Position numbers and translations under genes: made by a program | From: Pontibacter diazotrophicus | Lineage (GTDB): Bacteria > Bacteroidota > Bacteroidia > Cytophagales > Hymenobacteraceae | DNA length: 64,000 bases | Direction of reading: 5' to 3' | Assembly: GCF_003367245.1 (NCBI RefSeq) | Contig: NZ_QRGR01000001.1 | Coordinates: forward strand, 186,001 to 250,000 | Shown here: positions 1 through 64,000 of the stretch, piece after piece | How positions within the stretch are numbered: position 1 is the first letter of the stretch | Layout of the letters: each line of letters opens with the position of its first letter | Notes under the pieces: model-generated | The model's input: the letters and a program-made list of their open reading frames with translations, nothing else | What the model was told of the DNA's origin: nothing | Databases searched by the model: none

Positions 1-483
1 GTTAGCAGAAAACATTATGACCTTAACCACGTATTGTGTGCCGATTGGCGTTTAGTGCTGCCAAACGACATGCTGACGAAGATTGACTTAATGGGAATGG
101 CGAATAGCCTGGAAATACGCAGCCCTTACCTGGACCACAGGTTGGTGAAGTTTGCCTTTTCACTACCGGCTTCTACCAAGGTAGAGGAAGGTTTACAGAA
201 AAAGATTCTGCGGGATACCTTCCGGGGCTTATTGCCTCCTGAGCTTTACAGGCGCCCAAAGCAGGGGTTTGAAATTCCGCTGAAGGCCTTTCTGCAAACG
301 GAGGGGCAAGGTCTGGCAAACGATTACCTTTCGGATGCTTTTATCGCATCGCAGGGTATTTTCGATGTGCAGCAAGTGCAGCGCATCCGGCAACTCCTGA
401 ATTCTGACAAAGCAGCCCTTGTGCAAACGAAAGCCTGGATGCTGTTGGTCTTTCAGTATTGGTGGAGAAGATATATGGCATAG
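1..483 (+). CDS. Asparagine synthase (glutamine-hydrolysing), C-terminal fragment
   Basis: This is the C-terminal 160 residues of an asparagine synthetase-type protein. The reading frame is open from base 1, so the gene starts outside the window; the TTG at 34 is internal. The visible part carries the synthetase-domain signature: a Leu-Pro-Asn-Asp-Met segment, then Lys-Ile-Asp followed by Leu-Glu-Ile-Arg-Ser-Pro-Tyr-Leu-Asp-His, and further on Lys-Gln-Gly-Phe. Family members make asparagine from aspartate, glutamine and ATP, or amidate sugar or peptide substrates. It stands just before ugd and glycosyltransferases, where AsnB paralogues are common in polysaccharide loci, so a role in modifying a surface polymer is as likely as asparagine supply (inference). 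Confidence 0.88.
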   Translation, partial: VSRKHYDLNHVLCADWRLVLPNDMLTKIDLMGMANSLEIRSPYLDHRLVKFAFSLPASTKVEEGLQKKILRDTFRGLLPPELYRRPKQGFEIPLKAFLQTEGQGLANDYLSDAFIASQGIFDVQQVQRIRQLLNSDKAALVQTKAWMLLVFQYWWRRYMA

Positions 484-543
484 GAAAAATTTAATTAAAT
501 ACTTTTATAGTTAAATAAATTTACTAATTTAGTTTTATTAGAA

Positions 544-574
544 ATTGCACAATAAAAGAATATATCTATATTTG
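544..574 (+). promoter_or_regulatory. Bacteroidota-type promoter for ugd
   Basis: TATATTTG at 567-574 fits the TAnnTTTG -7 box of Bacteroidota, with ATTG at 544-547 about 19 bases upstream as a weak -33 box. The ugd ATG is 25 bases downstream. The flanking 117-bp gap is very AT-rich. Confidence 0.5.
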
Positions 575-599
575 TGATATTATTAAATATGATTAATCT

Positions 600-1949
600 A
601 TGAGAATAGCCGTTGTTGGTACTGGATATGTTGGCCTGGTTACGGGAACATGTTTTGCAGAAGTTGGTATCGATGTAACCTGCATTGATATTGACCAGAA
701 AAAGATTGAAAATCTTAAAAAGAACATCCTGCCTATTTACGAGCCGGGCCTGGAGGAGATGGTTGCGCGCAACGCGCAGAAAGAGCGCCTTTCTTTCTCC
801 ACCGACCTTGCCTCCAGTATCCAGGGCTGCGATGTGGCTTTCATCGCTGTGGGAACGCCTCCGGGCGAGGACGGTAGCGCCGACCTGAAGTATGTGCTGG
901 CGGTTGCTCGCAGCATTGGCCAGAACATGAACTCCTACATCGTAGTAGTGACGAAGAGCACAGTGCCGGTGGGCACAGCCAACAAAGTACGCAAGGTGAT
1001 AGAGGAGGAATTGGAAGCCCGTGGTGTGGACATTCCGTTTGATGTGGCCTCCAACCCGGAGTTCCTCAAAGAGGGTGCCGCCATAGAAGACTTCCTGAAG
1101 CCAGACCGCATTGTGGTGGGCGTGTGCTCTGAAAGAGCGCAGGAGGTGATGAAGAAGCTTTACAAGCCGTTCCTGATGAACGGGCACCCGCTTATCTTCA
1201 TGGACGTACCGTCTGCCGAGATGACCAAATATGCCGCCAACGCGATGCTGGCCACCAAGATCAGCTTTATGAATGACATCGCCAACTTGTGCGAAATCAT
1301 GGGTGCCGACGTAAACATGGTGCGTAAAGGCATCGGCAGCGATGTGCGCATCGGCAACAAGTTCATCTATCCGGGCATCGGCTACGGCGGCTCCTGCTTC
1401 CCGAAAGACGTGAAGGCGCTTATCAGAACCGCTTCTGAAAACGGTTATGACATGAAGGTGCTCCAGTCTGTGGAAGCCGTGAACGAGAACCAGAAGTCAG
1501 TACTTTACAATAAGATACACAACCACTTCAACGGTGACCTGGCAGGCAGAACGTTTGCAATCTGGGGCTTGTCTTTTAAACCCAAAACAGATGACATGCG
1601 TGAGGCTCCGTCGTTGGTGATAATACAGAAGTTGCTGGAGCAGGGCGCCAAAGTACGTGCCTATGACCCTGTGGCTATGAAGGAGGCGCAGCACTCCCTG
1701 GGCGACTCTATTGAGTATGGCAAGGATGAGTATGAAACACTAATTGATGCGGATGCGCTGCTGCTGGTAACAGAGTGGCCTGAGTTCCGCTCCCCGAACT
1801 TCAATGTGGTAAGCAAGCTCATGAAGGACAAGGTGGTATTTGACGGTAGGAATATCTACGATGCCAATGACCTTAACGAAAAAGGCTTTATCTACTACGG
1901 CATAGGTATAAAGCAGCAGGTGCCGCAGCAGTTAGACGCCTCTATATAG
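600..1949 (+). CDS. ugd: UDP-glucose 6-dehydrogenase
   Basis: It oxidises UDP-glucose to UDP-glucuronate with two NAD+ in the cytoplasm. The 449-residue length is normal for the family. The N-terminal Rossmann motif Gly-Thr-Gly-Tyr-Val-Gly lies at residues 7-12, and the catalytic cysteine is Cys266 in Gly-Gly-Ser-Cys-Phe-Pro-Lys-Asp. The C-terminal UDP-binding domain contains the expected Gly-Leu-Ser-Phe-Lys-Pro-x-Thr-Asp-Asp-Met-Arg segment. Only five bases separate its stop from the next gene, a UDP-glucuronate decarboxylase, so the two form an operon that makes UDP-xylose from UDP-glucose. An overlapping ATG at 590 is in another frame and stops at once, which supports the start at 600. Confidence 0.97.
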
Positions 1950-1954
1950 AAAAT

Positions 1955-2917
1955 ATGGCAGGGAAAAGAGTACTTATAACAGGTGCAGCCGGGTTTCTGG
2001 GCTCCCACCTTTGCGATAGGTTTATTAAGGAGGGCTATCGTGTTGTAGCCATGGATAACCTGATTACAGGTAGCATGGATAACATAGAGCACCTTTTTAA
2101 GCTGCCGAACTTTGAGTTTTATCACCACGATGTGTCAAAGTTTGTGCATGTAGCAGGCGAACTGGACTATATCCTGCACTTTGCATCGCCAGCCAGCCCA
2201 ATCGATTACCTGAAGATTCCGATCCAGACGCTGAAGGTAGGATCTCTGGGCACGCACAACCTGCTTGGCCTGGCCAAAGCGAAAGGCGCACGCATGCTCA
2301 TTGCCTCTACCTCAGAAGTATACGGTGATCCACAGGTGCACCCACAGCAGGAAGATTATTGGGGTAATGTGAACCCAGTTGGCCCACGCGGCTGCTATGA
2401 TGAGGCAAAGCGCTTCCAGGAGGCTATGACAATGGCCTACCATATGCACCACGGGCTGGAGACGCGCATTGTGCGTATCTTTAACACCTACGGTCCACGC
2501 ATGCGCCTGGATGATGGCCGTGTGCTGCCTGCCTTCCTGAGCCAGGCCTTACGGGGAGAACCTCTCAGTATTTTCGGTGACGGTAGCCAAACCCGCTCTT
2601 TCTGCTACGTGGATGATCTGGTGGAAGGTATCTACCGTTTGCTGCTGAGTGATTACCACATGCCAATTAACGTAGGTAACCCATCCGAGATCACCATCAA
2701 GGAGTTCGCAGAGGAAATCTGCAAGCTCACCGGTGTAGAGCTAAAGGTGGAATACCAGCCACTGCCGAAAGATGATCCCCAGAAGCGCCAGCCAGACATC
2801 ACCAAGGCCAGAGAGGTCTTAGGCTGGGAACCGAAGGTGGATAGGGCCGAAGGCCTGAAGAGAACACTGGAATACTTTAAAGAGAAGATTCAAACTCCCG
2901 CTGAGCAGGAGGCTTAA
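1955..2917 (+). CDS. UDP-glucuronate decarboxylase (UDP-xylose synthase)
   Basis: This short-chain dehydrogenase-type enzyme converts UDP-glucuronate to UDP-xylose through a bound NAD+ cycle. The 320-residue protein opens with the Gly-Ala-Ala-Gly-Phe-Leu-Gly-Ser-His nucleotide-binding motif (about residues 10-18). It has the Ser-Thr-Ser-Glu-Val-Tyr-Gly-Asp-Pro segment and the catalytic Tyr-Asp-Glu-Ala-Lys (YxxxK), followed by [10 protein letters not shown], all typical of the UXS group. It follows ugd by five bases, so substrate and product are coupled. Other NDP-sugar epimerases share the fold, but the Arg-Ser-Phe-Cys-Tyr-Val-Asp-Asp motif and the ugd neighbour favour UXS. Confidence 0.93.
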
Positions 2918-2925
2918 GTGTTATT

Positions 2926-2977
2926 AAAAGCAAAGAGGCAAAAGAGGCAGTCTGTAAGGACTGCCTCTTCTGCTTTT
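2926..2977. terminator. Bidirectional terminator between UXS and the converging gene
   Basis: Perfect 10-bp stem AGAGGCAGTC (2943-2952) with GACTGCCTCT (2959-2968), extended at a distance by AAAAGCA (2926-2932) pairing with TGCTTTT (2971-2977). It lies between two converging genes and has A-rich and T-rich flanks for both directions. Confidence 0.85.
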
Positions 2978-4217
2978 ATAGGTCATCACTTAGAAGAATG
3001 TCCCGAAGGCGTTCGCCAGCTTTGCCGTCAAATTTATACATCCATTCTTCAGTGAATTTTGCCTTATTAGGGAGCTGTTTCTGATGTAATGCTTCCACGT
3101 CCTGTAAAATTCCATGCAGTTCCTCCAGGTTATAGATAGGGTGTGCTACACCGGCTTCAATGAAAGATTTCGATACATTAATTTTACCAATGGGGTGATT
3201 TTCTAAAGTAAGAACAGTTGTGAATGGCAAAGCCATCAGAGGTAGTAGATAGGTAGAAAAGAAACCGATTATAAGCTGTGTATAAGGTAATTGCAATGTT
3301 AACTCTTCATTGTCTATAACTTTTACGTTCTGAAATGAATTCCATAATTGTACATCTGTGTGGGGTTGTATGGGATGGAGCTTTACAAGAAGCTGGTATC
3401 CTGCATTGGTACAAATATTGGCGAATGCCTCTAGGAATTGCCTGTAATTTTCCTTGTTCCAGTTAAAGAAGCGTCGAACCGCAAGTCCCTGATCTAGAAA
3501 GACTATTTGTGGTTTCTTTACGAAGGCAGGTTTCTGTCCTGCTAAGTGATCAAAGCTAGGTATACCTATATAATGAACACGCTTGTCGTTTGGCAGGTGA
3601 TCATGAAGTTTATGCACCTCATAAACTTTAGGGCTAAAAGAAATATATGCATTTGCTACTCTAAGAGGAGATGCAATCTTATTAAGAGTAGCTATAACAC
3701 CGTTGTTTTTCCTTATTCTATAGAAGATCCAGAAAAAGTCTGAATTAGCCTTAGAAAGCGCATTAACAGAGTTTCTAAGAAAGTATCTTGCCTTAAGACG
3801 TTCTTTGAACTGTAATAGCTTTTTGATATAGCTAGAAGGTGAAGTTGTACTGGCTTGGGTAATAAGATGAGTCTCAAACCTGATGTTAATATTAATATCC
3901 CTGATGCCATGATCTATCAAATAGGTAGGAATTCCATGTTCTTGACAAGCTAAATTCATTAAAACATGATAATATGATTCTATAAAGAAGAACACTACTT
4001 TGTGAGGTTTAACATGAAGGAGCAATTCAGTGGCATTTTTGAAGTCTCCCCAAAAAACAGCTTCCCCATATGTCTTATAAAAATCATTAGAGATTTCTTT
4101 TTTAGAAGCATAGTCAATAAAGTAAAATTTACAGTATCCAAGGCAACCTTTAAACAAATCCAAATAATCTTTTCGGTTATAGTATCCAACAATAAGTATA
4201 TTTGGCATAATCGACAT
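2976..4217 (-). CDS. Putative GT-B glycosyltransferase-like protein of the polysaccharide locus
   Basis: A 413-residue cytoplasmic protein without a signal peptide. I recognise no exact family. The C-terminal half has the layout of a GT-B enzyme of the polysialyltransferase or CDP-glycerol transferase kind: a Leu-Val-Lys-Leu-His-Pro segment, then Val-Ile-Asp-Asn-Glu-Glu, then Ile-Ile-Gly-Phe-Phe-Ser-Thr. The N-terminus (Asn-Ile-Leu-Ile-Val-Gly-Tyr-Tyr) could be a Rossmann strand. A second ATG three codons in (4206-4208) is an alternative start. The gene is distinctly AT-rich compared with ugd and UXS and is transcribed against its neighbours, which suggests it was acquired or shuffled within the locus. 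A polymer-capping or sialyl-like transfer role is inference only. Confidence 0.55.
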   Translation of the reverse strand: MSIMPNILIVGYYNRKDYLDLFKGCLGYCKFYFIDYASKKEISNDFYKTYGEAVFWGDFKNATELLLHVKPHKVVFFFIESYYHVLMNLACQEHGIPTYLIDHGIRDININIRFETHLITQASTTSPSSYIKKLLQFKERLKARYFLRNSVNALSKANSDFFWIFYRIRKNNGVIATLNKIASPLRVANAYISFSPKVYEVHKLHDHLPNDKRVHYIGIPSFDHLAGQKPAFVKKPQIVFLDQGLAVRRFFNWNKENYRQFLEAFANICTNAGYQLLVKLHPIQPHTDVQLWNSFQNVKVIDNEELTLQLPYTQLIIGFFSTYLLPLMALPFTTVLTLENHPIGKINVSKSFIEAGVAHPIYNLEELHGILQDVEALHQKQLPNKAKFTEEWMYKFDGKAGERLRDILLSDDL

Positions 4218-4241
4218 TAAGAAGTAAGGCTATTATTATAG

Positions 4242-4277
4242 TATTTAATTTATTTCTAATCAAAAATAAATTAAATA
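4242..4277. repeat. 14-bp perfect inverted repeat in a divergent intergenic region
   Basis: TATTTAATTTATTT at 4242-4255 is repeated in reverse complement at 4264-4277 with an 8-base spacer, in the 97-bp gap between two divergent glycosyltransferase-type genes. It could be an operator or a cruciform, or chance in very AT-rich DNA. Confidence 0.5.
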
Positions 4278-4314
4278 TTATGCGTTTGTTGCTAAGCACT
4301 ACCTTAAATGCAAG

Positions 4315-5589
4315 ATGTACTTAAGCAACAGTACAGAGTATAAACATCCTATAAATATTGCGTTGAAACAAAATGAGCAAGAAATTTATGGCACTATTGC
4401 TATAGTTATACCTGCTGTTGCCCGTGAAGGTATCACCAAACTTGTGTTAAGTCAAATAAAGAGCTTTCAGGATGAACGGTATCGTATAGTAATGATAGTG
4501 CTTGCGAATGTTGCTAAAGATGTGTTCGAGGAAGCCGGTGTTCAACTTTCTGCTGACGAGTTACTGGTGCTAAAGCAGCAAGATGCTTATCTTTCTGTAA
4601 GAAGCTTATTTAACTCATCTCTGCTTTTAACTCCAATTACAAAATTCTTAAGGTACCATAATGCAAAGTTGGTGATAGCTCATGCGCCTTACGCTCACTT
4701 TGTAATGCGATTAGTAAAGCTAAGGTTGCAGTTTGATAGTTTCAATATAAAGCTGGTACAGTACTTCCACATAACCCAATATGTACAGTTCCCGCTTAAT
4801 TCAGCAAAGAGGCGCGCTGTTAATCAATTAAATAGAGTGTTGGGTAAATATTTTGATGACAGTCATGTATCTGTTACCGAGGCAGTTAAAAGCGATATAG
4901 AATCAAATTTGTTTAAGCATAAGCGACATTTAGTAATAGTCAATGCCTTACCCAGAGAAGCAATTGTACAGAACGGGTATAGCATAGAAGAGGTGCAACG
5001 TGTTGAAGCTTGGTTGAGGACTAGAAGCGGTAGCTTTAAAATTCTTATACCTGGTAGATTAAGTTATATGAAGGGGCAGCTTTTTTTCTTACAAGTACTG
5101 AGCATCTTTATTAAAAATAACTTATTTGAACCACAGGATTTAGCTGTTTTGATAGTAGGAGATGGCCCAGATAAAGAAGTAATAAAAGAGTTAATTAATA
5201 AAAAAGGCATTAAAGGCTACTGCTATTTTTCGCCGGCGGTACAGAATGCTGCGTTGATGAAGGTAATGACCTTAGTGGATCTTGTTGCTGTACCGTCACA
5301 TTACGAAGGATTTGGTTTAGTGGTGCTTGAGGCGTTGCAAAACAAGAGATTAGTTCTGTCATCAGACGCAGGTGGTTTGAAAGAAATTATCGAGCACGGC
5401 CGGAATGGGTTTATGTTTAGAGCAGGTGTTGTGAATGATTGCCTGGAAAAGCTGCAGTTTATCTATGACAACCGTGATACTGGCTTAGTAGATTTAGATG
5501 AGGTCGCGCAGCAAGTGGAGTATAAGTTTTCCTTTGAGCAGCACATGGCGCAGCTAATTCAAGTAATAAATAGCTGTGAAGTAGGTTAA
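4315..5589 (+). CDS. Glycosyltransferase, family 4 type
   Basis: A 424-residue GT-B fold transferase, probably using an NDP-sugar for surface polysaccharide assembly on the cytoplasmic side. The C-terminal half shows the GT1/GT4 pattern: Ile-Leu-Ile-Pro-Gly-Arg-Leu near residue 243, Ile-Val-Gly-Asp-Gly-Pro-Asp, then Val-Pro-Ser-His-Tyr-Glu-Gly-Phe-Gly-Leu-Val-Val-Leu-Glu-Ala with its glutamates, then Ser-Asp-Ala-Gly-Gly-Leu-Lys-Glu-Ile. The sugar specificity cannot be read from sequence. It is AT-rich like its divergent neighbour and is followed one base later by the next glycosyltransferase, with which it is probably co-transcribed. Confidence 0.85.
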   Translation: MYLSNSTEYKHPINIALKQNEQEIYGTIAIVIPAVAREGITKLVLSQIKSFQDERYRIVMIVLANVAKDVFEEAGVQLSADELLVLKQQDAYLSVRSLFNSSLLLTPITKFLRYHNAKLVIAHAPYAHFVMRLVKLRLQFDSFNIKLVQYFHITQYVQFPLNSAKRRAVNQLNRVLGKYFDDSHVSVTEAVKSDIESNLFKHKRHLVIVNALPREAIVQNGYSIEEVQRVEAWLRTRSGSFKILIPGRLSYMKGQLFFLQVLSIFIKNNLFEPQDLAVLIVGDGPDKEVIKELINKKGIKGYCYFSPAVQNAALMKVMTLVDLVAVPSHYEGFGLVVLEALQNKRLVLSSDAGGLKEIIEHGRNGFMFRAGVVNDCLEKLQFIYDNRDTGLVDLDEVAQQVEYKFSFEQHMAQLIQVINSCEVG

Positions 5590-5590
5590 A

Positions 5591-6802
5591 ATGGGCAGAT
5601 CTGTACTATTTGTCTGTTACTGGGGTCTGAGAGATGATCTTACAACTTCTACTGTTCTACCACGGCTTGAGGTGTTACAGCGTTTCCCTTTTATCGAAAA
5701 GATTATACTGGTAACCATAGAACGAAACGCGGATGTAAATGAGGACCCATTAACACAACACTTAAACAAAGTAGTGCATATGCCTCTCACTCCTAAAAGT
5801 TTAGCTGTCAATATTGCCACCAAAATAAGTGACTTTCTTCTATTCCCAGGGCAGCTAATAAAGTTTGCGCAGAAGTACAATACACATGTTCTGCTGGCAC
5901 ATGGCGCACCAGCGGGGGCTTTGGCATATAAAGTGTGGAAGCGAAGCAAATTGCCTTTTTACGTCAGTTCTTTCGAGCCTCACGCCGATTACATGCTGGA
6001 ATCAAAAGTTTGGACAAGGTATAGCCTGAAGTATAGATTTCAGAAGTATTGGGAACATCTTCAAAAGAAAAATGCGGCTGGCATTATGCCTGTTGCTTAT
6101 AGGTACAAAAGAGCTTTAGTAGGAGAAGGAGTGGCTGCAGAAAAAATCTTTGTAGTTCCCTGTTCTGTTGATATGGATACCTTTAGTTTTAATGAACGGA
6201 AGAGAAGTGATATGCGCCTGCAGTTGGCCTGGCAGCATGCTGTAATTGGTGTGTATGCAGGCAAGTATGGCGGCCTGTACTATCAGGAAGATGCTTTTGC
6301 CATCTACAAACAATGCTTTGAAAGCATCCCTGATTTCAGGCTTATCGTTCTCTCACCACAGCCGCAGGAAGAAATTCTGAGCCTGCTGCAACAGCATCAG
6401 ATTGACACAGCTCTAGTAAATGTTACTTCCGTCCCTCACCAGGAAGTGCCACAATATCTTTCTGCTGCTGATTTTGCCTTTGCCACCTATAAACCCGGAC
6501 CATCAAAAAAATATCTTTCCCCTGTGAAAATCGGCGAGTACTGGGCAAACGGCCTGCCGGTGCTTTTGACAGAAGGAGTAGGCGACGATAGTGACATCAT
6601 CAAGAACGAAGGTGGAGGCGCTATTTTTAACCTAAGGGAAGAGGGAAGTGTGGAAAGAGCATTGCAGCAGATACAGCAGATACTGCAGGACCCAAACCAT
6701 CGGCAGGAAATACTAAAGCTGGCACAAAAGTACAGATCACCGGAGCGGATACGGGAGGCTTACGAATACTTCTTTGGCCAAAAGCAGGAGGAGCAGCCGT
6801 GA
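5591..6802 (+). CDS. Glycosyltransferase, family 4-like
   Basis: A 403-residue GT-B protein. The N-terminal acceptor-binding half begins with Ser-Val-Leu-Phe-Val-Cys-Tyr-Trp and includes a His-Gly-Ala-Pro-Ala-Gly segment. The C-terminal donor half has Gly-Val-Tyr-Ala-Gly-Lys-Tyr-Gly-Gly, then Ala-Ala-Asp-Phe-Ala-Phe, then Ser-Pro-Val-Lys-Ile-Gly-Glu-Tyr-Trp-Ala-Asn-Gly-Leu-Pro-Val, the usual place of donor-phosphate and base contacts. Its start lies one base after the stop of the preceding gene and its stop overlaps the GTG start of the next, so translation of the three is coupled. Base composition moves from AT-rich at its start to the local norm at its end. Confidence 0.82.
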   Translation: MGRSVLFVCYWGLRDDLTTSTVLPRLEVLQRFPFIEKIILVTIERNADVNEDPLTQHLNKVVHMPLTPKSLAVNIATKISDFLLFPGQLIKFAQKYNTHVLLAHGAPAGALAYKVWKRSKLPFYVSSFEPHADYMLESKVWTRYSLKYRFQKYWEHLQKKNAAGIMPVAYRYKRALVGEGVAAEKIFVVPCSVDMDTFSFNERKRSDMRLQLAWQHAVIGVYAGKYGGLYYQEDAFAIYKQCFESIPDFRLIVLSPQPQEEILSLLQQHQIDTALVNVTSVPHQEVPQYLSAADFAFATYKPGPSKKYLSPVKIGEYWANGLPVLLTEGVGDDSDIIKNEGGGAIFNLREEGSVERALQQIQQILQDPNHRQEILKLAQKYRSPERIREAYEYFFGQKQEEQP

Positions 6803-7866
6803 AGGTACTGTTTGTGGTACCATACCCGGAAGGGCAGGCCGCCTCGCAACGTTATAGGGTAGAGCAGTGGCTACCGCTATTGCAGGAGCAGGATATAAAG
6901 TATAGGTTAGCGCCATTCTGGAGCCAGAGCGCCTGGAATGTGCTTTACAAGCCGCAGCATACCTGGCGGAAAATTACGGGGCTGCTAACGGGTTTTATGA
7001 ATCGCATGCTGTTATTGCGTCATCTGCCTGTATACGACTTTGTCTTTGTGCATAGAGAGGCTACGCCGCTGGGGCCTCCTTGGTTTGAGTGGGTGGCGGC
7101 AAAGGTTTTCCGGAAAAGAATCATCTTCGATTTTGATGATGCGATCTGGCTGCCGAATACCACAGCAGAAAACAGGTGGGCTGCAAAGCTTAAATGGCAC
7201 CATAAGACTGCTCAAATATGCCGGTGGAGCTATAAAGTGAGCTGCGGAAATGGCTATCTCCGAAACTATGCGTTGAAATATAACGCAGCAGCGGTGCTGC
7301 TACCCAGCGTGCTGGATACGGAACATCGCTATAATGAACATAAAGAACAGCATACGCAGGAGGTGGTCATGGGCTGGATTGGGTCACACTCTACCCTGCC
7401 TTACCTGCAACTGGTTGAGCCGGTATTGCAGCGGCTGGAGCGTAAGTATTCGTTCCGATTGCTTGTTATAGCTGATAAAGCGCCTCAACTACAACTGCGG
7501 TCACTCGAATTCAAAGCATGGCAAAGGGAAACAGAGGTGCAGGATTTGCTGCAGCTAAATATTGGATTGATGCCTTTGCCTGATACCGAATGGGCAAAAG
7601 GGAAGTGTGCGTTTAAAGCACTGCAATATATGGCCCTGGGCATACCAGCCGTAGTTTCAGGTGTAGGGGCCAATATAGAGGCAGTGGCAAACGGCTGCAC
7701 GGGGTATCCCTGTGCTACGGAGCAGGAGTGGTATGAGCGTCTGGAGGCTTTGCTGCTGAAGCCGGAGTTGCGCACCAGTATGGGAGCAGAAGGGCAGGTT
7801 TGGGTAAGAAAGCATTATTCCCTGCAGGCACACAGTCAGACCTTTCTTAGCCTCTTTTCTTCTTAG
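6799..7866 (+). CDS. Glycosyltransferase, GT4-like, with GTG start
   Basis: A 355-residue transferase that starts at GTG 6799 in a GTGA overlap with the previous stop (6800-6802); no ATG lies nearby, so the GTG start is well supported. Recognisable segments are Val-Val-Pro-Tyr-Pro-Glu-Gly at the N-terminus, Ile-Phe-Asp-Phe-Asp-Asp-Ala-Ile-Trp near residue 110, Met-Gly-Trp-Ile-Gly-Ser-His-Ser-Thr near residue 190, and Lys-Cys-Ala-Phe-Lys-Ala-Leu-Gln-Tyr-Met-Ala-Leu-Gly-Ile-Pro near the donor site. This pattern is common in GT4 proteins of exopolysaccharide loci. Its last 20 bases overlap tail to tail with the converging TPR gene, and no hairpin separates them. Confidence 0.8.
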   Translation: MKVLFVVPYPEGQAASQRYRVEQWLPLLQEQDIKYRLAPFWSQSAWNVLYKPQHTWRKITGLLTGFMNRMLLLRHLPVYDFVFVHREATPLGPPWFEWVAAKVFRKRIIFDFDDAIWLPNTTAENRWAAKLKWHHKTAQICRWSYKVSCGNGYLRNYALKYNAAAVLLPSVLDTEHRYNEHKEQHTQEVVMGWIGSHSTLPYLQLVEPVLQRLERKYSFRLLVIADKAPQLQLRSLEFKAWQRETEVQDLLQLNIGLMPLPDTEWAKGKCAFKALQYMALGIPAVVSGVGANIEAVANGCTGYPCATEQEWYERLEALLLKPELRTSMGAEGQVWVRKHYSLQAHSQTFLSLFSS

Positions 7867-9112
7867 GCTTTTTCTTTTTAAGCTCTTTCAGGTACTTTTT
7901 AGCTTCTTTATAATTTTCTGACTTCTTTTCGCTGATTTGCAGCACTATCTCATAGTAATTCTTAGCAGCAGGCAGATCGTTTTCTTGATTCGCAATACGG
8001 GCTAGATTGAGATAAGAGTTGATAAAGTACCCGGAATCACGCTCGTCCGACATCTCAGCAAACATAATGGAGTTTTTGTAGTACTGCTCTGCTTTATCAA
8101 AATTGCGGTACTTGTGCTGGTTAACATAAGCCAGAATGTAAGAGGCATAGCGCCCGCTTACAGCCTCATAACCCGGCATCTGCTGCTCCAGCTTATTCAG
8201 AATGTCAAGCGACACCCTCTCTGCTTTTGTGAAGTGCCCCTGTACGAACAGCAACCGGGCGTAAAAACGCTGAAAATAAGCATTGTCAGGGTACTTCATT
8301 GTCAGCTGCTCCGACAGCCGCAGTGCCTCGTCCATTTTCTTCTCCTCATTCGCATAAATCTTCATCAGGAAGAACTTAGACTCTGTGCCGGTATAAAAGC
8401 CCGTGTTCGCCACATAGGCCAACTGTTTTAGACCAAGCCGTTTGTCTCCGTCCGGAAAGAAGATCAGCACAGGCCGGAGCATCGGGTAATTTTCATGAAT
8501 CCAGATGGAGTAGTAATTGAACAGCGCCTCGCCAAAAAGGAACTCCGGACTCAAACCGTTACCTGCTTTAGCCTTTTCCATGAAATCAAGGGCGTGCTTG
8601 CTCGCCACAGTAGCTTTGCGCCAGTTGCTGCGCTCCGAGTGCAGGCGGGCTGTAAAACCATAAGCTGCCGCCAGAAAGAACGATGCCTCAAAGTTCTTCT
8701 CATCATTATCATACATCGCCTCTGCTTTCTGTATGGTCGTGTCCATGTAGGCGAAGAAGAGGTCATCGTACTGCAGTGTCTGTATGTTGGTAGGTACAAT
8801 TTTCCACCACTGGCTCAGGCCCATCAGGAAGTAGGGCAGCGGGTGCTGCGGGTAACGGCGGCGTATGGATTTAAACTGCTTCTCGGCAACCGCGTACTTG
8901 AAATTGTACATATTGTCTACGGCACCCTCTAGCTCATACTGAATATCTTTGTTAAGCAGCAACATCCCTTTCACGCTACCCGCTGCCGGTATCACCTCAA
9001 TCTGGTCGAAGGTGATATGCCGCATCGCGGTGGTATCAGTAGGAGCCTGCTGCTGTGCTACAGCTATAGCTGGTAAAACAAAAGTGAAGATGATAAGTAT
9101 TAACTTCTTCAT
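7847..9112 (-). CDS. Exported tetratricopeptide-repeat protein
   Basis: A 421-residue protein with a clear Sec signal peptide (two lysines, a hydrophobic stretch, then Ala-Val-Ala-Gln near residue 19), so it is exported to the periplasm. The rest is helical with TPR-like pairs, best seen from about residue 75 and again from 300 to 400 (Asp-Lys-Ala-Glu-Gln-Tyr-Tyr-Lys-Asn and Ala-Lys-Asn-Tyr-Tyr-Glu-Ile). The tail is very lysine-rich. I cannot name the function; TPR proteins of this kind usually scaffold other envelope proteins. Its 3' end overlaps the converging glycosyltransferase gene by 20 bases. Confidence 0.75.
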   Translation of the reverse strand: MKKLILIIFTFVLPAIAVAQQQAPTDTTAMRHITFDQIEVIPAAGSVKGMLLLNKDIQYELEGAVDNMYNFKYAVAEKQFKSIRRRYPQHPLPYFLMGLSQWWKIVPTNIQTLQYDDLFFAYMDTTIQKAEAMYDNDEKNFEASFFLAAAYGFTARLHSERSNWRKATVASKHALDFMEKAKAGNGLSPEFLFGEALFNYYSIWIHENYPMLRPVLIFFPDGDKRLGLKQLAYVANTGFYTGTESKFFLMKIYANEEKKMDEALRLSEQLTMKYPDNAYFQRFYARLLFVQGHFTKAERVSLDILNKLEQQMPGYEAVSGRYASYILAYVNQHKYRNFDKAEQYYKNSIMFAEMSDERDSGYFINSYLNLARIANQENDLPAAKNYYEIVLQISEKKSENYKEAKKYLKELKKKKPKKKRG

Positions 9113-9193
9113 GAATAAATCAGAATATTCAGTGTATAAGAGAGCCTTTTTTATTTGCAGCCTCCGTAGATTCTAAAAGTACAACATATCTCC

Positions 9194-9201
9194 TAAATTT
9201 G
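9194..9201 (+). promoter_or_regulatory. TAnnTTTG -7 box upstream of the M42 peptidase
   Basis: TAAATTTG at 9194-9201 matches the Bacteroidota -7 consensus, 23 bases before the ATG at 9225. No convincing -33 TTTG was found at the expected spacing. Confidence 0.4.
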
Positions 9202-9224
9202 AATTCCATAAATCGAAAATAATT

Positions 9225-10139
9225 ATGAAACTTCTGGAGCAGCTCTGCAAAGTCCATGCCCCGTCCGGCAACGAGCAAAACCTCTCAAAATTTCTGCTGA
9301 ACTATATTCAGGAACATAAGAACCACTGGAAAACACAGCCGCAGGTACTGCATGGCGAAGCCTTTCAGGATTGTATCCTGCTGGTGTTTGGCAAACCAAG
9401 GAGTGCAATTTTTGCGCACATGGACTCTATTGGTTTTACAGTGCGTTACGGCAACCAACTCGTTAAAATAGGAGGCCCGGATGTTGAAAACGGCTACAAA
9501 CTGGTAGGCGAAGATGCTAAGGGAAAAATAGCGTGCAGCCTGCAGTATGATGAGGAAGAAGGCGGAATCACTTATGAATATGAGCGGGAGATAGAGCGGG
9601 GAACGGAGTTGGTCTTTAAATGCGATTTCCGGGAGACGGAAGATACAGTGCAAAGCTGCTACCTGGACAATCGCCTGGGGGTATGGAGCGCGTTACAAGT
9701 GGCGGAGACGCTGGAGAACGGTATTATCGCCTTTAGTTGCTGGGAAGAGCACGGTGGCGGGTCTGTATCTTATCTCTCCAGGTACATTTATGAGCAGTAT
9801 GGCGTAAGGCAGGGCCTGATTTCCGACATCACCTGGGTAACCGAGGGGGTGCATGCCGGGGAAGGGGTCGCTATCTCCATGCGCGACAGCCTGATTCCGC
9901 GCCGCGCATACGTGCAGCAGATTATCCGGATAGCAAAAGAATCAGGCATACCTTTCCAGTTGGAGGTAGAAGGCGCGGGCGGAAGCGATGCCAAGGAGTT
10001 GCAGCGCAGCGACTATCCATGGGACTGGTGCTTTGTGGGTGCCCCGGAAGATAATGTGCATACCCCGGATGAAATCGTGCATAAAAAAGATATTGATAGT
10101 ATGGTGGCGCTTTATAAGGTATTGATGGAGAAACTATAG
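9225..10139 (+). CDS. M42-family metallo-aminopeptidase (glutamyl aminopeptidase-like)
   Basis: A cytoplasmic metallopeptidase of the M42 (PepA/FrvX-like) family that trims amino acids from peptides using two metal ions. Visible family marks are His-Ala-Pro-Ser-Gly-Asn-Glu near the N-terminus, Ala-His-Met-Asp-Ser-Ile-Gly-Phe (first metal His and Asp), Leu-Asp-Asn-Arg-Leu-Gly (bridging Asp), Trp-Glu-Glu-His-Gly-Gly-Gly (catalytic Glu pair; the usual form ends Glu-Val-Gly), Gly-Gly-Ser-Asp-Ala and Asn-Val-His-Thr-Pro-Asp-Glu (last metal His). At 304 residues it is shorter than the usual 340-360. The Glu-Glu-His variant of the Glu-Glu-Val motif is somewhat unusual. Confidence 0.85.
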
Positions 10140-10200
10140 CAAATCTATTTATCTTCATTACTTTCAGGTGCCACTTAATTTCACAAAACACCCTCTCTAC

Positions 10201-10632
10201 ATGAAAGCAGGAAAATCACCACGCCTCTGGCTCCTTTGTGCCCTCCTCTTCTTACTGCTTCCTTCCTGTGAGGAGGTTTTTGAAGAAGATGTTAACTATA
10301 GCTACCGGATTCAGAACAACACTGCCTCAACTGTTCAGGTAACGGTGCAGGTGAAGCAAAATCCGAGCACGATCATAAAGGGAGATGGGAAGTTCTATTA
10401 TACTATAGCGCCTGGTAGTACAGAAACAATCTATAACACCTCTGGCTTTGCAAATGAGTCGGTGTTTGACGAGGAGAAAGGAGATACTGAACTTTACTGG
10501 TTTACGGTTGAGGCCTCGAAAAATGGCAACGCCTACAAAATAAATTTTAATGATACCCGGCGGTGGGTGTACCAAAAAAAGAACACATCAAACGCTACGT
10601 ATACATTATCCATTACCGAGGATGATTATTGA
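10201..10632 (+). CDS. Small lipoprotein of unknown function
   Basis: I chose the ATG at 10201 over the in-frame GTG at 10168 because it gives a proper signal peptide: Lys-Ala-Gly-Lys, a long leucine stretch, then the lipobox Leu-Leu-Pro-Ser-Cys near residue 20. The mature part of about 120 residues is rich in Thr, Val and Asn and probably beta-stranded (repeated Val-Gln-Val-Thr-Val patterns). No known domain was recognised. It stands alone, followed by a strong terminator. Confidence 0.7.
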   Translation: MKAGKSPRLWLLCALLFLLLPSCEEVFEEDVNYSYRIQNNTASTVQVTVQVKQNPSTIIKGDGKFYYTIAPGSTETIYNTSGFANESVFDEEKGDTELYWFTVEASKNGNAYKINFNDTRRWVYQKKNTSNATYTLSITEDDY

Positions 10633-10670
10633 TCAAAGAAAAGTGTGTGAGTGATAACTCATTCATAGTC

Positions 10671-10711
10671 AAAGAGGTTGCCCCTGCAGAAGAGGCAGCC
10701 TCTTTTCTTTT
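10671..10711 (+). terminator. Terminator of the lipoprotein gene
   Basis: AAAGAGGTTGCC (10671-10682) pairs with GGCAGCCTCTTT (10694-10705) through one G-U pair, followed by a T-rich run. Confidence 0.8.
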
Positions 10712-10905
10712 GTGGAACACGTGGTGATGTTTACCAGAGAAAAGCTGTATTGTATGTGTGTTTGATGTTATAACTTCTTAAAAAATAGTGGCATAGCCTG
10801 GAGGAGTGGGCATAGGGGATGATTGTGGAACATTTGGAAAAGTCTATAAAATATTCTTTCTTTAATAGGGATATATAAATATTGCCTAACCCTTAACTAT
10901 ACTGA

Positions 10906-13170
10906 ATGGAAACTGTTCTCTACGCTATTCCTGCCTTTGGTCTGGCAGCGCTTCTGTATACCTGGATAAGGTCGGCTTGGGTAACAAAACAACCGACTGG
11001 TAACGAGCGCATGAGTACCATTGCCCGCTACATTGCCGAAGGGGCCATGGCCTTTCTGAAAGCCGAGTATAAAGTGATGGGCTATTTTGTGATCATCGCC
11101 TCAATTTTCCTTTTTTACTTGGGTTATACAGGTGAGAAATCGCATCCGCTTATTGTAGTAGCTTTTATTATAGGTGCTGTTCTGTCGGCCCTGGCAGGAT
11201 TTATAGGGATGCGGATTGCCACCAAATCGAATGTGCGGACAGCCGAAGCAGCGCGTACCAGCCTTTCCAAAGCACTCACCGTCTCGTTTGCGGGTGGTTC
11301 TGTGATGGGGATGGGAGTGGCCGGTCTGGCAGTGCTGGGCCTGGGCTCGCTGTTCATCGTTTTCTATTATATGTTTGTGCACAGCACAGGTGCCGATGTA
11401 AACGGCATAGAGATGGAGCGCGCCCTGGAGGTGCTGACGGGTTTCTCGCTGGGTGCTGAAAGTATCGCCTTGTTTGCCCGTGTAGGGGGCGGTATCTACA
11501 CCAAAGCGGCCGACGTAGGTGCCGACTTAGTGGGTAAAGTAGAAGCCGGCATTCCGGAGGATGACCCCCGCAACCCCGCCACTATTGCCGATAACGTAGG
11601 CGATAACGTAGGCGACGTGGCCGGTATGGGTGCCGACCTTTTTGGCTCTTATGTGGCCACTATTCTGGCAACTATGGTGCTGGGGCGTGAAGTGGAGGTA
11701 ACAGATAATTTTGGAGGACTCTCACCTGTTATCCTTCCTATGCTTATTGCGGGCCTGGGTATCGTTTTTTCTCTTATTGGGATGCTATTTGTGCGCGTAA
11801 AAGAGGGAGGTGATGTGCAGGCGGCCCTTAACCGCGGAAACTGGATTTCAGTTATACTCACAGCCATAGGAGCTTACTTCTCTATTCAATGGTTGCTCCC
11901 CGAAACGCTAAACCTGCGTAACTTCGATTTTACTGCCAATGGTGTGTTCATGGCGGTCATCGTTGGCCTGGTGGTAGGTGCGCTGATGAGCATTATTACA
12001 GAATATTATACTGCCATGGGTAAAAAGCCGGTTAATTCCATTGTACAGCAGTCATCAACCGGGCATGCCACTAACATCATCGCCGGTCTGGCCGTGGGTA
12101 TGCACTCCACAGTGTTGCCCATCATTGTGTTGGCAGCGGGCATTGTGCTGTCATACTCTGCGGCGGGCCTTTATGGGGTGGCTATAGCGGCGGCAGGCAT
12201 GATGGCAACCACAGCTATGCAGCTGGCGATAGATGCCTTTGGGCCTATTGCCGACAATGCCGGTGGTATAGCTGAAATGAGTGAGTTGCCGAAAGAGGTA
12301 CGCGAGCGCACCGATATTCTGGATGCCGTTGGAAATACCACTGCTGCCACCGGTAAGGGTTTTGCCATTGCCTCCGCGGCACTTACCTCTCTGGCTCTTT
12401 TCGCCGCCTTCGTAGGGATAGCCGGTATACGCACCATAGACCTATACAAAGCCCCTGTGCTGGCAGGTTTGTTTATTGGAGCCATGATACCATTCATTTT
12501 TTCGGCCTTGTGTATATCGGCAGTAGGCAGAGCGGCCATGTCGATGGTGCAGGAGGTGCGTCGGCAGTTCCGGGAAATACCGGGTATCATGGAGGGAACG
12601 GGCAAGCCGGAGTATGAAAAATGCGTGGCCATTTCCACAGAGGCCGCTATCCGTGAGATGATGCTGCCGGGCGCTATTGCCCTGCTCGTTCCGATCATCA
12701 TCGGGTTCGGCTTCAGGGATGTGTTTCCGGATACATCCTCTGCGGAGGTGCTGGGCGGTACCCTGGCGGGGGTAACGGTTTCCGGGGTGCTGATGGCTAT
12801 GTTTCAGTCCAATGCCGGTGGTGCCTGGGATAACGCTAAGAAATCATTTGAAAAAGGGGTGATGATCAATGGTGTGATGGAGTACAAAGGCTCAGAACCA
12901 CACAAAGCCTCCGTTACCGGTGATACAGTGGGTGACCCTTTCAAAGATACTTCCGGACCATCTATGAACATCCTCATCAAGCTCATGTCAATCGTATCGC
13001 TGGTGATAGCACCGCATATTGCCCTGGAGCAGGAGCCTCCTATTCCGGTGCCGCCTATAGACCTGGAGCCAATTAACCTCGATGTAAAAGAGCTTTATCC
13101 GCAAACAGCTAAAGTCAATATCGAGCTGGAAAATACGGTGGTGTTTGGCCAGGACCTGCTCCGATTGTAG
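10906..13170 (+). CDS. hppA: Membrane-bound K+-dependent pyrophosphatase (ion pump)
   Basis: It hydrolyses cytoplasmic pyrophosphate and pumps H+ or Na+ across the inner membrane. The 754-residue protein has about 16 hydrophobic segments. The pyrophosphate-binding motif lies at about residues 218-235 (Glu-Asp-Asp-Pro-Arg-Asn-Pro, then Asp-Asn-Val-Gly-Asp-Asn-Val-Gly-Asp). The diagnostic site Gly-Asn-Thr-Thr-Ala-Ala-Thr-Gly has Ala480 and Gly483, the K+-dependent pattern; K+-independent enzymes have Lys and Thr there. Whether the pump moves Na+, H+ or both depends on a glutamate in helix 6 whose register I cannot settle. A charged C-terminal extension of about 45 residues follows the last membrane helix. 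The gene is monocistronic and ends in a strong hairpin. Confidence 0.95.
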
Positions 13171-13191
13171 ACACTGCCAGCTATAGTTTCG

Positions 13192-13225
13192 ATAAGCCCA
13201 ACCTTAGTGTTGGGCTTATTTTTTA
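13192..13225 (+). terminator. Terminator of hppA
   Basis: Perfect 11-bp stem ATAAGCCCAAC (13192-13202) with GTTGGGCTTAT (13209-13219), six-base loop, then a run of T. Confidence 0.92.
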
Positions 13226-13233
13226 ATTATACG

Positions 13234-13241
13234 TACCTTTG
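13234..13241 (+). promoter_or_regulatory. TAnnTTTG -7 box for hpt
   Basis: TACCTTTG at 13234-13241, 22 bases before the ATG at 13264 and just after the hppA terminator. This placement supports the ATG at 13264 rather than any upstream in-frame start. Confidence 0.55.
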
Positions 13242-13263
13242 TACAGGCACCAAAAATATTCAA

Positions 13264-13806
13264 ATGAATCCGCGCACTATTGAAATACACGATTGCAAGT
13301 TCGATACTTATATTTATGAGGACGAGATTATCGCCCGTATTGTGATGCTGGCGGAGCAAATTGACCGCGATTACGCAAGCAAACAGCCGCTGTTCCTGGG
13401 AGTGCTCAACGGTTCCTTCATGTTCGTTTCTGACTTGCTGAAGCGCATCACCATTCCATGTGAAATCTCCTTTATCCGCCTCTCAAGTTATCAGGATACC
13501 AAAAGTACAGGAAAGGTGAAAGAGATATTGGGGCTGACGGAAGTGGTGCAGAACCGGCATGTAGTAGTGCTGGAGGATATTGTAGATACAGGCCATACCG
13601 TGCAGGGGTTGCTGCAGCAACTGAAGGCACTTGAGCCCGCCTCTGTAGAGGTAGCCAGTCTCTTACTGAAGCCCGATTGCCTGCAGCATCAACTGGATAT
13701 TAAATATGTGGCCAAGTCAATCCCAAATGATTTTGTAGTGGGCTATGGGTTAGACTATAATGGGCTGGGGCGTAACCTGCGCGACATCTATAAGATAATT
13801 TCGTAA
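13264..13806 (+). CDS. hpt: Hypoxanthine phosphoribosyltransferase
   Basis: A purine-salvage enzyme that joins hypoxanthine (or guanine) to PRPP to make IMP or GMP. The 180-residue protein has the PRTase signature Val-Val-Val-Leu-Glu-Asp-Ile-Val-Asp-Thr-Gly-His-Thr near residue 100, the Gly-Val-Leu-Asn-Gly-Ser-Phe-Met-Phe loop near residue 47, and Gly-Tyr-Gly-Leu-Asp-Tyr near the end. The frame is open further upstream, but that stretch runs through the hppA terminator and a promoter box, so translation starts at the ATG at 13264. Confidence 0.94.
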   Translation: MNPRTIEIHDCKFDTYIYEDEIIARIVMLAEQIDRDYASKQPLFLGVLNGSFMFVSDLLKRITIPCEISFIRLSSYQDTKSTGKVKEILGLTEVVQNRHVVVLEDIVDTGHTVQGLLQQLKALEPASVEVASLLLKPDCLQHQLDIKYVAKSIPNDFVVGYGLDYNGLGRNLRDIYKIIS

Positions 13807-13905
13807 CCCTAAAGATTGTTTGCCGCGTTAGTAAACCTTTAAAGGTAATGGACGCTGATGCTTAGCCCCTTATGCTGAAGATTAGAAAGTACATCAATTA
13901 ATACA

Positions 13906-13913
13906 TACATTTG
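13906..13913 (+). promoter_or_regulatory. TAnnTTTG -7 box for adk-obgE
   Basis: TACATTTG at 13906-13913, 22 bases before the adk ATG, in the 129-bp gap after hpt. Confidence 0.5.
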
Positions 13914-13935
13914 TCTTTTATTATTAAGCCAAGAT

Positions 13936-14526
13936 ATGCTCAACATCGTTTTGTTTGGACCTCCAGGTGCTGGTAAAGGTACCCAAAGTCAAAAGCTGAT
14001 AGAAAAATACAACCTTATTCACCTCTCCACCGGTGACTTGCTTCGCTCAGAGATTGCCGCTGGCACTAAGCTGGGTATGGAAGCAAAAAAACTGATGGAC
14101 AACGGCCTGCTGGTTCCGGACGAAGTGGTCATTGGCATGATTGATAGTAAAGTAAAAGAGCATCGTAATGCGGCTGGCTTTATTTTCGACGGCTTTCCGC
14201 GCACAGTGCCTCAGGCCCAGAGCCTGGATAAACTGATGCGGGAAAACGAAACAGAAATTACCTGCATGATAGCCTTGCGCGTGGACGATGAGGAACTGAC
14301 AAAGCGACTGTTGCTGCGTGGCCAGACATCAGGTCGCCCGGATGACCAGAACGAGGAGCTGATTCGCAAGCGTGTTATGGAGTACAACAGCAAAACAGCC
14401 CCGGTGGCAGACTATTACGCCGGGCAAGGAAAGTACCTTGCAGTAGACGGCATCGGCGAGATAGAGGATATTTTCAATGAGCTGTCTCAGCAGATAGATA
14501 CATTGAAAGAACAAAATAAGAAATAA
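13936..14526 (+). CDS. adk: Adenylate kinase, short-LID form
   Basis: It interconverts ATP plus AMP and two ADP. The P-loop Gly-Pro-Pro-Gly-Ala-Gly-Lys-Gly-Thr is at residues 8-16, the AMP-binding region includes Ser-Thr-Gly-Asp-Leu-Leu-Arg, and Asp-Gly-Phe-Pro-Arg-Thr is at about residues 84-89. The LID is the short type (Arg-Gly-Gln-Thr-Ser-Gly-Arg-Pro-Asp-Asp) without zinc cysteines, and the 196-residue length fits that form. The obgE gene begins 21 bases after the stop, so the two are very likely co-transcribed. Confidence 0.96.
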   Translation: MLNIVLFGPPGAGKGTQSQKLIEKYNLIHLSTGDLLRSEIAAGTKLGMEAKKLMDNGLLVPDEVVIGMIDSKVKEHRNAAGFIFDGFPRTVPQAQSLDKLMRENETEITCMIALRVDDEELTKRLLLRGQTSGRPDDQNEELIRKRVMEYNSKTAPVADYYAGQGKYLAVDGIGEIEDIFNELSQQIDTLKEQNKK

Positions 14527-14547
14527 GCACATTTACGCTTACCCGAT

Positions 14548-15540
14548 TTGGCTTCAAGCAACTTTATAGATTACGTTAAGATTTGTTCACGCTCCGGTCA
14601 CGGTGGTGGTGGCTCCGCGCACTTTCACCGCGATAAAATGACATCCAAAGGCGGCCCTGACGGGGGAGACGGAGGCCGTGGCGGACACATTATTCTGAGA
14701 GGCAACGCTCAGCTCTGGACACTGCTGCATCTGCAGTACCGCAAGCACGTGATTGCGGAAAACGGCCATAATGGTGGCCCTAACCACTCTTTTGGAGCGC
14801 AGGGGAAAGACGACGTGCTGGAGGTGCCGCTTGGTACCATCGCCCGGGATGCCGAAACCGGTGAGTTCAAATGCGAAATAACCGAAGACGGACAGGAAAT
14901 AATACTGACGCCAGGCGGACGCGGCGGCCTGGGGAATGCCCATTTTAAATCTGCCACTAACCAGACCCCACGCTACGCGCAACCCGGAGAGCCAGGCATA
15001 GAGGAGTGGGTAGTACTGGAATTGAAGCTGCTGGCCGATGTTGGTCTGGTAGGTTTCCCGAATGCAGGTAAATCGACGCTGCTATCCGTTGTTTCTGCAG
15101 CTAAACCTAAAATAGCGAATTACGCCTTCACTACGTTGGCGCCCAACCTGGGTGTGGTAGCTTACCGCGATTATAAGTCGTTCGTAATAGCTGACATACC
15201 AGGTATAATAGAGGGTGCTTCTGAGGGCAAAGGCTTGGGCCTGCGCTTCCTGCGGCATATTGAGCGGAACTCCATGCTGCTGTTTATGATTTCCTGCGAG
15301 AGTGCCGACATTGCCGAAGAGTATAAAGTGCTGCTGAATGAACTGCAAACGTTTAACCCGGAGCTGCTTGATAAAAAGCGTATTCTGGCAGTGACCAAAT
15401 CTGATATGCTGGATGAGGAACTGGAAACTGAAATGCGGGCAACTTTGCCTGCCGATTTGCCTGCCGTATTTATCTCCAGCATCAGCGGGAAAAACATTCC
15501 TAAACTAAAAGACATGATTTGGGAGGCGCTTAACAGCTAA
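14548..15540 (+). CDS. obgE: GTPase Obg, TTG start
   Basis: A ribosome-associated GTPase involved in large-subunit assembly and stress control. The glycine-rich Obg fold spans residues 1-160, with many Gly-Gly-x-Gly-Gly runs, and the G domain follows with P-loop Gly-Phe-Pro-Asn-Ala-Gly-Lys-Ser-Thr at 169-177 and Asp-Ile-Pro-Gly-Ile-Ile-Glu-Gly (switch II). The TTG at 14548 is the only start that gives the conserved N-terminus ([10 protein letters not shown]). At 330 residues it lacks the long C-terminal domain found in some Obg proteins. A terminator follows. Confidence 0.94.
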
Positions 15541-15568
15541 GCTGAAGCTTCTGATTATAAAAAACAAG

Positions 15569-15607
15569 ATCGGTAGAGAGCTGCAAAGCTGCCTACCGAT
15601 TTTTTTG
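15569..15607 (+). terminator. Terminator of adk-obgE
   Basis: ATCGGTAG (15569-15576) pairs with CTACCGAT (15593-15600), with inner AGCTGC/AGCT pairing, followed by seven T. Confidence 0.88.
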
Positions 15608-15636
15608 TAATGAATGGTTAAATGGCAGTAAAACCT

Positions 15637-15798
15637 TGCCGTTGTTGTGTGTTCTCACCAATAACTTAATCGGCAAAAGGAGTGGTAACTGTTTTATGTT
15701 AAAATAGCAGAGGAGGGGGCTAAGGTAGCTAAAGCCGAAACAGCAGGAGTTAGAGTAAAGGCAGTTATAGTTGTTGGTGAGAACCCACAACAACGGCA
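15637..15798. repeat. REP-like inverted pair of self-palindromic units (GTTGTTG type)
   Basis: Two 30-base arms, 15637-15666 and 15769-15798, are inverted copies matching at 28 of 30 positions. Each arm is itself a hairpin: GTTGTTG with CAATAAC on the left and GTTGTTG with CAACAAC on the right, around a TGTTCTCAC-like loop. About 100 bases separate them. No reading frame is supported. The layout of small palindromic units in inverted pairs is that of REP/BIME elements. A copy at another locus would confirm it; none was seen elsewhere in this window. Confidence 0.7.
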
Positions 15799-15850
15799 GA
15801 GGCTATAGCTCAGCTAACCTAAGTATAAAGCCTTGCAAGCACATTCAGCT

Positions 15851-15880
15851 ATTCAGTCATTCAAAATTCAGGTATTCAAA
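15851..15880 (+). repeat. 30-bp AT-rich block, copy 1
   Basis: A degenerate tandem of 7-8 bases (ATTCAGTC, ATTCAAA, ATTCAGGT, ATTCAAA). The same block, differing at one base, occurs at 53765-53794, again just downstream of REP-like palindromes. It is preceded by a further ATTCAGCT at 15843-15850. Confidence 0.75.
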
Positions 15881-15970
15881 ATTATCAGATGTCAGAATGG
15901 CACAAATGAGGGTTTGGCAAGTTAATTGACAAAACAAAGAAGACTTATTAACCTAACTTTTTAAGGCATT

Positions 15971-16552
15971 ATGTCAGATAAAGATATTAAGAAAGAGCAG
16001 GAAAAAGAAGAAGTAAAAGATACTACTGCCAATACTACTGAAGCAGAAGCTCAGGAGGAAAACGAGAACAACACAGAAGAAGCTGAGACTACAGAAGGCG
16101 CAAAGGATGGCGGACCAACTGCAGAATTGGCAGAAATGAAAGATAAATATATCCGTTTGATGGCTGAGTTTGAAAACTTTAGACGCAGAACGGCCAAAGA
16201 GCGCATTGACCTTGCCAAAACAGCCACTCAGGATTTAATGAGTGATTTGCTGCCGGTGATTGATGACATGGAGCGTGCACGCCAATCTATAGAAGCAACT
16301 AAAGACGTGGATGCGATGTTGCAGGGGCTTGAGCTGGTGTTTCATAAACTGAAGCACGTTACACAGCAGAAGGGCCTTAAGCCGATGGAAATCAAACCAG
16401 GCGACAGCTTCGATAGCGACATGCACGAAGCAGTAACCCAGATTCCTGCCCCATCAGAAGAGATGAAAGGCAAAATAGTAGATGTAATTGAGAAAGGATA
16501 TACCCTGAATGATAAGGTAATCCGTTTCGCGAAAGTAATAATAGGAGCGTAA
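15971..16552 (+). CDS. grpE: Nucleotide exchange factor GrpE
   Basis: It releases ADP from DnaK in the Hsp70 cycle. The 193-residue protein starts with a Glu/Thr-rich low-complexity tail (about residues 1-55), continues with a long dimerising helix (Lys-Asp-Lys-Tyr-Ile-Arg-Leu-Met-Ala-Glu-Phe-Glu-Asn-Phe-Arg-Arg-Arg) and ends in the beta domain (Asp-Val-Ile-Glu-Lys-Gly-Tyr, Val-Ile-Arg-Phe-Ala-Lys-Val). The dnaJ gene starts 3 bases after the stop, so this is a co-chaperone operon. dnaK is not in the window. Confidence 0.95.
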   Translation: MSDKDIKKEQEKEEVKDTTANTTEAEAQEENENNTEEAETTEGAKDGGPTAELAEMKDKYIRLMAEFENFRRRTAKERIDLAKTATQDLMSDLLPVIDDMERARQSIEATKDVDAMLQGLELVFHKLKHVTQQKGLKPMEIKPGDSFDSDMHEAVTQIPAPSEEMKGKIVDVIEKGYTLNDKVIRFAKVIIGA

Positions 16553-16555
16553 GCT

Positions 16556-17710
16556 ATGGCTAAAAGAGATTATTATGAGGTTTTGGGTGTAAGCAAGGGC
16601 GCAGGCCAGGATGAGATAAAGAAAGCTTACCGCAAAATCGCCATCAAATTCCACCCCGATAAGAACCCGGACGACCCCACTGCCGAGGACAAATTCAAAG
16701 AGGCAGCGGAGGCCTACGAGGTGCTGAGCGACCAGCAGAAGCGCCAACGTTACGACCAGTTCGGCCACCAGGGTATGAACGGCGGCTTCGGCGGCGGCGG
16801 CGGCGGCATGAACATGGAGGATATCTTCTCGCAGTTCGGCGACATCTTCGGCGGCGGCGGTGGCAGCCCATTTGAAAGCTTCTTTGGAGGCGGACGCTCT
16901 GCTGGTGGCCGTCGTACCCGCAAGGGCAGCAACTTACGCATTAAGCTGAAGCTGAACCTGGAGGAGATTGCCAACGGCGTAGAGAAGAAGATAAAGGTGA
17001 AGCGTTATGTAGCCTGCGGCACCTGTGGTGGTAACGGCGCGAAGAACGGCACCGACATGCAAACCTGTAACTCCTGCCAGGGCTCCGGCCAGGTGCGCAA
17101 AGTAGTGAATACCATGCTGGGCCAGATGGTGTCTACCGCTACCTGCCCTACCTGTAACGGGGAAGGACGCATTGTAACGCATAACTGCGAAACCTGCAAC
17201 GGTAGCGGCCGGGAGCTCCAGGAAGAAGTTATCTCTATCAATGTGCCGGCCGGTGTAATGGATGGCATGCAGCTGTCTATGAGCGGTAAAGGTAACGTGC
17301 CGGAGCGCGGTGGTGTACCAGGCGACCTGCTTATTCAGATTGAGGAAGAGGCGCATCCAACGTTAAAGCGTGAGGGCAACAACGTTATCTTCGACCAATA
17401 TATCAGCTTTGTGGATGCGGCCTTAGGTGCAGAAATAGAAGTACCGACAATTACGGGAAAAGTAAAAATCACTATTAAGCCAGGTACGCAAAGCGGAGAA
17501 ATCTTCAGGCTGCGTGGCAAAGGTGTGCAGGACATCAACGGCTACGGGAAAGGTGATCAGTTGATTCACGTGAATGTGTGGACGCCGAAGTCGCTGAGCA
17601 GCGAGGAGAGAGCGACGTTGGAAGGCTTGCGTGACTCCAATAACTTCGCACCGCACCCGGGTAAAAATGAAAAAGGCTTCTTTGAGAAAGTGAAGGACTA
17701 CTTTCAGTAG
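16556..17710 (+). CDS. dnaJ: Chaperone DnaJ, type I
   Basis: This Hsp40 co-chaperone delivers unfolded proteins to DnaK. The J domain has His33-Pro34-Asp35. A long Gly-rich and Gly/Phe region follows (about residues 75-125), then four zinc-finger CxxCxGxG repeats (about residues 147-220), then the C-terminal substrate-binding and dimer domains. The 384-residue length is typical. It sits 3 bases after grpE and ends in a strong terminator. Heat-shock control is likely, but no clear operator was identified upstream of grpE. Confidence 0.97.
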
Positions 17711-17735
17711 AAGAAGTGAATATACAGTAACAATT

Positions 17736-17774
17736 ACGAGCCCTGCTTTTACATAAAAGCAGGGCTCGTTCGTT
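17736..17774 (+). terminator. Terminator of grpE-dnaJ
   Basis: Perfect 15-bp stem from 17736-17750 to 17755-17769 (ACGAGCCCTGCTTTT) with a four-base loop. The T-tract is short. Confidence 0.88.
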
Positions 17775-18026
17775 CTATGAGTATTTGCATGTAACCGCCG
17801 CCCTTACTGTGTACATTTGATCAGCAAGCTGTTGGTTGAAGTGCAAAACAGCGCAAAACAGTTTGAGTGCAGGAGGGCAGGCGTGAGAAGCGTTGCTCGT
17901 TCTTTTTTAACCTGTTTCATCAGATTATTAACAAGGTTTGTCGATTAATATAGATGGTAGATTATATATTGTTGCTGCTTACAATTTAGAAAGGTATTTT
18001 TAAATAAATCTAAAAGAATATCAGCT
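17775..18026. other. Intergenic region without a recognised gene
   Basis: About 250 bases between the dnaJ terminator and the ABC transporter. The last 100 bases are AT-rich and must hold the transporter promoter, but no clean TAnnTTTG box was found. Confidence 0.5.
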
Positions 18027-18938
18027 TTGAGCATTCTGAAAATTGAAGGCGTAACCAAAACTTACGCCAACCATGTGGCTCTCGATAATGTGAGCTTCGA
18101 AATTCCAACAGGCTGTATCTTCGGCTTGCTGGGACCTAATGGTGCCGGTAAAACCTCCCTTATCCGCATCATTACCCAAATTACAGGGGCTGATAGTGGC
18201 AAAATATTTTTCAAAGGAGACCGCTTGCGGCCAAACCACATCAAGGATATAGGATACCTGCCGGAAGAGCGTGGGCTTTATAAGAAGATGAAGGTGGGGG
18301 AGCAACTGCTCTACCTCACGCAACTCAAAGGCCTGAGCAAAGCTGATGCGAAGGCGCGTATTAAAACGTGGGTAGACCGCTTTGAGATCCGTGACTGGCT
18401 GAACAAGAACATCGAAGACCTTTCAAAAGGCATGCAGCAGAAGGTGCAGTTTATTGCTACGGTGTTGCACGAGCCATCGCTCATTATCCTCGATGAGCCT
18501 TTCTCCGGCTTCGACCCTATAAATGCCAACCTGATAAAGGACGAGATCCTGCGCCTGCGCGAGCGGGGCGCCACCATTATCTTCTCCACACACCGCATGG
18601 AATCGGTGGAGGAACTGTGTGATTATATAGCTCTTATCAACCAGGCGCAGAAAGTGCTGGACGGGCCTGTAAAGGAAGTAAAGGACACTTATAAGACCGA
18701 TACCTTCCAGGTGATAGGGAACGGCAGGCTACTGATTACGTCTCCGGACTTTCAGGTGATGGAACAGCACGATAACCATGGCGTTTTCAGGGCTAATATC
18801 CGGCTGCTGAATAACACGACTCCCAATGACCTGCTGCGTTACCTGATTCAGCGCGTGGAGATACACTCTTTTATAGAGTTGGTACCAAGTATAAATGATA
18901 TTTTCATTCAAAAAGTAAAGGAGACACACCATGTCTAA
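18027..18938 (+). CDS. ABC transporter ATP-binding protein (NatA-like)
   Basis: The cytoplasmic ATPase of an ABC-2 exporter. Walker A Gly-Pro-Asn-Gly-Ala-Gly-Lys-Thr is at residues 36-43, the signature Leu-Ser-Lys-Gly-Met-Gln-Gln is near 132-138, and Walker B ends at Asp156-Glu157. A C-terminal DUF4162-like domain follows. The start is TTG at 18027: it gives the standard N-terminus and there is no upstream ATG in frame. The permease gene begins 8 bases before this stop, so the two subunits are translationally coupled. NatAB-type systems export Na+ in Bacillus; the substrate here is unknown. Confidence 0.92.
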   Translation: MSILKIEGVTKTYANHVALDNVSFEIPTGCIFGLLGPNGAGKTSLIRIITQITGADSGKIFFKGDRLRPNHIKDIGYLPEERGLYKKMKVGEQLLYLTQLKGLSKADAKARIKTWVDRFEIRDWLNKNIEDLSKGMQQKVQFIATVLHEPSLIILDEPFSGFDPINANLIKDEILRLRERGATIIFSTHRMESVEELCDYIALINQAQKVLDGPVKEVKDTYKTDTFQVIGNGRLLITSPDFQVMEQHDNHGVFRANIRLLNNTTPNDLLRYLIQRVEIHSFIELVPSINDIFIQKVKETHHV

Positions 18939-20292
18939 AGTCTGGTTGATTATACAGCGGGAATACCTGACGCGTGTCCGTAAAAAGAGCTTCATTATCA
19001 TGACGCTGCTGACACCCATCCTGCTGGCTGCTTTCATGATTTTGCCGGGCCTGCTTATTACCATGTCCGGAGACACGGAGACGGTGATGGTACTGGACGA
19101 AAGCGGCTTGTTTGAAGATAAGTTGCAGGACAGAGAGGACCTGAAGTTTATTCCGCTGGCAGGATCGCTGGAGCAGGCGAAAATGGCTTATCAGGAAACG
19201 GATTATACTGCCCTGCTTTACATCCCTGAAATGTCGATTGACAATCCGCAGGGCATCACCTTGTACGGCAAGAAAAACACCAGTCTGCAAACACAGGTTC
19301 GCCTGGAGAACACGCTGGAGAAAGAAATTGAGAACCAGCGCTTCCTGGCATCCGGCCTGGACCGGGAGACGCTGGATAAAATAGAGGCCAATGTGAAGCT
19401 GAGCACCATCAACTTAAGTGGTGAAGGCGAGAAAGACAACAACGCCATTATTACGTCTATTGCCGGAGTGGCCGGGGCCGTTATCATCTACTTCTTTATC
19501 TTTATGTATGGCGTCCAGATTATGCGGGGTGTAATTGAGGAGAAAACGAGCCGCATTGTGGAGGTAATGATTTCGTCTGTGAAGCCTTTCCAACTGATGA
19601 TGGGTAAGATTATAGGCATTGCCGCAGTAGGCCTCACACAGTTTCTGCTCTGGATTGTGCTTTCCTTTGTAGCCGTAACTGCCGTTTCTGCTGCTTTCGG
19701 AATCGATGCAGCGCCGTCGCCGGCAGCACAGTTTGCAGCAGGGCAGGCCGCTGCGCAGGGGGAGGAAGAGGAAGAAGCAACAGCTACTTCTACAGTGGAT
19801 AACCCACCGCAGGAAAATGAAGTTGCTAACACCATCAGCGATGTGAAGCGTGGCTTCGCTAACCTGAACATTGCCTTGATTTTTGGCTGCTTCTTATTCT
19901 ACTTCCTTGGAGGTTACCTGCTCTACGGTTCCCTCTTCGGAGCCATTGGAGCAGCAGTAGACAACGAGACAGATACGCAGCAGTTTATGATGCCTATCAC
20001 GATTCCGCTGATTATTGCGTTCATCATGTCGTATTCTGTTGTGCTGAAGAACCCGGATGGGCCGGTGGCTTTCTGGATGTCGATTATCCCGCTCACTTCC
20101 CCGATTGTGATGATGGTACGGGTGCCCTTTGGCGTGCCCGCCTGGGAACTGCTGCTCTCGATGGCGCTACTGATAGCTGGCTTTATATTTACCACCTGGA
20201 TTGCAAGCCGCATTTACCGTGTCGGTATCCTGATGTATGGCAAAAAGATTAATTATAAAGAACTGTCGAAGTGGCTGTTTTATAGAGTATAA
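18931..20292 (+). CDS. ABC-2 type permease (NatB-like)
   Basis: The membrane subunit partnering the preceding ATPase, 453 residues. One membrane helix lies near residues 25-47, then an extracytoplasmic region of about 130 residues, then a cluster of five or so helices from about residue 175 onwards. The segment Glu-Glu-Lys-Thr-Ser-Arg-Ile-Val-Glu-Val-Met-Ile-Ser-Ser-Val-Lys is the family hallmark. An Ala/Glu-rich loop (about residues 265-305) interrupts the membrane region. Its ATG overlaps the ATPase gene by 8 bases. Confidence 0.9.
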   Translation: MSKVWLIIQREYLTRVRKKSFIIMTLLTPILLAAFMILPGLLITMSGDTETVMVLDESGLFEDKLQDREDLKFIPLAGSLEQAKMAYQETDYTALLYIPEMSIDNPQGITLYGKKNTSLQTQVRLENTLEKEIENQRFLASGLDRETLDKIEANVKLSTINLSGEGEKDNNAIITSIAGVAGAVIIYFFIFMYGVQIMRGVIEEKTSRIVEVMISSVKPFQLMMGKIIGIAAVGLTQFLLWIVLSFVAVTAVSAAFGIDAAPSPAAQFAAGQAAAQGEEEEEATATSTVDNPPQENEVANTISDVKRGFANLNIALIFGCFLFYFLGGYLLYGSLFGAIGAAVDNETDTQQFMMPITIPLIIAFIMSYSVVLKNPDGPVAFWMSIIPLTSPIVMMVRVPFGVPAWELLLSMALLIAGFIFTTWIASRIYRVGILMYGKKINYKELSKWLFYRV

Positions 20293-20316
20293 ACGTACAT
20301 AGTAGCATAAAACAAG

Positions 20317-20352
20317 AATAGCTGGCCCCAACCAAAGGCCGGCTATTTTTTT
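20317..20352 (+). terminator. Terminator of the ABC transporter operon
   Basis: AATAGCTGGCC (20317-20327) pairs with GGCCGGCTATT (20337-20347) with one G-U pair, then a T-run to 20352. Confidence 0.88.
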
Positions 20353-20353
20353 G

Positions 20354-20361
20354 TAAATTTG
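20354..20361 (+). promoter_or_regulatory. TAnnTTTG -7 box for the ChaN-like gene
   Basis: TAAATTTG at 20354-20361, 19 bases before the ATG at 20381 and directly abutting the T-tract of the upstream terminator. Confidence 0.5.
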
Positions 20362-20380
20362 CTTGATAATCACAAACTGA

Positions 20381-21265
20381 ATGAAGAATCTGCCGCTCCT
20401 GATTTTGTTGCTACTAATGGTTACTGCTGTTACCTCTGCCCAGAATAAAGATAAGCCTGCTTACCGCCTGTTCACAAAGGAGGGTAAGAATATCAGCTAT
20501 AGTAAAATGCTGAAGGAACTTGAGAAAGCTGATGTAGTGCTCTTCGGTGAGCAGCACAACGACCCGATTGCGCATTGGCTGCAGTTAGAATTGGCGAAGG
20601 ATTTACACCAGGCACACCCGCAGAACTTTGCCATAGGAGTAGAGATGTTTGAGGCAGATGTGCAACTGGTACTAAACGAGTACCTGGCGAACCTGACGCC
20701 GGAGGCGAACTTTGAGCAGGAGTCGCGGCCGTGGCCTAATTATAAAACAGACTATAAACCAATATTGCGCTACGCTAAGGAAAATGGAATTCCTGTTGTT
20801 GCCACCAATGTTCCCAGGCGATATGCGGCCATGGTATCAGCAGGTAGCCTAAGTGCGCTGGGAGGTATTTCAGAGGAAGCGAAAAAGTACATCGCACCGC
20901 TTCCGATACAGGTGGACATGAACCTGCCGGGGTATAAGCGTATGATGGGTATGTTCGGAGGCAGTACGCATGGCAATACCAAAAGCGAGAATATAGTGCA
21001 GGCGCAGGCGCTAAAAGATGCCACTATGGCGCATTTCATACTGGAGCAGGTAAAGCAAGATAACAAGTTGCTCCACATTAACGGTGCCTATCACTCGGAT
21101 AATTTTGAAGGCATTGGCTGGTACCTGAAGCAGGGACAACCCCAGCTAAAAACTGTTACTATTACCACCTTGCTGCAAGATGACCTGGAGAAGCTATCAG
21201 AGGAAAACAAAGAGAAAGCCGACTATGTTATTGTGGTTCCCGCCAGCATGACCCGAACGTTTTAA
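20381..21265 (+). CDS. ChaN-family (DUF399) exported protein
   Basis: A 294-residue exported protein with a signal peptide ending near residue 20 (Val-Thr-Ser-Ala-Gln). The mature part matches the ChaN/DUF399 fold: Val-Val-Leu-Phe-Gly-Glu-Gln-His-Asn-Asp-Pro near residue 52, Gly-Val-Glu-Met-Phe-Glu, and His-Ile-Asn-Gly-Ala-Tyr-His-Ser-Asp near residue 230. ChaN of Campylobacter binds heme and is linked to iron uptake, so a heme- or iron-related envelope role is plausible. No lipobox cysteine is seen, so this one is probably soluble. It converges on the IscA-type gene across a bidirectional terminator. Confidence 0.85.
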   Translation: MKNLPLLILLLLMVTAVTSAQNKDKPAYRLFTKEGKNISYSKMLKELEKADVVLFGEQHNDPIAHWLQLELAKDLHQAHPQNFAIGVEMFEADVQLVLNEYLANLTPEANFEQESRPWPNYKTDYKPILRYAKENGIPVVATNVPRRYAAMVSAGSLSALGGISEEAKKYIAPLPIQVDMNLPGYKRMMGMFGGSTHGNTKSENIVQAQALKDATMAHFILEQVKQDNKLLHINGAYHSDNFEGIGWYLKQGQPQLKTVTITTLLQDDLEKLSEENKEKADYVIVVPASMTRTF

Positions 21266-21371
21266 AGCTCTGCTCACATTGCTAGCTTAAGTGCTCTCAG
21301 CCTTACGCTCAAAGACCTCGCAGCGTGCGCAGCTCCTGCGAGCGTCTGAGTGAGCTATACGGATAAAAACG

Positions 21372-21401
21372 GCAAAGCCCGGCCAAATGACCGGGCTTTG
21401 C
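21372..21401. terminator. Bidirectional terminator between the ChaN-like and IscA-type genes
   Basis: Perfect 11-bp GC-rich stem GCAAAGCCCGG (21372-21382) with CCGGGCTTTGC (21391-21401), eight-base loop. Confidence 0.85.
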
Positions 21402-21426
21402 TTATCAAAGAGAAAGAAGGTTTCGA

Positions 21427-21774
21427 TTATGCAGAGAAAGAGCTGCCACAACCGCATGTGCTCTTCGCCTGCGGGTTGCTGAACGTAAAGCCACGCGCGT
21501 TCAGGCCATCCTGGAAGTCAACTTCCATGCCTATCACATACATGCCATGCTTTTTGTCCATAATGAGTGTCAGCCCATCTAAATCATAAGTCTCATCAGA
21601 ATCCTTTGGCTTATCAAAGCCAAGCAGGTAAGACATACCGGAGCATCCGCCGCCTTGCACACCAACGCGCAAGCCGTATTCTGCTGGTACATTTTTTTCC
21701 TGCATTATATTTCTAGCCTCCGCTAAGGCCTTTTCAGTCAAAGTAATAGGTGCAGTTTTAGTTTCTGTTGCCAT
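21427..21774 (-). CDS. A-type iron-sulfur cluster carrier (IscA/SufA/ErpA family)
   Basis: A 115-residue scaffold or carrier that delivers Fe-S clusters to apoproteins. The three invariant cysteines are present: one in Gly-Gly-Gly-Cys-Ser-Gly and two in the C-terminal Cys-Gly-Cys-Gly-Ser-Ser-Phe. The ATG at 21774 gives a normal N-terminus (Ala-Thr-Glu-Thr-Lys); an in-frame ATG 20 codons further out would add an unrelated leader and is less likely. No suf or isc cluster is adjacent. Confidence 0.93.
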   Translation of the reverse strand: MATETKTAPITLTEKALAEARNIMQEKNVPAEYGLRVGVQGGGCSGMSYLLGFDKPKDSDETYDLDGLTLIMDKKHGMYVIGMEVDFQDGLNARGFTFSNPQAKSTCGCGSSFSA

Positions 21775-21933
21775 AGTGTACGCTCTTTTATTTGTAGCCA
21801 CAAACTTACACAATTCTTCTGAATTATGCGGCATGGCTATCTTGTGTACTCATTTAACAGCCAAACCGGCTGAATGATTCATGTATCTTCCGTTAATTTT
21901 TTACGATATTTAAGCTTTCATCAGACAACTAAC

Positions 21934-22467
21934 ATGAACGAATTTCTCATATTTATTATAGACCTCTTAAAAATCGCACTACCAGCTATCATCGTGGCGG
22001 TGGCAATGTATTACCTCGTGAAAAAGCACTACGAGCGGGATCATAAAATAAAGCTACTGGAGTTGCGGCAAAAAAATGCAGAGGTAGTGCTGCCGATTCG
22101 TTTGCAGGCCTATGAGCGCATTGTACTGTTGCTGGAGCGTATTACGCCAAGCAACCTATTGTTGCGTGTGGGCGCCTCCGGACAGACGGCTGCCGAATAC
22201 CACCGGGTGCTGCTCAACGAGATCCGCAATGAATTTAACCATAACATGTCGCAACAGGTGTACATGACGGAGCAGGCCTGGCAACAGGTAAAGCACGCCC
22301 GCGAAGATGTGGTGAACCTAATTAACAAAACTTACAAGGAACTGCCCGAAAACTCCCGTGGCACTGATCTGGCCAAACGCATCCTGGAAAGTGTGCTGGC
22401 AACAGAGCAGGATCCGACCTCCCGTGCTCTCAGTTATGTGAAGCAGGAGATAAGGCAGGTGTTTTGA
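21934..22467 (+). CDS. Membrane-anchored protein of unknown function (DUF7935-like)
   Basis: A 177-residue protein with one N-terminal membrane helix (about residues 4-27) and a long charged, helical cytoplasmic part. The segment Leu-Pro-Ile-Arg-Leu-Gln-Ala-Tyr-Glu-Arg-Ile-Val-Leu-Leu-Leu-Glu-Arg-Ile is characteristic of a small protein I have seen conserved in Bacteroidota (listed, I believe, as DUF7935). The function is unknown. I chose the ATG at 21934; the frame is open 20 codons upstream but that leader lacks sense. Confidence 0.65.
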   Translation: MNEFLIFIIDLLKIALPAIIVAVAMYYLVKKHYERDHKIKLLELRQKNAEVVLPIRLQAYERIVLLLERITPSNLLLRVGASGQTAAEYHRVLLNEIRNEFNHNMSQQVYMTEQAWQQVKHAREDVVNLINKTYKELPENSRGTDLAKRILESVLATEQDPTSRALSYVKQEIRQVF

Positions 22468-22494
22468 GTTAGAAAGTTAGAGAGTTATAAAAGA

Positions 22495-22527
22495 AAAGAG
22501 GTAGAACGTGGACCGTTCTACCTCTTT
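22495..22527. terminator. Bidirectional terminator
   Basis: Perfect 14-bp stem AAAGAGGTAGAACG (22495-22508) with its complement at 22514-22527 and a five-base loop, between converging genes. Confidence 0.88.
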
Positions 22528-22550
22528 CTGTTTGGGTTATTCTATGCTGT

Positions 22551-23639
22551 TTACTCAAACAGCTCTTTTAGTTTCTCTACCAAGGCTTTTACCTGTTCCG
22601 GGCTGTGGGCGGGGAAATTGGCGATGCGTATCTGGGTTTCCTTGTACTTGCCGTAGCCGCTTCCTACTGCCATGTCAAACTCAGCCAGGCGCTTGTTTAC
22701 TTCTGATGCTGGCACTAAGGTATTGGCCACAATGGTAGTAGGAGAACGGTGTTGGGGGTTCTCTACCGCGGGCGTAAAGGTCTTGCTCTGTTCCAGGTAT
22801 TCATAAATCAGGCTGGCTTTCGCTTCTGTTTCTTCTCTGATTGCCTCCACGCCTTTGCTATTCATATCCTCTACTACTTTGCCCAGCAGGTAAATGTCCA
22901 GCACGTTGGGTGTTTCCACCGTCTGGTTTGCTTTGGCTTTGCTCAGCATAGCCGGTATGCTGTGGTAAGATCCGATAGTCTGGCCTTGGGCAGCCAGGGC
23001 TTCTGCTTTAGCAATACAACGGTCGTTCAGGAGCCACACGCCTAAACCTGCTGGTAAGCCGAAGCACTTCTGCACAGAGAAATAAACAGCATCCACTTTT
23101 GAGAAATCGAAAGCAGGATTTGGCAGCGAAGAAACAGCATCTACATAAATCAAGGCGTCCGAAGAAGCTTTTTCCCGAAAAAGGTTGATTTCAGCTACAG
23201 GCATAGCGGCACCGGAACTGGTTTCGTTCTGGATAAGCGCTACCAATTCTGCAGATGCAGGCACCGTAATGCCTGGCACGTCGAAACCCTCGCTGAACGG
23301 CACTTCGTGCTTTTGCGCCTTCAGTCCCAGTTCCTGCGTTGTTTCAAAAAAGCGAGCCGAGAATGAGCCATTCACCAGGTGAAAGCTCTCCTGCTGAACG
23401 GTATTCTGAATAGCGCGTTCCCATATTTCCGTCGCTGACGCCAGGAACAGCACCTCGTAGTTTTCTGGCAATTGCAACAGCTGCCGTAGCCCCGCCACCG
23501 CATGTGCGAATATCTCCTGAAACTGTTTGCTGCGGTGTGAAATACTGCCAATCTTCTCCTGCAATGCCGTGTTCATGTGTTGTGGCACGGTAGGGTACAG
23601 TTCTGACGGCCCGGGGGTGAAGTATACTTTGTTGTTCAT
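22551..23639 (-). CDS. Class V aminotransferase, probable phosphoserine aminotransferase
   Basis: A PLP enzyme of fold type I, 362 residues. The pattern Tyr-Phe-Thr-Pro-Gly-Pro-Ser opens the protein, Tyr-Val-Asp-Ala-Val-Ser-Ser-Leu contains the PLP-binding Asp, and Val-Tyr-Phe-Ser-Val-Gln-Lys contains the Schiff-base lysine. It lies 34 bases downstream of the SerB-SerA fusion gene on the same strand, which points to the second step of serine synthesis (3-phosphohydroxypyruvate to phosphoserine). The sequence is not close to classical E. coli SerC, so an alanine-glyoxylate type activity remains possible. The start is the ATG at 23639; the frame is open 28 codons further but without sense. Confidence 0.82.
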   Translation of the reverse strand: MNNKVYFTPGPSELYPTVPQHMNTALQEKIGSISHRSKQFQEIFAHAVAGLRQLLQLPENYEVLFLASATEIWERAIQNTVQQESFHLVNGSFSARFFETTQELGLKAQKHEVPFSEGFDVPGITVPASAELVALIQNETSSGAAMPVAEINLFREKASSDALIYVDAVSSLPNPAFDFSKVDAVYFSVQKCFGLPAGLGVWLLNDRCIAKAEALAAQGQTIGSYHSIPAMLSKAKANQTVETPNVLDIYLLGKVVEDMNSKGVEAIREETEAKASLIYEYLEQSKTFTPAVENPQHRSPTTIVANTLVPASEVNKRLAEFDMAVGSGYGKYKETQIRIANFPAHSPEQVKALVEKLKELFE

Positions 23640-23673
23640 GTGTTGTGCGTCGTGATACGTGCTAGCTGATTTG

Positions 23674-25566
23674 TTAATACAACATGCGGAACTTGATGGT
23701 GTGCGGCACGCCGCGCATATCATTTACCAACTGTTTGTCATACTTCTTATTCACGTCGGTAATCACATAACCTACATGCTCATTTGTTTTGAGGTACTGG
23801 CCCAGGATGTTTACCTGGTTCTTTGCCAGCACATTGTTTATGTCGGCCAGCACGCCCGGCACGTTTTGATGTATGTGGATCAGGCGATGCGCGTTTTTCA
23901 GTTCCGGCAACTGGATGTTAGGGAAGTTGACGCTTTGGTAGGTGTTGCCTGAGTTAATATAGTCCATGATGCGGTTGGGCACAAAGTTGGCAATGTTCAT
24001 CTGTGCCTCAGATGTACTGCCACCGATGTGTGGTGTCAGAATTACATTCGGCAGGCCGCGCAGTTCACTTACAAAGGGCTCACTGTTCGTGGCGGGCTCC
24101 TGCGGGAACACGTCCACGGCCGCGCCGCGCAACTTGCCTGACTTCAGGCTCTCTACCAGCGCCTCTATGTCCACTACGTGGCCGCGGCTCAGGTTCAGGA
24201 AAATGGCACCGTCTTTCATGGCGGCAAACTCCTGTGCCCCGAATATGTTTTTGTTTTCCGGGCGGCCATCTACGTGCAGCGTCACAAAATCAGCCTTCTC
24301 CAGTAACTCGCGGAGGGTGTCGCATTTGCGCGCGTTACCCAACTGCAGTTTTTCCACTACATCGTAATAGTATACCACCATGCCCATCGCTTCCGCGAGC
24401 ACGGATAGCTGCGCCCCAATGTTGCCGTAGCCTACAATACCCAGTTTCTTGTCACGCACCTCGTAACTACCCGTGGCCGATTTGTCCCAGGTACTTTCAT
24501 GCATTTTGCTGCTCTTATCTACAATGCCACGGCTCAGCATAATAATCTCCCCGATAGCCATTTCCACTACGCTGCGGGTATTGCTGTAAGGGGCATTGAA
24601 CACGGTTACACCGGCTTCGAGGCAGGCATCCAGGTCAATCTGGTTGGTGCCGATGCAGAAGGCCCCGACGCTCATGAGGCGGTTGGCATGCTCCAGCACC
24701 TTGCGGGTTACGTGCGTTTTGCTTCGGATGCCCAGTATCGATACGTTCTGTATTTTCTCACAAAGTTCCTCCTCGCTCAGGGCACCGGCTATGGTTTCTA
24801 CCTGATATCCTTCGTGCCGGAACATCTCTACTGCCCTTGGGTGTATGTTCTCCAGCAGCAGCACGCTTATCCTGTTTTTGGGGTAGGAGATAGCCATTGG
24901 CAACTTGTTCTGGTACAGGAACTCATCTAAGCTTGGGGCGACGTGTTCTGCCTTCGCCAGCACACTGTCGCGGGATATGTTTTCTGTGAAGGCGTAAAAT
25001 TTATTCGCCAGCCCGGCTTCTTTGATCTCATAGTCTGTATAGCCATCACCGATGACGTAAACATCACCAGATAGTGCCAATTGCTCCAGTAACTTGATTT
25101 TTCCCTTATCAAGGCAAAGCACGTTCTTCTCATCAAAGCCGATGATGTTTCCGTTGTCGTCTAACTTGAAGGTGTTGGCATAGATGTTCTCTTCTTTGAT
25201 GCCGTATTGCGTTACAATAGGCGTAATAAACTCCTTAAATCCGCTTGATACAATGTAAATCTGGTCCGAGTACTCCTCCAGAAACGCTTTGTTTCTGCGC
25301 ACAGATTGAGAGACTTTATCCTGCAATACATTAATAAGCTGGGGCAGGTGTTTCTGATGTGCCTTTAACAGGTCCAGGCGCTTGCGAAGGCCCTCTGCAA
25401 AAGAACTTTGCCCGGCCATGGCGCTATCTGTCAGCTCTTTTACCTGCTGCAGTATGCTTTCTTTCTGAGGATCTCCCTCAAGGGATAACTCGCCCAGTTC
25501 GTCCAGGGCTTCTACTTTGGTGAAAGTACTGTCAAAATCAATGATGAAGTATTTGTCTTTGCTCAT
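23674..25566 (-). CDS. Phosphoserine phosphatase / D-3-phosphoglycerate dehydrogenase fusion
   Basis: A 630-residue protein joining steps 3 and 1 of serine biosynthesis. Residues 1-225 are a HAD phosphatase of SerB type: motif I Asp10-Phe-Asp12-Ser-Thr, motif II Val-Ser-Ser-Gly-Phe, and motif IV Gly-Asp-Gly-Tyr-Thr-Asp. Residues of about 235-550 are a D-2-hydroxyacid dehydrogenase of SerA type with NAD motif Gly379-Tyr-Gly-Asn-Ile-Gly384 and the catalytic His in Leu-Thr-Pro-His-Ile-Gly-Gly-Ser-Thr. The last 75 residues are an ACT domain, the usual site of serine feedback. The aminotransferase for the middle step follows, so the two genes encode the whole pathway. All catalytic residues I could check are present in both halves. 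Confidence 0.92.
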   Translation of the reverse strand: MSKDKYFIIDFDSTFTKVEALDELGELSLEGDPQKESILQQVKELTDSAMAGQSSFAEGLRKRLDLLKAHQKHLPQLINVLQDKVSQSVRRNKAFLEEYSDQIYIVSSGFKEFITPIVTQYGIKEENIYANTFKLDDNGNIIGFDEKNVLCLDKGKIKLLEQLALSGDVYVIGDGYTDYEIKEAGLANKFYAFTENISRDSVLAKAEHVAPSLDEFLYQNKLPMAISYPKNRISVLLLENIHPRAVEMFRHEGYQVETIAGALSEEELCEKIQNVSILGIRSKTHVTRKVLEHANRLMSVGAFCIGTNQIDLDACLEAGVTVFNAPYSNTRSVVEMAIGEIIMLSRGIVDKSSKMHESTWDKSATGSYEVRDKKLGIVGYGNIGAQLSVLAEAMGMVVYYYDVVEKLQLGNARKCDTLRELLEKADFVTLHVDGRPENKNIFGAQEFAAMKDGAIFLNLSRGHVVDIEALVESLKSGKLRGAAVDVFPQEPATNSEPFVSELRGLPNVILTPHIGGSTSEAQMNIANFVPNRIMDYINSGNTYQSVNFPNIQLPELKNAHRLIHIHQNVPGVLADINNVLAKNQVNILGQYLKTNEHVGYVITDVNKKYDKQLVNDMRGVPHTIKFRMLY

Positions 25567-25639
25567 GTCTGTAATAAGGAATATGGGCTATACCTAAAGC
25601 GCAGGTATAACAACAAGGGTAAGAGGGCATAAATATAAA

Positions 25640-25677
25640 AAAAAGAACTGGCAACTTATAAGTTGCCAGTTCTTTTT
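25640..25677 (-). terminator. Terminator of bshA
   Basis: AAAAGAACTGGCAAC (25641-25655) pairs perfectly with its complement at 25662-25676, six-base loop, with T-rich flank on the minus strand. Confidence 0.88.
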
Positions 25678-25706
25678 GAATTTTAGTTTTTATCAGATGA
25701 TTGAAT

Positions 25707-26843
25707 TTATAGCAATGCCAGTTGTGTATTGATGATTTTTTGATAAAAATCCTCATACAGCGGCACTATTTTATCAACATCAAAATCTTTGGCACGCCGC
25801 AAAGCGTTTGCTTTGAAGCGAGGGAGGTTCTCATCATCCAGTATATACAGGGCTTTCTCCACCATTTCGTCTATAGCGCCAACCGGGCTTGTGAACCCTG
25901 TTTCGCCATCAACATTCAATTCCGGTATACCGCCTGCGTTAGTGGATACTACGGGTACCTCACAAGCCATTGCCTCCAGTGCCGCCAGGCCAAAGCTTTC
26001 TTTCTCAGAAGGCATCAGGAACAGGTCTGCTATAGAGAGTACTTCTTCCACGGCGTCCAGTTTCCCTAAAAACCGCACATCCTGGCAGATCTGCAGCTCC
26101 CGGCAAAGCTTCTCCATCTTGGGCCGGTCCGGTCCGTCGCCTACCAACAGCAGTTTGCTTGGTATTTGCTGGCGCACTTTTGCAAAAATCCGGATAACGT
26201 CTTCCACGCGCTTCACCGCCCGGAAATTGGAAGTATGTACCAGCAGCTTCTCGTTGCTTGAGGCAATGGCCATACGGAAATGCTCTTTCCGCTGGCGCTT
26301 AAACTTCTCAAGGTTAATGAAGTTAGGAATCACTTCAATATCCTTCTCAATGTCGAAGTAGTCGTAAGTCTCGACGCGCAGGCTATCAGAAACCGCAGTT
26401 ACACCATCCGATTGATTGATACTGAAGGTAACCACAGGCTCAAACGAGGCATCTTTGCCCACCAGTGTGATGTCTGTGCCATGCAGCGTTGTGATAACAG
26501 GGATATTGATGCCTTTGGTCTTGAGGATCTGCTTCGCCATAAATGCTGCTGAAGCATGCGGAATAGCGTAATGCACGTGCAGCAGATCCAGTTTCTCGAA
26601 GCGGGCTATGTCTACCATCTTACTGGCCAGTGCCAGTTCATAGGGCGGGTACTGGAAGAGGGGGTAAGCAGGTATAAATACTTCGTGATAAAAAAGGTTC
26701 TCGCTGAAAAGGTGGAGGCGGGCAGGCTGGCTATAGGTAATAAAGTGTACTTTATGGCCTTTCAGAGCCAGTGCTTTGCCTAGCTCTGTGGCCACCACGC
26801 CGCTACCGCCAAATGTAGGGTAACAAACTATACCGATTCTCAT
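25707..26843 (-). CDS. bshA: N-acetyl-alpha-D-glucosaminyl L-malate synthase
   Basis: The first enzyme of bacillithiol synthesis; it joins UDP-GlcNAc to L-malate. The 378-residue GT4 protein starts with the BshA-type Cys-Tyr-Pro-Thr-Phe-Gly-Gly-Ser-Gly-Val-Val-Ala-Thr-Glu-Leu-Gly. It carries His-Val-His-Tyr-Ala-Ile-Pro-His-Ala near residue 90, Thr-Leu-His-Gly-Thr-Asp near 122, and the C-terminal Pro-Ser-Glu-Lys-Glu-Ser-Phe-Gly-Leu-Ala-Ala-Leu-Glu-Ala-Met-Ala donor motif. These features separate it from general glycosyltransferases. The bshB and bshC partners are not in this window. A terminator separates it from the serine genes. Confidence 0.93.
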   Translation of the reverse strand: MRIGIVCYPTFGGSGVVATELGKALALKGHKVHFITYSQPARLHLFSENLFYHEVFIPAYPLFQYPPYELALASKMVDIARFEKLDLLHVHYAIPHASAAFMAKQILKTKGINIPVITTLHGTDITLVGKDASFEPVVTFSINQSDGVTAVSDSLRVETYDYFDIEKDIEVIPNFINLEKFKRQRKEHFRMAIASSNEKLLVHTSNFRAVKRVEDVIRIFAKVRQQIPSKLLLVGDGPDRPKMEKLCRELQICQDVRFLGKLDAVEEVLSIADLFLMPSEKESFGLAALEAMACEVPVVSTNAGGIPELNVDGETGFTSPVGAIDEMVEKALYILDDENLPRFKANALRRAKDFDVDKIVPLYEDFYQKIINTQLALL

Positions 26844-26860
26844 TTTCTGAATATATAAAA

Positions 26861-26892
26861 AACAAAAGTGCAGCCAACTAATATGACTGCAC
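26861..26892 (-). terminator. Possible weak terminator of the GH3/beta-lactamase gene
   Basis: GTGCAG (26868-26873) pairs with CTGCAC (26887-26892), followed on the minus strand by TTTTGTTTTTT. The stem is only six pairs. Confidence 0.45.
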
Positions 26893-26914
26893 CTGCTAAA
26901 CTACCAATTATCTT

Positions 26915-29866
26915 TTATGTTTTAGGAATCATTGCTTTATAAACCACATCGTGTATCCTGGTCCGGATGTTATACTTCAGCAGCCTGTTATTGCCGCCAT
27001 CCGGGAATACCCTGTTAGAGAGGAAGATGTAGATAAGCTTGTTCTCCGGATCTACCCAGGCACCTGTACCAGTAAAGCCTGTATGGCCAAACGTACTCAT
27101 AGGAGCCAGGTCTGAGGTGGGGCCGTGGCCTTCCGGTTCTGGTTTATCCCAGCCAATGCCACGGCGGCTGTCTTTAGAGTTCCGCTGCGAGAATTCCGTT
27201 ACCACGTTAGAGTTAAAGTACTTGTGCCCGCCATAGTTGCCATTGTTCAGGTTCATCTGCATGAGAATAGCCAGGTCGTTGGCGTTGGAGAACAAACCGG
27301 CATGCCCGGCCACGCCGCCCAGCATGGCTGCACTCTGGTCGTGTACACTACCCCAAATCAGGTTGTGGCGGAAATACTTGTCGTCTTCTGTCGGGGCAAT
27401 CACATTGCGCGAGTGCTTGAGCAGTGGCTTGTACGTCATGGTGCTGAGGCCAAGAGGGGCATAAAAGTTCTGGTCCATGAACTCATCCAGTGGCTGGTTC
27501 AGCATTCTCTCTGCCACACGCTTTAGCACGTAGAAGTCAAGGTCGCTATACTTGTAATCATGGCCCCTTCCGCCTTTCCTAGCTGGCAGCATTCTAGATT
27601 TTACCGTCCAGGTCCAGAGCGAGTCTTCCATTGTTTTGATGGAGTAAAAGCCCGGGATCACTTCATTCGGGTAAGAGTCTGAGCGGTTGCTGGCATAAAA
27701 CATCTTCTTGGTCTCCAAAGAGGCTGATGTCTTTTGCCAGTTCGGCAAACCAGCCAGCAAACCCGCCTGGTGCGTCAGTACGTCGCGCAGCACGATGCTT
27801 TCCTTGTTTGTTCCTTTCAGTTCCGGCAGGTAAGTAGATACTTTTGCGTCGATATTAATTTTGCCCTGGTCTTTCAGGAACATAATGGCCTGTAAGGTAG
27901 CGGCCACCTTTGTGATAGAGGCAACATCATACACCGTATGCTTCGTGACAGGCTTTTGCTTCTCGTACGTATAATGGCCGTAGGATTTGTCAAAGATTAC
28001 GGTTCCGTCTTTTACCACCAGCACCTGCGCACCCGGGGTAGCGGCATAGGCAATGGCTTCAGTGGCAACATTGTCAATCTGCTGCAATACTTTAGAACTC
28101 ATGCCCACACTTTCAGGGGTGCCATACTTCAGGCGCCCGAGCGCCTGCGTAGAAACGCCGGTACCTGACTTGAAAGTGGCAGAGGCCGTTACAGGCAGCT
28201 TGCCCTTGGCCGCACGTGCGCCAAACAGCGCCTGTGGCACCAGTGACTGCGCTACCGGGTTATCTTCGTACCCACACACGAGCCAGTTGCTGCCTTCAAA
28301 GAATTTCAGGCTATAGGCATTGCCCATTACTACTACCACTACCTTCTTATTTGTGCGCTCCTGCAGGTACTTGATAAAGGCCCTGGTGCCAACACCAATA
28401 CCAAAATTCTTGGCAGGTGTGATGTTCATGTTATGGATACTCACCACCACCAGGTCATTGTCTTTTAGCTGCGGAATAACTTTTGTGAAAGCAGAGTCAG
28501 GTGCAAAGCGATCGGGTATAGCGAATTTATTCAGCGGAGCGTAGTTTCCAAGCGTTTCCTGGAACACATTGTTGGCAGGGGCTCCGATAGCTACGGAGGC
28601 AATGCTTAAAGTATCGAGGTTGCGGAAAGGAATTAAACTGCTTTTGTTCTCTACAACTGTTACAGAGTGCTCATAAAGCTGCTCCTGCACTACGGTACTA
28701 AGAGGCCTGTCTATATCTTCCTGAAGGTTATCCAGTGCAACAGGCTTGTAGTTGTTAAGCCCTACCCAGTACTTGGCGTGCAGGATTTTTCTTACATGCT
28801 GGTCAACTTCGTCCTGCGTCAGCTGTTTGGCGGCAATGGCTTCTTTTATTTTGGTGATAGCGGTTGGCACATCCTCCGGGAAGAGCAGAACATCATTTCC
28901 GGCCATCAGCGCCTTTAGATCTACTACACCAGGCTTATAGAAGCGGCTGACAGCCTTCATGTTCAGGGCATCGGTAAACACTAAACCCTTGTACTTCATC
29001 TTTTCCTTTAAAAGGCCTGTTACCAAGGGGCGCGACAGTGTAGTGGGCAAGTTGAGGGTGGAGTCAATGCTTGGCATATACAGGTGCGCTACCATCACGC
29101 CCATTACGCCAGCTTCAAAAGATTTCTTAAAAGGATGAAGTTCTACCTCTGTCAGGCGCTTTATATCGTGCGGCACAACAGGCAGAGAAAGGTGAGAGTC
29201 AGTGTCGGTATCGCCGTGGCCGGGGAAGTGCTTGGCTACCGCCATCACACCATGGTCTTGCAGGCCTTTGATATAGGCGATGCCGTGGCGGGTAACCTCT
29301 TCTGTAGACTCTCCGAAGGAGCGGCTTCCGATAACTGGGTTAGTGGCATTCACATTCACGTCCAGCACCGGCGAAAAGCTTACGTTCACGCCCAGGCGCT
29401 TCATCTTCAGGGCTATTTCTCGGCCCATCAGGTAAACGTACTTTTCATCGCTTATGGCGCCCAGGGTCATCTGACGGGCAAAGTGCATGCTGCTGTCCAG
29501 GCGCATGTTCAGGCCCCACTCCGCATCCATGGCAATAAGCATGGGTACCTTCGCCTGGCGCTGGTAACGGTTTGTAAGAATAGCCTGGCGCATAGGGCCG
29601 CCCTGCATAAACATGACGCCCCCAACGCCATAGCGGCTCACAAGGGTATCTATGCCACGAAAATGCTTTTCGTTTTTATTTGAGTAGGCAGCCACCATAA
29701 ACAGCTGGCCGATGCGCTGCTCAGGAGTGAGTGTCGTCATCACGCTGTCAACCCAGTTTTTCTCTTCTACATTGACGACCACTTCCTCTGACGGCTTTAA
29801 CGACATCAGTGGCCCCACTGCGAGAAAAACAAGTATCAACAACCCTAAACTAAAACTCTTCAACAT
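26915..29866 (-). CDS. Glycoside hydrolase family 3 / beta-lactamase-fold fusion, exported
   Basis: A 983-residue protein with an N-terminal signal or anchor (about residues 5-22). Residues 40-370 form a GH3 catalytic barrel of the NagZ type with Ala-Lys-His-Phe-Pro-Gly-His-Gly-Asp-Thr near 211-220, the motif that holds the acid/base His and Asp. A GH3 C-terminal alpha/beta domain runs to about 590. Residues 600-980 are a serine beta-lactamase/DD-peptidase fold: Ala-Ser-Ile-Thr-Lys (Ser-x-x-Lys, near 650), Tyr-Ser-Asp (second motif) and His-Thr-Gly (third motif). The architecture is known in Bacteroidota and suggests peptidoglycan recycling or turnover: removal of GlcNAc plus cleavage of a peptide bond. 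The exact substrates are inference. Confidence 0.88.
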   Translation of the reverse strand: MLKSFSLGLLILVFLAVGPLMSLKPSEEVVVNVEEKNWVDSVMTTLTPEQRIGQLFMVAAYSNKNEKHFRGIDTLVSRYGVGGVMFMQGGPMRQAILTNRYQRQAKVPMLIAMDAEWGLNMRLDSSMHFARQMTLGAISDEKYVYLMGREIALKMKRLGVNVSFSPVLDVNVNATNPVIGSRSFGESTEEVTRHGIAYIKGLQDHGVMAVAKHFPGHGDTDTDSHLSLPVVPHDIKRLTEVELHPFKKSFEAGVMGVMVAHLYMPSIDSTLNLPTTLSRPLVTGLLKEKMKYKGLVFTDALNMKAVSRFYKPGVVDLKALMAGNDVLLFPEDVPTAITKIKEAIAAKQLTQDEVDQHVRKILHAKYWVGLNNYKPVALDNLQEDIDRPLSTVVQEQLYEHSVTVVENKSSLIPFRNLDTLSIASVAIGAPANNVFQETLGNYAPLNKFAIPDRFAPDSAFTKVIPQLKDNDLVVVSIHNMNITPAKNFGIGVGTRAFIKYLQERTNKKVVVVVMGNAYSLKFFEGSNWLVCGYEDNPVAQSLVPQALFGARAAKGKLPVTASATFKSGTGVSTQALGRLKYGTPESVGMSSKVLQQIDNVATEAIAYAATPGAQVLVVKDGTVIFDKSYGHYTYEKQKPVTKHTVYDVASITKVAATLQAIMFLKDQGKINIDAKVSTYLPELKGTNKESIVLRDVLTHQAGLLAGLPNWQKTSASLETKKMFYASNRSDSYPNEVIPGFYSIKTMEDSLWTWTVKSRMLPARKGGRGHDYKYSDLDFYVLKRVAERMLNQPLDEFMDQNFYAPLGLSTMTYKPLLKHSRNVIAPTEDDKYFRHNLIWGSVHDQSAAMLGGVAGHAGLFSNANDLAILMQMNLNNGNYGGHKYFNSNVVTEFSQRNSKDSRRGIGWDKPEPEGHGPTSDLAPMSTFGHTGFTGTGAWVDPENKLIYIFLSNRVFPDGGNNRLLKYNIRTRIHDVVYKAMIPKT

Positions 29867-30293
29867 CCTGTGCTACTTTATTTATAATTGGAACAAGTCA
29901 AAATTAAGCCTAATTTTGCAAAAGGCGGCTCGGAAAAACAGACTAAATTTCAGAGGTGATGTATATTTCTTCAGCTACTCTGATCGAAGGCAGAGAATCT
30001 AATGCCTGCCTGTATGCGAACGTGGCCTCAAAGAGTAGCTTCATATGCTAACGCCACTAGCCCCTGCATTAATACATGCACCTTTGCTATATATATTTAG
30101 ACGAAAATAAAAGCAAATCGTTAGCTGTTATTCCTGCCTATTTTTTTAATCGGTCTCTAATTTAATAATAAATTTGATTCCGAATAAGTTCTGTTTTTAC
30201 ATATTTAGTAAGAGCAATAATTCTGCCGCAAATGCCTGAATTGGCTGATAAAGCGAGAAAATAATATATATCAATAAGGAGTTAAAGAACCGG
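29867..30293. other. Divergent intergenic region between the GH3 fusion and mutL
   Basis: 427 bases without a supported gene. Promoters for both divergent genes must be here, but no clean TAnnTTTG box stands out. A modest imperfect hairpin (GTGGC 30022-30026 with GCCAC 30053-30057, inner TAGC/GCTA) is present; its meaning is unknown. Confidence 0.5.
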
Positions 30294-32147
30294 ATGCCCG
30301 ACATCATACATTTACTGCCTGATTTCCTTGCCAACCAGATTGCTGCCGGTGAAGTGGTGCAACGCCCTGCCTCGGTGGTGAAGGAACTGCTGGAGAATGC
30401 CGTGGATGCCAAAGCGACCAGCATTCAGGTAATTGTGAAGGAGGCAGGCAAACAATTAGTACAGGTGGTGGATAATGGCATCGGTATGTCAGAGACAGAC
30501 GCCCGGATGTGTTTTGAGCGCCATGCCACCTCCAAAATCGCCACCACCGAAGACCTTTTCCGTATCCGGACGATGGGTTTCCGGGGTGAGGCCATGGCCT
30601 CTATCGGGGCGGTGGCACAGGTAGAGCTCAAAACAAAGCCACAAGGCGCCGAAGCCGGGACAAAACTGCTGGTCGAAGGGTCAACGGTGGTGTTGCAGGA
30701 GCCGGCCGCTGTGCCCGGAGGAACCTCCATTGCAGTAAAGAACCTGTTTTACAATGTGCCGGCTCGTCGCAATTTCCTGAAGACCAACGCGGTGGAGATG
30801 CGCCATATCCTGGACGAGTTTCAGCGGGTGGCGCTGGCCTATCCGGAGGTAACTTTCACCCTGCACCATAACGATACAGAGGTGTTTAACCTGCCTGCCG
30901 GCAAACTGAGCCAACGTATTGTAAGTATTTTCGGCAGCAACTATAAAGAGCAGATGGCTTACTGCGAGGAAGATACCACCTTCCTGACGGTGAGGGGGTA
31001 TATCGGCAAACCGGAGCACGCGAAGAAAACACGCGGCGAGCAGTTCTTTTTTGTGAACAACCGCTTTGTAAAGAGCGGCTACCTGAACCATGCCGTGATG
31101 ACGGCCTTTGAGGGCCTGGTGCCGAAAGAGAACCATCCGTTCTATGTGCTGTTTATTGAGCTGGACCCGGAGAAGATCGATATCAATGTGCATCCTACTA
31201 AAACCGAAATCAAGTTTGAGGACGAGAAAACGGTGTATGCCATTGTGCATGCCGCTGTAAAAAAAGCCCTGGGTGCTTATAATATCGCTCCGTCGCTGGA
31301 TTTTGAGGGTGATGTGAATTTTGCCCCGCTGCAGCCAATACGTGTGCAGGGTGGCTACAATGAGTTTGACCCGGATAATAAACCCAGAAGCGGCGGAAGC
31401 ACAGCTTTCCCCGGCTTTACGCCTCCTGCTTCTTCCAGAAGGGCAACCTCCAAAGGCTGGGAGCAACTGTATGAACCCATGCGGGAGCAACCGTTGGAGG
31501 ATGAAGGTACTACATCAGCTTCCTCTGGAATGGGCTTGCTGGACGATGCCTTCGCAGCAACGGACATACCGGCCGCTTCCTCAAACAAAGCCATCCAGAT
31601 ACACCAGAAGTACTTGCTGGTGCAGGTAAAGTCTGGGGTGATGATCATAGACCAGCAGGCGGCGCAGGAGCGTATCCTGTACGAGAAGTATATGGCCTCG
31701 CTGCAAAAGAAAACAGGTGCCTCGCAGGCGCTGCTGTTTCCGCAGACGGTGCAGCTTTCTCCGGCGGATGCCACCCTGATGCATGAACTGGCAGCGGAAT
31801 TTAAAGATATGGGCTTCCTGTTCGAGGATTTTGGCGGAAACACCATCATCCTGAATGGTATACCTGCCGATGTGCATGCTGTAAATGAAAAGGAGCTGCT
31901 GGAGGAATTAATTGAGCAATATAAAAACAACCTGACCTCCTTGAAGCTTGATAAACGGGAGAACCTGGCCCGGGCCATGGCAAAACGCCTCGCCTCCAGG
32001 TCTCTTTCCCGAATGTCGGACCTTGAGATGAATTCTCTCGTAGATAAACTTTTTGCGTGCCAGGTGCCGAATTATGCCCCGGGAGGGCAGAAGACACTGG
32101 TTATCATGCAGCTTGGCCAGTTGCATGATCTTTTCATGAAAGGCTGA
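30294..32147 (+). CDS. mutL: DNA mismatch repair protein MutL
   Basis: The mismatch-repair mediator between MutS and downstream enzymes. The N-terminal GHKL ATPase (about residues 1-330) shows Glu-Leu-Leu-Glu-Asn-Ala-Val-Asp-Ala, Asp-Asn-Gly-Ile-Gly-Met and Gly-Phe-Arg-Gly-Glu-Ala-Met-Ala-Ser-Ile. A Ser/Pro-rich linker (about 365-430) leads to the C-terminal dimerisation domain. The endonuclease motif DQHA(X)2E(X)4E appears as Asp453-Gln-Gln-Ala-Ala-Gln-Glu-Arg, with Gln in place of the His. The late CPHGRP-type motif is not evident; at that place the protein reads Cys-Gln-Val-Pro-Asn-Tyr-Ala-Pro. The 617-residue length is normal. Confidence 0.95.
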   Translation: MPDIIHLLPDFLANQIAAGEVVQRPASVVKELLENAVDAKATSIQVIVKEAGKQLVQVVDNGIGMSETDARMCFERHATSKIATTEDLFRIRTMGFRGEAMASIGAVAQVELKTKPQGAEAGTKLLVEGSTVVLQEPAAVPGGTSIAVKNLFYNVPARRNFLKTNAVEMRHILDEFQRVALAYPEVTFTLHHNDTEVFNLPAGKLSQRIVSIFGSNYKEQMAYCEEDTTFLTVRGYIGKPEHAKKTRGEQFFFVNNRFVKSGYLNHAVMTAFEGLVPKENHPFYVLFIELDPEKIDINVHPTKTEIKFEDEKTVYAIVHAAVKKALGAYNIAPSLDFEGDVNFAPLQPIRVQGGYNEFDPDNKPRSGGSTAFPGFTPPASSRRATSKGWEQLYEPMREQPLEDEGTTSASSGMGLLDDAFAATDIPAASSNKAIQIHQKYLLVQVKSGVMIIDQQAAQERILYEKYMASLQKKTGASQALLFPQTVQLSPADATLMHELAAEFKDMGFLFEDFGGNTIILNGIPADVHAVNEKELLEELIEQYKNNLTSLKLDKRENLARAMAKRLASRSLSRMSDLEMNSLVDKLFACQVPNYAPGGQKTLVIMQLGQLHDLFMKG

Positions 32148-32210
32148 ATTTAATTGCATGATTGTTGATGACAAAATTGTTATTTTGGATAGCCAGAATA
32201 GGTTAAGAGA

Positions 32211-32268
32211 AGGTCTGAATTTTATGCTGGAGGCGCTATTTGCAGCAGTGAGAATAAAATTCAGACCT
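32211..32268. repeat. 15-bp perfect inverted repeat downstream of mutL
   Basis: AGGTCTGAATTTTAT (32211-32225) is repeated in reverse complement at 32254-32268, with inner GCTG/CAGC pairing. No T-tract follows, so it is not a classical terminator. It lies in the 210-bp gap between mutL and the first rhomboid. Confidence 0.7.
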
Positions 32269-32357
32269 CCTGCAGAATCTCCGAATCTATATTTCGAACA
32301 GGTACCGGCTTTAGGTTATGACTGAGGCAGGATTTATACTTCTAAAAGAAAATTCGC

Positions 32358-33140
32358 ATGTTTAATATTACCCCAATGGTCAGGAATCTCCTGATCATTA
32401 ATGTGGTTGTTTACTTATTGCAACTTAGTGGCGTAATCAGTATCGAAACTTTCGCGTTACATTACTTTGGCTCTGATTATTTCCGTCCCATCCAGCTGTT
32501 TTCGCATATGTTTATGCATGGCGGCTGGGGACACCTTTTCAGCAACATGTTCAGCTTGTTTATTTTCGGACCCATGCTGGAGCGTTTCTGGGGGCCACAG
32601 CGGTTTCTGGCCTTCTACCTGATAACAGGTTTGGGAGCCAGCCTTTTATACTCAGGAGTGCGTGGTTACGAACTAAACCAGTTGGAGGAGGAAACAGTGA
32701 GCTATATTGCTAACCCGGACCCCAACCGCTTTTATAACTATATGGAGGATCATTTTTCTGGTGGTTATGAGCAGGGGTTTGCTGTAGAATACCGGCGCAA
32801 TCCCGATAACGAGTCTTATATAGAAGAAAGCAAGCAGGCCGTACGTTATGTGTTCAGCCGTATGTACAACAGCCCGATGCTGGGGGCCTCAGGCGCTGTT
32901 TTCGGGATATTGATGGCCTTTGGCCTGCTGTTCCCGAACCTGGAGTTGATGCTGCTGTTTCTGCCTATACCTATAAAAGCGAAATACTTTGTGCTGTTTT
33001 ACGGCGCTTACGAATTATATACTGGCTTTAACCGGACACCGGGTGATAACGTAGCACACTTTGCGCACCTTGGAGGTATGCTGTTCGCGTATATACTTGT
33101 AAAGATGTGGCAGCGAAACGATTATCAGGATAATTTCTAA
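32358..33140 (+). CDS. Rhomboid-family intramembrane serine protease (1)
   Basis: A 260-residue polytopic membrane protease. The catalytic pair is Ser178 in Gly-Ala-Ser-Gly-Ala-Val-Phe-Gly and His237 in Ala-His-Phe-Ala-His-Leu-Gly-Gly. The first helices carry Phe-Met-His-Gly-Gly-Trp-Gly-His-Leu-Phe-Ser-Asn-Met, the usual L1/TM2 region. A charged insert of about 65 residues (about 110-170) between TM3 and TM4 is longer than in GlpG. A second rhomboid gene starts 6 bases after the stop, so they are co-transcribed. Substrates are unknown. Confidence 0.92.
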   Translation: MFNITPMVRNLLIINVVVYLLQLSGVISIETFALHYFGSDYFRPIQLFSHMFMHGGWGHLFSNMFSLFIFGPMLERFWGPQRFLAFYLITGLGASLLYSGVRGYELNQLEEETVSYIANPDPNRFYNYMEDHFSGGYEQGFAVEYRRNPDNESYIEESKQAVRYVFSRMYNSPMLGASGAVFGILMAFGLLFPNLELMLLFLPIPIKAKYFVLFYGAYELYTGFNRTPGDNVAHFAHLGGMLFAYILVKMWQRNDYQDNF

Positions 33141-33146
33141 AAAACA

Positions 33147-34061
33147 ATGAGCATCCTTGAAGATATAAAGTACAATTTCCGTCAGTCCAGCAACACATTG
33201 AAGCAGCTTATTCTGATCAACGTGATTGTGTTTGTGGTGCTGATTGTATTGCGTACGATCTTGGTTTTAACAGGCGGATCAGGGGTATACGACCTGATAA
33301 TGCGCTACCTGGCGCTTAATTCTTATCCGCTCACCTTCATAACCCGTCCTTGGACGCTGATTACCTATTTCTTTACGCATGAGGGTTTTCTGCACATCAT
33401 CTTTAACATGCTGAACCTGTACTGGTTCGGGCAGATAGTGCGCGAGTACCTGGGTGAGAAAAAGCTGCTCAGCCTGTATGTGCTGGGAGGTTTAGCGGGA
33501 GGTATTCTGTACCTGCTCTGCTACAACTTTATACCTTATTTTGCTGATCGCGCCGCCTATTCTATGATGATAGGTGCCTCGGCAAGTGTTCTGGCCGTTG
33601 TGGTAGGAGCTGCTGTTCTGCTGCCTAACTATGCCTTTAACCTGATTCTGATAGGCCCTATCAAGATAAAGTATATCGCTGCTTTCCTGGTGCTGTTGTC
33701 TATCTCCGGTGCCGTTGGCGACAATGCTGGTGGTAACATTGCCCACATCGGGGGAGCTATTCTGGGTTGGGCGTTTATTAAGCAACTGCAACGTGGTAAT
33801 GACATGGGTCGGCCGATACATGCTGTTATTGGCTTCTTCTCTGGCTTGTTCAAACGCAGGCCGAACCTGAAGGTAACACACCGCCGTTCAACAACAGCCT
33901 CTTCTACTCCCACAAACGGGAGCAAGTCCGCTTTTGGCCAGCCGGGCAAGCCCAGCCAGAACGAGATTGACCGTATCCTGGATAAGATATCCAGCTCCGG
34001 CTACGAAAGCCTGTCGAAAGATGAGAAGCAGAAGCTCTTCCAGGCAAGCCAGAAAGATTAA
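33147..34061 (+). CDS. Rhomboid-family intramembrane serine protease (2)
   Basis: A 304-residue paralogue of the preceding protein. The catalytic Ser145 sits in Gly-Ala-Ser-Ala-Ser and His200 in Ile-Ala-His-Ile-Gly-Gly. The loop-1 segment Phe-Phe-Thr-His-Glu-Gly-Phe-Leu-His-Ile-Ile-Phe-Asn-Met replaces the His-Gly-Gly form of the first copy. After the last helix comes a cytoplasmic tail of about 80 residues rich in Ser, Thr and Lys, ending in a helical segment (Asn-Glu-Ile-Asp-Arg-Ile-Leu-Asp-Lys-Ile) like the DUF6576 tail of Bacteroidota rhomboids. Translation is probably coupled to the first gene. Confidence 0.92.
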   Translation: MSILEDIKYNFRQSSNTLKQLILINVIVFVVLIVLRTILVLTGGSGVYDLIMRYLALNSYPLTFITRPWTLITYFFTHEGFLHIIFNMLNLYWFGQIVREYLGEKKLLSLYVLGGLAGGILYLLCYNFIPYFADRAAYSMMIGASASVLAVVVGAAVLLPNYAFNLILIGPIKIKYIAAFLVLLSISGAVGDNAGGNIAHIGGAILGWAFIKQLQRGNDMGRPIHAVIGFFSGLFKRRPNLKVTHRRSTTASSTPTNGSKSAFGQPGKPSQNEIDRILDKISSSGYESLSKDEKQKLFQASQKD

Positions 34062-34078
34062 GCTCAGCAATTTAACTG

Positions 34079-34420
34079 ATGAAATACTTCCTGTCTACCA
34101 TTGCCTTTTTTCTTGTACTGTCGCTTCATGGCTATGGGCAAAGTGCCGATAGTTCTAAGGCCGTGACAATCCGTTTGTACTGCGCACAAGGGTTGGCTCC
34201 GAAAAGCCAGCCGCTTTATGTGTTGCAGGATGTAAAGGAGGAAATTACCCTGACGCAGCCACAACTTAAAATCGTTGATACGGATTGGATTGACCGGATT
34301 GAGGTTCTGAAAGAGACTGAAGCCGTTGACAAATATGGTGCTGCAGGTAAAAGCGGAGTGGTCATCATCACTTTAAAAGACAGTAAACTGCAGCAGGTGA
34401 AAGAGCGCCTGGAAATTTAA
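34079..34420 (+). CDS. Small exported protein resembling a free TonB-receptor plug segment
   Basis: A 113-residue protein with a signal peptide cleaved near residue 20 (Gly-Tyr-Gly-Gln). The mature part matches the end of a TonB-dependent receptor plug: Pro-Leu-Tyr-Val-Leu-Gln-Asp-Val, then Ile-Asp-Arg-Ile-Glu-Val-Leu-Lys-Glu-Thr-Glu-Ala, then Lys-Tyr-Gly-Ala-Ala-Gly-Lys-Ser-Gly-Val-Val-Ile-Ile-Thr. No barrel follows; the stop is real in all frames inspected. It sits 17 bases after the second rhomboid and 10 bases before the barstar-like gene, so it is in their operon. It may plug or regulate something, or be a domesticated fragment; the function is unknown. Confidence 0.7.
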   Translation: MKYFLSTIAFFLVLSLHGYGQSADSSKAVTIRLYCAQGLAPKSQPLYVLQDVKEEITLTQPQLKIVDTDWIDRIEVLKETEAVDKYGAAGKSGVVIITLKDSKLQQVKERLEI

Positions 34421-34430
34421 GACCTATTTT

Positions 34431-34925
34431 ATGCCTGTTTTCCAAAACACACCCGAAGAATGGCAGCGGCTGGACTGGTCTATCCTGCAGAACGGCTACA
34501 CCTGCCTTTACTCCCGTCCGGAGTTCCTGATCATAGACATCAGTTGGTTCCGGAAAGAGCGCTATAGAGTAATGGAGTTCGACTGCTCCAGGTGGGCAGA
34601 AGAGCAGAAAATGCATGACGAACTGAAACAGAAACTGAGGTTCCCGGATACTTACGCAAGTAATTTTGGTGCTTTAAAAGAAAGCTTAAAGGAGATTACT
34701 GTAACCGGCAAAGGCATGGTGCTGGTGCTGCACCACTTCGACACAGTTGAGAAAGAAACGGCTCAGATTTTACTTGATATTTTATCCAAAGCCTCGCAAT
34801 GGCACCTGCTGTTAGGAGAGAGGCTGCTGACCCTGCTGCAGGTAGACGACCCGCAGATAACCTATGAACCAGTAGGAGCAAGGCCTATAGCCTGGAACCC
34901 GCATGAGTGGCTAGATATACCTTAA
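34431..34925 (+). CDS. Barstar-like (barnase inhibitor family) protein
   Basis: A 164-residue cytoplasmic protein. From about residue 33 to 125 it follows the barstar plan: Phe-Leu-Ile-Ile-Asp-Ile, a helix, Met-His-Asp-Glu-Leu-Lys-Gln-Lys-Leu-Arg-Phe-Pro-Asp-Thr-Tyr-Ala-Ser-Asn-Phe-Gly-Ala-Leu, a helix, then a hydrophobic strand (Gly-Met-Val-Leu-Val-Leu-His-His-Phe). Barstars bind and block secreted-type RNases. No barnase or other toxin gene is adjacent, so it may protect against neighbours' toxins or inhibit an unlinked RNase. It ends the rhomboid operon and is followed by a very strong hairpin. Confidence 0.72.
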   Translation: MPVFQNTPEEWQRLDWSILQNGYTCLYSRPEFLIIDISWFRKERYRVMEFDCSRWAEEQKMHDELKQKLRFPDTYASNFGALKESLKEITVTGKGMVLVLHHFDTVEKETAQILLDILSKASQWHLLLGERLLTLLQVDDPQITYEPVGARPIAWNPHEWLDIP

Positions 34926-35037
34926 TAATGCTAACAAAAGCCTTTTGGACAAAAGACAAAAGTGTAGGATTGTTGAAAGATGCTATATTATCCTGATCCA
35001 TGGTCTCTTCCAATATAATCATTGAACCATAAACCTG

Positions 35038-35097
35038 TTCAAACTAAAACAGCAGCGGCGCTCCCCGAAGAGAGCGCCGCTGCTGTTTTAGTTTGAA
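35038..35097. terminator. Very long bidirectional terminator hairpin (26-bp perfect stem)
   Basis: The arms 35038-35063 and 35072-35097 are perfectly complementary over 26 bases, with an eight-base loop CCCGAAGA. It separates the barstar gene from converging mdh, with A/T-rich outer bases for both directions. Confidence 0.92.
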
Positions 35098-35108
35098 GAA
35101 AAGAATGC

Positions 35109-36047
35109 TTAAGCGTTGGCAGACATTTTGTCCAGCGCGTCCATCACTTCTTTCACGTGTCCGCGGGATTCCTCCAGCAGTTGCTTCTCCTCGTCGTTCA
35201 GTTGCAGCTCAATCACTTTCTCGATACCGTTCTTGCCCAGGATTACCGGAACGCCCAGGTATACGCCATCAATGCCGTACTCGCCTTCCAGTTTCACACA
35301 CACAGGGAATACACGGCGCTGGTCACGCACAATGGCTTCCACCATTTGGGCAGCTGCTGAGCCCGGAGCATACCAGGCAGAGGTACCCATCAGTTTCACC
35401 AGTTCACCGCCACCTGTTTTGGTGCGCTCTATAATAGCGTTCAGTTTGTCTTCTTCAATCAGCTCTGTTACCGGAATACCACCCACCGTAGTATAGCGCG
35501 GAAGCGGCACCATTGTATCGCCGTGGCCACCCATCAGCACTGCCTGTATATCTTTCGGAGAAACATTCAGCGCCTCAGCAAGGAAAGCCCTGTAGCGGGC
35601 AGTGTCCAGGATACCAGCCATACCCATTACTTTGGTGCGAGGCAGTTTAGACGTAAGGTGCGCCTGGTACGTCATCACGTCCAGTGGGTTAGACACTACA
35701 ATGATGATGGCGTTTGGTGAGTGCTTTACAACATTCTCCGTTACAGACTTCACGATGCCCGCGTTGGTCGAAATAAGGTCATCGCGGCTCATGCCCGGTT
35801 TTCTTGGCAAGCCGGACGTAATTACCACTACATCAGAATCGGCGGTGCGGGAGTAATCGTTTGTTACACCAACAGTGCGGGTGTCATATAAGTTAATAGG
35901 TGATTTTTGCCAGATATCAAGCGCTTTGCCCTCAGCAAAGCCTTCTTTGATGTCTACTAAAACTACTTCATTTGCGATTTCGCGGTAAGCCAGCACATCG
36001 GCGCATGTTGCCCCAACGTTACCTGCTCCAACTACAGTTACTTTCAT
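35109..36047 (-). CDS. mdh: Malate dehydrogenase, LDH-like type
   Basis: It oxidises malate to oxaloacetate with NAD+ in the TCA cycle. The 312-residue protein opens with Gly-Ala-Gly-Asn-Val-Gly-Ala-Thr (NAD site). It has Ser-Gly-Leu-Pro-Arg-Lys-Pro-Gly-Met-Ser-Arg-Asp-Asp-Leu, whose arginines and methionine mark malate rather than lactate specificity, and the catalytic His in Met-Gly-Gly-His-Gly-Asp-Thr-Met-Val-Pro-Leu. The gene stands alone, converging on the barstar operon. Confidence 0.96.
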   Translation of the reverse strand: MKVTVVGAGNVGATCADVLAYREIANEVVLVDIKEGFAEGKALDIWQKSPINLYDTRTVGVTNDYSRTADSDVVVITSGLPRKPGMSRDDLISTNAGIVKSVTENVVKHSPNAIIIVVSNPLDVMTYQAHLTSKLPRTKVMGMAGILDTARYRAFLAEALNVSPKDIQAVLMGGHGDTMVPLPRYTTVGGIPVTELIEEDKLNAIIERTKTGGGELVKLMGTSAWYAPGSAAAQMVEAIVRDQRRVFPVCVKLEGEYGIDGVYLGVPVILGKNGIEKVIELQLNDEEKQLLEESRGHVKEVMDALDKMSANA

Positions 36048-36166
36048 TTCAGATATGTTTTATTTTGGTTTGAGATTCGGTTACTTCTGTAAATCTAAGA
36101 AAATCCAAGTATTAACAAGCGGCAATCTGCTTTTTCGTATCAGGTATCACTTTTCATATCAGGCAC

Positions 36167-36285
36167 CACGAAGCACGTAGCACGACAAAATTTTGAAGCG
36201 CATGAAGTGCTAAAGGAGCAACTGTATCAACCCTTCTATCATAGTGCGTAAAGCTTACCTAGGAAGTCGTGCTACTTGATACGTG
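36167..36285. repeat. 20-base imperfect inverted repeat upstream of mdh
   Basis: The segment 36167-36186 and the reverse complement of 36266-36285 match at 17 of 20 positions, with an uninterrupted GTAGCACGAC core. It lies in the 257-bp gap between tilS and mdh, both on the minus strand. It could be another intergenic repeat family or an RNA structure. Confidence 0.5.
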
Positions 36286-36304
36286 TATCGAGTTACGAAA
36301 AAAG

Positions 36305-37636
36305 TTACGGTTTACGCTGCATCGTAATTTCTACTACCTTCTGCGTTTTGTCTGTTACTTTATAGCGGTTGTCAGGCCGGATACCTGCAACCCAGGCAAT
36401 GGATTGCTCAGATACTAATACCAGTGTTTGTGGCTTAAGGTTAGCCGGTACTTTTTTATCTATCAGCAAATCACTGATTTTCTTTTTCCCGTTCATGCCC
36501 AGCGGCACAAACCAGTCGCCTTCCTGCCATGCGCGCAACTTTAAAGGGAATTTCAGCTGGTCCACATCAAGGGCTGCTACGTGCGGCTTGGTGATCAATT
36601 TATAGTTAGCGGCATCTGCATACCGAATGCTGAAGCTCATGTTGCCAGCCTCCACAGTCGTGTCGCCCTCTGCTATCATTATACTCCCAAAGCTGCTGAT
36701 GTTCTTGGGGGTAATCACCAACTGGTCGCGGTCTTTAACGAGGGTGTGGGTGGGGGAGTCAAACTGTTTGCCTGAGATGCCCTCCAGTGCCTCCACCAGT
36801 TCCAGCACCACGCTATAGCTGAAGTTGTAGGGGCGCAGCAGCTCGTGCAGCACCACTGGCAGGCCTGTTGCCTGTTGTAAGGGCTGCAGCGCGACATATA
36901 CAGCTTCTTCCGCTTCTTTTACACATTGCTGGCGCAGTTGGTCTATGTAAAGGGCCACAATGGCCTCAGCATGGCTCACCCGCTCAGCAGTGTGCTGCAT
37001 GGTTTCTTCCAGGCTGGGGTTTATTTCCTTGAGTACCGGAATTACATCATGCCTGATTTTGTTGCGCTGGTACTTGGTGGTTTCATTCGAGCTGTCTTCG
37101 CGCCAGATAAGTTTGTTGCTGGTTACAAATTCATAGATGTCGTCTTTGGTGACCGGCAGCAGCGGACGGATGATATAGCCGTTCTTTGCGGGAATGCCAT
37201 GCAGCCCCGCAATACCGGTGCCCTTGGTCAGGTGCAGCAATATGGTTTCGGTTGTATCGTTGCTATGGTGGGCTGTCGCGATGTAGTCATAGCCCTCTTC
37301 CTGCCTGACGGTCTCGAACCACTGGTAGCGCAGGGTGCGGGCTGCCATTTGTGTGGATAGCTTCTCCTGCTGGGCAAAGGCGCGGGTATTAAAATTCTCT
37401 GTGAAAAAGGGGATATCATACTTTTTGGCCAGCTTTTTGACAAATAGCTGATCAGCCTCGGCATCCTCGGCACGTAAGCCGAAGTTGCAGTGGGCAATAG
37501 CAAAGGTGTACTTCAGCTGGTGCAGCACTTCGCAGAGCACCACTGAGTCGATACCACCGCTAACGGCAGCTAATATTCTGCTCTCAGGCTGGCAGAGCTG
37601 ATGGGATTGTATGAAACCTGAAACTTTCTGTAGCAT
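36305..37636 (-). CDS. tilS: tRNA(Ile)-lysidine synthase
   Basis: It modifies the wobble C of the AUA-reading tRNA(Ile) to lysidine. The ATP-pyrophosphatase P-loop Ala-Val-Ser-Gly-Gly-Ile-Asp-Ser-Val-Val-Leu is at about residues 23-33. Further marks are His-Cys-Asn-Phe-Gly-Leu-Arg, Ala-Thr-Ala-His-His-Ser-Asn-Asp and Arg-Asn-Lys-Ile-Arg-His-Asp-Val-Ile-Pro. The C-terminal substrate-binding domain ends the 443-residue protein. It is divergent from the OstA-like gene. Confidence 0.94.
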   Translation of the reverse strand: MLQKVSGFIQSHQLCQPESRILAAVSGGIDSVVLCEVLHQLKYTFAIAHCNFGLRAEDAEADQLFVKKLAKKYDIPFFTENFNTRAFAQQEKLSTQMAARTLRYQWFETVRQEEGYDYIATAHHSNDTTETILLHLTKGTGIAGLHGIPAKNGYIIRPLLPVTKDDIYEFVTSNKLIWREDSSNETTKYQRNKIRHDVIPVLKEINPSLEETMQHTAERVSHAEAIVALYIDQLRQQCVKEAEEAVYVALQPLQQATGLPVVLHELLRPYNFSYSVVLELVEALEGISGKQFDSPTHTLVKDRDQLVITPKNISSFGSIMIAEGDTTVEAGNMSFSIRYADAANYKLITKPHVAALDVDQLKFPLKLRAWQEGDWFVPLGMNGKKKISDLLIDKKVPANLKPQTLVLVSEQSIAWVAGIRPDNRYKVTDKTQKVVEITMQRKP

Positions 37637-37769
37637 AAAGCAGCGACTGGTAAATTTTTTCTAATTTTGAAATCAATAGGATGAAGAAAGATGACATGAT
37701 AAAGGATGAAAGATTTGTTCTTCTCCAACGTCCTTTAACTTGCGTCTTTATATCTTTTGTATAAACTAA

Positions 37770-39395
37770 ATGAATAGCACAAAACTACTGTTTTCCCTTG
37801 TCTTTACCCTGATGACCTTAACGGTTTTCGGGCAGCAGCGGCCACAGCCACAGCAAGGGCAGGCAGAGAAAGTACAGTTACAAGGAGCTGATGACCTGAT
37901 AGGCGGTACTTTTAATCGCCGCGAAATCGTGAAGCTTATCGGCAATGTGAAGTTTAAGCAGAACGACGCCTTGCTGTATGCCGACTCTGTGTACCAGTAC
38001 CGTGACGACACCAATATGCTGGAGGCCTTTGGCAATGTCCGCATTAATCAGGCTGATACAGTTACCCTGACAGGTAACCACATGGTGTATAATGGCACAA
38101 ACCGAACTGCTAAGATGACCGGCAACGTGGTGATGCGCGACCCGCGCATGACCCTGACCACGCCCAGCCTGGACTACGACCTGAATACTAAAACCGCTGT
38201 GTATACCGAGGGCGGTGTTATTGTGGATCCGGAGAACCGGCTGGAAAGCCGCAGAGGCTCTTACGACCTGAACAACAAGTTGTATACCTTCCAGGAGAAC
38301 GTGAAGGTGACCACCAAAGACTATAATATCACCTCCGAAAATATGAAGTATAACACCCTTACAAAAGTGGTGTTCTTTCAGGGGCCAACAATTATTAAAG
38401 GGCAGCAGGGGGATCTGTATGCCGAAGAAGGCAATTACAACACACTCACCAAGATTTCTAATTTCGGGCGCAATGCCTATATCCTGACGCCTGAATACCG
38501 ATTGGGCGGAGACAAACTGTTCTACGACCAGAACACGGGGTATGGATACGCAGAGCAAAATGTAACTTTGCGGTCGCTGAAGGACGATGTGACGATATAC
38601 GGCCAGGTGGGCCGCTACTGGCGCGAGAAAGGAGAAGCCAAGGTGTACGGAAACCCGGTGATGGAAACTTTCCTGGACCAGGATACTCTCTACCTGTCAG
38701 CAGACACGCTTTACTCCCGCGAGGCGAAGGATGCGAAGGCGGCCAGTATGATCTTCGCCTACCCGAACGTAAAAATCTTTAAGTCTGACCTGCAGGGAAA
38801 GGCTGATTCGCTGAGTTATAACCGCACCGACTCTTTGATGCACCTGAACATAGCGCCGGTGCTCTGGAGCGACGAGAGCCAGCTGGTATCAGATACTATC
38901 CACATGGAGCTGCGCAACAAGACCATCGACAGGATGTACATGTACAGCAATGCCTTTATCTCCTCAGAAGACTCGCTGAAGAACTACAACCAGGTAAAAG
39001 GCCGCGACATGACGGCCTATTTTCAGGATGGCAAGATAAAGCGGGTGAATGTAAACGGAAACGGGGAAAGCCTGTACTATGCTTTGCAGGGCGACACCCT
39101 GATGACGGGGATGAACAAAGCCATCTGCAGCGATATGGTCTTGAAGTTCGCTGAAAATAAACTGAAGACAATTTCGTTTCTGGTGCAGCCAGATGCCAAC
39201 TTTGTGCCGCCGCATGAACTAAAGGAAGAAGATAAAACATTAGCGGGCTTTACTTGGATGGCAGAGCTGCGACCCACGAAGCAGGAGGTAACGGCAAAGC
39301 GCGCTGTAGTGGTAAAGCCCCCGGAAATACCGAAGCAGCAGGCTCCTACAGCACAGGCAGCCGGTAAAAATAAAGCGGCTAAGAAGAAGAAATAG
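37770..39395 (+). CDS. OstA-like (LptA/LptD N-domain) envelope protein
   Basis: A 541-residue exported protein with a signal peptide ending near residue 17-20 (Phe-Gly-Gln-Gln). Residues of about 30-330 consist of repeated beta segments of the OstA_2/LptA kind (Leu-Thr-Gly-Asn-His-Met-Val-Tyr, Met-Thr-Gly-Asn-Val-Val-Met-Arg-Asp, Lys-Leu-Ile-Gly-Asn-Val-Lys-Phe). These jellyroll proteins carry LPS across the periplasm. The C-terminus is a Lys/Ala/Pro-rich tail. It is followed by bamD, so two outer-membrane biogenesis genes are adjacent. Confidence 0.85.
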   Translation: MNSTKLLFSLVFTLMTLTVFGQQRPQPQQGQAEKVQLQGADDLIGGTFNRREIVKLIGNVKFKQNDALLYADSVYQYRDDTNMLEAFGNVRINQADTVTLTGNHMVYNGTNRTAKMTGNVVMRDPRMTLTTPSLDYDLNTKTAVYTEGGVIVDPENRLESRRGSYDLNNKLYTFQENVKVTTKDYNITSENMKYNTLTKVVFFQGPTIIKGQQGDLYAEEGNYNTLTKISNFGRNAYILTPEYRLGGDKLFYDQNTGYGYAEQNVTLRSLKDDVTIYGQVGRYWREKGEAKVYGNPVMETFLDQDTLYLSADTLYSREAKDAKAASMIFAYPNVKIFKSDLQGKADSLSYNRTDSLMHLNIAPVLWSDESQLVSDTIHMELRNKTIDRMYMYSNAFISSEDSLKNYNQVKGRDMTAYFQDGKIKRVNVNGNGESLYYALQGDTLMTGMNKAICSDMVLKFAENKLKTISFLVQPDANFVPPHELKEEDKTLAGFTWMAELRPTKQEVTAKRAVVVKPPEIPKQQAPTAQAAGKNKAAKKKK

Positions 39396-39432
39396 GGTAT
39401 TGATTCATTTACCCGACCTATCTTAAATTCAT

Positions 39433-39465
39433 TTTTGTAAATCATACTGATATTTTATAATTTTG
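39433..39465 (+). promoter_or_regulatory. Promoter for bamD-rpoZ
   Basis: TTTG (39433-39436) and TAATTTTG (39458-39465), 21 bases apart, match the Bacteroidota -33 and -7 boxes. The bamD ATG is at 39473, only 7 bases past the -7 box, so the leader would be very short or the site may be fortuitous. Confidence 0.4.
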
Positions 39466-39472
39466 CCTGTTC

Positions 39473-40303
39473 ATGAATAAAGGCTTTTTAAATACCGTTA
39501 CACTTTTTTGCCTGTTACTGCTTATCAGTGGCTGCAGCAATTTTCAGAAACTTCTGAAGAGTAACGACGTCACAAAGAAATACCAGGCAGCCCTCGAGTA
39601 TTACGAGAAGGAGGAGTACTATCGTGCCTCTCAGTTGCTAGACCAGGTTACACCGTTGTTAGCTGGTACGGGGGAGTCAGAGAAAGCCCTGTTTTATCAG
39701 GCGCAATCGCATTTTAAGCAGAGCAACTACATCCTGAGTGATGCCTACTTTCGCAATTTTTATACAACTTACCCGCGAAGCCCTTTAGCAGAGGAGGCAA
39801 TGTATATGCAGGCGCAGTCGCTGTATCAGCAGTCGCCAAGTTACCAGGAAGACCAGACGCCGACGATAACCGCTATCATGGCTTTCGAGGAGTTTGTTAC
39901 GCGCTATCCTGACAGCGAGAATGTGCCGGAGGCTAACAGTAGAATTGAACAACTCTACTTAAAGCTTGACAGGAAAGAGTTTAACCAGGCGCGTTTGTAT
40001 TACCAGTTGCGTTACTGGCACTCTGCTGTGGTGGCTTTCAATAATTTCCAGCGGGAGCATGCTTCTTCTCCTTACAGCGAGGAGGCGGCTTTCTTAAAGC
40101 TTGAGTCACAGTACCGCTATGCTATGGAAAGTGTGGCAAGCAAGCAGGAAGAGCGCTTCGACGAGGCAATAGACTATTTTCAGAGTTTCGTGGATCAGTA
40201 TCCTGACAGCAGGTTTAAGCGTAATGCGGAGCAGTTCTACGAGCAGGCAAGAAGCGAACTCGAAAGAATCAGAAAGAATACGAACAATCAAGCGAATCTA
40301 TAA
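39473..40303 (+). CDS. bamD: Outer-membrane assembly lipoprotein BamD
   Basis: A component of the BAM complex that inserts beta-barrels into the outer membrane. The signal peptide has the lipobox Leu-Ile-Ser-Gly-Cys near residues 17-21. The mature protein has five TPR-like helix pairs, including Tyr-Gln-Ala-Ala-Leu-Glu-Tyr-Tyr-Glu-Lys, Arg-Ala-Ser-Gln-Leu-Leu and Ala-Phe-Glu-Glu-Phe-Val-Thr-Arg-Tyr-Pro. The 276-residue length is standard. The rpoZ gene starts 11 bases after the stop. Confidence 0.94.
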   Translation: MNKGFLNTVTLFCLLLLISGCSNFQKLLKSNDVTKKYQAALEYYEKEEYYRASQLLDQVTPLLAGTGESEKALFYQAQSHFKQSNYILSDAYFRNFYTTYPRSPLAEEAMYMQAQSLYQQSPSYQEDQTPTITAIMAFEEFVTRYPDSENVPEANSRIEQLYLKLDRKEFNQARLYYQLRYWHSAVVAFNNFQREHASSPYSEEAAFLKLESQYRYAMESVASKQEERFDEAIDYFQSFVDQYPDSRFKRNAEQFYEQARSELERIRKNTNNQANL

Positions 40304-40314
40304 AGAATATACAT

Positions 40315-40647
40315 ATGGCATCAGTTCCATCATCTATCGTTACCCGCAACATGGCCGACTTTGCAGCGCAAACCGGCAACGTATACATGTCTGTGGCAGT
40401 GATTTCCAAAAGAGCAAACCAGATTTCTGTGAAGCTGAAGGAGGAGTTAAACTCTAAGCTGGCTGAATTCGCTACTACTGTAGATAACTTGGAGGAAGTT
40501 TTCGAGAACCGCGAGCAAATCGAAATCTCTAAGTACTATGAGCGCCTTCCGAAGCCTACCAACCTGGCAGTAGAGGAGTTCCTGGAGAAGAAGGTTTACG
40601 TAAGAAACCCGAGCGACGAGGAAACACAGGAGGACATCAACCTGTAA
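40315..40647 (+). CDS. rpoZ: RNA polymerase omega subunit, Bacteroidota form
   Basis: A 110-residue small polymerase subunit that helps assemble beta-prime. It is the divergent RPB6/omega type seen in Bacteroidota: Ser-Ile-Val-Thr-Arg-Asn-Met-Ala-Asp-Phe, then Asn-Val-Tyr-Met-Ser-Val-Ala-Val-Ile-Ser-Lys-Arg-Ala-Asn-Gln-Ile. The following order (coaBC, PorD-type gene, recN) is a conserved arrangement I associate with this phylum, which adds support. The next gene starts 9 bases after its stop. Confidence 0.9.
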   Translation: MASVPSSIVTRNMADFAAQTGNVYMSVAVISKRANQISVKLKEELNSKLAEFATTVDNLEEVFENREQIEISKYYERLPKPTNLAVEEFLEKKVYVRNPSDEETQEDINL

Positions 40648-40656
40648 TACAGGCGT

Positions 40657-41217
40657 ATGCTGCAGGGCAAAAAGATTATATTGGGAGTTTGCGGAAGTAT
40701 TGCAGCCTACAAGGCAGCGCTGCTTGTCCGCCAACTCATAAAAGCAGAAGCAGAAGTACAAGTCATCCTGACTGCTTCTGCTTCTGAGTTTATAACCCCT
40801 CTCACACTGGCTACCCTCTCTAAACGGCCCGTGCTCAGCCATTTTGTGAAAGACGAAACAGGCACCTGGAACAACCACGTGGACCTCGGGCTCTGGGCTG
40901 ATGCCCTGGTGGTAGCCCCGGCAAGTGCCAACACAGTGGCCAAGTTCGCCAACGGCTTCTGTGATAACCTCCTTTCTGCCACCTATCTCTCGGCACGCTG
41001 CCCTGTATTTGTTGCCCCCGCCATGGATTTGGATATGTACCGGCACCCGGCAGTGCAGGCTAATTTCACAAAGCTGCAGGGCTACGGCAACCGCATTATA
41101 GAGGCAGGTTACGGCGAGCTGGCAAGTGGCCTGGTAGGGCAGGGGCGTATGGCGGAGCCGGAAGAAATTGTACAAGTACTTCAGAACTTCTTTGGAGGTG
41201 AATCAAGAATCGTTTAA
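40657..41217 (+). CDS. coaC: Phosphopantothenoylcysteine decarboxylase part of CoaBC (first frame)
   Basis: The flavoprotein half of CoaBC, 186 residues, which decarboxylates phosphopantothenoylcysteine on the way to coenzyme A. FMN-binding Gly-Ser-Ile-Ala-Ala-Tyr-Lys is at 13-19, the active-site His is His74 in Asn-Asn-His-Val-Asp-Leu, and Pro-Ala-Ser-Ala-Asn-Thr is at 88-93. Two positions differ from the E. coli enzyme: Pro-Ala-Met-Asp (Asp124) where Asn is usual, and Ala-Ser157-Gly where Cys is usual. The frame stops at 41217 inside the domain linker, while the CoaB half continues in the +1 frame. See the next entry. Confidence 0.88.
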   Translation: MLQGKKIILGVCGSIAAYKAALLVRQLIKAEAEVQVILTASASEFITPLTLATLSKRPVLSHFVKDETGTWNNHVDLGLWADALVVAPASANTVAKFANGFCDNLLSATYLSARCPVFVAPAMDLDMYRHPAVQANFTKLQGYGNRIIEAGYGELASGLVGQGRMAEPEEIVQVLQNFFGGESRIV

Positions 41218-41860
41218 AGGCAAAACAGTACTCTTAACGGCCGGGCCGACACAAGAGCCTATAGATCCCGTTCGCTTTATAGGAAACCACTCTACAGGTA
41301 AAATGGGCTATGCCCTGGCTGAATGTTTTGCACAGCGCGGGGCTACCGTGCAACTGGTGGCAGGGCCCACTAACCTCCATGCCCACCATGCTAACATTAC
41401 CGTTACAAACGTGACAACGGCCGACGAAATGTATGCCGCTGTGCTGGAACATGCCGATGCGGCTGATATCCTGATATTCGCCGCTGCCGTGGCCGATTAC
41501 AAGCCAAAAGTAACCGCAGAGAAAAAAATCAAGAAATCAGGGAACGAGCTGACGATTGAACTGGTTAAGAACGTTGATATAGCAGCGGCGCTGGGACAGC
41601 GTAAAAAGCCGGGGCAGTTTTCGGTGGGCTTTGCCCTCGAAACTCACAATGAGAATACAAACGCCCGCGAAAAGCTGCATAAAAAAAATCTGGATATGAT
41701 TGTGCTGAACTCCCTGAACGATGCGGGGGCAGGTTTCAGGCACGATACAAATAAAATAACTGTTATTGAACAGGAAGCCACCACCGCCTTTGAGCTGAAG
41801 CCGAAGAGCGAAGTGGCACAGGATATTGTAAACCTCATCTGGGACAGGCTACATGGTTAA
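41168..41860 (+). CDS. coaB: Phosphopantothenate-cysteine ligase part of CoaBC (second frame)
   Basis: The ligase half, which condenses phosphopantothenate and cysteine using CTP. It contains Leu-Thr-Ala-Gly-Pro-Thr-Gln-Glu-Pro-Ile-Asp-Pro-Val-Arg and Asn-His-Ser-Thr-Gly-Lys-Met-Gly, then Ala-Ala-Ala-Val-Ala-Asp-Tyr (the usual Asp-Tyr motif) and Lys-Lys-Ser-Gly, all intact. The open frame begins at TTG 41168; TTG 41192 or GTG 41198 could also serve, but none has a good leader. Removing one T from the TTT at 41191-41193 fuses this frame with the first one into a normal single CoaBC. So this is either a recent or assembly frameshift or a true gene split. It overlaps the next ATG by 8 bases. Confidence 0.85.
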   Translation: MYKYFRTSLEVNQESFKGKTVLLTAGPTQEPIDPVRFIGNHSTGKMGYALAECFAQRGATVQLVAGPTNLHAHHANITVTNVTTADEMYAAVLEHADAADILIFAAAVADYKPKVTAEKKIKKSGNELTIELVKNVDIAAALGQRKKPGQFSVGFALETHNENTNAREKLHKKNLDMIVLNSLNDAGAGFRHDTNKITVIEQEATTAFELKPKSEVAQDIVNLIWDRLHG

Positions 41861-42758
41861 AAAAGTATTTGTGATGCTGCTGCTGTTTTGCACGGCCTGG
41901 ACTGCCAGGGCGCAGGAACTGCAGTGTGATGTAGTAGTGAACAGCGAGCAGGTACAATACACCGACCGGCAGCTATTCTCGGATATGCAAACCAGCATCT
42001 TTGAGTTCATGAACAACCGCCGCTGGACAGACCAACCTTACCAGCCGGACGAGCGCATTAAATGCAGGTTGCTGATCAACCTCACAGCCATGCCGGAGAT
42101 TGGAACCTTCCAGGCCAATGTGCAGGTGGTGTCGCTGCGGCCAACGTATGGCACCGGCTATGAGACAGTTCTTTTCTCGTTCATCGACAAAGACTGGACT
42201 TTTCAGTTTAACACCGCTCAACCACTTGACTTCTCTGAAAACAACTATACCTCTAACCTTTCCTCCATGCTGGCTTTCTATGCCTACATGATAGTGGGAA
42301 TGGATAACGACAGCTTTGGCCGCCTGGGTGGCGCACCCGCCTTCGACAGGGCGAGGAACGTACTGAACATTGCTGCCTCACAAGGAGCCGGATATGTAGG
42401 CTGGAAAGCCTTCGACGGCAACCGGAACCGCTATTGGCTGATCGACAACCTGCAGGACCCGCAGTTTCTGCCTTACCGCGAGGGCATGTACAAGATGCAT
42501 CGGCAAGGGCTGGACATTATGGCGCAGGACCCTGAAAAGGCACGGACCACAATGCTTGGTTTCTTAGCAGACCTGCAGCGCCTGCAGCAGCAAAAGCCAA
42601 ACGCCGCTGTGCTGCGCGCTTTCTTCGATGCGAAGTCTGATGAACTGGTGAATATGTTTAAAACGGCCGCGCCTGTCCAGAAGCAGCAGGCTTTCACTGT
42701 CTTATCGCAGGTAGACCCCACCAACAATACGAAATACGAGATTTTGCTAAAACGCTAA
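41853..42758 (+). CDS. DUF4835 / PorD-type protein
   Basis: A 301-residue exported protein with a signal peptide ending near residue 19 (Thr-Ala-Arg-Ala-Gln). The pattern Arg-Gln-Leu-Phe-Ser-Asp-Met-Gln, Phe-Met-Asn-Asn-Arg-Arg-Trp-Thr, Ala-Phe-Tyr-Ala-Tyr-Met-Ile-Val-Gly and Arg-Tyr-Trp-Leu-Ile-Asp-Asn-Leu matches DUF4835, a family I recall being tied to type IX secretion as PorD. That link is from memory and the role here is inference. Its ATG overlaps the coaB end by 8 bases, giving translational coupling. Confidence 0.78.
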   Translation: MVKKVFVMLLLFCTAWTARAQELQCDVVVNSEQVQYTDRQLFSDMQTSIFEFMNNRRWTDQPYQPDERIKCRLLINLTAMPEIGTFQANVQVVSLRPTYGTGYETVLFSFIDKDWTFQFNTAQPLDFSENNYTSNLSSMLAFYAYMIVGMDNDSFGRLGGAPAFDRARNVLNIAASQGAGYVGWKAFDGNRNRYWLIDNLQDPQFLPYREGMYKMHRQGLDIMAQDPEKARTTMLGFLADLQRLQQQKPNAAVLRAFFDAKSDELVNMFKTAAPVQKQQAFTVLSQVDPTNNTKYEILLKR

Positions 42759-42833
42759 AATTTTTAGAATTTCGCTAAAACAGCGTATCTTCACGCACCC
42801 GGCAGCAAAGTCGGGTTTATACCTATATCCCCT

Positions 42834-43064
42834 ATGGGCAAGCGGCAGGAACGCATTTTCAGGAATGACATAAAGAACCGTATTCAGGAGCTGTTGGTGC
42901 GGCAAACAGTGCAGGTGGTGCTGCGCAGTAAAGTAGTTATGAACGGCGACATCACAAAGCTGACGGACGAAGAACTTCACCTGAAGGACCATCGCTTTGG
43001 AAAGCATAAAGTGGCTATCGGTGAGATTGAAGAAATCATCTACGACATAGAAGCGCCATATTGA
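42834..43064 (+). CDS. Small protein with possible Sm/Hfq-like fold
   Basis: A 76-residue basic protein. After a Lys/Arg-rich N-terminus and one helix, the pattern Val-Gln-Val-Val-Leu, Val-Val-Met-Asn-Gly-Asp-Ile-Thr-Lys-Leu, Glu-Leu-His-Leu-Lys-Asp, Val-Ala-Ile-Gly-Glu-Ile-Glu-Glu-Ile-Ile resembles the strand order of Sm-like proteins (an Asn/Asp-Gly turn between strands 2 and 3 and a closing hydrophobic strand). This is judged by eye only. It lies in 137- and 75-base gaps on the same strand between the PorD-type gene and recN. It could also be an unrelated small beta protein. Confidence 0.6.
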   Translation: MGKRQERIFRNDIKNRIQELLVRQTVQVVLRSKVVMNGDITKLTDEELHLKDHRFGKHKVAIGEIEEIIYDIEAPY

Positions 43065-43201
43065 TAGCGGAAGTGTTCGCTTTAGCCCTGTACTTAAAGC
43101 ACCTGCTCCCCATAATTTTATCTTGTATTTCAATAGAATTTCCGAACTTTAGCATAGGCAAAAAGTCTTATATCTTGGATTTTAGTCTTGTGTCTTGATG
43201 T

Positions 43202-44899
43202 ATGCTGATAGATCTTAAAATAAAAAATTACGCCCTGATTGAGAAGCTGGAGATGCGTCCTTCGCCGGTGCTCAATATCATCACGGGTGAAACCGGTGCG
43301 GGTAAATCCATTATGCTGGGGGCCATAGGCCTGCTGATGGGTAACCGCGCAGATACAAAGCTGCTCTTTAACCAGAACGAGAAGTGCGTGATAGAGGGAG
43401 TATTCGATATATCGAGCTACAACCTGCAGGAGCTCTTCACGAAAGAGGACCTGGACTTTGATGACCAGTGTATTCTGCGCCGCGAGATTAGCCCGAGCGG
43501 GAAGAGCCGTGCCTTTGTCAACGACACACCCGTAACGCTGGACGTGATCCGGAAAATCGGTGAGAACCTGATGGACGTCCACTCGCAGCACGACACGCTG
43601 CAGCTCGGCGATACCAGTTATCAGCTGAACATCCTGGACATATATGCCGGTAACACGGCAGCCATGGGTAACACCACCTTCGATATATATGCGGGGAACC
43701 TGTCGTACCTGCGCAAGTATAACGAGAGTTACCGCCAGTTTAAAAAGCTGGAGAGTGACTATAAAAAGCTGACTGAAAAGCTGGCACAGGCCCAGAAAGA
43801 ACATGACTACCACGCTTTTCTCCTGAACGAGCTGGCAGAGGCCAGCCTGCAGGAAAAAGAGCAGGAGGAATTAGAGGAAGAGCTGAAGCAACTGGAGAAT
43901 GCCGAAGACATTAAACTGAAGCTCGCACAGGCGGTGCAGAGCCTCACGGAGTCGGAGTTTAACATTACCTCGTCCCTGAAAGACACGGCCTATCTTATTG
44001 GGCAGCTGGCACAATTCTCCTCTAAATACGAGGAACTGCGCACCCGCACGGAGAGCTGCATGATAGAGCTAAACGATATTGCCGGGGAGTTGGAGGACGC
44101 TGATCGAAATACCGAAGCTGACCCGGAGCGGACAGAAGAGGTACAGGAGCGCCTGAACCTGATCTATACCCTGCAGCGCAAGCACCAGGTGCTTACCATC
44201 GCTGAGTTGCTGGGAATACAGCGTGAGCTGGAAGATAAAGTGGGTAGTGTCTTGAATCTGGACAACGCCATTGCCAGCACCGAAAAGGCTATGAAGCAGG
44301 CAGAGAAGGAGGTGCACGAAAAAGCAGCGATCCTTTCGGAGCGCCGCAAAGCTTCCTTCGACACATTTGAGCAGGAGCTGTATACACTCGTTGCTGACCT
44401 TGGTATGCCAAACGCCCGCATTGTCATTCAGCACAACGAAGTAGCGCCAACAGCCACAGGTACCGATGATATCAACATCCTGTTCAGCGCCAACAAAGGA
44501 GCACAGCCCCAGACGTTGAGTAAGGCTGCCTCCGGTGGTGAATTCTCGCGCCTGATGCTCAGCATTAAGTATATGCTCGCAGATAAGACTGCATTGCCAA
44601 CCATTGTGTTCGACGAGATTGATACTGGTATATCCGGTGAGGTAGCTGTGAAAGTAGGGAAGATGATGCAGCAGATGGCGCAGAAGCACCAGATTATTGC
44701 TATTTCGCACCTCCCGCAAATTGCAGCACAGGGCAACTCCCATTACTTTGTGTATAAAGAAGACACCGAAGAACGAACCATCAGCCGCGTGCGGAAACTG
44801 GATGAGGAGGAGCGCGTGAATGAAATCGCACATATGATTGCAGGGGCCAACCCAAGCGCCAATGCCTATCAAAGTGCGAAAGAGTTGCTTTCACTATAA
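43202..44899 (+). CDS. recN: DNA repair protein RecN
   Basis: An SMC-like ATPase that acts at double-strand breaks. Walker A Gly-Glu-Thr-Gly-Ala-Gly-Lys-Ser lies at about residues 29-36. The centre is a Lys/Glu-rich coiled coil (about residues 165-400), and the C-terminal ATPase half has Ala-Ala-Ser-Gly-Gly-Glu-Phe-Ser-Arg-Leu-Met (ABC signature) and Thr-Ile-Val-Phe-Asp-Glu-Ile-Asp-Thr-Gly-Ile (Walker B). The 565-residue length is normal. It is followed by fabI after 61 bases. Confidence 0.95.
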   Translation: MLIDLKIKNYALIEKLEMRPSPVLNIITGETGAGKSIMLGAIGLLMGNRADTKLLFNQNEKCVIEGVFDISSYNLQELFTKEDLDFDDQCILRREISPSGKSRAFVNDTPVTLDVIRKIGENLMDVHSQHDTLQLGDTSYQLNILDIYAGNTAAMGNTTFDIYAGNLSYLRKYNESYRQFKKLESDYKKLTEKLAQAQKEHDYHAFLLNELAEASLQEKEQEELEEELKQLENAEDIKLKLAQAVQSLTESEFNITSSLKDTAYLIGQLAQFSSKYEELRTRTESCMIELNDIAGELEDADRNTEADPERTEEVQERLNLIYTLQRKHQVLTIAELLGIQRELEDKVGSVLNLDNAIASTEKAMKQAEKEVHEKAAILSERRKASFDTFEQELYTLVADLGMPNARIVIQHNEVAPTATGTDDINILFSANKGAQPQTLSKAASGGEFSRLMLSIKYMLADKTALPTIVFDEIDTGISGEVAVKVGKMMQQMAQKHQIIAISHLPQIAAQGNSHYFVYKEDTEERTISRVRKLDEEERVNEIAHMIAGANPSANAYQSAKELLSL

Positions 44900-44960
44900 A
44901 GAGTTATGCTTATATTGCTGCCTTAAACGCGGTCATACACAAACAACAACATAAAAAGAC

Positions 44961-45773
44961 ATGTCCTATAATCTGCTAAAAGGAAAGAAAGGAATTATTT
45001 TCGGAGCCCTGGACGAGAAGTCTATTGCCTGGAAGGTAGCAAAGCGTGCCCACGAAGAAGGTGCCGAGTTCGTGCTGACGAATGCGCCACTTGCCATGCG
45101 CATGGGAGAAATAAAGAAGCTGGCGGAGGAATGCAACGCAGAGATTGTGCCTGCTGATGCTACTTCAGTAGAAGACCTGGAGAACCTGTTCACCAGATCG
45201 CAGGAGATTTTGGGTGGCAAACTGGACTTCGTGCTGCACTCTATTGGTATGAGCCCGAACATCCGTAAGAGCAAATCTTACGGCGACCTGAACTACGACT
45301 GGTTTCAGAAAACGCTGGATATTTCGGCTCTTTCTTTCCATAAGGTAATGCACGTGGCAGAAAAGCAGGACGCGCTGAATGAGTGGGCTTCTATTGTGGC
45401 CTTGTCTTATGTCGCGGCACAGCGTGTGTTCCCTGACTATACAGACATGTCGCAGGCGAAGGCAGTGCTGGAGTCCATTGCCCGTAACTACGGCTACCGC
45501 TTAGGCAAGCTCAAGAACGTGCGCGTAAACACGATTTCGCAGTCTCCGACCAAAACTACTGCCGGTACAGGCGTAGGCGGCTTCGATGCGTTCTACGAAT
45601 ATGCTGATAAGATGTCACCGCTTGGCAACGCGTCTGCCGAAGCCTGCGCAGATTACACCATCACCCTGTTCTCTGACCTGACTAAAATGGTCACCATGCA
45701 GAACCTGATGCACGACGGTGGCTTCAGCAACATGGGTATCTCTGAAGATATCGTGAACATGATACAGAAGTAA
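44961..45773 (+). CDS. fabI: Enoyl-[acyl-carrier-protein] reductase
   Basis: It reduces the trans-2-enoyl-ACP in the last step of each fatty-acid elongation cycle, using NAD(P)H. The 270-residue SDR protein opens with Gly-Lys-Lys-Gly-Ile-Ile-Phe-Gly-Ala-Leu-Asp-Glu-Lys-Ser-Ile-Ala-Trp, the FabI form of the cofactor loop. The catalytic pair is Tyr160 and Lys167 in Tyr-Thr-Asp-Met-Ser-Gln-Ala-Lys (Tyr-x6-Lys), which separates FabI from FabG. A 50-bp palindrome follows. Confidence 0.96.
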   Translation: MSYNLLKGKKGIIFGALDEKSIAWKVAKRAHEEGAEFVLTNAPLAMRMGEIKKLAEECNAEIVPADATSVEDLENLFTRSQEILGGKLDFVLHSIGMSPNIRKSKSYGDLNYDWFQKTLDISALSFHKVMHVAEKQDALNEWASIVALSYVAAQRVFPDYTDMSQAKAVLESIARNYGYRLGKLKNVRVNTISQSPTKTTAGTGVGGFDAFYEYADKMSPLGNASAEACADYTITLFSDLTKMVTMQNLMHDGGFSNMGISEDIVNMIQK

Positions 45774-45811
45774 ATTCAAAAATGGGAGATTTGAAAATGA
45801 TTCTCCTTTGA

Positions 45812-45861
45812 TATAACAGAATGGCCTCTGGAGCAGCTGCTCCAGAGGCCATTCTGTTATA
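45812..45861. repeat. 50-bp perfect gapless palindrome downstream of fabI
   Basis: The two halves, 45812-45836 and 45837-45861, are exact reverse complements with no spacer, centred on CAGCTG. As RNA it would form a very stable hairpin and may terminate fabI, but no T-tract follows. A second hairpin, CAGCGGGT (45862-45869) with ACCCGCTG (45895-45902), begins right after. Confidence 0.85.
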
Positions 45862-46025
45862 CAGCGGGTTCCTTGATACGATGGATGTATACGTACCCGC
45901 TGCAGGCTTTATCTTGTCACGTATTTTTAAAGAAGTAAGGTTCTTCTCTGCTTTTTTTGTGATATTACTTTTCTAAAAAAGCAGCCTTTATATTTAGGAG
46001 GTCTAATCACTTTAATTTAGGAGTC

Positions 46026-47396
46026 ATGCAACAGCTTCTCAAGCCGATATCCATTTATCCGCTTGTTTATTTCCGGATCCTGTTTGGGTTATTGATGTTC
46101 TGCGAAGGAATTGGCGCGGTACTGATTAACTGGGTGCAGGAGCATTATGTGGAGCCTACTTACCACATTGGCTATATTGGCTTAGAGTGGATAAAGCCAC
46201 TGCCAGGGTATGGGATGGTGTATGTTTACCTGCTGATGGCGCTGCTAGGCCTCCAGATAATGCTGGGCTGGCGCTACAAAATCACCTCCTTTTTGTTCTT
46301 TCTGCTGTTTGGTTATAGTTTCTTCAGTGAAAAGACGCACTACCTTAACCACCACTACCTCATTTTTCTAATGAGCGGGTTAATGGTGCTACTGCCTGCA
46401 CACCGTAAATTATCCCTGGATGTGCGGCGGCAGCCAGAGCTGGAAAGCGATGTGGCACCACAGTGGACACTATGGCTTTTCAGGATTCAGTTGCTGTTCG
46501 TTTACTTTTATGCTGGCGTTGCTAAAATACAGCCTGACTGGCTGGCGGCTAAGTCGGTGAGCATCTGGATGTCGTATAAAACACATTTTTACGTCATCGG
46601 CCCTTACCTGAACACGCCTGCCATGATTTGGCTTGTTGCCTGGGGAGGTGTGGTTTTTGACTTTCTGATAGGCTTTGCCTTGCTGTGGCCCCGCACACGT
46701 ATGGCTGCTTTCTGGGTGGCCTTTGTATTCCATATCTTCAACTCTGCAGTATTTCATGTAGGCGTGTTTCCGTATTTCATGATTGCAGCCAATGTGCTTT
46801 TCTTTCGCCCGGATCAGATTGCCCGTTGGTTTTTCAGGAAAGAAGTTTCTCCTGCAGCCCTGCAAACTATGCCTCTGAAGCAGCCGAAATGGCAGCAGCG
46901 CCTAGGTATTCAGTTCTTTATAATCTACCTGAGTTGGCAGCTGGTGTTCCCGCTGCGGCACTTCTTTATACCCGGCGACGTGAACTGGACTGAAGAAGGG
47001 CATCGGTTCTCGTGGCGGATGATGTTGCGCACCAAAAGTGGAGCCGTATATTACACCGTGCAGGATGCAGCCACGCAAAGAACAGAAATTGTGAGCCCTT
47101 CCACTTACCTGGCAACGGAGCAGCTAAAGGAGCTCCCGAAGCACCCTGATATTATCTGGCAGGTGGCACAGATCATAAAAGAAGAGTATAAAAAGCAGGG
47201 AATGAAAAATCCGGAGGTATACGCCATCTCCAAGCTTAGCCTCAACGGATATCCGCTGCACCCGATTGTAGATCCTTCCGTTGATCTGGCTTCAGTGCCT
47301 TATACATGGGGTGCAAAAGAATGGGTAACGCCACGGCCTGTTGCCGATGGGTGGCCATGGGCAAAGCAGGCTCTTTCGGAGGCGGAGGAAAAATAA
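46026..47396 (+). CDS. HTTM-domain membrane protein, vitamin K-dependent gamma-carboxylase-like
   Basis: A 456-residue polytopic protein with about seven or eight hydrophobic segments. It follows the HTTM/VKGC plan: Tyr-Phe-Arg-Ile-Leu-Phe-Gly near the N-terminus, Lys-Thr-His-Tyr-Leu-Asn-His-His-Tyr-Leu near residue 105, and Tyr-Ala-Gly-Val-Ala-Lys167-Ile-Gln-Pro-Asp-Trp-Leu, which aligns with the Lys-containing segment of the human carboxylase. It also has the C-terminal non-membrane domain. Bacterial members have no established substrate. The organism presumably uses menaquinone, which could serve as cofactor (inference). Confidence 0.82.
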   Translation: MQQLLKPISIYPLVYFRILFGLLMFCEGIGAVLINWVQEHYVEPTYHIGYIGLEWIKPLPGYGMVYVYLLMALLGLQIMLGWRYKITSFLFFLLFGYSFFSEKTHYLNHHYLIFLMSGLMVLLPAHRKLSLDVRRQPELESDVAPQWTLWLFRIQLLFVYFYAGVAKIQPDWLAAKSVSIWMSYKTHFYVIGPYLNTPAMIWLVAWGGVVFDFLIGFALLWPRTRMAAFWVAFVFHIFNSAVFHVGVFPYFMIAANVLFFRPDQIARWFFRKEVSPAALQTMPLKQPKWQQRLGIQFFIIYLSWQLVFPLRHFFIPGDVNWTEEGHRFSWRMMLRTKSGAVYYTVQDAATQRTEIVSPSTYLATEQLKELPKHPDIIWQVAQIIKEEYKKQGMKNPEVYAISKLSLNGYPLHPIVDPSVDLASVPYTWGAKEWVTPRPVADGWPWAKQALSEAEEK

Positions 47397-47433
47397 ATCA
47401 ACCTGCTACCGTACCTTTTTGGCTGTACTTTAC

Positions 47434-48933
47434 TTAGCGCTCCAACTTTGCGTCCGGATCTGTGGTTGGGCGTTGCAGAGCTTCTGAAACGGCCCAGCCG
47501 GTTGCATACATCCAGCGCGTCATCTTTGTTAGCTTCTCCAAGTCAATGCGTTCTGCTTCATCCCGTGGGGTGTGGTAGTCCGGGTGCAGGAGCGTGGTGA
47601 AAAAGATGGCGGGGATTCCGGCGCGGGCGTAAGGCAAGTGGTCGCTGCGGAAGTACCAGCCCTCCGGATGGCTCGCTTCATCCCAGGATGTATCAATGGT
47701 GAAATTTGTAAACTGCTGATTCGCCTGCATGGCCATTTCTACTAGTGCGGTGGAATTGCGATGTGGTGGTATGGCACCCAGCAGGGCGGCAGAGTCAGGT
47801 GCATTGCGCCCGATCATGTCTCCGTTCAGCACTGCCACTATCGATTCTTTTTCCACCGTAGGGTGCTCTACATAATAACGGGAGCCAAGCAAACCGCGCT
47901 CTTCTGCGCCATGCCATACAAACAGGGCGGAGCGCTTTCCGGGATTTTGGGTCCAGGCCCTGCCGATGGCTAAGAGCGCCACCGTAACAGAGGCATTGTC
48001 GTCGGCACCGTTATAAATAGAGTCTCCGTCTACAGTTGCCCCTATGCCATCATGGTCGTGGTGGCCGCTAAAAAGCACATGCTCCCTCCGCAGTTCAGGG
48101 TCTGAGCCGGGAGCCCTGGCCACCACGTTCATCGACGGGTAAGTATACTTGTCCACTTTGATGTTAGCTGTCAGTTTTGCCTCAGGCTGTTTAAGATTGG
48201 GCGCCAAAGCAGATTGAACCAGCATGACAGGCGCAGCACTGTTTTGCTGGTTGGCATCGCCTTCCAGCAGGTAGGTGCCCTCCTCAAAAACATGGGCTAT
48301 AAAACCAAAGTCCGCTTCCGCTGTGGAGTCCGTCACCAACAGTATGGCGGCAGCCTTCTGATTTTTCAGGGCATTGGTTTGCTGGCGTAGCGCCGAGGCA
48401 ACATAGCGGTAGTTCCACAGGCTCATTCCCGCTGCAGGCATGCGTGTTGGTGGCTGAAGCGTCATGGCCACTACTTTCCCTTCCAAATTCTGTCGGGCAG
48501 TATCCGCCAGCGCGTTTAGCCACACGACAGGTGCCTCTATGCGTGCTTCTGTGGGTGATGTAAGCCACACTTGCTGCCATAGGGTGGCGGGCTTTCCGCT
48601 GATAGCAATGGTGCTGTTATCCGCTACGCGTGTCCGGCTGATGGGGAAAAACTGGAAATAGGTACCGTCGTCTCCTGCAGGTTCCAAACCGGCTTCGCGT
48701 GCCTGCTCTGCTACCCAGGCAGCTGCTCTGAGTTCATCTACTGTTCCGGCTCTTTTCCCCCGCATCTCGTCACTGGCCAGGGTAAAGAGGTCCTCGCGTA
48801 ATTCTTCTGTACTGATAGCTGAAAGGGCTGGCTGGCCTGGCGCAACAGCGCTGGTTGCAGAACCTGATGAAGTCTGAGTACAGGCTGTGGCGGCTACCGC
48901 AGCGGCAAACAGGTATAAGTGTATCTTCTTCAT
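47434..48933 (-). CDS. M28-family metallopeptidase, lipoprotein
   Basis: A 499-residue lipoprotein with lipobox Ala-Ala-Thr-Ala-Cys near residues 14-18. The M28 zinc peptidase core includes Phe-Ser-Gly-His-His-Asp-His-Asp-Gly (first metal His), Gly-Ala-Asp-Asp-Asn-Ala-Ser (bridging Asp), Trp-His-Gly-Ala-Glu-Glu-Arg-Gly-Leu-Leu-Gly-Ser (catalytic Glu pair) and Asn-Gly-Asp-Met-Ile-Gly-Arg. A protease-associated-like insert lies between about residues 125 and 230. Family members are aminopeptidases; this one would act at the cell surface or in the periplasm. It converges on the HTTM gene without a clear hairpin. Confidence 0.9.
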   Translation of the reverse strand: MKKIHLYLFAAAVAATACTQTSSGSATSAVAPGQPALSAISTEELREDLFTLASDEMRGKRAGTVDELRAAAWVAEQAREAGLEPAGDDGTYFQFFPISRTRVADNSTIAISGKPATLWQQVWLTSPTEARIEAPVVWLNALADTARQNLEGKVVAMTLQPPTRMPAAGMSLWNYRYVASALRQQTNALKNQKAAAILLVTDSTAEADFGFIAHVFEEGTYLLEGDANQQNSAAPVMLVQSALAPNLKQPEAKLTANIKVDKYTYPSMNVVARAPGSDPELRREHVLFSGHHDHDGIGATVDGDSIYNGADDNASVTVALLAIGRAWTQNPGKRSALFVWHGAEERGLLGSRYYVEHPTVEKESIVAVLNGDMIGRNAPDSAALLGAIPPHRNSTALVEMAMQANQQFTNFTIDTSWDEASHPEGWYFRSDHLPYARAGIPAIFFTTLLHPDYHTPRDEAERIDLEKLTKMTRWMYATGWAVSEALQRPTTDPDAKLER

Positions 48934-49002
48934 ATAGGATAATCAGATAAAGCATTCACACGTCATTCACTATGCTTCAACTTTTAAGAAGTACCGGAGG
49001 CA

Positions 49003-49374
49003 CTAATCATCTTCCCGGTGAACGGTGCTGATATCGAAGGCGGGAATACAGATGGACCAGTATTCTGTTTCTTCGTCGTAAGGATTTGAATAGCGGATAC
49101 GCGCACCCGCTTTTATCAGGATGGACTCTCCGGCCTTTACTTCTACTTCTTCTCCGTCTATTTCCATTAACTGACGGCCCCGGGTAATAATTGTAATCTC
49201 ATCAAATTCCGGCTTCTGATGAGGTTCACCCCAGTGGGGCGGAGCTACCATGTGTGCCACGCTGAAGCCGCCGGTCTGGGTGGAGGCGTGGCCAAAGTGC
49301 TCTTCTATAAATTTCCCGTCGTGGGTAGGTACCCGAAAAGGTTTTGTTTGTTTAAAGTATTTTTTATCGCTCAT
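49003..49374 (-). CDS. Cupin-domain protein
   Basis: A 123-residue single-domain cupin. Cupin motif 1 is around Pro-His-Trp-Gly-Glu-Pro-His-Gln-Lys-Pro-Glu-Phe-Asp-Glu-Ile (His and Glu ligands) and motif 2 around Gly-Glu-Ser-Ile-Leu-Ile-Lys-Ala-Gly-Ala-Arg-Ile-Arg-Tyr. Metal binding is likely; the reaction or ligand is unknown. It lies just downstream of a MITE-like element on its own strand, so its promoter region may have been changed by that insertion. Confidence 0.8.
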   Translation of the reverse strand: MSDKKYFKQTKPFRVPTHDGKFIEEHFGHASTQTGGFSVAHMVAPPHWGEPHQKPEFDEITIITRGRQLMEIDGEEVEVKAGESILIKAGARIRYSNPYDEETEYWSICIPAFDISTVHREDD

Positions 49375-49416
49375 TTCAGTTTGTTTTTATAGGTAAAAAG
49401 CGGATGTGCCTGTTAA

Positions 49417-49577
49417 GAGCATGTTTAAAATTTATTCTTTGAGCTGCAAATGTGCGCTTTCAGAACCTGACTACGGCTGTTTTTCGTGCAATAGCGCTGC
49501 TATTACCCTCAAAACGAGCCTTGTCAGAACCTAAAGTCACCCATTTTCGCTTTCAAAAATAAAATTTAAACATGCTC
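49417..49577. mobile_element. 161-bp MITE-like element with GAGCATGTTTAAA ends and TAA target duplication
   Basis: The ends are GAGCATGTTTAAA (left, from 49417) and its reverse complement (right, to 49577), identical for 13 bases and similar further in. TAA flanks both sides (49414-49416 and 49578-49580), as expected for a 3-bp target duplication. The inside has no reading frame of note. Short TNA/TAA duplications and GAG-type ends recall IS5-group elements (recollection, not searched). The insertion falls in the stop codon of the neighbouring Kazal-type gene. Confidence 0.75.
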
Positions 49578-49819
49578 TAATCTCCATCACCACTGCAGGT
49601 GCCCTTGGTATAAGAAGTAACGCCTGCGTTGTCGGCCATACAGGCATTACTGTAAGTCTTGCCATCACAGCCGCACACAGGGTCATACTGCATGGTACAA
49701 ATACCGTCAGGGTTTATTTTGTCAGGATCAATGCAGGCCGTCTGAGCAGTTTCGGTGCCTGCGCAGGAAAATACGCTGCTCAGCATCATAGCAAGGAAAG
49801 CAGTGTTTATACTTTTCAT
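49577..49819 (-). CDS. Kazal-type protease-inhibitor lipoprotein
   Basis: An 80-residue lipoprotein with lipobox Ser-Val-Phe-Ser-Cys19. The mature part is one Kazal-type domain with six cysteines at 29, 41, 49, 51, 60 and 75 and the signature [16 protein letters not shown]. Kazal domains block serine proteases; on a cell surface it could protect against own or foreign proteases. The stop is TAG, whose last base comes from the inserted MITE; without the insertion the stop would be TAA at the same place, so the protein is unchanged. Confidence 0.85.
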
Positions 49820-50023
49820 AAATTATGCTTCGGATGATTTATAATTTTATACGCAGTCGTTACACTTGTTGTGCCTATATTAACTAAATATGGCTGAAAC
49901 CGTATGTATTTTCGATGCGCAAAACTATGGAAATAAAAACGGAGAACAGCTTTTTACTGCTGTTATCTGTTCCTATCTGAAGGGCGAGAAGCGTACAGAA
50001 TATTACTTAATTAAATTAAAACC

Positions 50024-50437
50024 ATGAACAACAAGAACAAAGACAACGGAAAAATACTTTTAGCTTCCCTGGCAGGATTAGGTGCTGGTGTAGTAGCAGG
50101 TTTGTTGCTAGCGCCTGAAGATGGCCGTGCTGCTCGCCAGAGTGTGATGCAAAGCCTTAATGAGGCAGGAGATGAAGTTAACAATACGTTGAAGCGTTGG
50201 ACAGCCAAAGTGAAGGCTATGTCAAACCAGGGACAAGGCAGTGATGACGATCAACTGGTAATGCAGGGGTCCTGGACTGATGTGAAGAGACAACTGAGAA
50301 ATAACTATGATGATTTAACAGAAGAGGATCTGGACTATCAGGAAGGAAGCGAAAGAGAGCTGCTTGACCGCTTGCAGCGTAAGCTCGGAAAGACAAAGGA
50401 TGAGGTAGTTCGCCTTATTTCTCAGATTGGGCAATAG
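50024..50437 (+). CDS. YtxH-domain protein (1)
   Basis: A 137-residue protein of the YtxH family: a short charged N-terminus (Lys-Asp-Asn-Gly-Lys-Ile), a glycine-rich membrane helix (Ala-Gly-Leu-Gly-Ala-Gly-Val-Val-Ala-Gly-Leu-Leu-Leu-Ala-Pro-Glu-Asp-Gly), then a long charged, helical cytoplasmic part. Family members are linked to general stress responses in Bacillus; the molecular role is unknown. It is the first of three paralogues in a row and is divergent from the Kazal gene. Confidence 0.82.
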   Translation: MNNKNKDNGKILLASLAGLGAGVVAGLLLAPEDGRAARQSVMQSLNEAGDEVNNTLKRWTAKVKAMSNQGQGSDDDQLVMQGSWTDVKRQLRNNYDDLTEEDLDYQEGSERELLDRLQRKLGKTKDEVVRLISQIGQ

Positions 50438-50595
50438 CACTTTGGTGTGGCTGTGAAACCAGGTTTGGCTATGGCTATAAATGTTCAATAATAGAATTCT
50501 TTTGTATAGATATAACTTAATGCTATACTTGAACGTTATTCAAAGAACATTGTAAAAACAGAATAACTAAATTTAATAATAACCAATCAAAGACT

Positions 50596-50886
50596 ATGAA
50601 AGATAATAGCGGAAAGATATTATTAGCTATGTTGGCTGGCGCTAGCGCCGGTGTAATTGCAGGTTTGCTGATGGCACCGGATACTGGTGAAGTTACCCGT
50701 ACCAGCGTTAAGAAATGGGCTGGCAAAGTAAGCAAAGACTTAGAAAAGAACCTGCAAATTGGTTTAGACGAAATCAAAAATATGAGCGGTGATACGTTCG
50801 GCAAATCCGAAGAAACTAATAAAGGCGGTTCTAACACAGGTACAACAGGCGGCAACGCAACAGGCACTACTGGCGGTAACGCTTAA
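50596..50886 (+). CDS. YtxH-domain protein (2) with Gly/Thr repeat tail
   Basis: A 96-residue paralogue of the preceding protein with the same Asn-Ser-Gly-Lys-Ile-Leu-Leu-Ala start and glycine-zipper helix (Gly-Ala-Ser-Ala-Gly-Val-Ile-Ala-Gly-Leu-Leu-Met-Ala-Pro-Asp-Thr-Gly). The tail is an imperfect repeat of Gly-Gly-Asn-Ala-Thr-Gly-Thr-Thr. It has its own leader of 158 bases and its own terminator, so the three paralogues are probably separate transcripts. Confidence 0.82.
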   Translation: MKDNSGKILLAMLAGASAGVIAGLLMAPDTGEVTRTSVKKWAGKVSKDLEKNLQIGLDEIKNMSGDTFGKSEETNKGGSNTGTTGGNATGTTGGNA

Positions 50887-50986
50887 CCACCTGATATAGT
50901 GAAATAGATGGTATACAGAATAAGATTATTCTGTAGCACAGGCCGCATGAGTCATGCTCATGAACGGAGCTAATGTTACCTTCAGG

Positions 50987-51027
50987 TGCGCCTGTTCTTG
51001 ATGTAGAGCAGGCGCAGCTTGTTTTTT
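50987..51027 (+). terminator. Terminator of the second YtxH gene
   Basis: TGCGCCTG (50987-50994) pairs with CAGGCGCA (51009-51016), 14-base loop with inner pairing, then six T at 51022-51027. Part of an imperfect ATGAG/CTCAT palindrome lies 40 bases upstream. Confidence 0.75.
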
Positions 51028-51133
51028 AGGAGCTTTGCTAACCTATTACTGCCTATCTCGTTATTAGTAGAAAATAAAGTCTTTATACGGACTTTATGTA
51101 AATGATATACCCCAATTAAAACAAATACGAACT

Positions 51134-51724
51134 ATGAGAACAGACATGGATTGCAGATCATTAGGAGAACGCGGATCAAACTATAATACGGAGTCATCTT
51201 CTTCTTCACTACACCAGATGAAGCAGAAAGATACCTCTTCAAAATCGAAGAAAAAGAAAGCTGCTGCTGTTGGTGCTGGCGGGTTTACCGCAGGCTTGTT
51301 AGCAGGTGCTGGTGTAGGAGTTCTTGCCGGGCTGCTTTTAGCTCCTGAAAGAGGTACAGCTATACGTAGAAAAGTAACAGATTCAGCTAAAAAATACACT
51401 GACCAGGTAAGCAGCCAGGTAAATGACCTGATGAACAAGGTGAACAAAGGCGGAGGCCAGACAGATGCGCATGTAAACGAAGCTCCTGATCTACCTCCTA
51501 CTGCAACTACCGGTAGAGTGGCTACCAGCACGACTACTACTGGCACCACAAAGAACAGCCCGTACACTGATACCGATAAGCGTAGCGACAAGGATGTGAA
51601 GAATATGATAAACGACCCACGAAATCCGGGAAGTACAGGCAACACAGGCCCTGGAACCACAGGAACTACAGGCCCGGGTACTACAGGTGGCCCAACAACG
51701 CCAACTACTCCACCGAGACCATAA
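51134..51724 (+). CDS. YtxH-domain protein (3) with long Thr/Gly/Pro tail
   Basis: A 196-residue paralogue. A Ser-rich N-terminus and a Lys-rich stretch (about residues 30-47) precede the glycine-zipper helix and Leu-Leu-Ala-Pro-Glu-Arg-Gly-Thr. The C-terminal third is low-complexity, with repeats of Gly-Pro-Gly-Thr-Thr-Gly and Thr-Thr-Gly-Pro. Internal ATGs (51146 and later) could be alternative starts. Such tails vary fast and may tether or be glycosylated (inference). It converges on lysS across a strong hairpin. Confidence 0.8.
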   Translation: MRTDMDCRSLGERGSNYNTESSSSSLHQMKQKDTSSKSKKKKAAAVGAGGFTAGLLAGAGVGVLAGLLLAPERGTAIRRKVTDSAKKYTDQVSSQVNDLMNKVNKGGGQTDAHVNEAPDLPPTATTGRVATSTTTTGTTKNSPYTDTDKRSDKDVKNMINDPRNPGSTGNTGPGTTGTTGPGTTGGPTTPTTPPRP

Positions 51725-51743
51725 GGGGTACGATAATACAGTC

Positions 51744-51786
51744 AAAAAGAAAGCGCCTGCTACATTGTAGCAGGCGCTTTCTTTTT
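51744..51786. terminator. Bidirectional terminator between the third YtxH gene and lysS
   Basis: A 21-bp stem, AAAAAGAAAGCGCCTGCTACA against its complement, runs 51744-51764 and 51766-51786 with practically no loop (about CATTG when closed); T-runs on both strands. Confidence 0.9.
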
Positions 51787-51806
51787 GTATCAATCTGGTG
51801 TATATA

Positions 51807-53348
51807 TTACTTTTCTTCTTCTTTCTTCTCCTGTTTTTCCGGCTTCATCTGCGGGAAGAACAAGACATCCTGAATAGAGTGGGAGTTTGTCATGATCATG
51901 CTCAGGCGGTCGATGCCGATACCCAGGCCTGCTGTTGGCGGCATACCGTATTCCAGGGCACGCAGGAAATCTTCGTCCAGCACCATGGCTTCCGTATCGC
52001 CACGCTTGCCCAATTCCAGTTGCTCCTCAAAGCGGGCACGCTGGTCAATCGGGTCGTTCAGCTCAGAGAAGGCGTTACAGATTTCTTTACCGTTACAGAT
52101 TGCCTCAAAACGTTCTACCAATCCTGGCTTGCTGCGGTGCTTCTTGGCCAGCGGGCTCATCTCTACCGGGTAGTCGGTAATGAAAGTCGGCTGAATCAGG
52201 TATGGCTCGCAAGTTTCGCCGAAAATCTCATCAATAATTTTGCCTTTGCCCAGTGTTGGCTCAATTCTGATGCCTAAGCCTTCTGCTGTCTGGCGCAGGG
52301 CCGGCTCATCCATTTCAGAAATGTCAATCTTTGTGAAGTGCTCGATGGCCTCAAACATGGTGAAGCGCTTCCAAGGGCGCTGGAAATTAATCATGTTTTC
52401 GCCCACTTTCACCTCCGTAGTACCGTGCAGATCCATGGCTACTTTCTCTACCATCGCCTCCACCAGGTCCATCATCCAGTTATAGTCTTTGTACGCAACG
52501 TAAAGTTCTACCTGCGTAAATTCCGGGTTATGGAAACGGCTCATGCCTTCGTTACGGAAGTCTTTCGCAAACTCAAACACGCCATCGAAACCACCTACAA
52601 TCAGGCGCTTCAGGTACAACTCATTGGCAATGCGCAGGTACAGCGTCATGTCCAGGGTATTGTGGTGTGTTTTAAACGGACGAGCCGCCGCACCACCGTA
52701 TAAGGGCTGCAGGACAGGTGTTTCCACCTCCAGGTACCCTTTATCGGTCAGGAAGCTGCGCATGGAGTTTACCAGTTGCGTACGCTTTTTAAAAGTTTCG
52801 CGCACCTCAGGGTTTACCACAAGGTCAACGTAACGCTGGCGGTAACGCAGTTCCGGGTCGCTGAACGCATCGTACACGTGCTCTACGCCGTTCTCATCTA
52901 CCTCGCGCTTCACAATGGGGAGCGGCTTCAGAGATTTTGTAAGCACTTTCAATTCGGTAACATGTACCGAAATCTCACCCACCTGCGTCACGAAAGTATA
53001 ACCCTTTATACCGATAAAGTCGCCGATATCAAGCATCTTCTTGAACACGGTATTGTACATGGCCTTGTCTTCGTCCGGTGCAATATCATCGCGTGATACA
53101 TAAATCTGGATGCGACCAGTGCTGTCCATGAGTTCCGCAAAAGAGGCTTTGCCCATGATGCGGCGACTCATTAAGCGGCCAGCCAGGCTAACCTCCTGGT
53201 AGTTGTTCTTTTCCTTATCGAAATTTTGTTTTATTTCTTTGGCAGTGGCAGTAACTTCAAAGGTCTCAGATGGATAGGGGTTAATCCCCATTTTCTCCAG
53301 CTCTTCGCGCTCATGGCGTCTGCGTAGTTCCTGTTCGCTCAGTTGCAT
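51807..53348 (-). CDS. lysS: Lysyl-tRNA synthetase, class II
   Basis: It charges tRNA(Lys). The N-terminal OB-fold anticodon-binding domain (about residues 55-150) contains Leu-Ala-Gly-Arg-Leu-Met-Ser-Arg-Arg. The class II core has motif 2 [15 protein letters not shown] and motif 3 [15 protein letters not shown]. The C-terminus is Lys/Glu-rich. The 513-residue length is normal. REP-like DNA lies upstream of its start. Confidence 0.97.
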
Positions 53349-53588
53349 GCGTTTTTAGTAATGGTGGTCGTTTTAAATAATCTGCAAAATTCGTAAATAA
53401 ATGGCAGCTTTTAAAGGTTAATCTGCTAATTGTTAAATGGCTTGATTGTTAAATGGTTGGTGCTGGTAGAGAAGGGGAAGCGAGTTGGGTATGTGAAGCT
53501 TTATGCTGCTTTTATCAAATATGCGCAAGTATGAGAGGCAAACTTTTTAAGAGGCGTTGCTATGTGATTCATTAACTGACCTAGAAAT
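53349..53588. other. lysS upstream region with TTAAATGG motifs
   Basis: No gene supported. It carries the lysS promoter and a direct repeat of TTGTTAAATGG (about 53430-53455). A related GGTTAAATGG occurs at 15616-15625 before the other REP-like pair. Confidence 0.5.
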
Positions 53589-53743
53589 AGTCCCAGCGGG
53601 ACGACCTGTTGATAGAAAATCATTCTTGGCACTTCTTAAGCTCCAGAGGAGCGACCTGTTGATGCATCTCAAACAGACCGCTCCTCTGGAGCTTAAGGTG
53701 CCTATGGAACATCAGGCTATCAACAGGTCGTCCCGCTGGGACT
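53589..53743. repeat. Nested REP-like palindromic cluster (BIME-like)
   Basis: Outer arms 53589-53615 and 53717-53743 are perfect 27-base inverted copies, each containing the palindrome GTCCCAGCGGGAC followed by the tail CGACCTGTTGATAG. Inner arms 53635-53653 and 53679-53697 are perfect 19-base inverted copies holding CTCCAGAGGAG; the left one is followed by the same tail, CGACCTGTTGATG, and the right one by a decayed form. So four palindrome-plus-tail units form two nested inverted pairs. REP elements mobilised by TnpA_REP proteins look like this. No transposase gene is nearby. Confidence 0.85.
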
Positions 53744-53764
53744 TTTGCACACATCCTCTTTGTT

Positions 53765-53794
53765 ATTCAGTCATTCAAAATTCAGTTATTCAAA
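53765..53794 (+). repeat. 30-bp AT-rich block, copy 2
   Basis: Matches 15851-15880 at 29 of 30 bases (one T for G). It begins 22 bases after the REP-like cluster and runs into the A-rich end of the next terminator. Confidence 0.75.
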
Positions 53795-53797
53795 AAT

Positions 53798-53835
53798 AAA
53801 AAAAGGCTCCCGCAGGTATAAACCCACGGGAGCCT
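53798..53835 (-). terminator. Terminator of the gene at 53861-54889
   Basis: AGGCTCCCG (53804-53812) pairs with CGGGAGCCT (53827-53835) with inner GGT/ACC pairing; on the minus strand a T-run follows. Confidence 0.85.
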
Positions 53836-53860
53836 GAAGTATATAGATGGGTAAAACAGC

Positions 53861-54889
53861 TTAAGCTGCCTGCCCCAGTTGGTAATCGTCTTCTGTGAAG
53901 AGCGGCTTGATTCGCTCCTGCATCCTGGCTGCTGCAAAAGAGTTTTGCAGGTGCTTTGGCAGTTCCTGTACAAAAGCCTCATATTGCTGCATACCCATAG
54001 CCTGTGCCACATAACTTTCATGTATGCCATTCAGGTAACTCACGATTTCCAGCAGCGATTCATGGAACAGCTTGAAGTCTATGTCTGCCTGCACAAAGCG
54101 CTCAATTTCGCGGTGCGATGAGGAGATGCGCAGGCGGGCCATCAGGTCAAAGATAGTGGTATAGCCCACGCGCCAGGTAAGCTGCTGCCAGTGCTGTGGC
54201 CCGAACTTCTGCAGTACCTCATTGGTGCGGCTGCTACGGATGGCAGTAGCAGGGTTTGCCTGTACCTGTTGCCTTACCGTTTTCGCCTTCTGCCGGCGTG
54301 TGGTGCGCAGAAACTGCCCAATCTGTGCCTGTGCCTCCAGTTCCTTTCCTGCTATCTGTAGGCCCGGCTTATAGTGTGCCAGTGGCAGCCGGTTAATGTT
54401 AAAGTCTTCGTAGTGGCCGGAAGCATAGAATCCTATTGCTCTTGAATAGGCGTTCTTCACTACCAGTCGCCCTGCTTCGCGGAGTATCAGCGCTTCATGA
54501 TTTGAACTGACACCGCGCGTACGCAGGAAAGCCTGTAGCCCGGCAAAAACTGTGTAGTAAGCCTGCGGGAAAGTCCAGTGGAGCGCGTTACGCATATAAG
54601 CCTCGTCTCCCAACTCTGCAGTGGCACGCAAAGCATACTCGGTGCTCCAGCAGTTCAGCAACAAGCGTTTTACAGCCTCTATATCCTGTTCGTTCAATTC
54701 TGGTTTTGCCTCTTTGAAAAAAGTAAGATGCGCTAAGCCATTATCGTTGAAGTGCTGGATATGATAATTTATCGCAAAAAAGTAGTTTAGAAACACCTGG
54801 GCCGGAATGGATTTCTGCCACTCTTTTTCCGTCATTTTCTGTTCCTCCGGATACAGCGAAACAACATTTTCTTCTTCTTTCTCTTTCAT
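53861..54889 (-). CDS. Uncharacterised cytoplasmic, all-helical protein
   Basis: I do not recognise this family. The ATG at 54889 gives a 342-residue protein; an in-frame ATG 12 codons upstream and another at about 54835 are alternatives. It has no signal peptide or membrane helix. It is predicted mostly helical, with several histidine- and aromatic-rich helices (Arg-Asn-Ala-Leu-His-Trp-Thr-Phe, Lys-Leu-Phe-His-Glu-Ser-Leu-Leu-Glu) and Glu-Ala-Gly-Arg. The first half recalls HEPN-like helical bundles, but the Arg-x4-6-His RNase motif could not be confirmed. It is monocistronic. Confidence 0.7.
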   Translation of the reverse strand: MKEKEEENVVSLYPEEQKMTEKEWQKSIPAQVFLNYFFAINYHIQHFNDNGLAHLTFFKEAKPELNEQDIEAVKRLLLNCWSTEYALRATAELGDEAYMRNALHWTFPQAYYTVFAGLQAFLRTRGVSSNHEALILREAGRLVVKNAYSRAIGFYASGHYEDFNINRLPLAHYKPGLQIAGKELEAQAQIGQFLRTTRRQKAKTVRQQVQANPATAIRSSRTNEVLQKFGPQHWQQLTWRVGYTTIFDLMARLRISSSHREIERFVQADIDFKLFHESLLEIVSYLNGIHESYVAQAMGMQQYEAFVQELPKHLQNSFAAARMQERIKPLFTEDDYQLGQAA

Positions 54890-55151
54890 AAATAAACAAC
54901 ATCTGTGGACCAGGAACAGTTGCAATAAATGCTAATATTTGTAGCACAAGATAAAAATATTAGTGCTCATAATCAAGATTTTACGCGCGAATGTGAAATT
55001 TAATTATGTGTTTCTGAACCTCAGAGGCACATAATTTAGATATTGAGCGGTAAAAGCTAATAATATTAGTATTTGCCATGAGATACGTTTGGTAGCTGCT
55101 GAACGCAAAGCGCCGCGAAGGAGTAAAAGGAGTTAAAATCACATTGAAACC

Positions 55152-56309
55152 ATGGACTTAGCATACATTATAAATGAACTGGGAGAGGAGCGGGAGCAGT
55201 ATTTTGAGGCAGTAGCGCCACCCATTATACAGAGCAGCAACTTTGCGAGTAAGACCGTAGCCGACATGCGATATAAAATGAAGCATGAGGAGGACGAGTA
55301 TATGTATAGCCGGGGCAATAACCCTACGGTAACCATATTTGAGAAGAAAATGGCAGCACTGGAAGGGGCGGAACATGCCGTCGCCTTTGGTAGTGGCATG
55401 GGAGCTATAGCAGCGGCCGTACTTTCGCAGGTAAAAGCCGGAGACCATGTGGTGTGTGTAAAACGGCCCTATACCTGGGCTAAGAATCTGATGCGTAAGT
55501 TCCTGCCCCGCTTCGGTGTAGAGGTCACGATGGTAGACGGCAAAGACATAGTCAACTTCAAAGAAGCCATGAGGCCAAACACAAAGTTGCTGTACCTCGA
55601 GAGCCCTACCTCCTTTACATTTGAGCTGCAGGATCTTTCTGCAGTGGCGGCCTTTGCAAAAGAGAATAACTGTGTTACCATCATCGACAACAGCTTTGCC
55701 AGTCCCCTGCATCAAAACCCGATTGCTTTTGGGATAGACCTGGTCGTGCATTCCTGCACCAAGTACATCGGCGGGCATTCCGATGTGATGGGTGGTGTTG
55801 TATGCGGCTCGCGGGAGCATATAAACCAGATTTTTAAAGGGGAGTTCTTAACACTTGGGGCAGTGCTTTCCCCGCACGATGCCTGGCTGTTTATCAGGGG
55901 GCTTCGCACCCTGCCGGTACGGATGGAGCGGGTAGCAGCCTCCACTCACAAGGTAGTGAGCTATTTAACCCAGCATCCAAAGGTAGAGCAGGTACTGTTT
56001 CCTTTCCTGCCCACGCACCCGCAGTATGAGCTAGCGCAGCGCCAGATGCGGGACAACTCCGGTCAGTTTTCCCTGTATCTCAAAGCAGCGCGTATGGAAC
56101 AGGTAGATAAATTCTGCGACAGTCTTAAGCACTTCCTGATGGCGGCATCCTGGGGCGGGCATGAGTCGCTTATTTTCCCGGTGTCGGCCACTTATGCCTC
56201 CGAAGAAATGAAGTCGGACCTGCCTTTTAATATGGTGCGGTTTTACGTAGGGCTGGAAGAGCCGGAATACCTTATCAAAGACTTAGAACAGGCGCTGGAT
56301 AAAATGTAG
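55152..56309 (+). CDS. Cys/Met-metabolism PLP enzyme (cystathionine synthase/lyase family)
   Basis: A 385-residue fold-type I PLP enzyme of the transsulfuration family (cystathionine gamma-synthase, gamma- or beta-lyase, methionine gamma-lyase). It has Tyr-Ser-Arg-Gly-Asn-Asn-Pro-Thr (PLP-phosphate contact from the partner), Phe-Gly-Ser-Gly-Met-Gly-Ala-Ile-Ala-Ala, Leu-Tyr-Leu-Glu-Ser-Pro-Thr, Ile-Asp-Asn-Ser-Phe-Ala-Ser-Pro-Leu and His-Ser-Cys-Thr-Lys-Tyr-Ile-Gly-Gly-His, whose lysine binds PLP. Which reaction it catalyses cannot be read reliably from sequence. It is monocistronic and divergent from the preceding gene. Confidence 0.88.
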   Translation: MDLAYIINELGEEREQYFEAVAPPIIQSSNFASKTVADMRYKMKHEEDEYMYSRGNNPTVTIFEKKMAALEGAEHAVAFGSGMGAIAAAVLSQVKAGDHVVCVKRPYTWAKNLMRKFLPRFGVEVTMVDGKDIVNFKEAMRPNTKLLYLESPTSFTFELQDLSAVAAFAKENNCVTIIDNSFASPLHQNPIAFGIDLVVHSCTKYIGGHSDVMGGVVCGSREHINQIFKGEFLTLGAVLSPHDAWLFIRGLRTLPVRMERVAASTHKVVSYLTQHPKVEQVLFPFLPTHPQYELAQRQMRDNSGQFSLYLKAARMEQVDKFCDSLKHFLMAASWGGHESLIFPVSATYASEEMKSDLPFNMVRFYVGLEEPEYLIKDLEQALDKM

Positions 56310-56448
56310 CAAAGCTGCTTCACGTAAGGCTTGAGCGGGCTGTTATACTTAAGGTACCTCTCTCTAGCCTTGCATTCTTGCCTGGAACTTAAAATTAAGT
56401 ATAACCCTAGCAGGCTGCAGCTGGTAAAAAGATAAAAAATAAACAGAG

Positions 56449-56859
56449 ATGAATATAGTTGACAGACCAGATATCGCGAATAACGCACATGCTGCTACTT
56501 TGATAGGAGCAGGGCTAACCAGTTACTTTCTGAACGAGAGCCGACCAAAAACCGCACTGATACCACCGGCAGTAGGAGGGGCCTTGCTTACGCTGAGCTC
56601 AGGAGTAAGGGCCGGTAACAGAACAGTGGCGCATGCAGCGGTGGGGCTAACCACGGTGCTCACGCTCATGACAGGAAGAATGTTTGCCAAAGCGGTAGCA
56701 CCATCCAGAGAAGTTAAAAGAATATTCACCCCGGAAGTACTTAACCGCAGGGCCACCGTCTTCGGGCTGATGACAGCCACGGGTATTGCTGCAGTGAGTG
56801 TGTATGTAGCTGGCTTTATTCAGAAAAGGAAGCAGCAGCAGGCCCTAACAGATCAATAG
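56449..56859 (+). CDS. Small polytopic membrane protein, TMEM14-like
   Basis: A 136-residue protein with about four glycine/alanine-rich hydrophobic segments (near residues 15-30, 38-52, 60-78 and 98-122), a short Lys-Arg-Lys-Gln tail and no signal peptide. The layout recalls the TMEM14/UPF0136 family, but I am not sure. The stop overlaps the converging gamma-glutamyltranspeptidase gene by 7 bases, and no terminator separates them. Confidence 0.65.
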   Translation: MNIVDRPDIANNAHAATLIGAGLTSYFLNESRPKTALIPPAVGGALLTLSSGVRAGNRTVAHAAVGLTTVLTLMTGRMFAKAVAPSREVKRIFTPEVLNRRATVFGLMTATGIAAVSVYVAGFIQKRKQQQALTDQ

Positions 56860-58616
56860 CCCGCTGCCTTGTCGTCACCGCGCGGATCAGCTCCTCCTTC
56901 CAGCTTGCCATCAGGTAGCACTAAAATAGCGTCCATGCGGCCATAATAGCCCCTCTCACGCAGTTTATAGCCCTTGTTGGTAAGTTGGTCTCTAACCTCC
57001 GTAGAAAGCGCCTCAGGCTCGTGTTGTATCTCATCTGGCAGCCATTGGTGATGGAAGCGTGGAGCCGCCACGGCCTGCTGCATCGTCATATCATGTGCGG
57101 TTACATTCAGGATAGCCTGGAAAACAGAGGTGATGATGGTAGATCCTCCCGGTGTGCCTACTACCATATAAAGCTTTCCATCCTTCTCCAGGATGGTAGG
57201 CGTCATGGCGCTGAGCATGCGCTTGCCTGGAGCAATAGCGTTTGCTTTGCCTCCTATCAGGCCAAACATATTCGGCACGCCCGGCTTTGCGCTGAAATCA
57301 TCCATTTCGTTGTTCAGCAGAAAGCCTGCGCCTTCTACTACTACCCTGGAGCCATAGCTGCCGTTGAGGGTGGTGGTGACAGATGCGGCGTTGCCGGCTT
57401 CATCAACAATACTAAAGTGCGTGGTCTGCTCTGATTCATAAACCGATAGTTCTCCGGCTTTTACAGTAGCGGAAGGAGTGGCCTGAGCAAGACTTACGTT
57501 TGCCATGCGCTCTTTCAGGTAAATTGGGTCCAGAAGCTCCTGCACAGGTACTTCTACAAAGTCAGGATCGCCGAGGTAGGTGGCACGGTCGGCATACACC
57601 CTGCGCTCAGCCTCTGTCATCAGTTGCACGGCTTCGGTGCTTTGCCAGCCATACTGGTTTAGTTTGTAAGACTCTACCATCTGTAACAACTGCAGCAGGG
57701 CAATGCCTCCGCTGGAAGGTGGCCCCATGGAGATAACTTTAAAGTTCCGATATTCTCCTATGATAGGTTGCCGCCATTGGGCAGCATAGTTTGCCAGATC
57801 CTGGTGTGAGATGATGCCGTTGCCACGCTGCATTTCCTGCAAAATCAGGTCAGCGGTTTCGCCGGTGTAAAAGCCGTCGCGGCCATTGTCGCGGATACGG
57901 GTTAAGGTGCGTGCCAGGTCCGGGTGGCGTAAGGTATCACCCTTCTGCCACGCCTCATCCTGCACGAGGTAAGGCATATGCTTGTTAAGCCTCAGAAAGC
58001 TTTCTTTCGACCTGTTCAACCCATTTGCTTCTTTCTCTGTTAGTGCTACGCCTCTTGTGGCCAGGTTAATAGCAGGCTGTACCAACTCTGCCCAGGGCAG
58101 TGAGCCTAATCTTTTATGCAGTTGCACCATTCCATCTACGGTACCCGGAACGCCGGCTGCTAAGTGCCCGTCTGTGCTCAGGCCTTCTACCACATTGCCT
58201 GCCGTGTCTTGGTACATTGTTTCTGTTGCAGCACCTGGAGCTTTCTCCCTGTAATCCAATGCGCCTGTTTCGCCGTTGCTTTGCCGGTAAACCACAAAGC
58301 CGCCTCCGCCTATGTTGCCTGCTGCAGGATGTACTACGGCCAGTGCAAACTGCGTGGCTATGGCGGCATCATACGCATTGCCCCCTTTCTTCAGAATTTC
58401 TACTCCTACGCGGGAGGCTTCAGGGTGTGCTGAAACCACCATGGCTTTGTTTGTAACCAGCCCTCTTTCCTGTACTGCGCTTTCGGGGTTTGAACCTGTG
58501 GCACAGCTACTCAGCAAAGAGGTAAATAATATGAGAAGCAGCAGCCAGGATCTTAGGTTTGCTTTTGTATATCCTTTTAGAAGATAAGCCGAGAGGTAGA
58601 GTTGTTGGTTTAGCAT
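56853..58616 (-). CDS. ggt: Gamma-glutamyltranspeptidase, lipoprotein
   Basis: It cleaves the gamma-glutamyl bond of glutathione-like compounds. The ATG at 58616 gives 587 residues with a signal peptide and lipobox Leu-Leu-Ser-Ser-Cys near residue 37; an in-frame ATG 23 codons upstream falls in the terminator of the next gene and is unlikely. The proenzyme cleaves before the nucleophile Thr398 (Gln-Thr-Thr-His-Phe-Ser). Ser-Ala-Met-Thr-Pro-Thr, Pro-Gly-Gly-Ser and Gly-Asn-Ile-Gly-Gly-Gly-Gly-Phe are also present. The organism probably uses bacillithiol (see bshA), so its physiological substrate may not be glutathione. Confidence 0.94.
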   Translation of the reverse strand: MLNQQLYLSAYLLKGYTKANLRSWLLLLILFTSLLSSCATGSNPESAVQERGLVTNKAMVVSAHPEASRVGVEILKKGGNAYDAAIATQFALAVVHPAAGNIGGGGFVVYRQSNGETGALDYREKAPGAATETMYQDTAGNVVEGLSTDGHLAAGVPGTVDGMVQLHKRLGSLPWAELVQPAINLATRGVALTEKEANGLNRSKESFLRLNKHMPYLVQDEAWQKGDTLRHPDLARTLTRIRDNGRDGFYTGETADLILQEMQRGNGIISHQDLANYAAQWRQPIIGEYRNFKVISMGPPSSGGIALLQLLQMVESYKLNQYGWQSTEAVQLMTEAERRVYADRATYLGDPDFVEVPVQELLDPIYLKERMANVSLAQATPSATVKAGELSVYESEQTTHFSIVDEAGNAASVTTTLNGSYGSRVVVEGAGFLLNNEMDDFSAKPGVPNMFGLIGGKANAIAPGKRMLSAMTPTILEKDGKLYMVVGTPGGSTIITSVFQAILNVTAHDMTMQQAVAAPRFHHQWLPDEIQHEPEALSTEVRDQLTNKGYKLRERGYYGRMDAILVLPDGKLEGGADPRGDDKAAGY

Positions 58617-58649
58617 GTATGGTATTGATAGCTTGAAGGGGTAATATAA

Positions 58650-58682
58650 AAAACGCCGGCTATGATTCATAGCCGGCGTTTT
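58650..58682 (-). terminator. Terminator of the Prc-type protease gene
   Basis: AAAACGCCGGCTATG (58650-58664) pairs with its complement at 58668-58682, a three-base loop, followed by T-rich sequence on the minus strand. It overlaps the region that would be the extended N-terminus of ggt. Confidence 0.9.
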
Positions 58683-58701
58683 CAAAGTATTTTAATGAAG
58701 C

Positions 58702-60843
58702 TTATTTCTTCTGCTGTTTCCCCGTGATAGACATTGGCTTCAGATCACTCTGAATAATGGCTACAGCCTCTTCCACATATACATCCTGCTTCAGGTTCTT
58801 TACAAATTCTCTGCTACGAGCCACTTTAGAAGTGTCGCTTCCTAGCGCCTGAAGGTCTTGCTGCAGGCGGTTAACATTAAGTGCCGGCGCAGATTCCTGA
58901 GCTGCCTCAAAGCGCTTGGATGCTGCCTCTGCTTTAGCCTCCTCGGCCAGGTACTTCTCTAATTGAAGTGAGCGTTCTGTATTGTCAGATTGCTTTTTCA
59001 GGCGGCCCGCGCTTTCTTCAATCAGGGTAAAGCTGGCGTTTGTGGCTATCCTGTTTTTGCTGTTAGTCTGCACCTTGGCAAGATTTAAATTGCCTTTAGA
59101 CCATGGCTTGTATTTGGCTGGGGCAATTTCATCAAACGGCAATGGATACTCCTGCTCTTTTTCTCCAAATTCGATGTAATGGTAAGCATCCGGAAGAATG
59201 ATATCAGGTGTCACACCGCGCAGCTGCGTAGTACCACCGTTAATGCGGTAGAACTTTTGCGTTGTCAGCTTTAGCGCACCAAACGGCTTGAAAGCATCAA
59301 ACTGCGATGGCAGCGCTTCGTCCAGTTCAAAAAACTGCTGTACAGTACCTTTGCCATATGTAGGGCTACCAACAATCACGGCACGCTTATAGTCCTGCAT
59401 AGCTGCTGCTAGAATCTCAGAAGCTGATGCGCTGTTAGCGTTCACCATAATTACGAGCGGGCCATCATACTGCACCTGCGGGTCGCGGTCGTTTAGGACC
59501 ACGGCTTTGCCTTCAGCTGTTTTTACCTGTACGATTGGTCCCTGGTCTACAAACAGGCCAGCCATTTCTATGGCGTCTGAAAGAGAACCTCCACCGTTGT
59601 TGCGCAGGTCAAGAATAAGACCTTCCATACCTGCTGCTTTCAGCTTCTCTACTTCCTTCTTCACATCGGCACCACTAAAGCGACCGTCTTTGTTCTGGAA
59701 ATCAGCGTAGAAGCCCGGCAACTTAATATAGCCAATTTTCTCCTGATCATCAATGATGGCAGACTGGGCATATCCTTCTTCTAATACAATGATATCACGC
59801 ACAATCGGAATAACCTGTGTAGAACCGTCCGGCTTTTTCACCGTCAGGCGTACTTCTGTTCCCTTTTTACCACGGATAAGCTGAATTGCGTCGTCGAGAC
59901 GCATGCCTTCAACCAAAACAGGGTCATTATCTCCTTGTGCCACTTTCTGAATTACATCACCGGGCTTCAAGTCGCCTTGCATATAAGAAGGGCTGCCTGG
60001 CACAATGTCCATCACCTTAATCTGGTTGTCTTGCTCCTGTAAGGAGGCACCAATACCTTCTAATCGACCTGTAAATTCAATATCGAAATTACGCTTGTCC
60101 TTAGGAGGGAAATAGCCTGTATGCGGGTCATATACATTGGTGATGGCATTGATAAACGTTGTACGGCGATCGTCGGCATTGATTCTTTCCATACGCTCAT
60201 ACAGGCCTTCGTAAGATTTTCTAACCTTCTCACGAGCCTCTTTCTCCATTTGCTCAGGAGTCTTTGTATCTGTTTTATCGCCTTTTTCTAAGGCTTTTTC
60301 CTGCTCTTTTTTGATTTCAGAGAGGCGAACCAGCGTCTGGTATTTCAGCTGCTTGCGCCATGCTTCTTTCAGAGCCGCTCTGTCTTTTGCATAAGTAAGT
60401 TTCTCTCCGTCCGTTTCGATTGTCTCATTTACAGAAAAATCGAAAGGCTGGGAAAGAATCTCTTTGTAGAAAGCCTGAGATTCTTTTGTACGCTGCGCGA
60501 TGAGATCGGCAGACACATCAAAAAACTCCAACGAGCCCTCGCGGAGCTGGTCGTCTATGGCTGTTCTATACTTGCGCAAGTTCTGCACATCTGAGGCAAG
60601 TAAAAATTTCTTGTTAAAGTCGAGGCGCTGTACATAAAGGTCAAATACCTTCTGAGAGAAAGCGTCGTCTACTTTTTCTGGTTGATAGTGTCCGCTATTT
60701 AAGCCTTGCATCAAGGCTTTAATCAGGATCTGATTTTTCCCTTCAGGCGTCTCGTCGCTTTTGTAAAGGATAAAGGAAGCTGTCAGCAGGATTACTGCAA
60801 ATACAGACAATATGATTTTGAAACGAGTTGTCAATGATAGCAT
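58702..60843 (-). CDS. C-terminal processing peptidase (Prc/tail-specific protease), S41
   Basis: A 713-residue periplasmic protease that trims C-termini of envelope proteins. It has an N-terminal hydrophobic signal or anchor (about residues 8-25), a long helical region, a PDZ domain around residues 245-335 (Arg-Leu-Glu-Gly-Ile-Gly-Ala-Ser, Leu-Lys-Pro-Gly-Asp-Val-Ile) and the S41 core. The catalytic Ser lies in Asn-Ala-Asn-Ser-Ala-Ser-Ala-Ser-Glu-Ile-Leu and the Lys in Ser-Pro-Thr-Tyr-Gly-Lys-Gly-Thr-Val-Gln-Gln. A C-terminal DUF3340-like region follows. Length and order match E. coli Prc rather than the shorter CtpA type. Confidence 0.93.
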   Translation of the reverse strand: MLSLTTRFKIILSVFAVILLTASFILYKSDETPEGKNQILIKALMQGLNSGHYQPEKVDDAFSQKVFDLYVQRLDFNKKFLLASDVQNLRKYRTAIDDQLREGSLEFFDVSADLIAQRTKESQAFYKEILSQPFDFSVNETIETDGEKLTYAKDRAALKEAWRKQLKYQTLVRLSEIKKEQEKALEKGDKTDTKTPEQMEKEAREKVRKSYEGLYERMERINADDRRTTFINAITNVYDPHTGYFPPKDKRNFDIEFTGRLEGIGASLQEQDNQIKVMDIVPGSPSYMQGDLKPGDVIQKVAQGDNDPVLVEGMRLDDAIQLIRGKKGTEVRLTVKKPDGSTQVIPIVRDIIVLEEGYAQSAIIDDQEKIGYIKLPGFYADFQNKDGRFSGADVKKEVEKLKAAGMEGLILDLRNNGGGSLSDAIEMAGLFVDQGPIVQVKTAEGKAVVLNDRDPQVQYDGPLVIMVNANSASASEILAAAMQDYKRAVIVGSPTYGKGTVQQFFELDEALPSQFDAFKPFGALKLTTQKFYRINGGTTQLRGVTPDIILPDAYHYIEFGEKEQEYPLPFDEIAPAKYKPWSKGNLNLAKVQTNSKNRIATNASFTLIEESAGRLKKQSDNTERSLQLEKYLAEEAKAEAASKRFEAAQESAPALNVNRLQQDLQALGSDTSKVARSREFVKNLKQDVYVEEAVAIIQSDLKPMSITGKQQKK

Positions 60844-61095
60844 CTAATTAAATTGAAAGTACTATTTATGTTACGCAAAAGTGATGCCGAAGATAATGAA
60901 CGGCCCAGAGGCGAAGCTTTGAATGGTAATGTAGTGAAAACTTTTTATTTCATAAACCAGGTGTTCACATTACGCATCCGGTACATGCCACTTACACTAG
61001 CGCTTACTTTAAGAGTATACGGCTTCTGCCGTTAGTTATTATAACTCATAAAGGCCTATTTTCGTTTCGGATAGATGAACTAAAACAGAAAAGCT
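60844..61095. other. Divergent intergenic region
   Basis: 252 bases holding promoters for the protease gene (minus) and the next small gene (plus). A small hairpin (ACGGC/GCCGT near 61020-61033) is visible; nothing else is recognised. Confidence 0.45.
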
Positions 61096-61551
61096 ATGCA
61101 AAACAACAATGAAAAGACGATAGATGTACTGCAGGAACTTAACCAGTTTGTGAACGATAGAATCGAAGGTTACAAGCATGCCTCTGAAGCTACAAAGAAC
61201 CCGGCGCATCAGTCTTTCTATAATGATTTAATTAATGAGAGCAATCAGTTCTCTAACCAGATAAACAGAACCATCAGCAAATACGGTGGCGAAAGACAAG
61301 AGAGTACTACAACGAAGGGTAAAATCTTCAGGGGCTGGATGGATGTGAAGGCAACTGTGACAGGTAGTGATGAAGAGGCAATAATCGAATCTAACCTGTA
61401 TGGTGAAGAATGGGCGCAGAAGGCCTATAATGATGCCCTGGATCAGAAAGGCGAACTCCCAGAGAACATCGTCCAGATGGTGGAGAAGCAGAAGCAGTCT
61501 TCTTTGGCTACTTGTGAGAAACTCCGTCAGATGAAAGAAACAGTAGACTAA
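61096..61551 (+). CDS. PA2169/DUF2383-like four-helix protein
   Basis: A 151-residue soluble, ferritin-like helical protein (Asp-Val-Leu-Gln-Glu-Leu-Asn-Gln-Phe-Val-Asn-Asp-Arg-Ile-Glu-Gly-Tyr, then Gly-Trp-Met-Asp-Val-Lys). The DUF2383/PA2169 family has this shape and is linked to stress or spore-coat contexts; the role is unknown. It is monocistronic with its own terminator. Confidence 0.78.
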   Translation: MQNNNEKTIDVLQELNQFVNDRIEGYKHASEATKNPAHQSFYNDLINESNQFSNQINRTISKYGGERQESTTTKGKIFRGWMDVKATVTGSDEEAIIESNLYGEEWAQKAYNDALDQKGELPENIVQMVEKQKQSSLATCEKLRQMKETVD

Positions 61552-61570
61552 GAGACTAATCATAAAGTTG

Positions 61571-61601
61571 AAAAGGGTTGCCAGCTATGGTAACCCTTTT
61601 T
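61571..61601 (+). terminator. Terminator of the PA2169-like gene
   Basis: AAAAGGGTT pairs with AACCCTTTT, continued by CCA/TGG, with a short T-run after it (61571-61601). Confidence 0.8.
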
Positions 61602-61657
61602 ATTTAGCAGGCAGTGTGAAAGCAGCTCTGCCTTAACATGAATAGACACTGAAAGAG

Positions 61658-62206
61658 ATGAAGAATATTTTGTTTTTTGGGAATAGCCTCACAGCTGGCT
61701 ATGGACTGCCTGCTGCGCAGGCTTACCCCAGCCTGATACAGGCAAAGCTAACTGAAGAAGGATATAATTATAAAGTAATAAACGCGGGTTTGAGTGGTGA
61801 TACCTCCTCAGGGGGAGTATACCGGATAGACCGCTGGCTGAACGAGCCGGTTGATATTCTGGTGCTGGCCCTGGGAGCAAATGATGGCCTGCGTGGGATT
61901 CCCACCCGCGAAACAACGAAGAACCTGCACGAGATTATACGTAAAGTGCGGCTGAAATACCCTGAGGTGAAAATTATTCTTTCAGGTATGGAAATACCGG
62001 ACATTGTGCCCGGCAGGTATGCGGCTGAGTTCCGGAAGCTGTTCCGGGAACTGGCGCTGAAGGAGAATGTTTCCTTTATTCCCTTCTTGCTGGAGGGCGT
62101 GGTAGGCAACCGTTACCTGAACCTGCCGGATGGGGTACACCCGAACGCAGAGGGACAGAAGGTGCTGGCACAGCATACCTGGAAGGTGCTGAAAGATCTG
62201 CTTTAA
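61658..62206 (+). CDS. GDSL-type esterase/arylesterase (TesA-like)
   Basis: A 182-residue SGNH hydrolase. The nucleophile block is Phe-Phe-Gly-Asn-Ser-Leu-Thr-Ala-Gly-Tyr-Gly-Leu (Ser10), Gly-Leu-Ser-Gly-Asp-Thr-Ser-Ser-Gly is block II, Gly-Ala-Asn-Asp-Gly-Leu-Arg-Gly is block III, and Asp-Gly-Val-His-Pro-Asn (Asp and His) is block V. Without a signal peptide it is probably cytoplasmic, unlike E. coli TesA. Substrate range (thioesters, phospholipids) is undetermined. It converges on the DUF4142 gene across a hairpin. Confidence 0.92.
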   Translation: MKNILFFGNSLTAGYGLPAAQAYPSLIQAKLTEEGYNYKVINAGLSGDTSSGGVYRIDRWLNEPVDILVLALGANDGLRGIPTRETTKNLHEIIRKVRLKYPEVKIILSGMEIPDIVPGRYAAEFRKLFRELALKENVSFIPFLLEGVVGNRYLNLPDGVHPNAEGQKVLAQHTWKVLKDLL

Positions 62207-62216
62207 CATGTATTTT

Positions 62217-62258
62217 AAGAACAGCAATGGCGAGACTACGCTCGCCATTGCTGTTCTT
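62217..62258. terminator. Bidirectional terminator
   Basis: Perfect 18-bp stem (62217-62234 with 62241-62258), six-base loop ACTACG, between converging genes. Confidence 0.9.
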
Positions 62259-62271
62259 ATTATGGTTTCTG

Positions 62272-62907
62272 TTAGTTACCAATTCGAGCCCCGGAGCCCT
62301 CTTCCTCTCTGTCTCTGACACCGGTCGGTGTGTCGTAGCCCTGCATAAAATCCTGAGATTTTGCCTGTTCCATTTGTGCCTGAAGTTCTTTGCGGGTATC
62401 GCGCGCCCAGATGCTGAACGCCGTTGCATCTGATTCTTCGACATCTTTCAGTGTATTGTCAAACTCATTTATCGCTTTCTGCTGCGCATCCGCCAGTTCT
62501 TCCCAGTATTTTTCATCAAACTCAGTGACTGCAGTGTTCTGTAATTCCTCTACGTGTTCCGCCTGTTCGTCATTCAGTTCCAGCGGCAATGTAACATTAT
62601 ACTGCTGCGCCATTTCCCGTAGCTGTGCCTGTTTGTCGCTGTACCAGTCCATCAGCCGTTGTCCGTACACCCGCACGCCTTCGGTGTTGCCATGCTCGGT
62701 AGCCAGGCGGCCCAGTTCCATCTGTAGCATGTTGTTTCGGGCAGCATATACCATCAGTTCCTGTTTTTCTTCGGTTATCGCAGTGTCAGGGGCTACTACT
62801 GGTGTTCCGGTGGCTGCGGTATTTTGCTGATCATTTGTTCCAGAGTCGCAGGAGGCGAAGGTGAGTACCCCTCCCAGAAAAGCGACGGCAAGTATCATCT
62901 TTTTCAT
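62272..62907 (-). CDS. DUF4142 lipoprotein
   Basis: A 211-residue lipoprotein with lipobox Thr-Phe-Ala-Ser-Cys near residue 20. The mature part is helical and ferritin-like, as in DUF4142 (Asn-Met-Leu-Gln-Met-Glu-Leu-Gly-Arg-Leu-Ala, Tyr-Gly-Gln-Arg-Leu-Met-Asp-Trp-Tyr). DUF4142 proteins are periplasmic and often stress-linked in proteobacteria and Bacteroidota; the mechanism is unknown. The Glu/Arg-rich C-terminus is unusual for the family. Confidence 0.82.
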   Translation of the reverse strand: MKKMILAVAFLGGVLTFASCDSGTNDQQNTAATGTPVVAPDTAITEEKQELMVYAARNNMLQMELGRLATEHGNTEGVRVYGQRLMDWYSDKQAQLREMAQQYNVTLPLELNDEQAEHVEELQNTAVTEFDEKYWEELADAQQKAINEFDNTLKDVEESDATAFSIWARDTRKELQAQMEQAKSQDFMQGYDTPTGVRDREEEGSGARIGN

Positions 62908-63300
62908 AGTGTATCGTTTCTTTAAGTAGAATTACATGTATATACCTTTTGCATACGAAACTACCGAAATTTGTTTTCTGCATAGCAACATAGCATGAAA
63001 GAGGGCAGGTGCCTTGAATGGGCGCAAAGGAAAACTTTTACATAAAATATCCCCTTACATATACATAAGGAAGCAAAGTCATGCATTTTCTTATGTTAGG
63101 GCTATAAGTTCTACAGTAAACCGAAAATTGATGTAGTAACTATTCGTATGTCTTAATGCTGTGCCTCTTTTTTTGGCCGCTTGTTCTAGATTGCATTATG
63201 CCTGCCAGATAGTTGGATGATCGAAGATTGTATTTAGGGCTGTAACCCAAAGACTTTTAGCAGTTAAATTACAATGCGTTCGGTGGCGCAGGTTTATAAA
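62908..63300. other. Intergenic region without a recognised gene
   Basis: About 390 bases between two minus-strand genes. The DUF4142 promoter should be in its first 100 bases. A short palindrome (CTTACATATACATAAG near 63055) is present. No open frame or conserved RNA was recognised. Confidence 0.5.
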
Positions 63301-63330
63301 AAAAGCCTGCCCTTCTACAGGCAGGCTTTT
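63301..63330 (-). terminator. Terminator of the general stress protein gene
   Basis: AAAAGCCTGCC (63301-63311) pairs with GGCAGGCTTTT (63320-63330), with a T-run on the minus strand. Confidence 0.88.
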
Positions 63331-63349
63331 CTTTCATTTATTTTATCTA

Positions 63350-63883
63350 CTAATAATAGATGTGTTCACCTCTGTTTTTCTGGAAGTGTGTCTCGAAGTA
63401 ACGTGCATCTTCAGCGTTGTGAGGTCTGAAACCAAGCACGATGTTACCTTCTTTAACACCCGATTCGTACACTTTAGCACGCTCTTCAGGTATACCAGCA
63501 CCTACTAAGGCACCAATCAAGCCACCTGTAAGACCACCCGCACCCGCACCGGCAAGACCTGCTGCCAGCGGGCCAGCAACTACCAGTCCTAAGCCTGGAA
63601 TTGCCACAGAAGTACCAATAGCGGCCACGGCTCCTACGATAGCACCTAATGTACCACCAATTGCTGAACCAGCACCCGTACCTTCAAGAGACTTGTTGCC
63701 AAGCTCTGTGGTATCTTCTCTGTCTTCGTCACTGAAATGGCGCTTACGAGCGTCATCCGACATCACTACATTTATATCATCTTTATCATACCCACGTGCT
63801 CTCAATTCTTCATAGGCAGTTTCCGCGCTTGCTCTGTCAGGAAACATTGCGGTCATCATACCTGCATCATCTGTTCTGTTCAT
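63350..63883 (-). CDS. General stress protein (YflT-like with glycine zipper)
   Basis: A 177-residue protein. The N-terminal 45 residues resemble the heat-induced stress protein YflT domain (Met-Thr-Ala-Met-Phe-Pro-Asp-Arg-Ala-Ser-Ala-Glu-Thr-Ala-Tyr-Glu-Glu-Leu-Arg). The centre is an extended Gly/Ala-rich hydrophobic zipper (about residues 70-130), likely membrane-inserted. The C-terminus is charged and soluble. It probably responds to stress, like several neighbours. The upstream 117 bases to the window edge hold its promoter; no other gene is seen there. Confidence 0.82.
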   Translation of the reverse strand: MNRTDDAGMMTAMFPDRASAETAYEELRARGYDKDDINVVMSDDARKRHFSDEDREDTTELGNKSLEGTGAGSAIGGTLGAIVGAVAAIGTSVAIPGLGLVVAGPLAAGLAGAGAGGLTGGLIGALVGAGIPEERAKVYESGVKEGNIVLGFRPHNAEDARYFETHFQKNRGEHIYY

Positions 63884-64000
63884 AGTCTTTTTCTTTATAG
63901 TTCATTTAATAGTTCGTAAGGCAGCAAAGGCTTATTTATAAGTTTTCCCTGCCCCTAGTCTTAACGGTGCCAGACAACTATGGGTTACATTCTGGAGTTT

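Follow-up and report, generated by a model that had tools for sequence, protein, structure and literature searches.

Cyanobacteria, Xanthomonas, Beggiatoaceae and Bacteroidetes carry short tandem arrays between genes for which no agreed origin exists (PMC4692102; PMC4679880). For example, the GGGAATC and GGGGA(C/T)T heptamers of Xanthomonas and Nostoc are intergenic, form inverted pairs and lie closer to the 5' neighbouring ORF regardless of its orientation; the GGGAATC repeats are reported to be generally unassociated with mobile elements, and neither 'four helix' nor 'S23' occurs in the main text of that paper (Rehm, 2015; PMC4692102). The TAACTGA direct repeats of Beggiatoaceae, cyanobacteria and five Bacteroidetes are heptamers near start codons, patchily distributed across phyla and mostly running forward towards the start codon, for which a translational role has been proposed (MacGregor, 2015; PMC4679880).

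A second described system is the intervening sequence (IVS) of 23S rRNA. The IVS of Coxiella is ~430 nt long and holds one S23-type ORF between terminal inverted repeats that form a stem; this 28-bp stem is cut by RNase III, and rRNA IVSs, which are sporadically distributed, have been proposed to be transposition remnants or mobile elements (PMC4990558). In CPR bacteria, ORFs termed 23S_rRNA_IVP also lie within rRNA insertion sequences (PMC11270868, a 2024 paper), and cas loci have been reported to hold 18 such genes (PMC3936711). In the open-licence literature, which leaves subscription papers and preprints outside its scope, we found no paper joining the arrays with a four-helix-bundle gene. 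If arrays and four-helix-bundle S23 proteins are indeed tied, both gain an explanation.

The locus described here is a 64,000-nucleotide stretch of Pontibacter diazotrophicus DNA (the window), in which two ATTCAG blocks, 15851-15880 and 53765-53794, lie 38 kb apart and differ at one base of 30, as the initial annotation had observed. We consider it probable that these blocks are arms of a family of inverted 7/8-base arrays, and that the window copies are gene-less remnants or relatives of a mobile element that carries a PF05635 gene. The arrays extend beyond the blocks first noted (Table 1). Allowing ≤3 mismatches, ATTCAGTCATTCAAAATTCA has three matches in the window, as against zero in 100 dinucleotide shuffles, and the block occurs at 56 places in its own genome (G000, 6.4 Mb) against none in a reversed control, which bears out the suggestion that it belongs to a repeat family. 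The exact 20-base word is rare in the phylum (2 of 395 genomes, its own included), and the block itself is not palindromic. The palindrome arms that precede it, for which a spacing of 22-53 bases had been given, end at 15798 and 53746, leaving distances of 52 and 18 bases.

On the other side of the palindromes, the TTAAATGG motif was found where it had been placed, at 15618-15625 within TGAATGGTTAAATGG and inside two copies of ATTGTTAAATGG at 53429-53456. Alone it is a weak marker, with three matches in the window for 2.2 expected; a 21-base pattern of it has 38 matches against 16 in the reversed control, and a 26-base double pattern has no match across the genome. The two sides carry unlike words at both sites. 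A partner array lies on the TTAAATGG side and such brackets recur across species, in keeping with the earlier idea that the block is the boundary of something larger. The window genes match GTP1_OBG, GrpE and a class II tRNA synthetase in Pfam, the last labelled lysS here. Upstream of grpE, at 15890-15921, an inverted box of TGCCA-TGGCA type followed by TTGGCAAG recurs across the genus and is a candidate promoter or operator.

Table 1. Repeats, palindromes and hairpins at the two sites of the window.
Feature	Position	Strand	Remark
Terminator-like hairpin with T run after obg	15568..15606	+	Left border of the variable spacer; like terminator in 39/41 genomes
Left-hand partner TGAATGGTTAAATGG	15611..15625	+	Directly after obg terminator; same place in G025; inverted arrays here in other species
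Inverted GCCGTTGTTG palindrome arm pair (15637-15666, 15769-15798)	15637..15798	.	Separate REP-like insert between arrays
Right-hand ATTCAG array (first block)	15843..15883	+	Outer end CAAAATT towards grpE promoter; orthologous place in G025 and other relatives
Left-hand partner array TTAATCTGCTAATTGTTAAATGGCTTGATTGTTAAATGG	53418..53456	+	Upstream of lysS-like gene
REPIN-like inverted CAACAGGTCGTCCCGCTGGGAC arm pair with inner hairpin	53586..53746	.	Separate repeat family
Right-hand ATTCAG array (second block)	53765..53799	+	Beside terminator of gene ending 53861; G025 also has array
Terminator-like hairpin beside second block	53804..53835	.	Arms 53804-53817 and 53822-53835

Arrays of this kind also enclose a gene. 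In the window's own genome, a PF05635 gene (C47:3692-3988) lies exactly between two ATTCAG arrays, forming a unit (L006, G000:C47:3626-4050) whose protein scores 57.1 bits against PF05635 and 80.4 bits against TIGR02436. The genome holds four PF05635 copies, far fewer than gene-less arrays. A small PF05635 gene is likewise found between brackets of GAGTGAAT type in G008, G012 and G013, in the gap beside a gene that we take to be coaD, and is broken in G012. Of the genomes sampled, 39 of the 41 in the genus and 116 of the 148 in Bacteroidota have PF05635 genes, as against none of 14 control genomes. The window's own two sites hold no PF05635 gene, and none was found at these sites in relatives (40 obg-grpE stretches; 30 lysS loci including G000).

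The arms of such genes match each other. We read 86 PF05635 loci (56 from the genus and 30 from the phylum, the latter the best-scoring ones and not a random sample), of which 78 entered the arm test; L310, L352, L354, L357, L359 and L361 were left out for their short or broken frames, L367 because it could not be located and L376 for its length. Comparison of the left arm with the reversed right arm gave a mean of 17.04, as against 8.06 (sd 0.34) when arms were permuted, and 0 of 20,000 permutations reached the observed mean; the 49 genus rows and the 29 phylum rows each gave 0 of 20,000 as well. Fifty-seven genes exceeded 12.5, the 95th percentile of mismatched arms, and 21 lay at or below it; measured against its own percentile, the phylum set had 18 of 29 above. 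As a control, 123 neighbouring genes of the same loci gave 7.49 against 7.40 (4910/20,000), with three above 12.5.

Arm similarity also follows the protein. Among pairs of copies at different loci, similar arms were found in 71% of those with 65-80% protein identity (n=70) and in 4/4 above 80%, as against 2% at 50-65% and at most 1% below 50% (Spearman 0.20; 0/1000 permutations). Nineteen copies at one locus, whose flanks we assume from their translations to encode a thiolase and an acyl-CoA dehydrogenase, form one clade (a single state change on the tree), in which at least four arm words occur with matching partners, for example TAGATGTTAGATTTTAG, ACACAAGACACAAG, ATCACGTATCACG and GACAAAAGAC. 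Thus, both arms appear to have been replaced while the gene stayed. The arm test at this locus, with 14 of the 19 copies, gave 15.1 against 10.6 (0/20,000); five rows from a locus taken as mraY-murD gave 15.6 against 11.5, which was not significant (1172/20,000). In the PF05635 tree, which has few columns and many open forks, L006 clusters (SH-aLRT 95) with copies that bear ATTCA words and lie elsewhere, at another locus; this grouping suggests that the gene moved along with its arms.

Copies on plasmids allow occupied and unit-free sites to be compared. The PF05635 gene is present in 30 plasmid records, mostly of cyanobacteria and also of Riemerella, Gemmatirosa and Azospirillum. Twelve loci were retrieved, all cyanobacterial; all 12 annotated copies lie between protein genes, and their arms match (0/20,000 permutations), eight scoring above 12.5, two at 12.5 and two below, one of the last (L405) having its arrays in direct orientation. 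Several of the arm words are G-rich (GGGAACA, GGGAGTA, GGGTGTA). The genes of L405, L412 and L415 lie inside CRISPR operons, twice as cas6-gene-cas4 and once as cas10-gene-cmr3. The protein of a Bacteroidota copy, L383, is 58-59% identical to those of the plasmid copies L405 and L407, a likeness that may reflect transfer between phyla.

Relatives were sought for six of the 12 plasmid loci, and occupied and unit-free records could be compared at seven sites. The clearest is that of Trichormus variabilis and Nostoc linckia, in which flanks 98.1% identical enclose, in the occupied record, a 420-base unit with both arms between two genes; the GTAATTAA of the empty site is found on either side of the unit as GTAATAAA and GTAATTAA. 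The second such site has GGTTCTAAAT and GATTCTAGTT, alike at 7 of 10 bases, where the empty record has GGTTCTAGGTT. Target duplication is, therefore, possible at two of the seven sites, going by the aligned bases, and imperfect at one. The other five showed no clear duplication on alignment: in three of them 11, 13-16 and 42 bases differ, a fourth has an ATG overlap of 3, and the partner record of L412 has 273 bases of other sequence in place of the unit. Units of one family, 78-82% identical over their full length, occupy three different sites. Insertion, as read from these alignments, is seen for the cyanobacterial copies only.

Sites that carry part of a unit were found in addition to occupied and empty ones. 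L045 has only the right ATTCAG arm where L208, L241 and L360 carry the gene, L426, at the site of L414, has a left arm followed by a gene cut short after its first part, and L428 has array-like sequence on both sides, with the gene absent, at the site of L409. The blocks of the window resemble these remnants and may, judging from this likeness, share such an origin.

When folded, the L006 unit has its two arms paired (z -3.76), and its type of protein is modelled with a pLDDT of 94. The model matches 2rld, of the S23 family (E 2e-5), followed by 2gsc; when protein sequences were compared with those of known structures, only 2rld was significant. Chains of Avd, the accessory protein of diversity-generating retroelements (4dwl, 8ub7 and others), gave Foldseek TM-scores of 0.66-0.81 with E values of 0.04-0.2, a range in which unrelated four-helix proteins score alike. 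The predicted four-helix fold is thus like that of Avd, but identity is 10-14%, and the two are compared by fold only.

Like the 23S rRNA IVS as described for Coxiella, intact array units have an S23 (PF05635) ORF and terminal inverted repeats able to pair. Unlike it, L006 and the Pontibacter PF05635 loci examined lie between ORFs, and their arms are degenerate tandem arrays whose word varies among relatives; the array unit is accordingly not classed as an rRNA IVS. In view of the ORF and the inverted ends that the two have in common, we propose that the array unit is an IVS-like selfish unit adapted to the gaps between protein genes, and we regard it as akin to the rRNA IVSs. Such a unit would insert between genes and be tolerated there since only the gap between neighbours is filled. 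Its arms, like those of 23S rRNA IVSs, would form a stem by pairing in RNA or in single-stranded DNA, and the four-helix-bundle protein is predicted to bind the arm stem and to be required for movement. The two arms would be held alike through conversion or template switching between them. If the gene were then lost, paired or single arms would remain, within which REPINs and other DNA could settle, as may have happened at both window sites. How units move and how their arms stay matched we infer from these patterns. Telomerase-like tailing of broken ends had also been considered as a source of arrays and was abandoned once gene-bearing units were found.

It is tempting to extend this proposal. 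Tentatively, and with rather less confidence than for the window itself, we envisage a widespread class of bacterial mobile DNA whose sole gene is an Avd-like four-helix bundle and whose ends are inverted tandem arrays that change their word in concert; the heptamer and octamer arrays found between genes in Bacteroidota and cyanobacteria would be its arms and relics, as perhaps would the GGGAATC repeats of Xanthomonas and the TAACTGA repeats of Beggiatoaceae. If true, this offers a way to predict which repeats between genes are relics, and a reason for the presence of such genes in CRISPR and other operons. The tie points to a mobile unit for which no transposase gene was seen in the units read, and it raises the question of how two separate arms stay identical while their sequence changes completely between related species.

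The same data could also be accommodated if the mobile unit were a MITE with arrays as its ends, the transposase that moves it being unrelated and the four-helix-bundle gene a cargo passenger. Gene-less brackets are indeed common, the units read contain no second gene, and the possible target duplications, seen at the two sites in gene-bearing cyanobacterial copies and not in gene-less inverted brackets, would suit such a mobile element. Against it stands the finding that arm similarity tracks protein identity across different loci, and we consider this explanation unlikely.

Rather improbable, in turn, is the view that these are ordinary STRR-like repeats generated by replication slippage in non-coding gaps, which four-helix-bundle genes merely tolerate or exploit. 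STRR is the name used for cyanobacterial repeats, and the arrays are, like those, degenerate tandems of 7-8 base units within intergenic DNA, which speaks for this view. By eye, the sister species G013 and G062 differ in the number of array units, a further point in its favour. Several unrelated 5-mers (GAGTT, AAGTA, AGGGG and TAGGT) are enriched at a spacing of 7-8 in intergenic regions around grpE in 41 genomes, and there are therefore further array words beyond those studied here. In addition, the same-site arms of 46 ATTCA bracket pairs are not more alike than different-site arms (1905/20,000 permutations; 6680 within genomes). These pairs likewise lend no support to foldback copying of one arm into the other, though the gene-bearing elements do have matched words.

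What slippage fails to predict is the orientation of the arrays. The survey covered loci from six genomes within the genus, together with 34 named loci from Pontibacter, Pedobacter, Dyadobacter, Saprospiraceae and Pelobium; because loci were selected by word, the counts speak to orientation and not to frequency. ATTCA arrays of at least two units numbered 194, of which 168 were intergenic, 17 lay in called ORFs and nine at locus edges. Among 119 array-bearing intergenic regions, 46 held an inverted pair, in which the first array faces left and the second right. A lone array was seen in 71 regions, two right-facing arrays ('++') in one and three arrays ('-++') in one, and the reversed order of a pair was found in 0 of the 119. 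Some loci are counted twice in the 168 arrays and 46 pairs, namely L039 = L244, L049 = L243 and L053 = L250 among the pairs, with possible double entries among the arrays (L041 and L044 versus G007:C64 and C1). ATTCA arrays share with the GGGAATC repeats, as described, a short tandem structure, an intergenic location, inverted pairing and a rule of placement at gene edges, and differ from them by the tie to a four-helix-bundle gene.

Nor does slippage predict sites with and without a unit of gene plus arms, or matched left and right words that differ among species at one locus. The coaD gap is bracketed by differing words in 30 species (by eye). In favour of the mobile-element reading, too, among spacers of at least 100 bases the left-right match of the gene-less coaD brackets was 11.42 within species against 9.03 across species (20 rows; 3/20,000 permutations), and that of the obg-grpE brackets 9.63 against 8.06 (27 rows; 29/20,000). 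In G015 and G017, two words appear by eye to be nested in mirror order in the coaD gap, with GAGTGAGT outside and TTGTTAAATGG inside.

Host-regulator sites, kept at gene edges by selection for transcription, translation or chromosome structure as proposed for TAACTGA, are a very unlikely account of the arrays. They do lie at gene edges: the CAAAATT end points towards the nearer ORF in 140 of the 168 intergenic arrays, at a median distance of 10 bases, with gene starts here, and in the palindrome-region counts given below, taken from a simple ORF caller. A block is also present at obg-grpE in several species. Starts and stops are, however, faced about equally (81 and 87 of the 168), and AATTT stands before the outermost TGAAT whether an array faces a stop or a start, in a consensus anchored on the first TGAAT, so that only the preceding bases are informative. 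Unlike the TAACTGA repeats as described, the ATTCA arrays are inverted brackets that look to starts and stops alike, and a translational role was dropped on this ground.

Against a regulatory site, furthermore, 41 of 59 genomes (the window's own among the set) have no match to the block at ≤1 mismatch, and related species hold different words at the same site. The obg-grpE spacer from terminator to promoter was obtained in 39 of 41 genomes; eight of these are empty (21-27 bases), 10 have a right-hand ATTCA array, and others show, by eye, brackets of TTGTTAAATGG / CAATTTAACAATT. At the lysS-like gene, 30 species were compared by eye: an ATTCA array is present in G000 and G025 and, more weakly, in G059, and sequence related to TTAATTGNTGATTGTTAAAT occupies the left position in many of them.

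That TTAAATGG, the palindromes and the ATTCAG block form a single element, as the initial annotation had proposed from the same order of parts at two sites 38 kb apart, has next to no probability, since an ATTCA array occurs in only one of 25 intergenic regions holding the palindrome family of the 53.6-kb site, and arrays and palindromes vary independently among related species. The block is in fact common without palindromes, the outcome that the initial annotation had said would make the association accidental: of 20 other ATTCA array regions, none holds the 53.6-kb palindrome and one holds the GCCGTTGTTG palindrome. The palindrome-region count scored no TTAAATGG array, yet it missed the window's own left array and so carries little weight for that side.

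The palindromes are a matter apart, and, as had been noted, the two clusters are unrelated in sequence. The GCCGTTGTTG family has 10 genomic places at ≤3 mismatches. The CAACAGGTCGTCCCGCTGGGAC family has 101 (51 forward, 50 reverse), many as inverted pairs ~130 bp apart; only 53586-53746 is REPIN-like, an inverted REP pair in many copies (about 50), which is not of the array family. At the lysS-like site, where 520 bases were read in each of 30 species, the window's palindrome is found only in G000, and the sister species G025 has kept the array but has another palindrome. The obg-grpE site of other species carries the array but lacks the palindromes, and among the spacers printed the GCCGTTGTTG palindrome is present only in G000, G025 and G007. 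Palindromes and arrays likely share sites because the non-coding gaps that suit one also suit the other.

A third REP-like payload, ATCCTGTTAAGGATCTTG, was seen in the obg-grpE spacer, in opposite orientation in G012 and G021 versus G006, G008, G014 and G023. The reverse comparison scored above the forward one in 8/8 cross pairs and above shuffles, narrowly so for G006-G021. Inversion of the segment, as in an inverton, may be the cause, but independent REP insertion in either orientation explains these opposite orientations equally well, the payload being itself a REP family. A payload related to ATCCTGTTAAGGATCTTG was also recognized, by eye, at the lysS-like site of G025.
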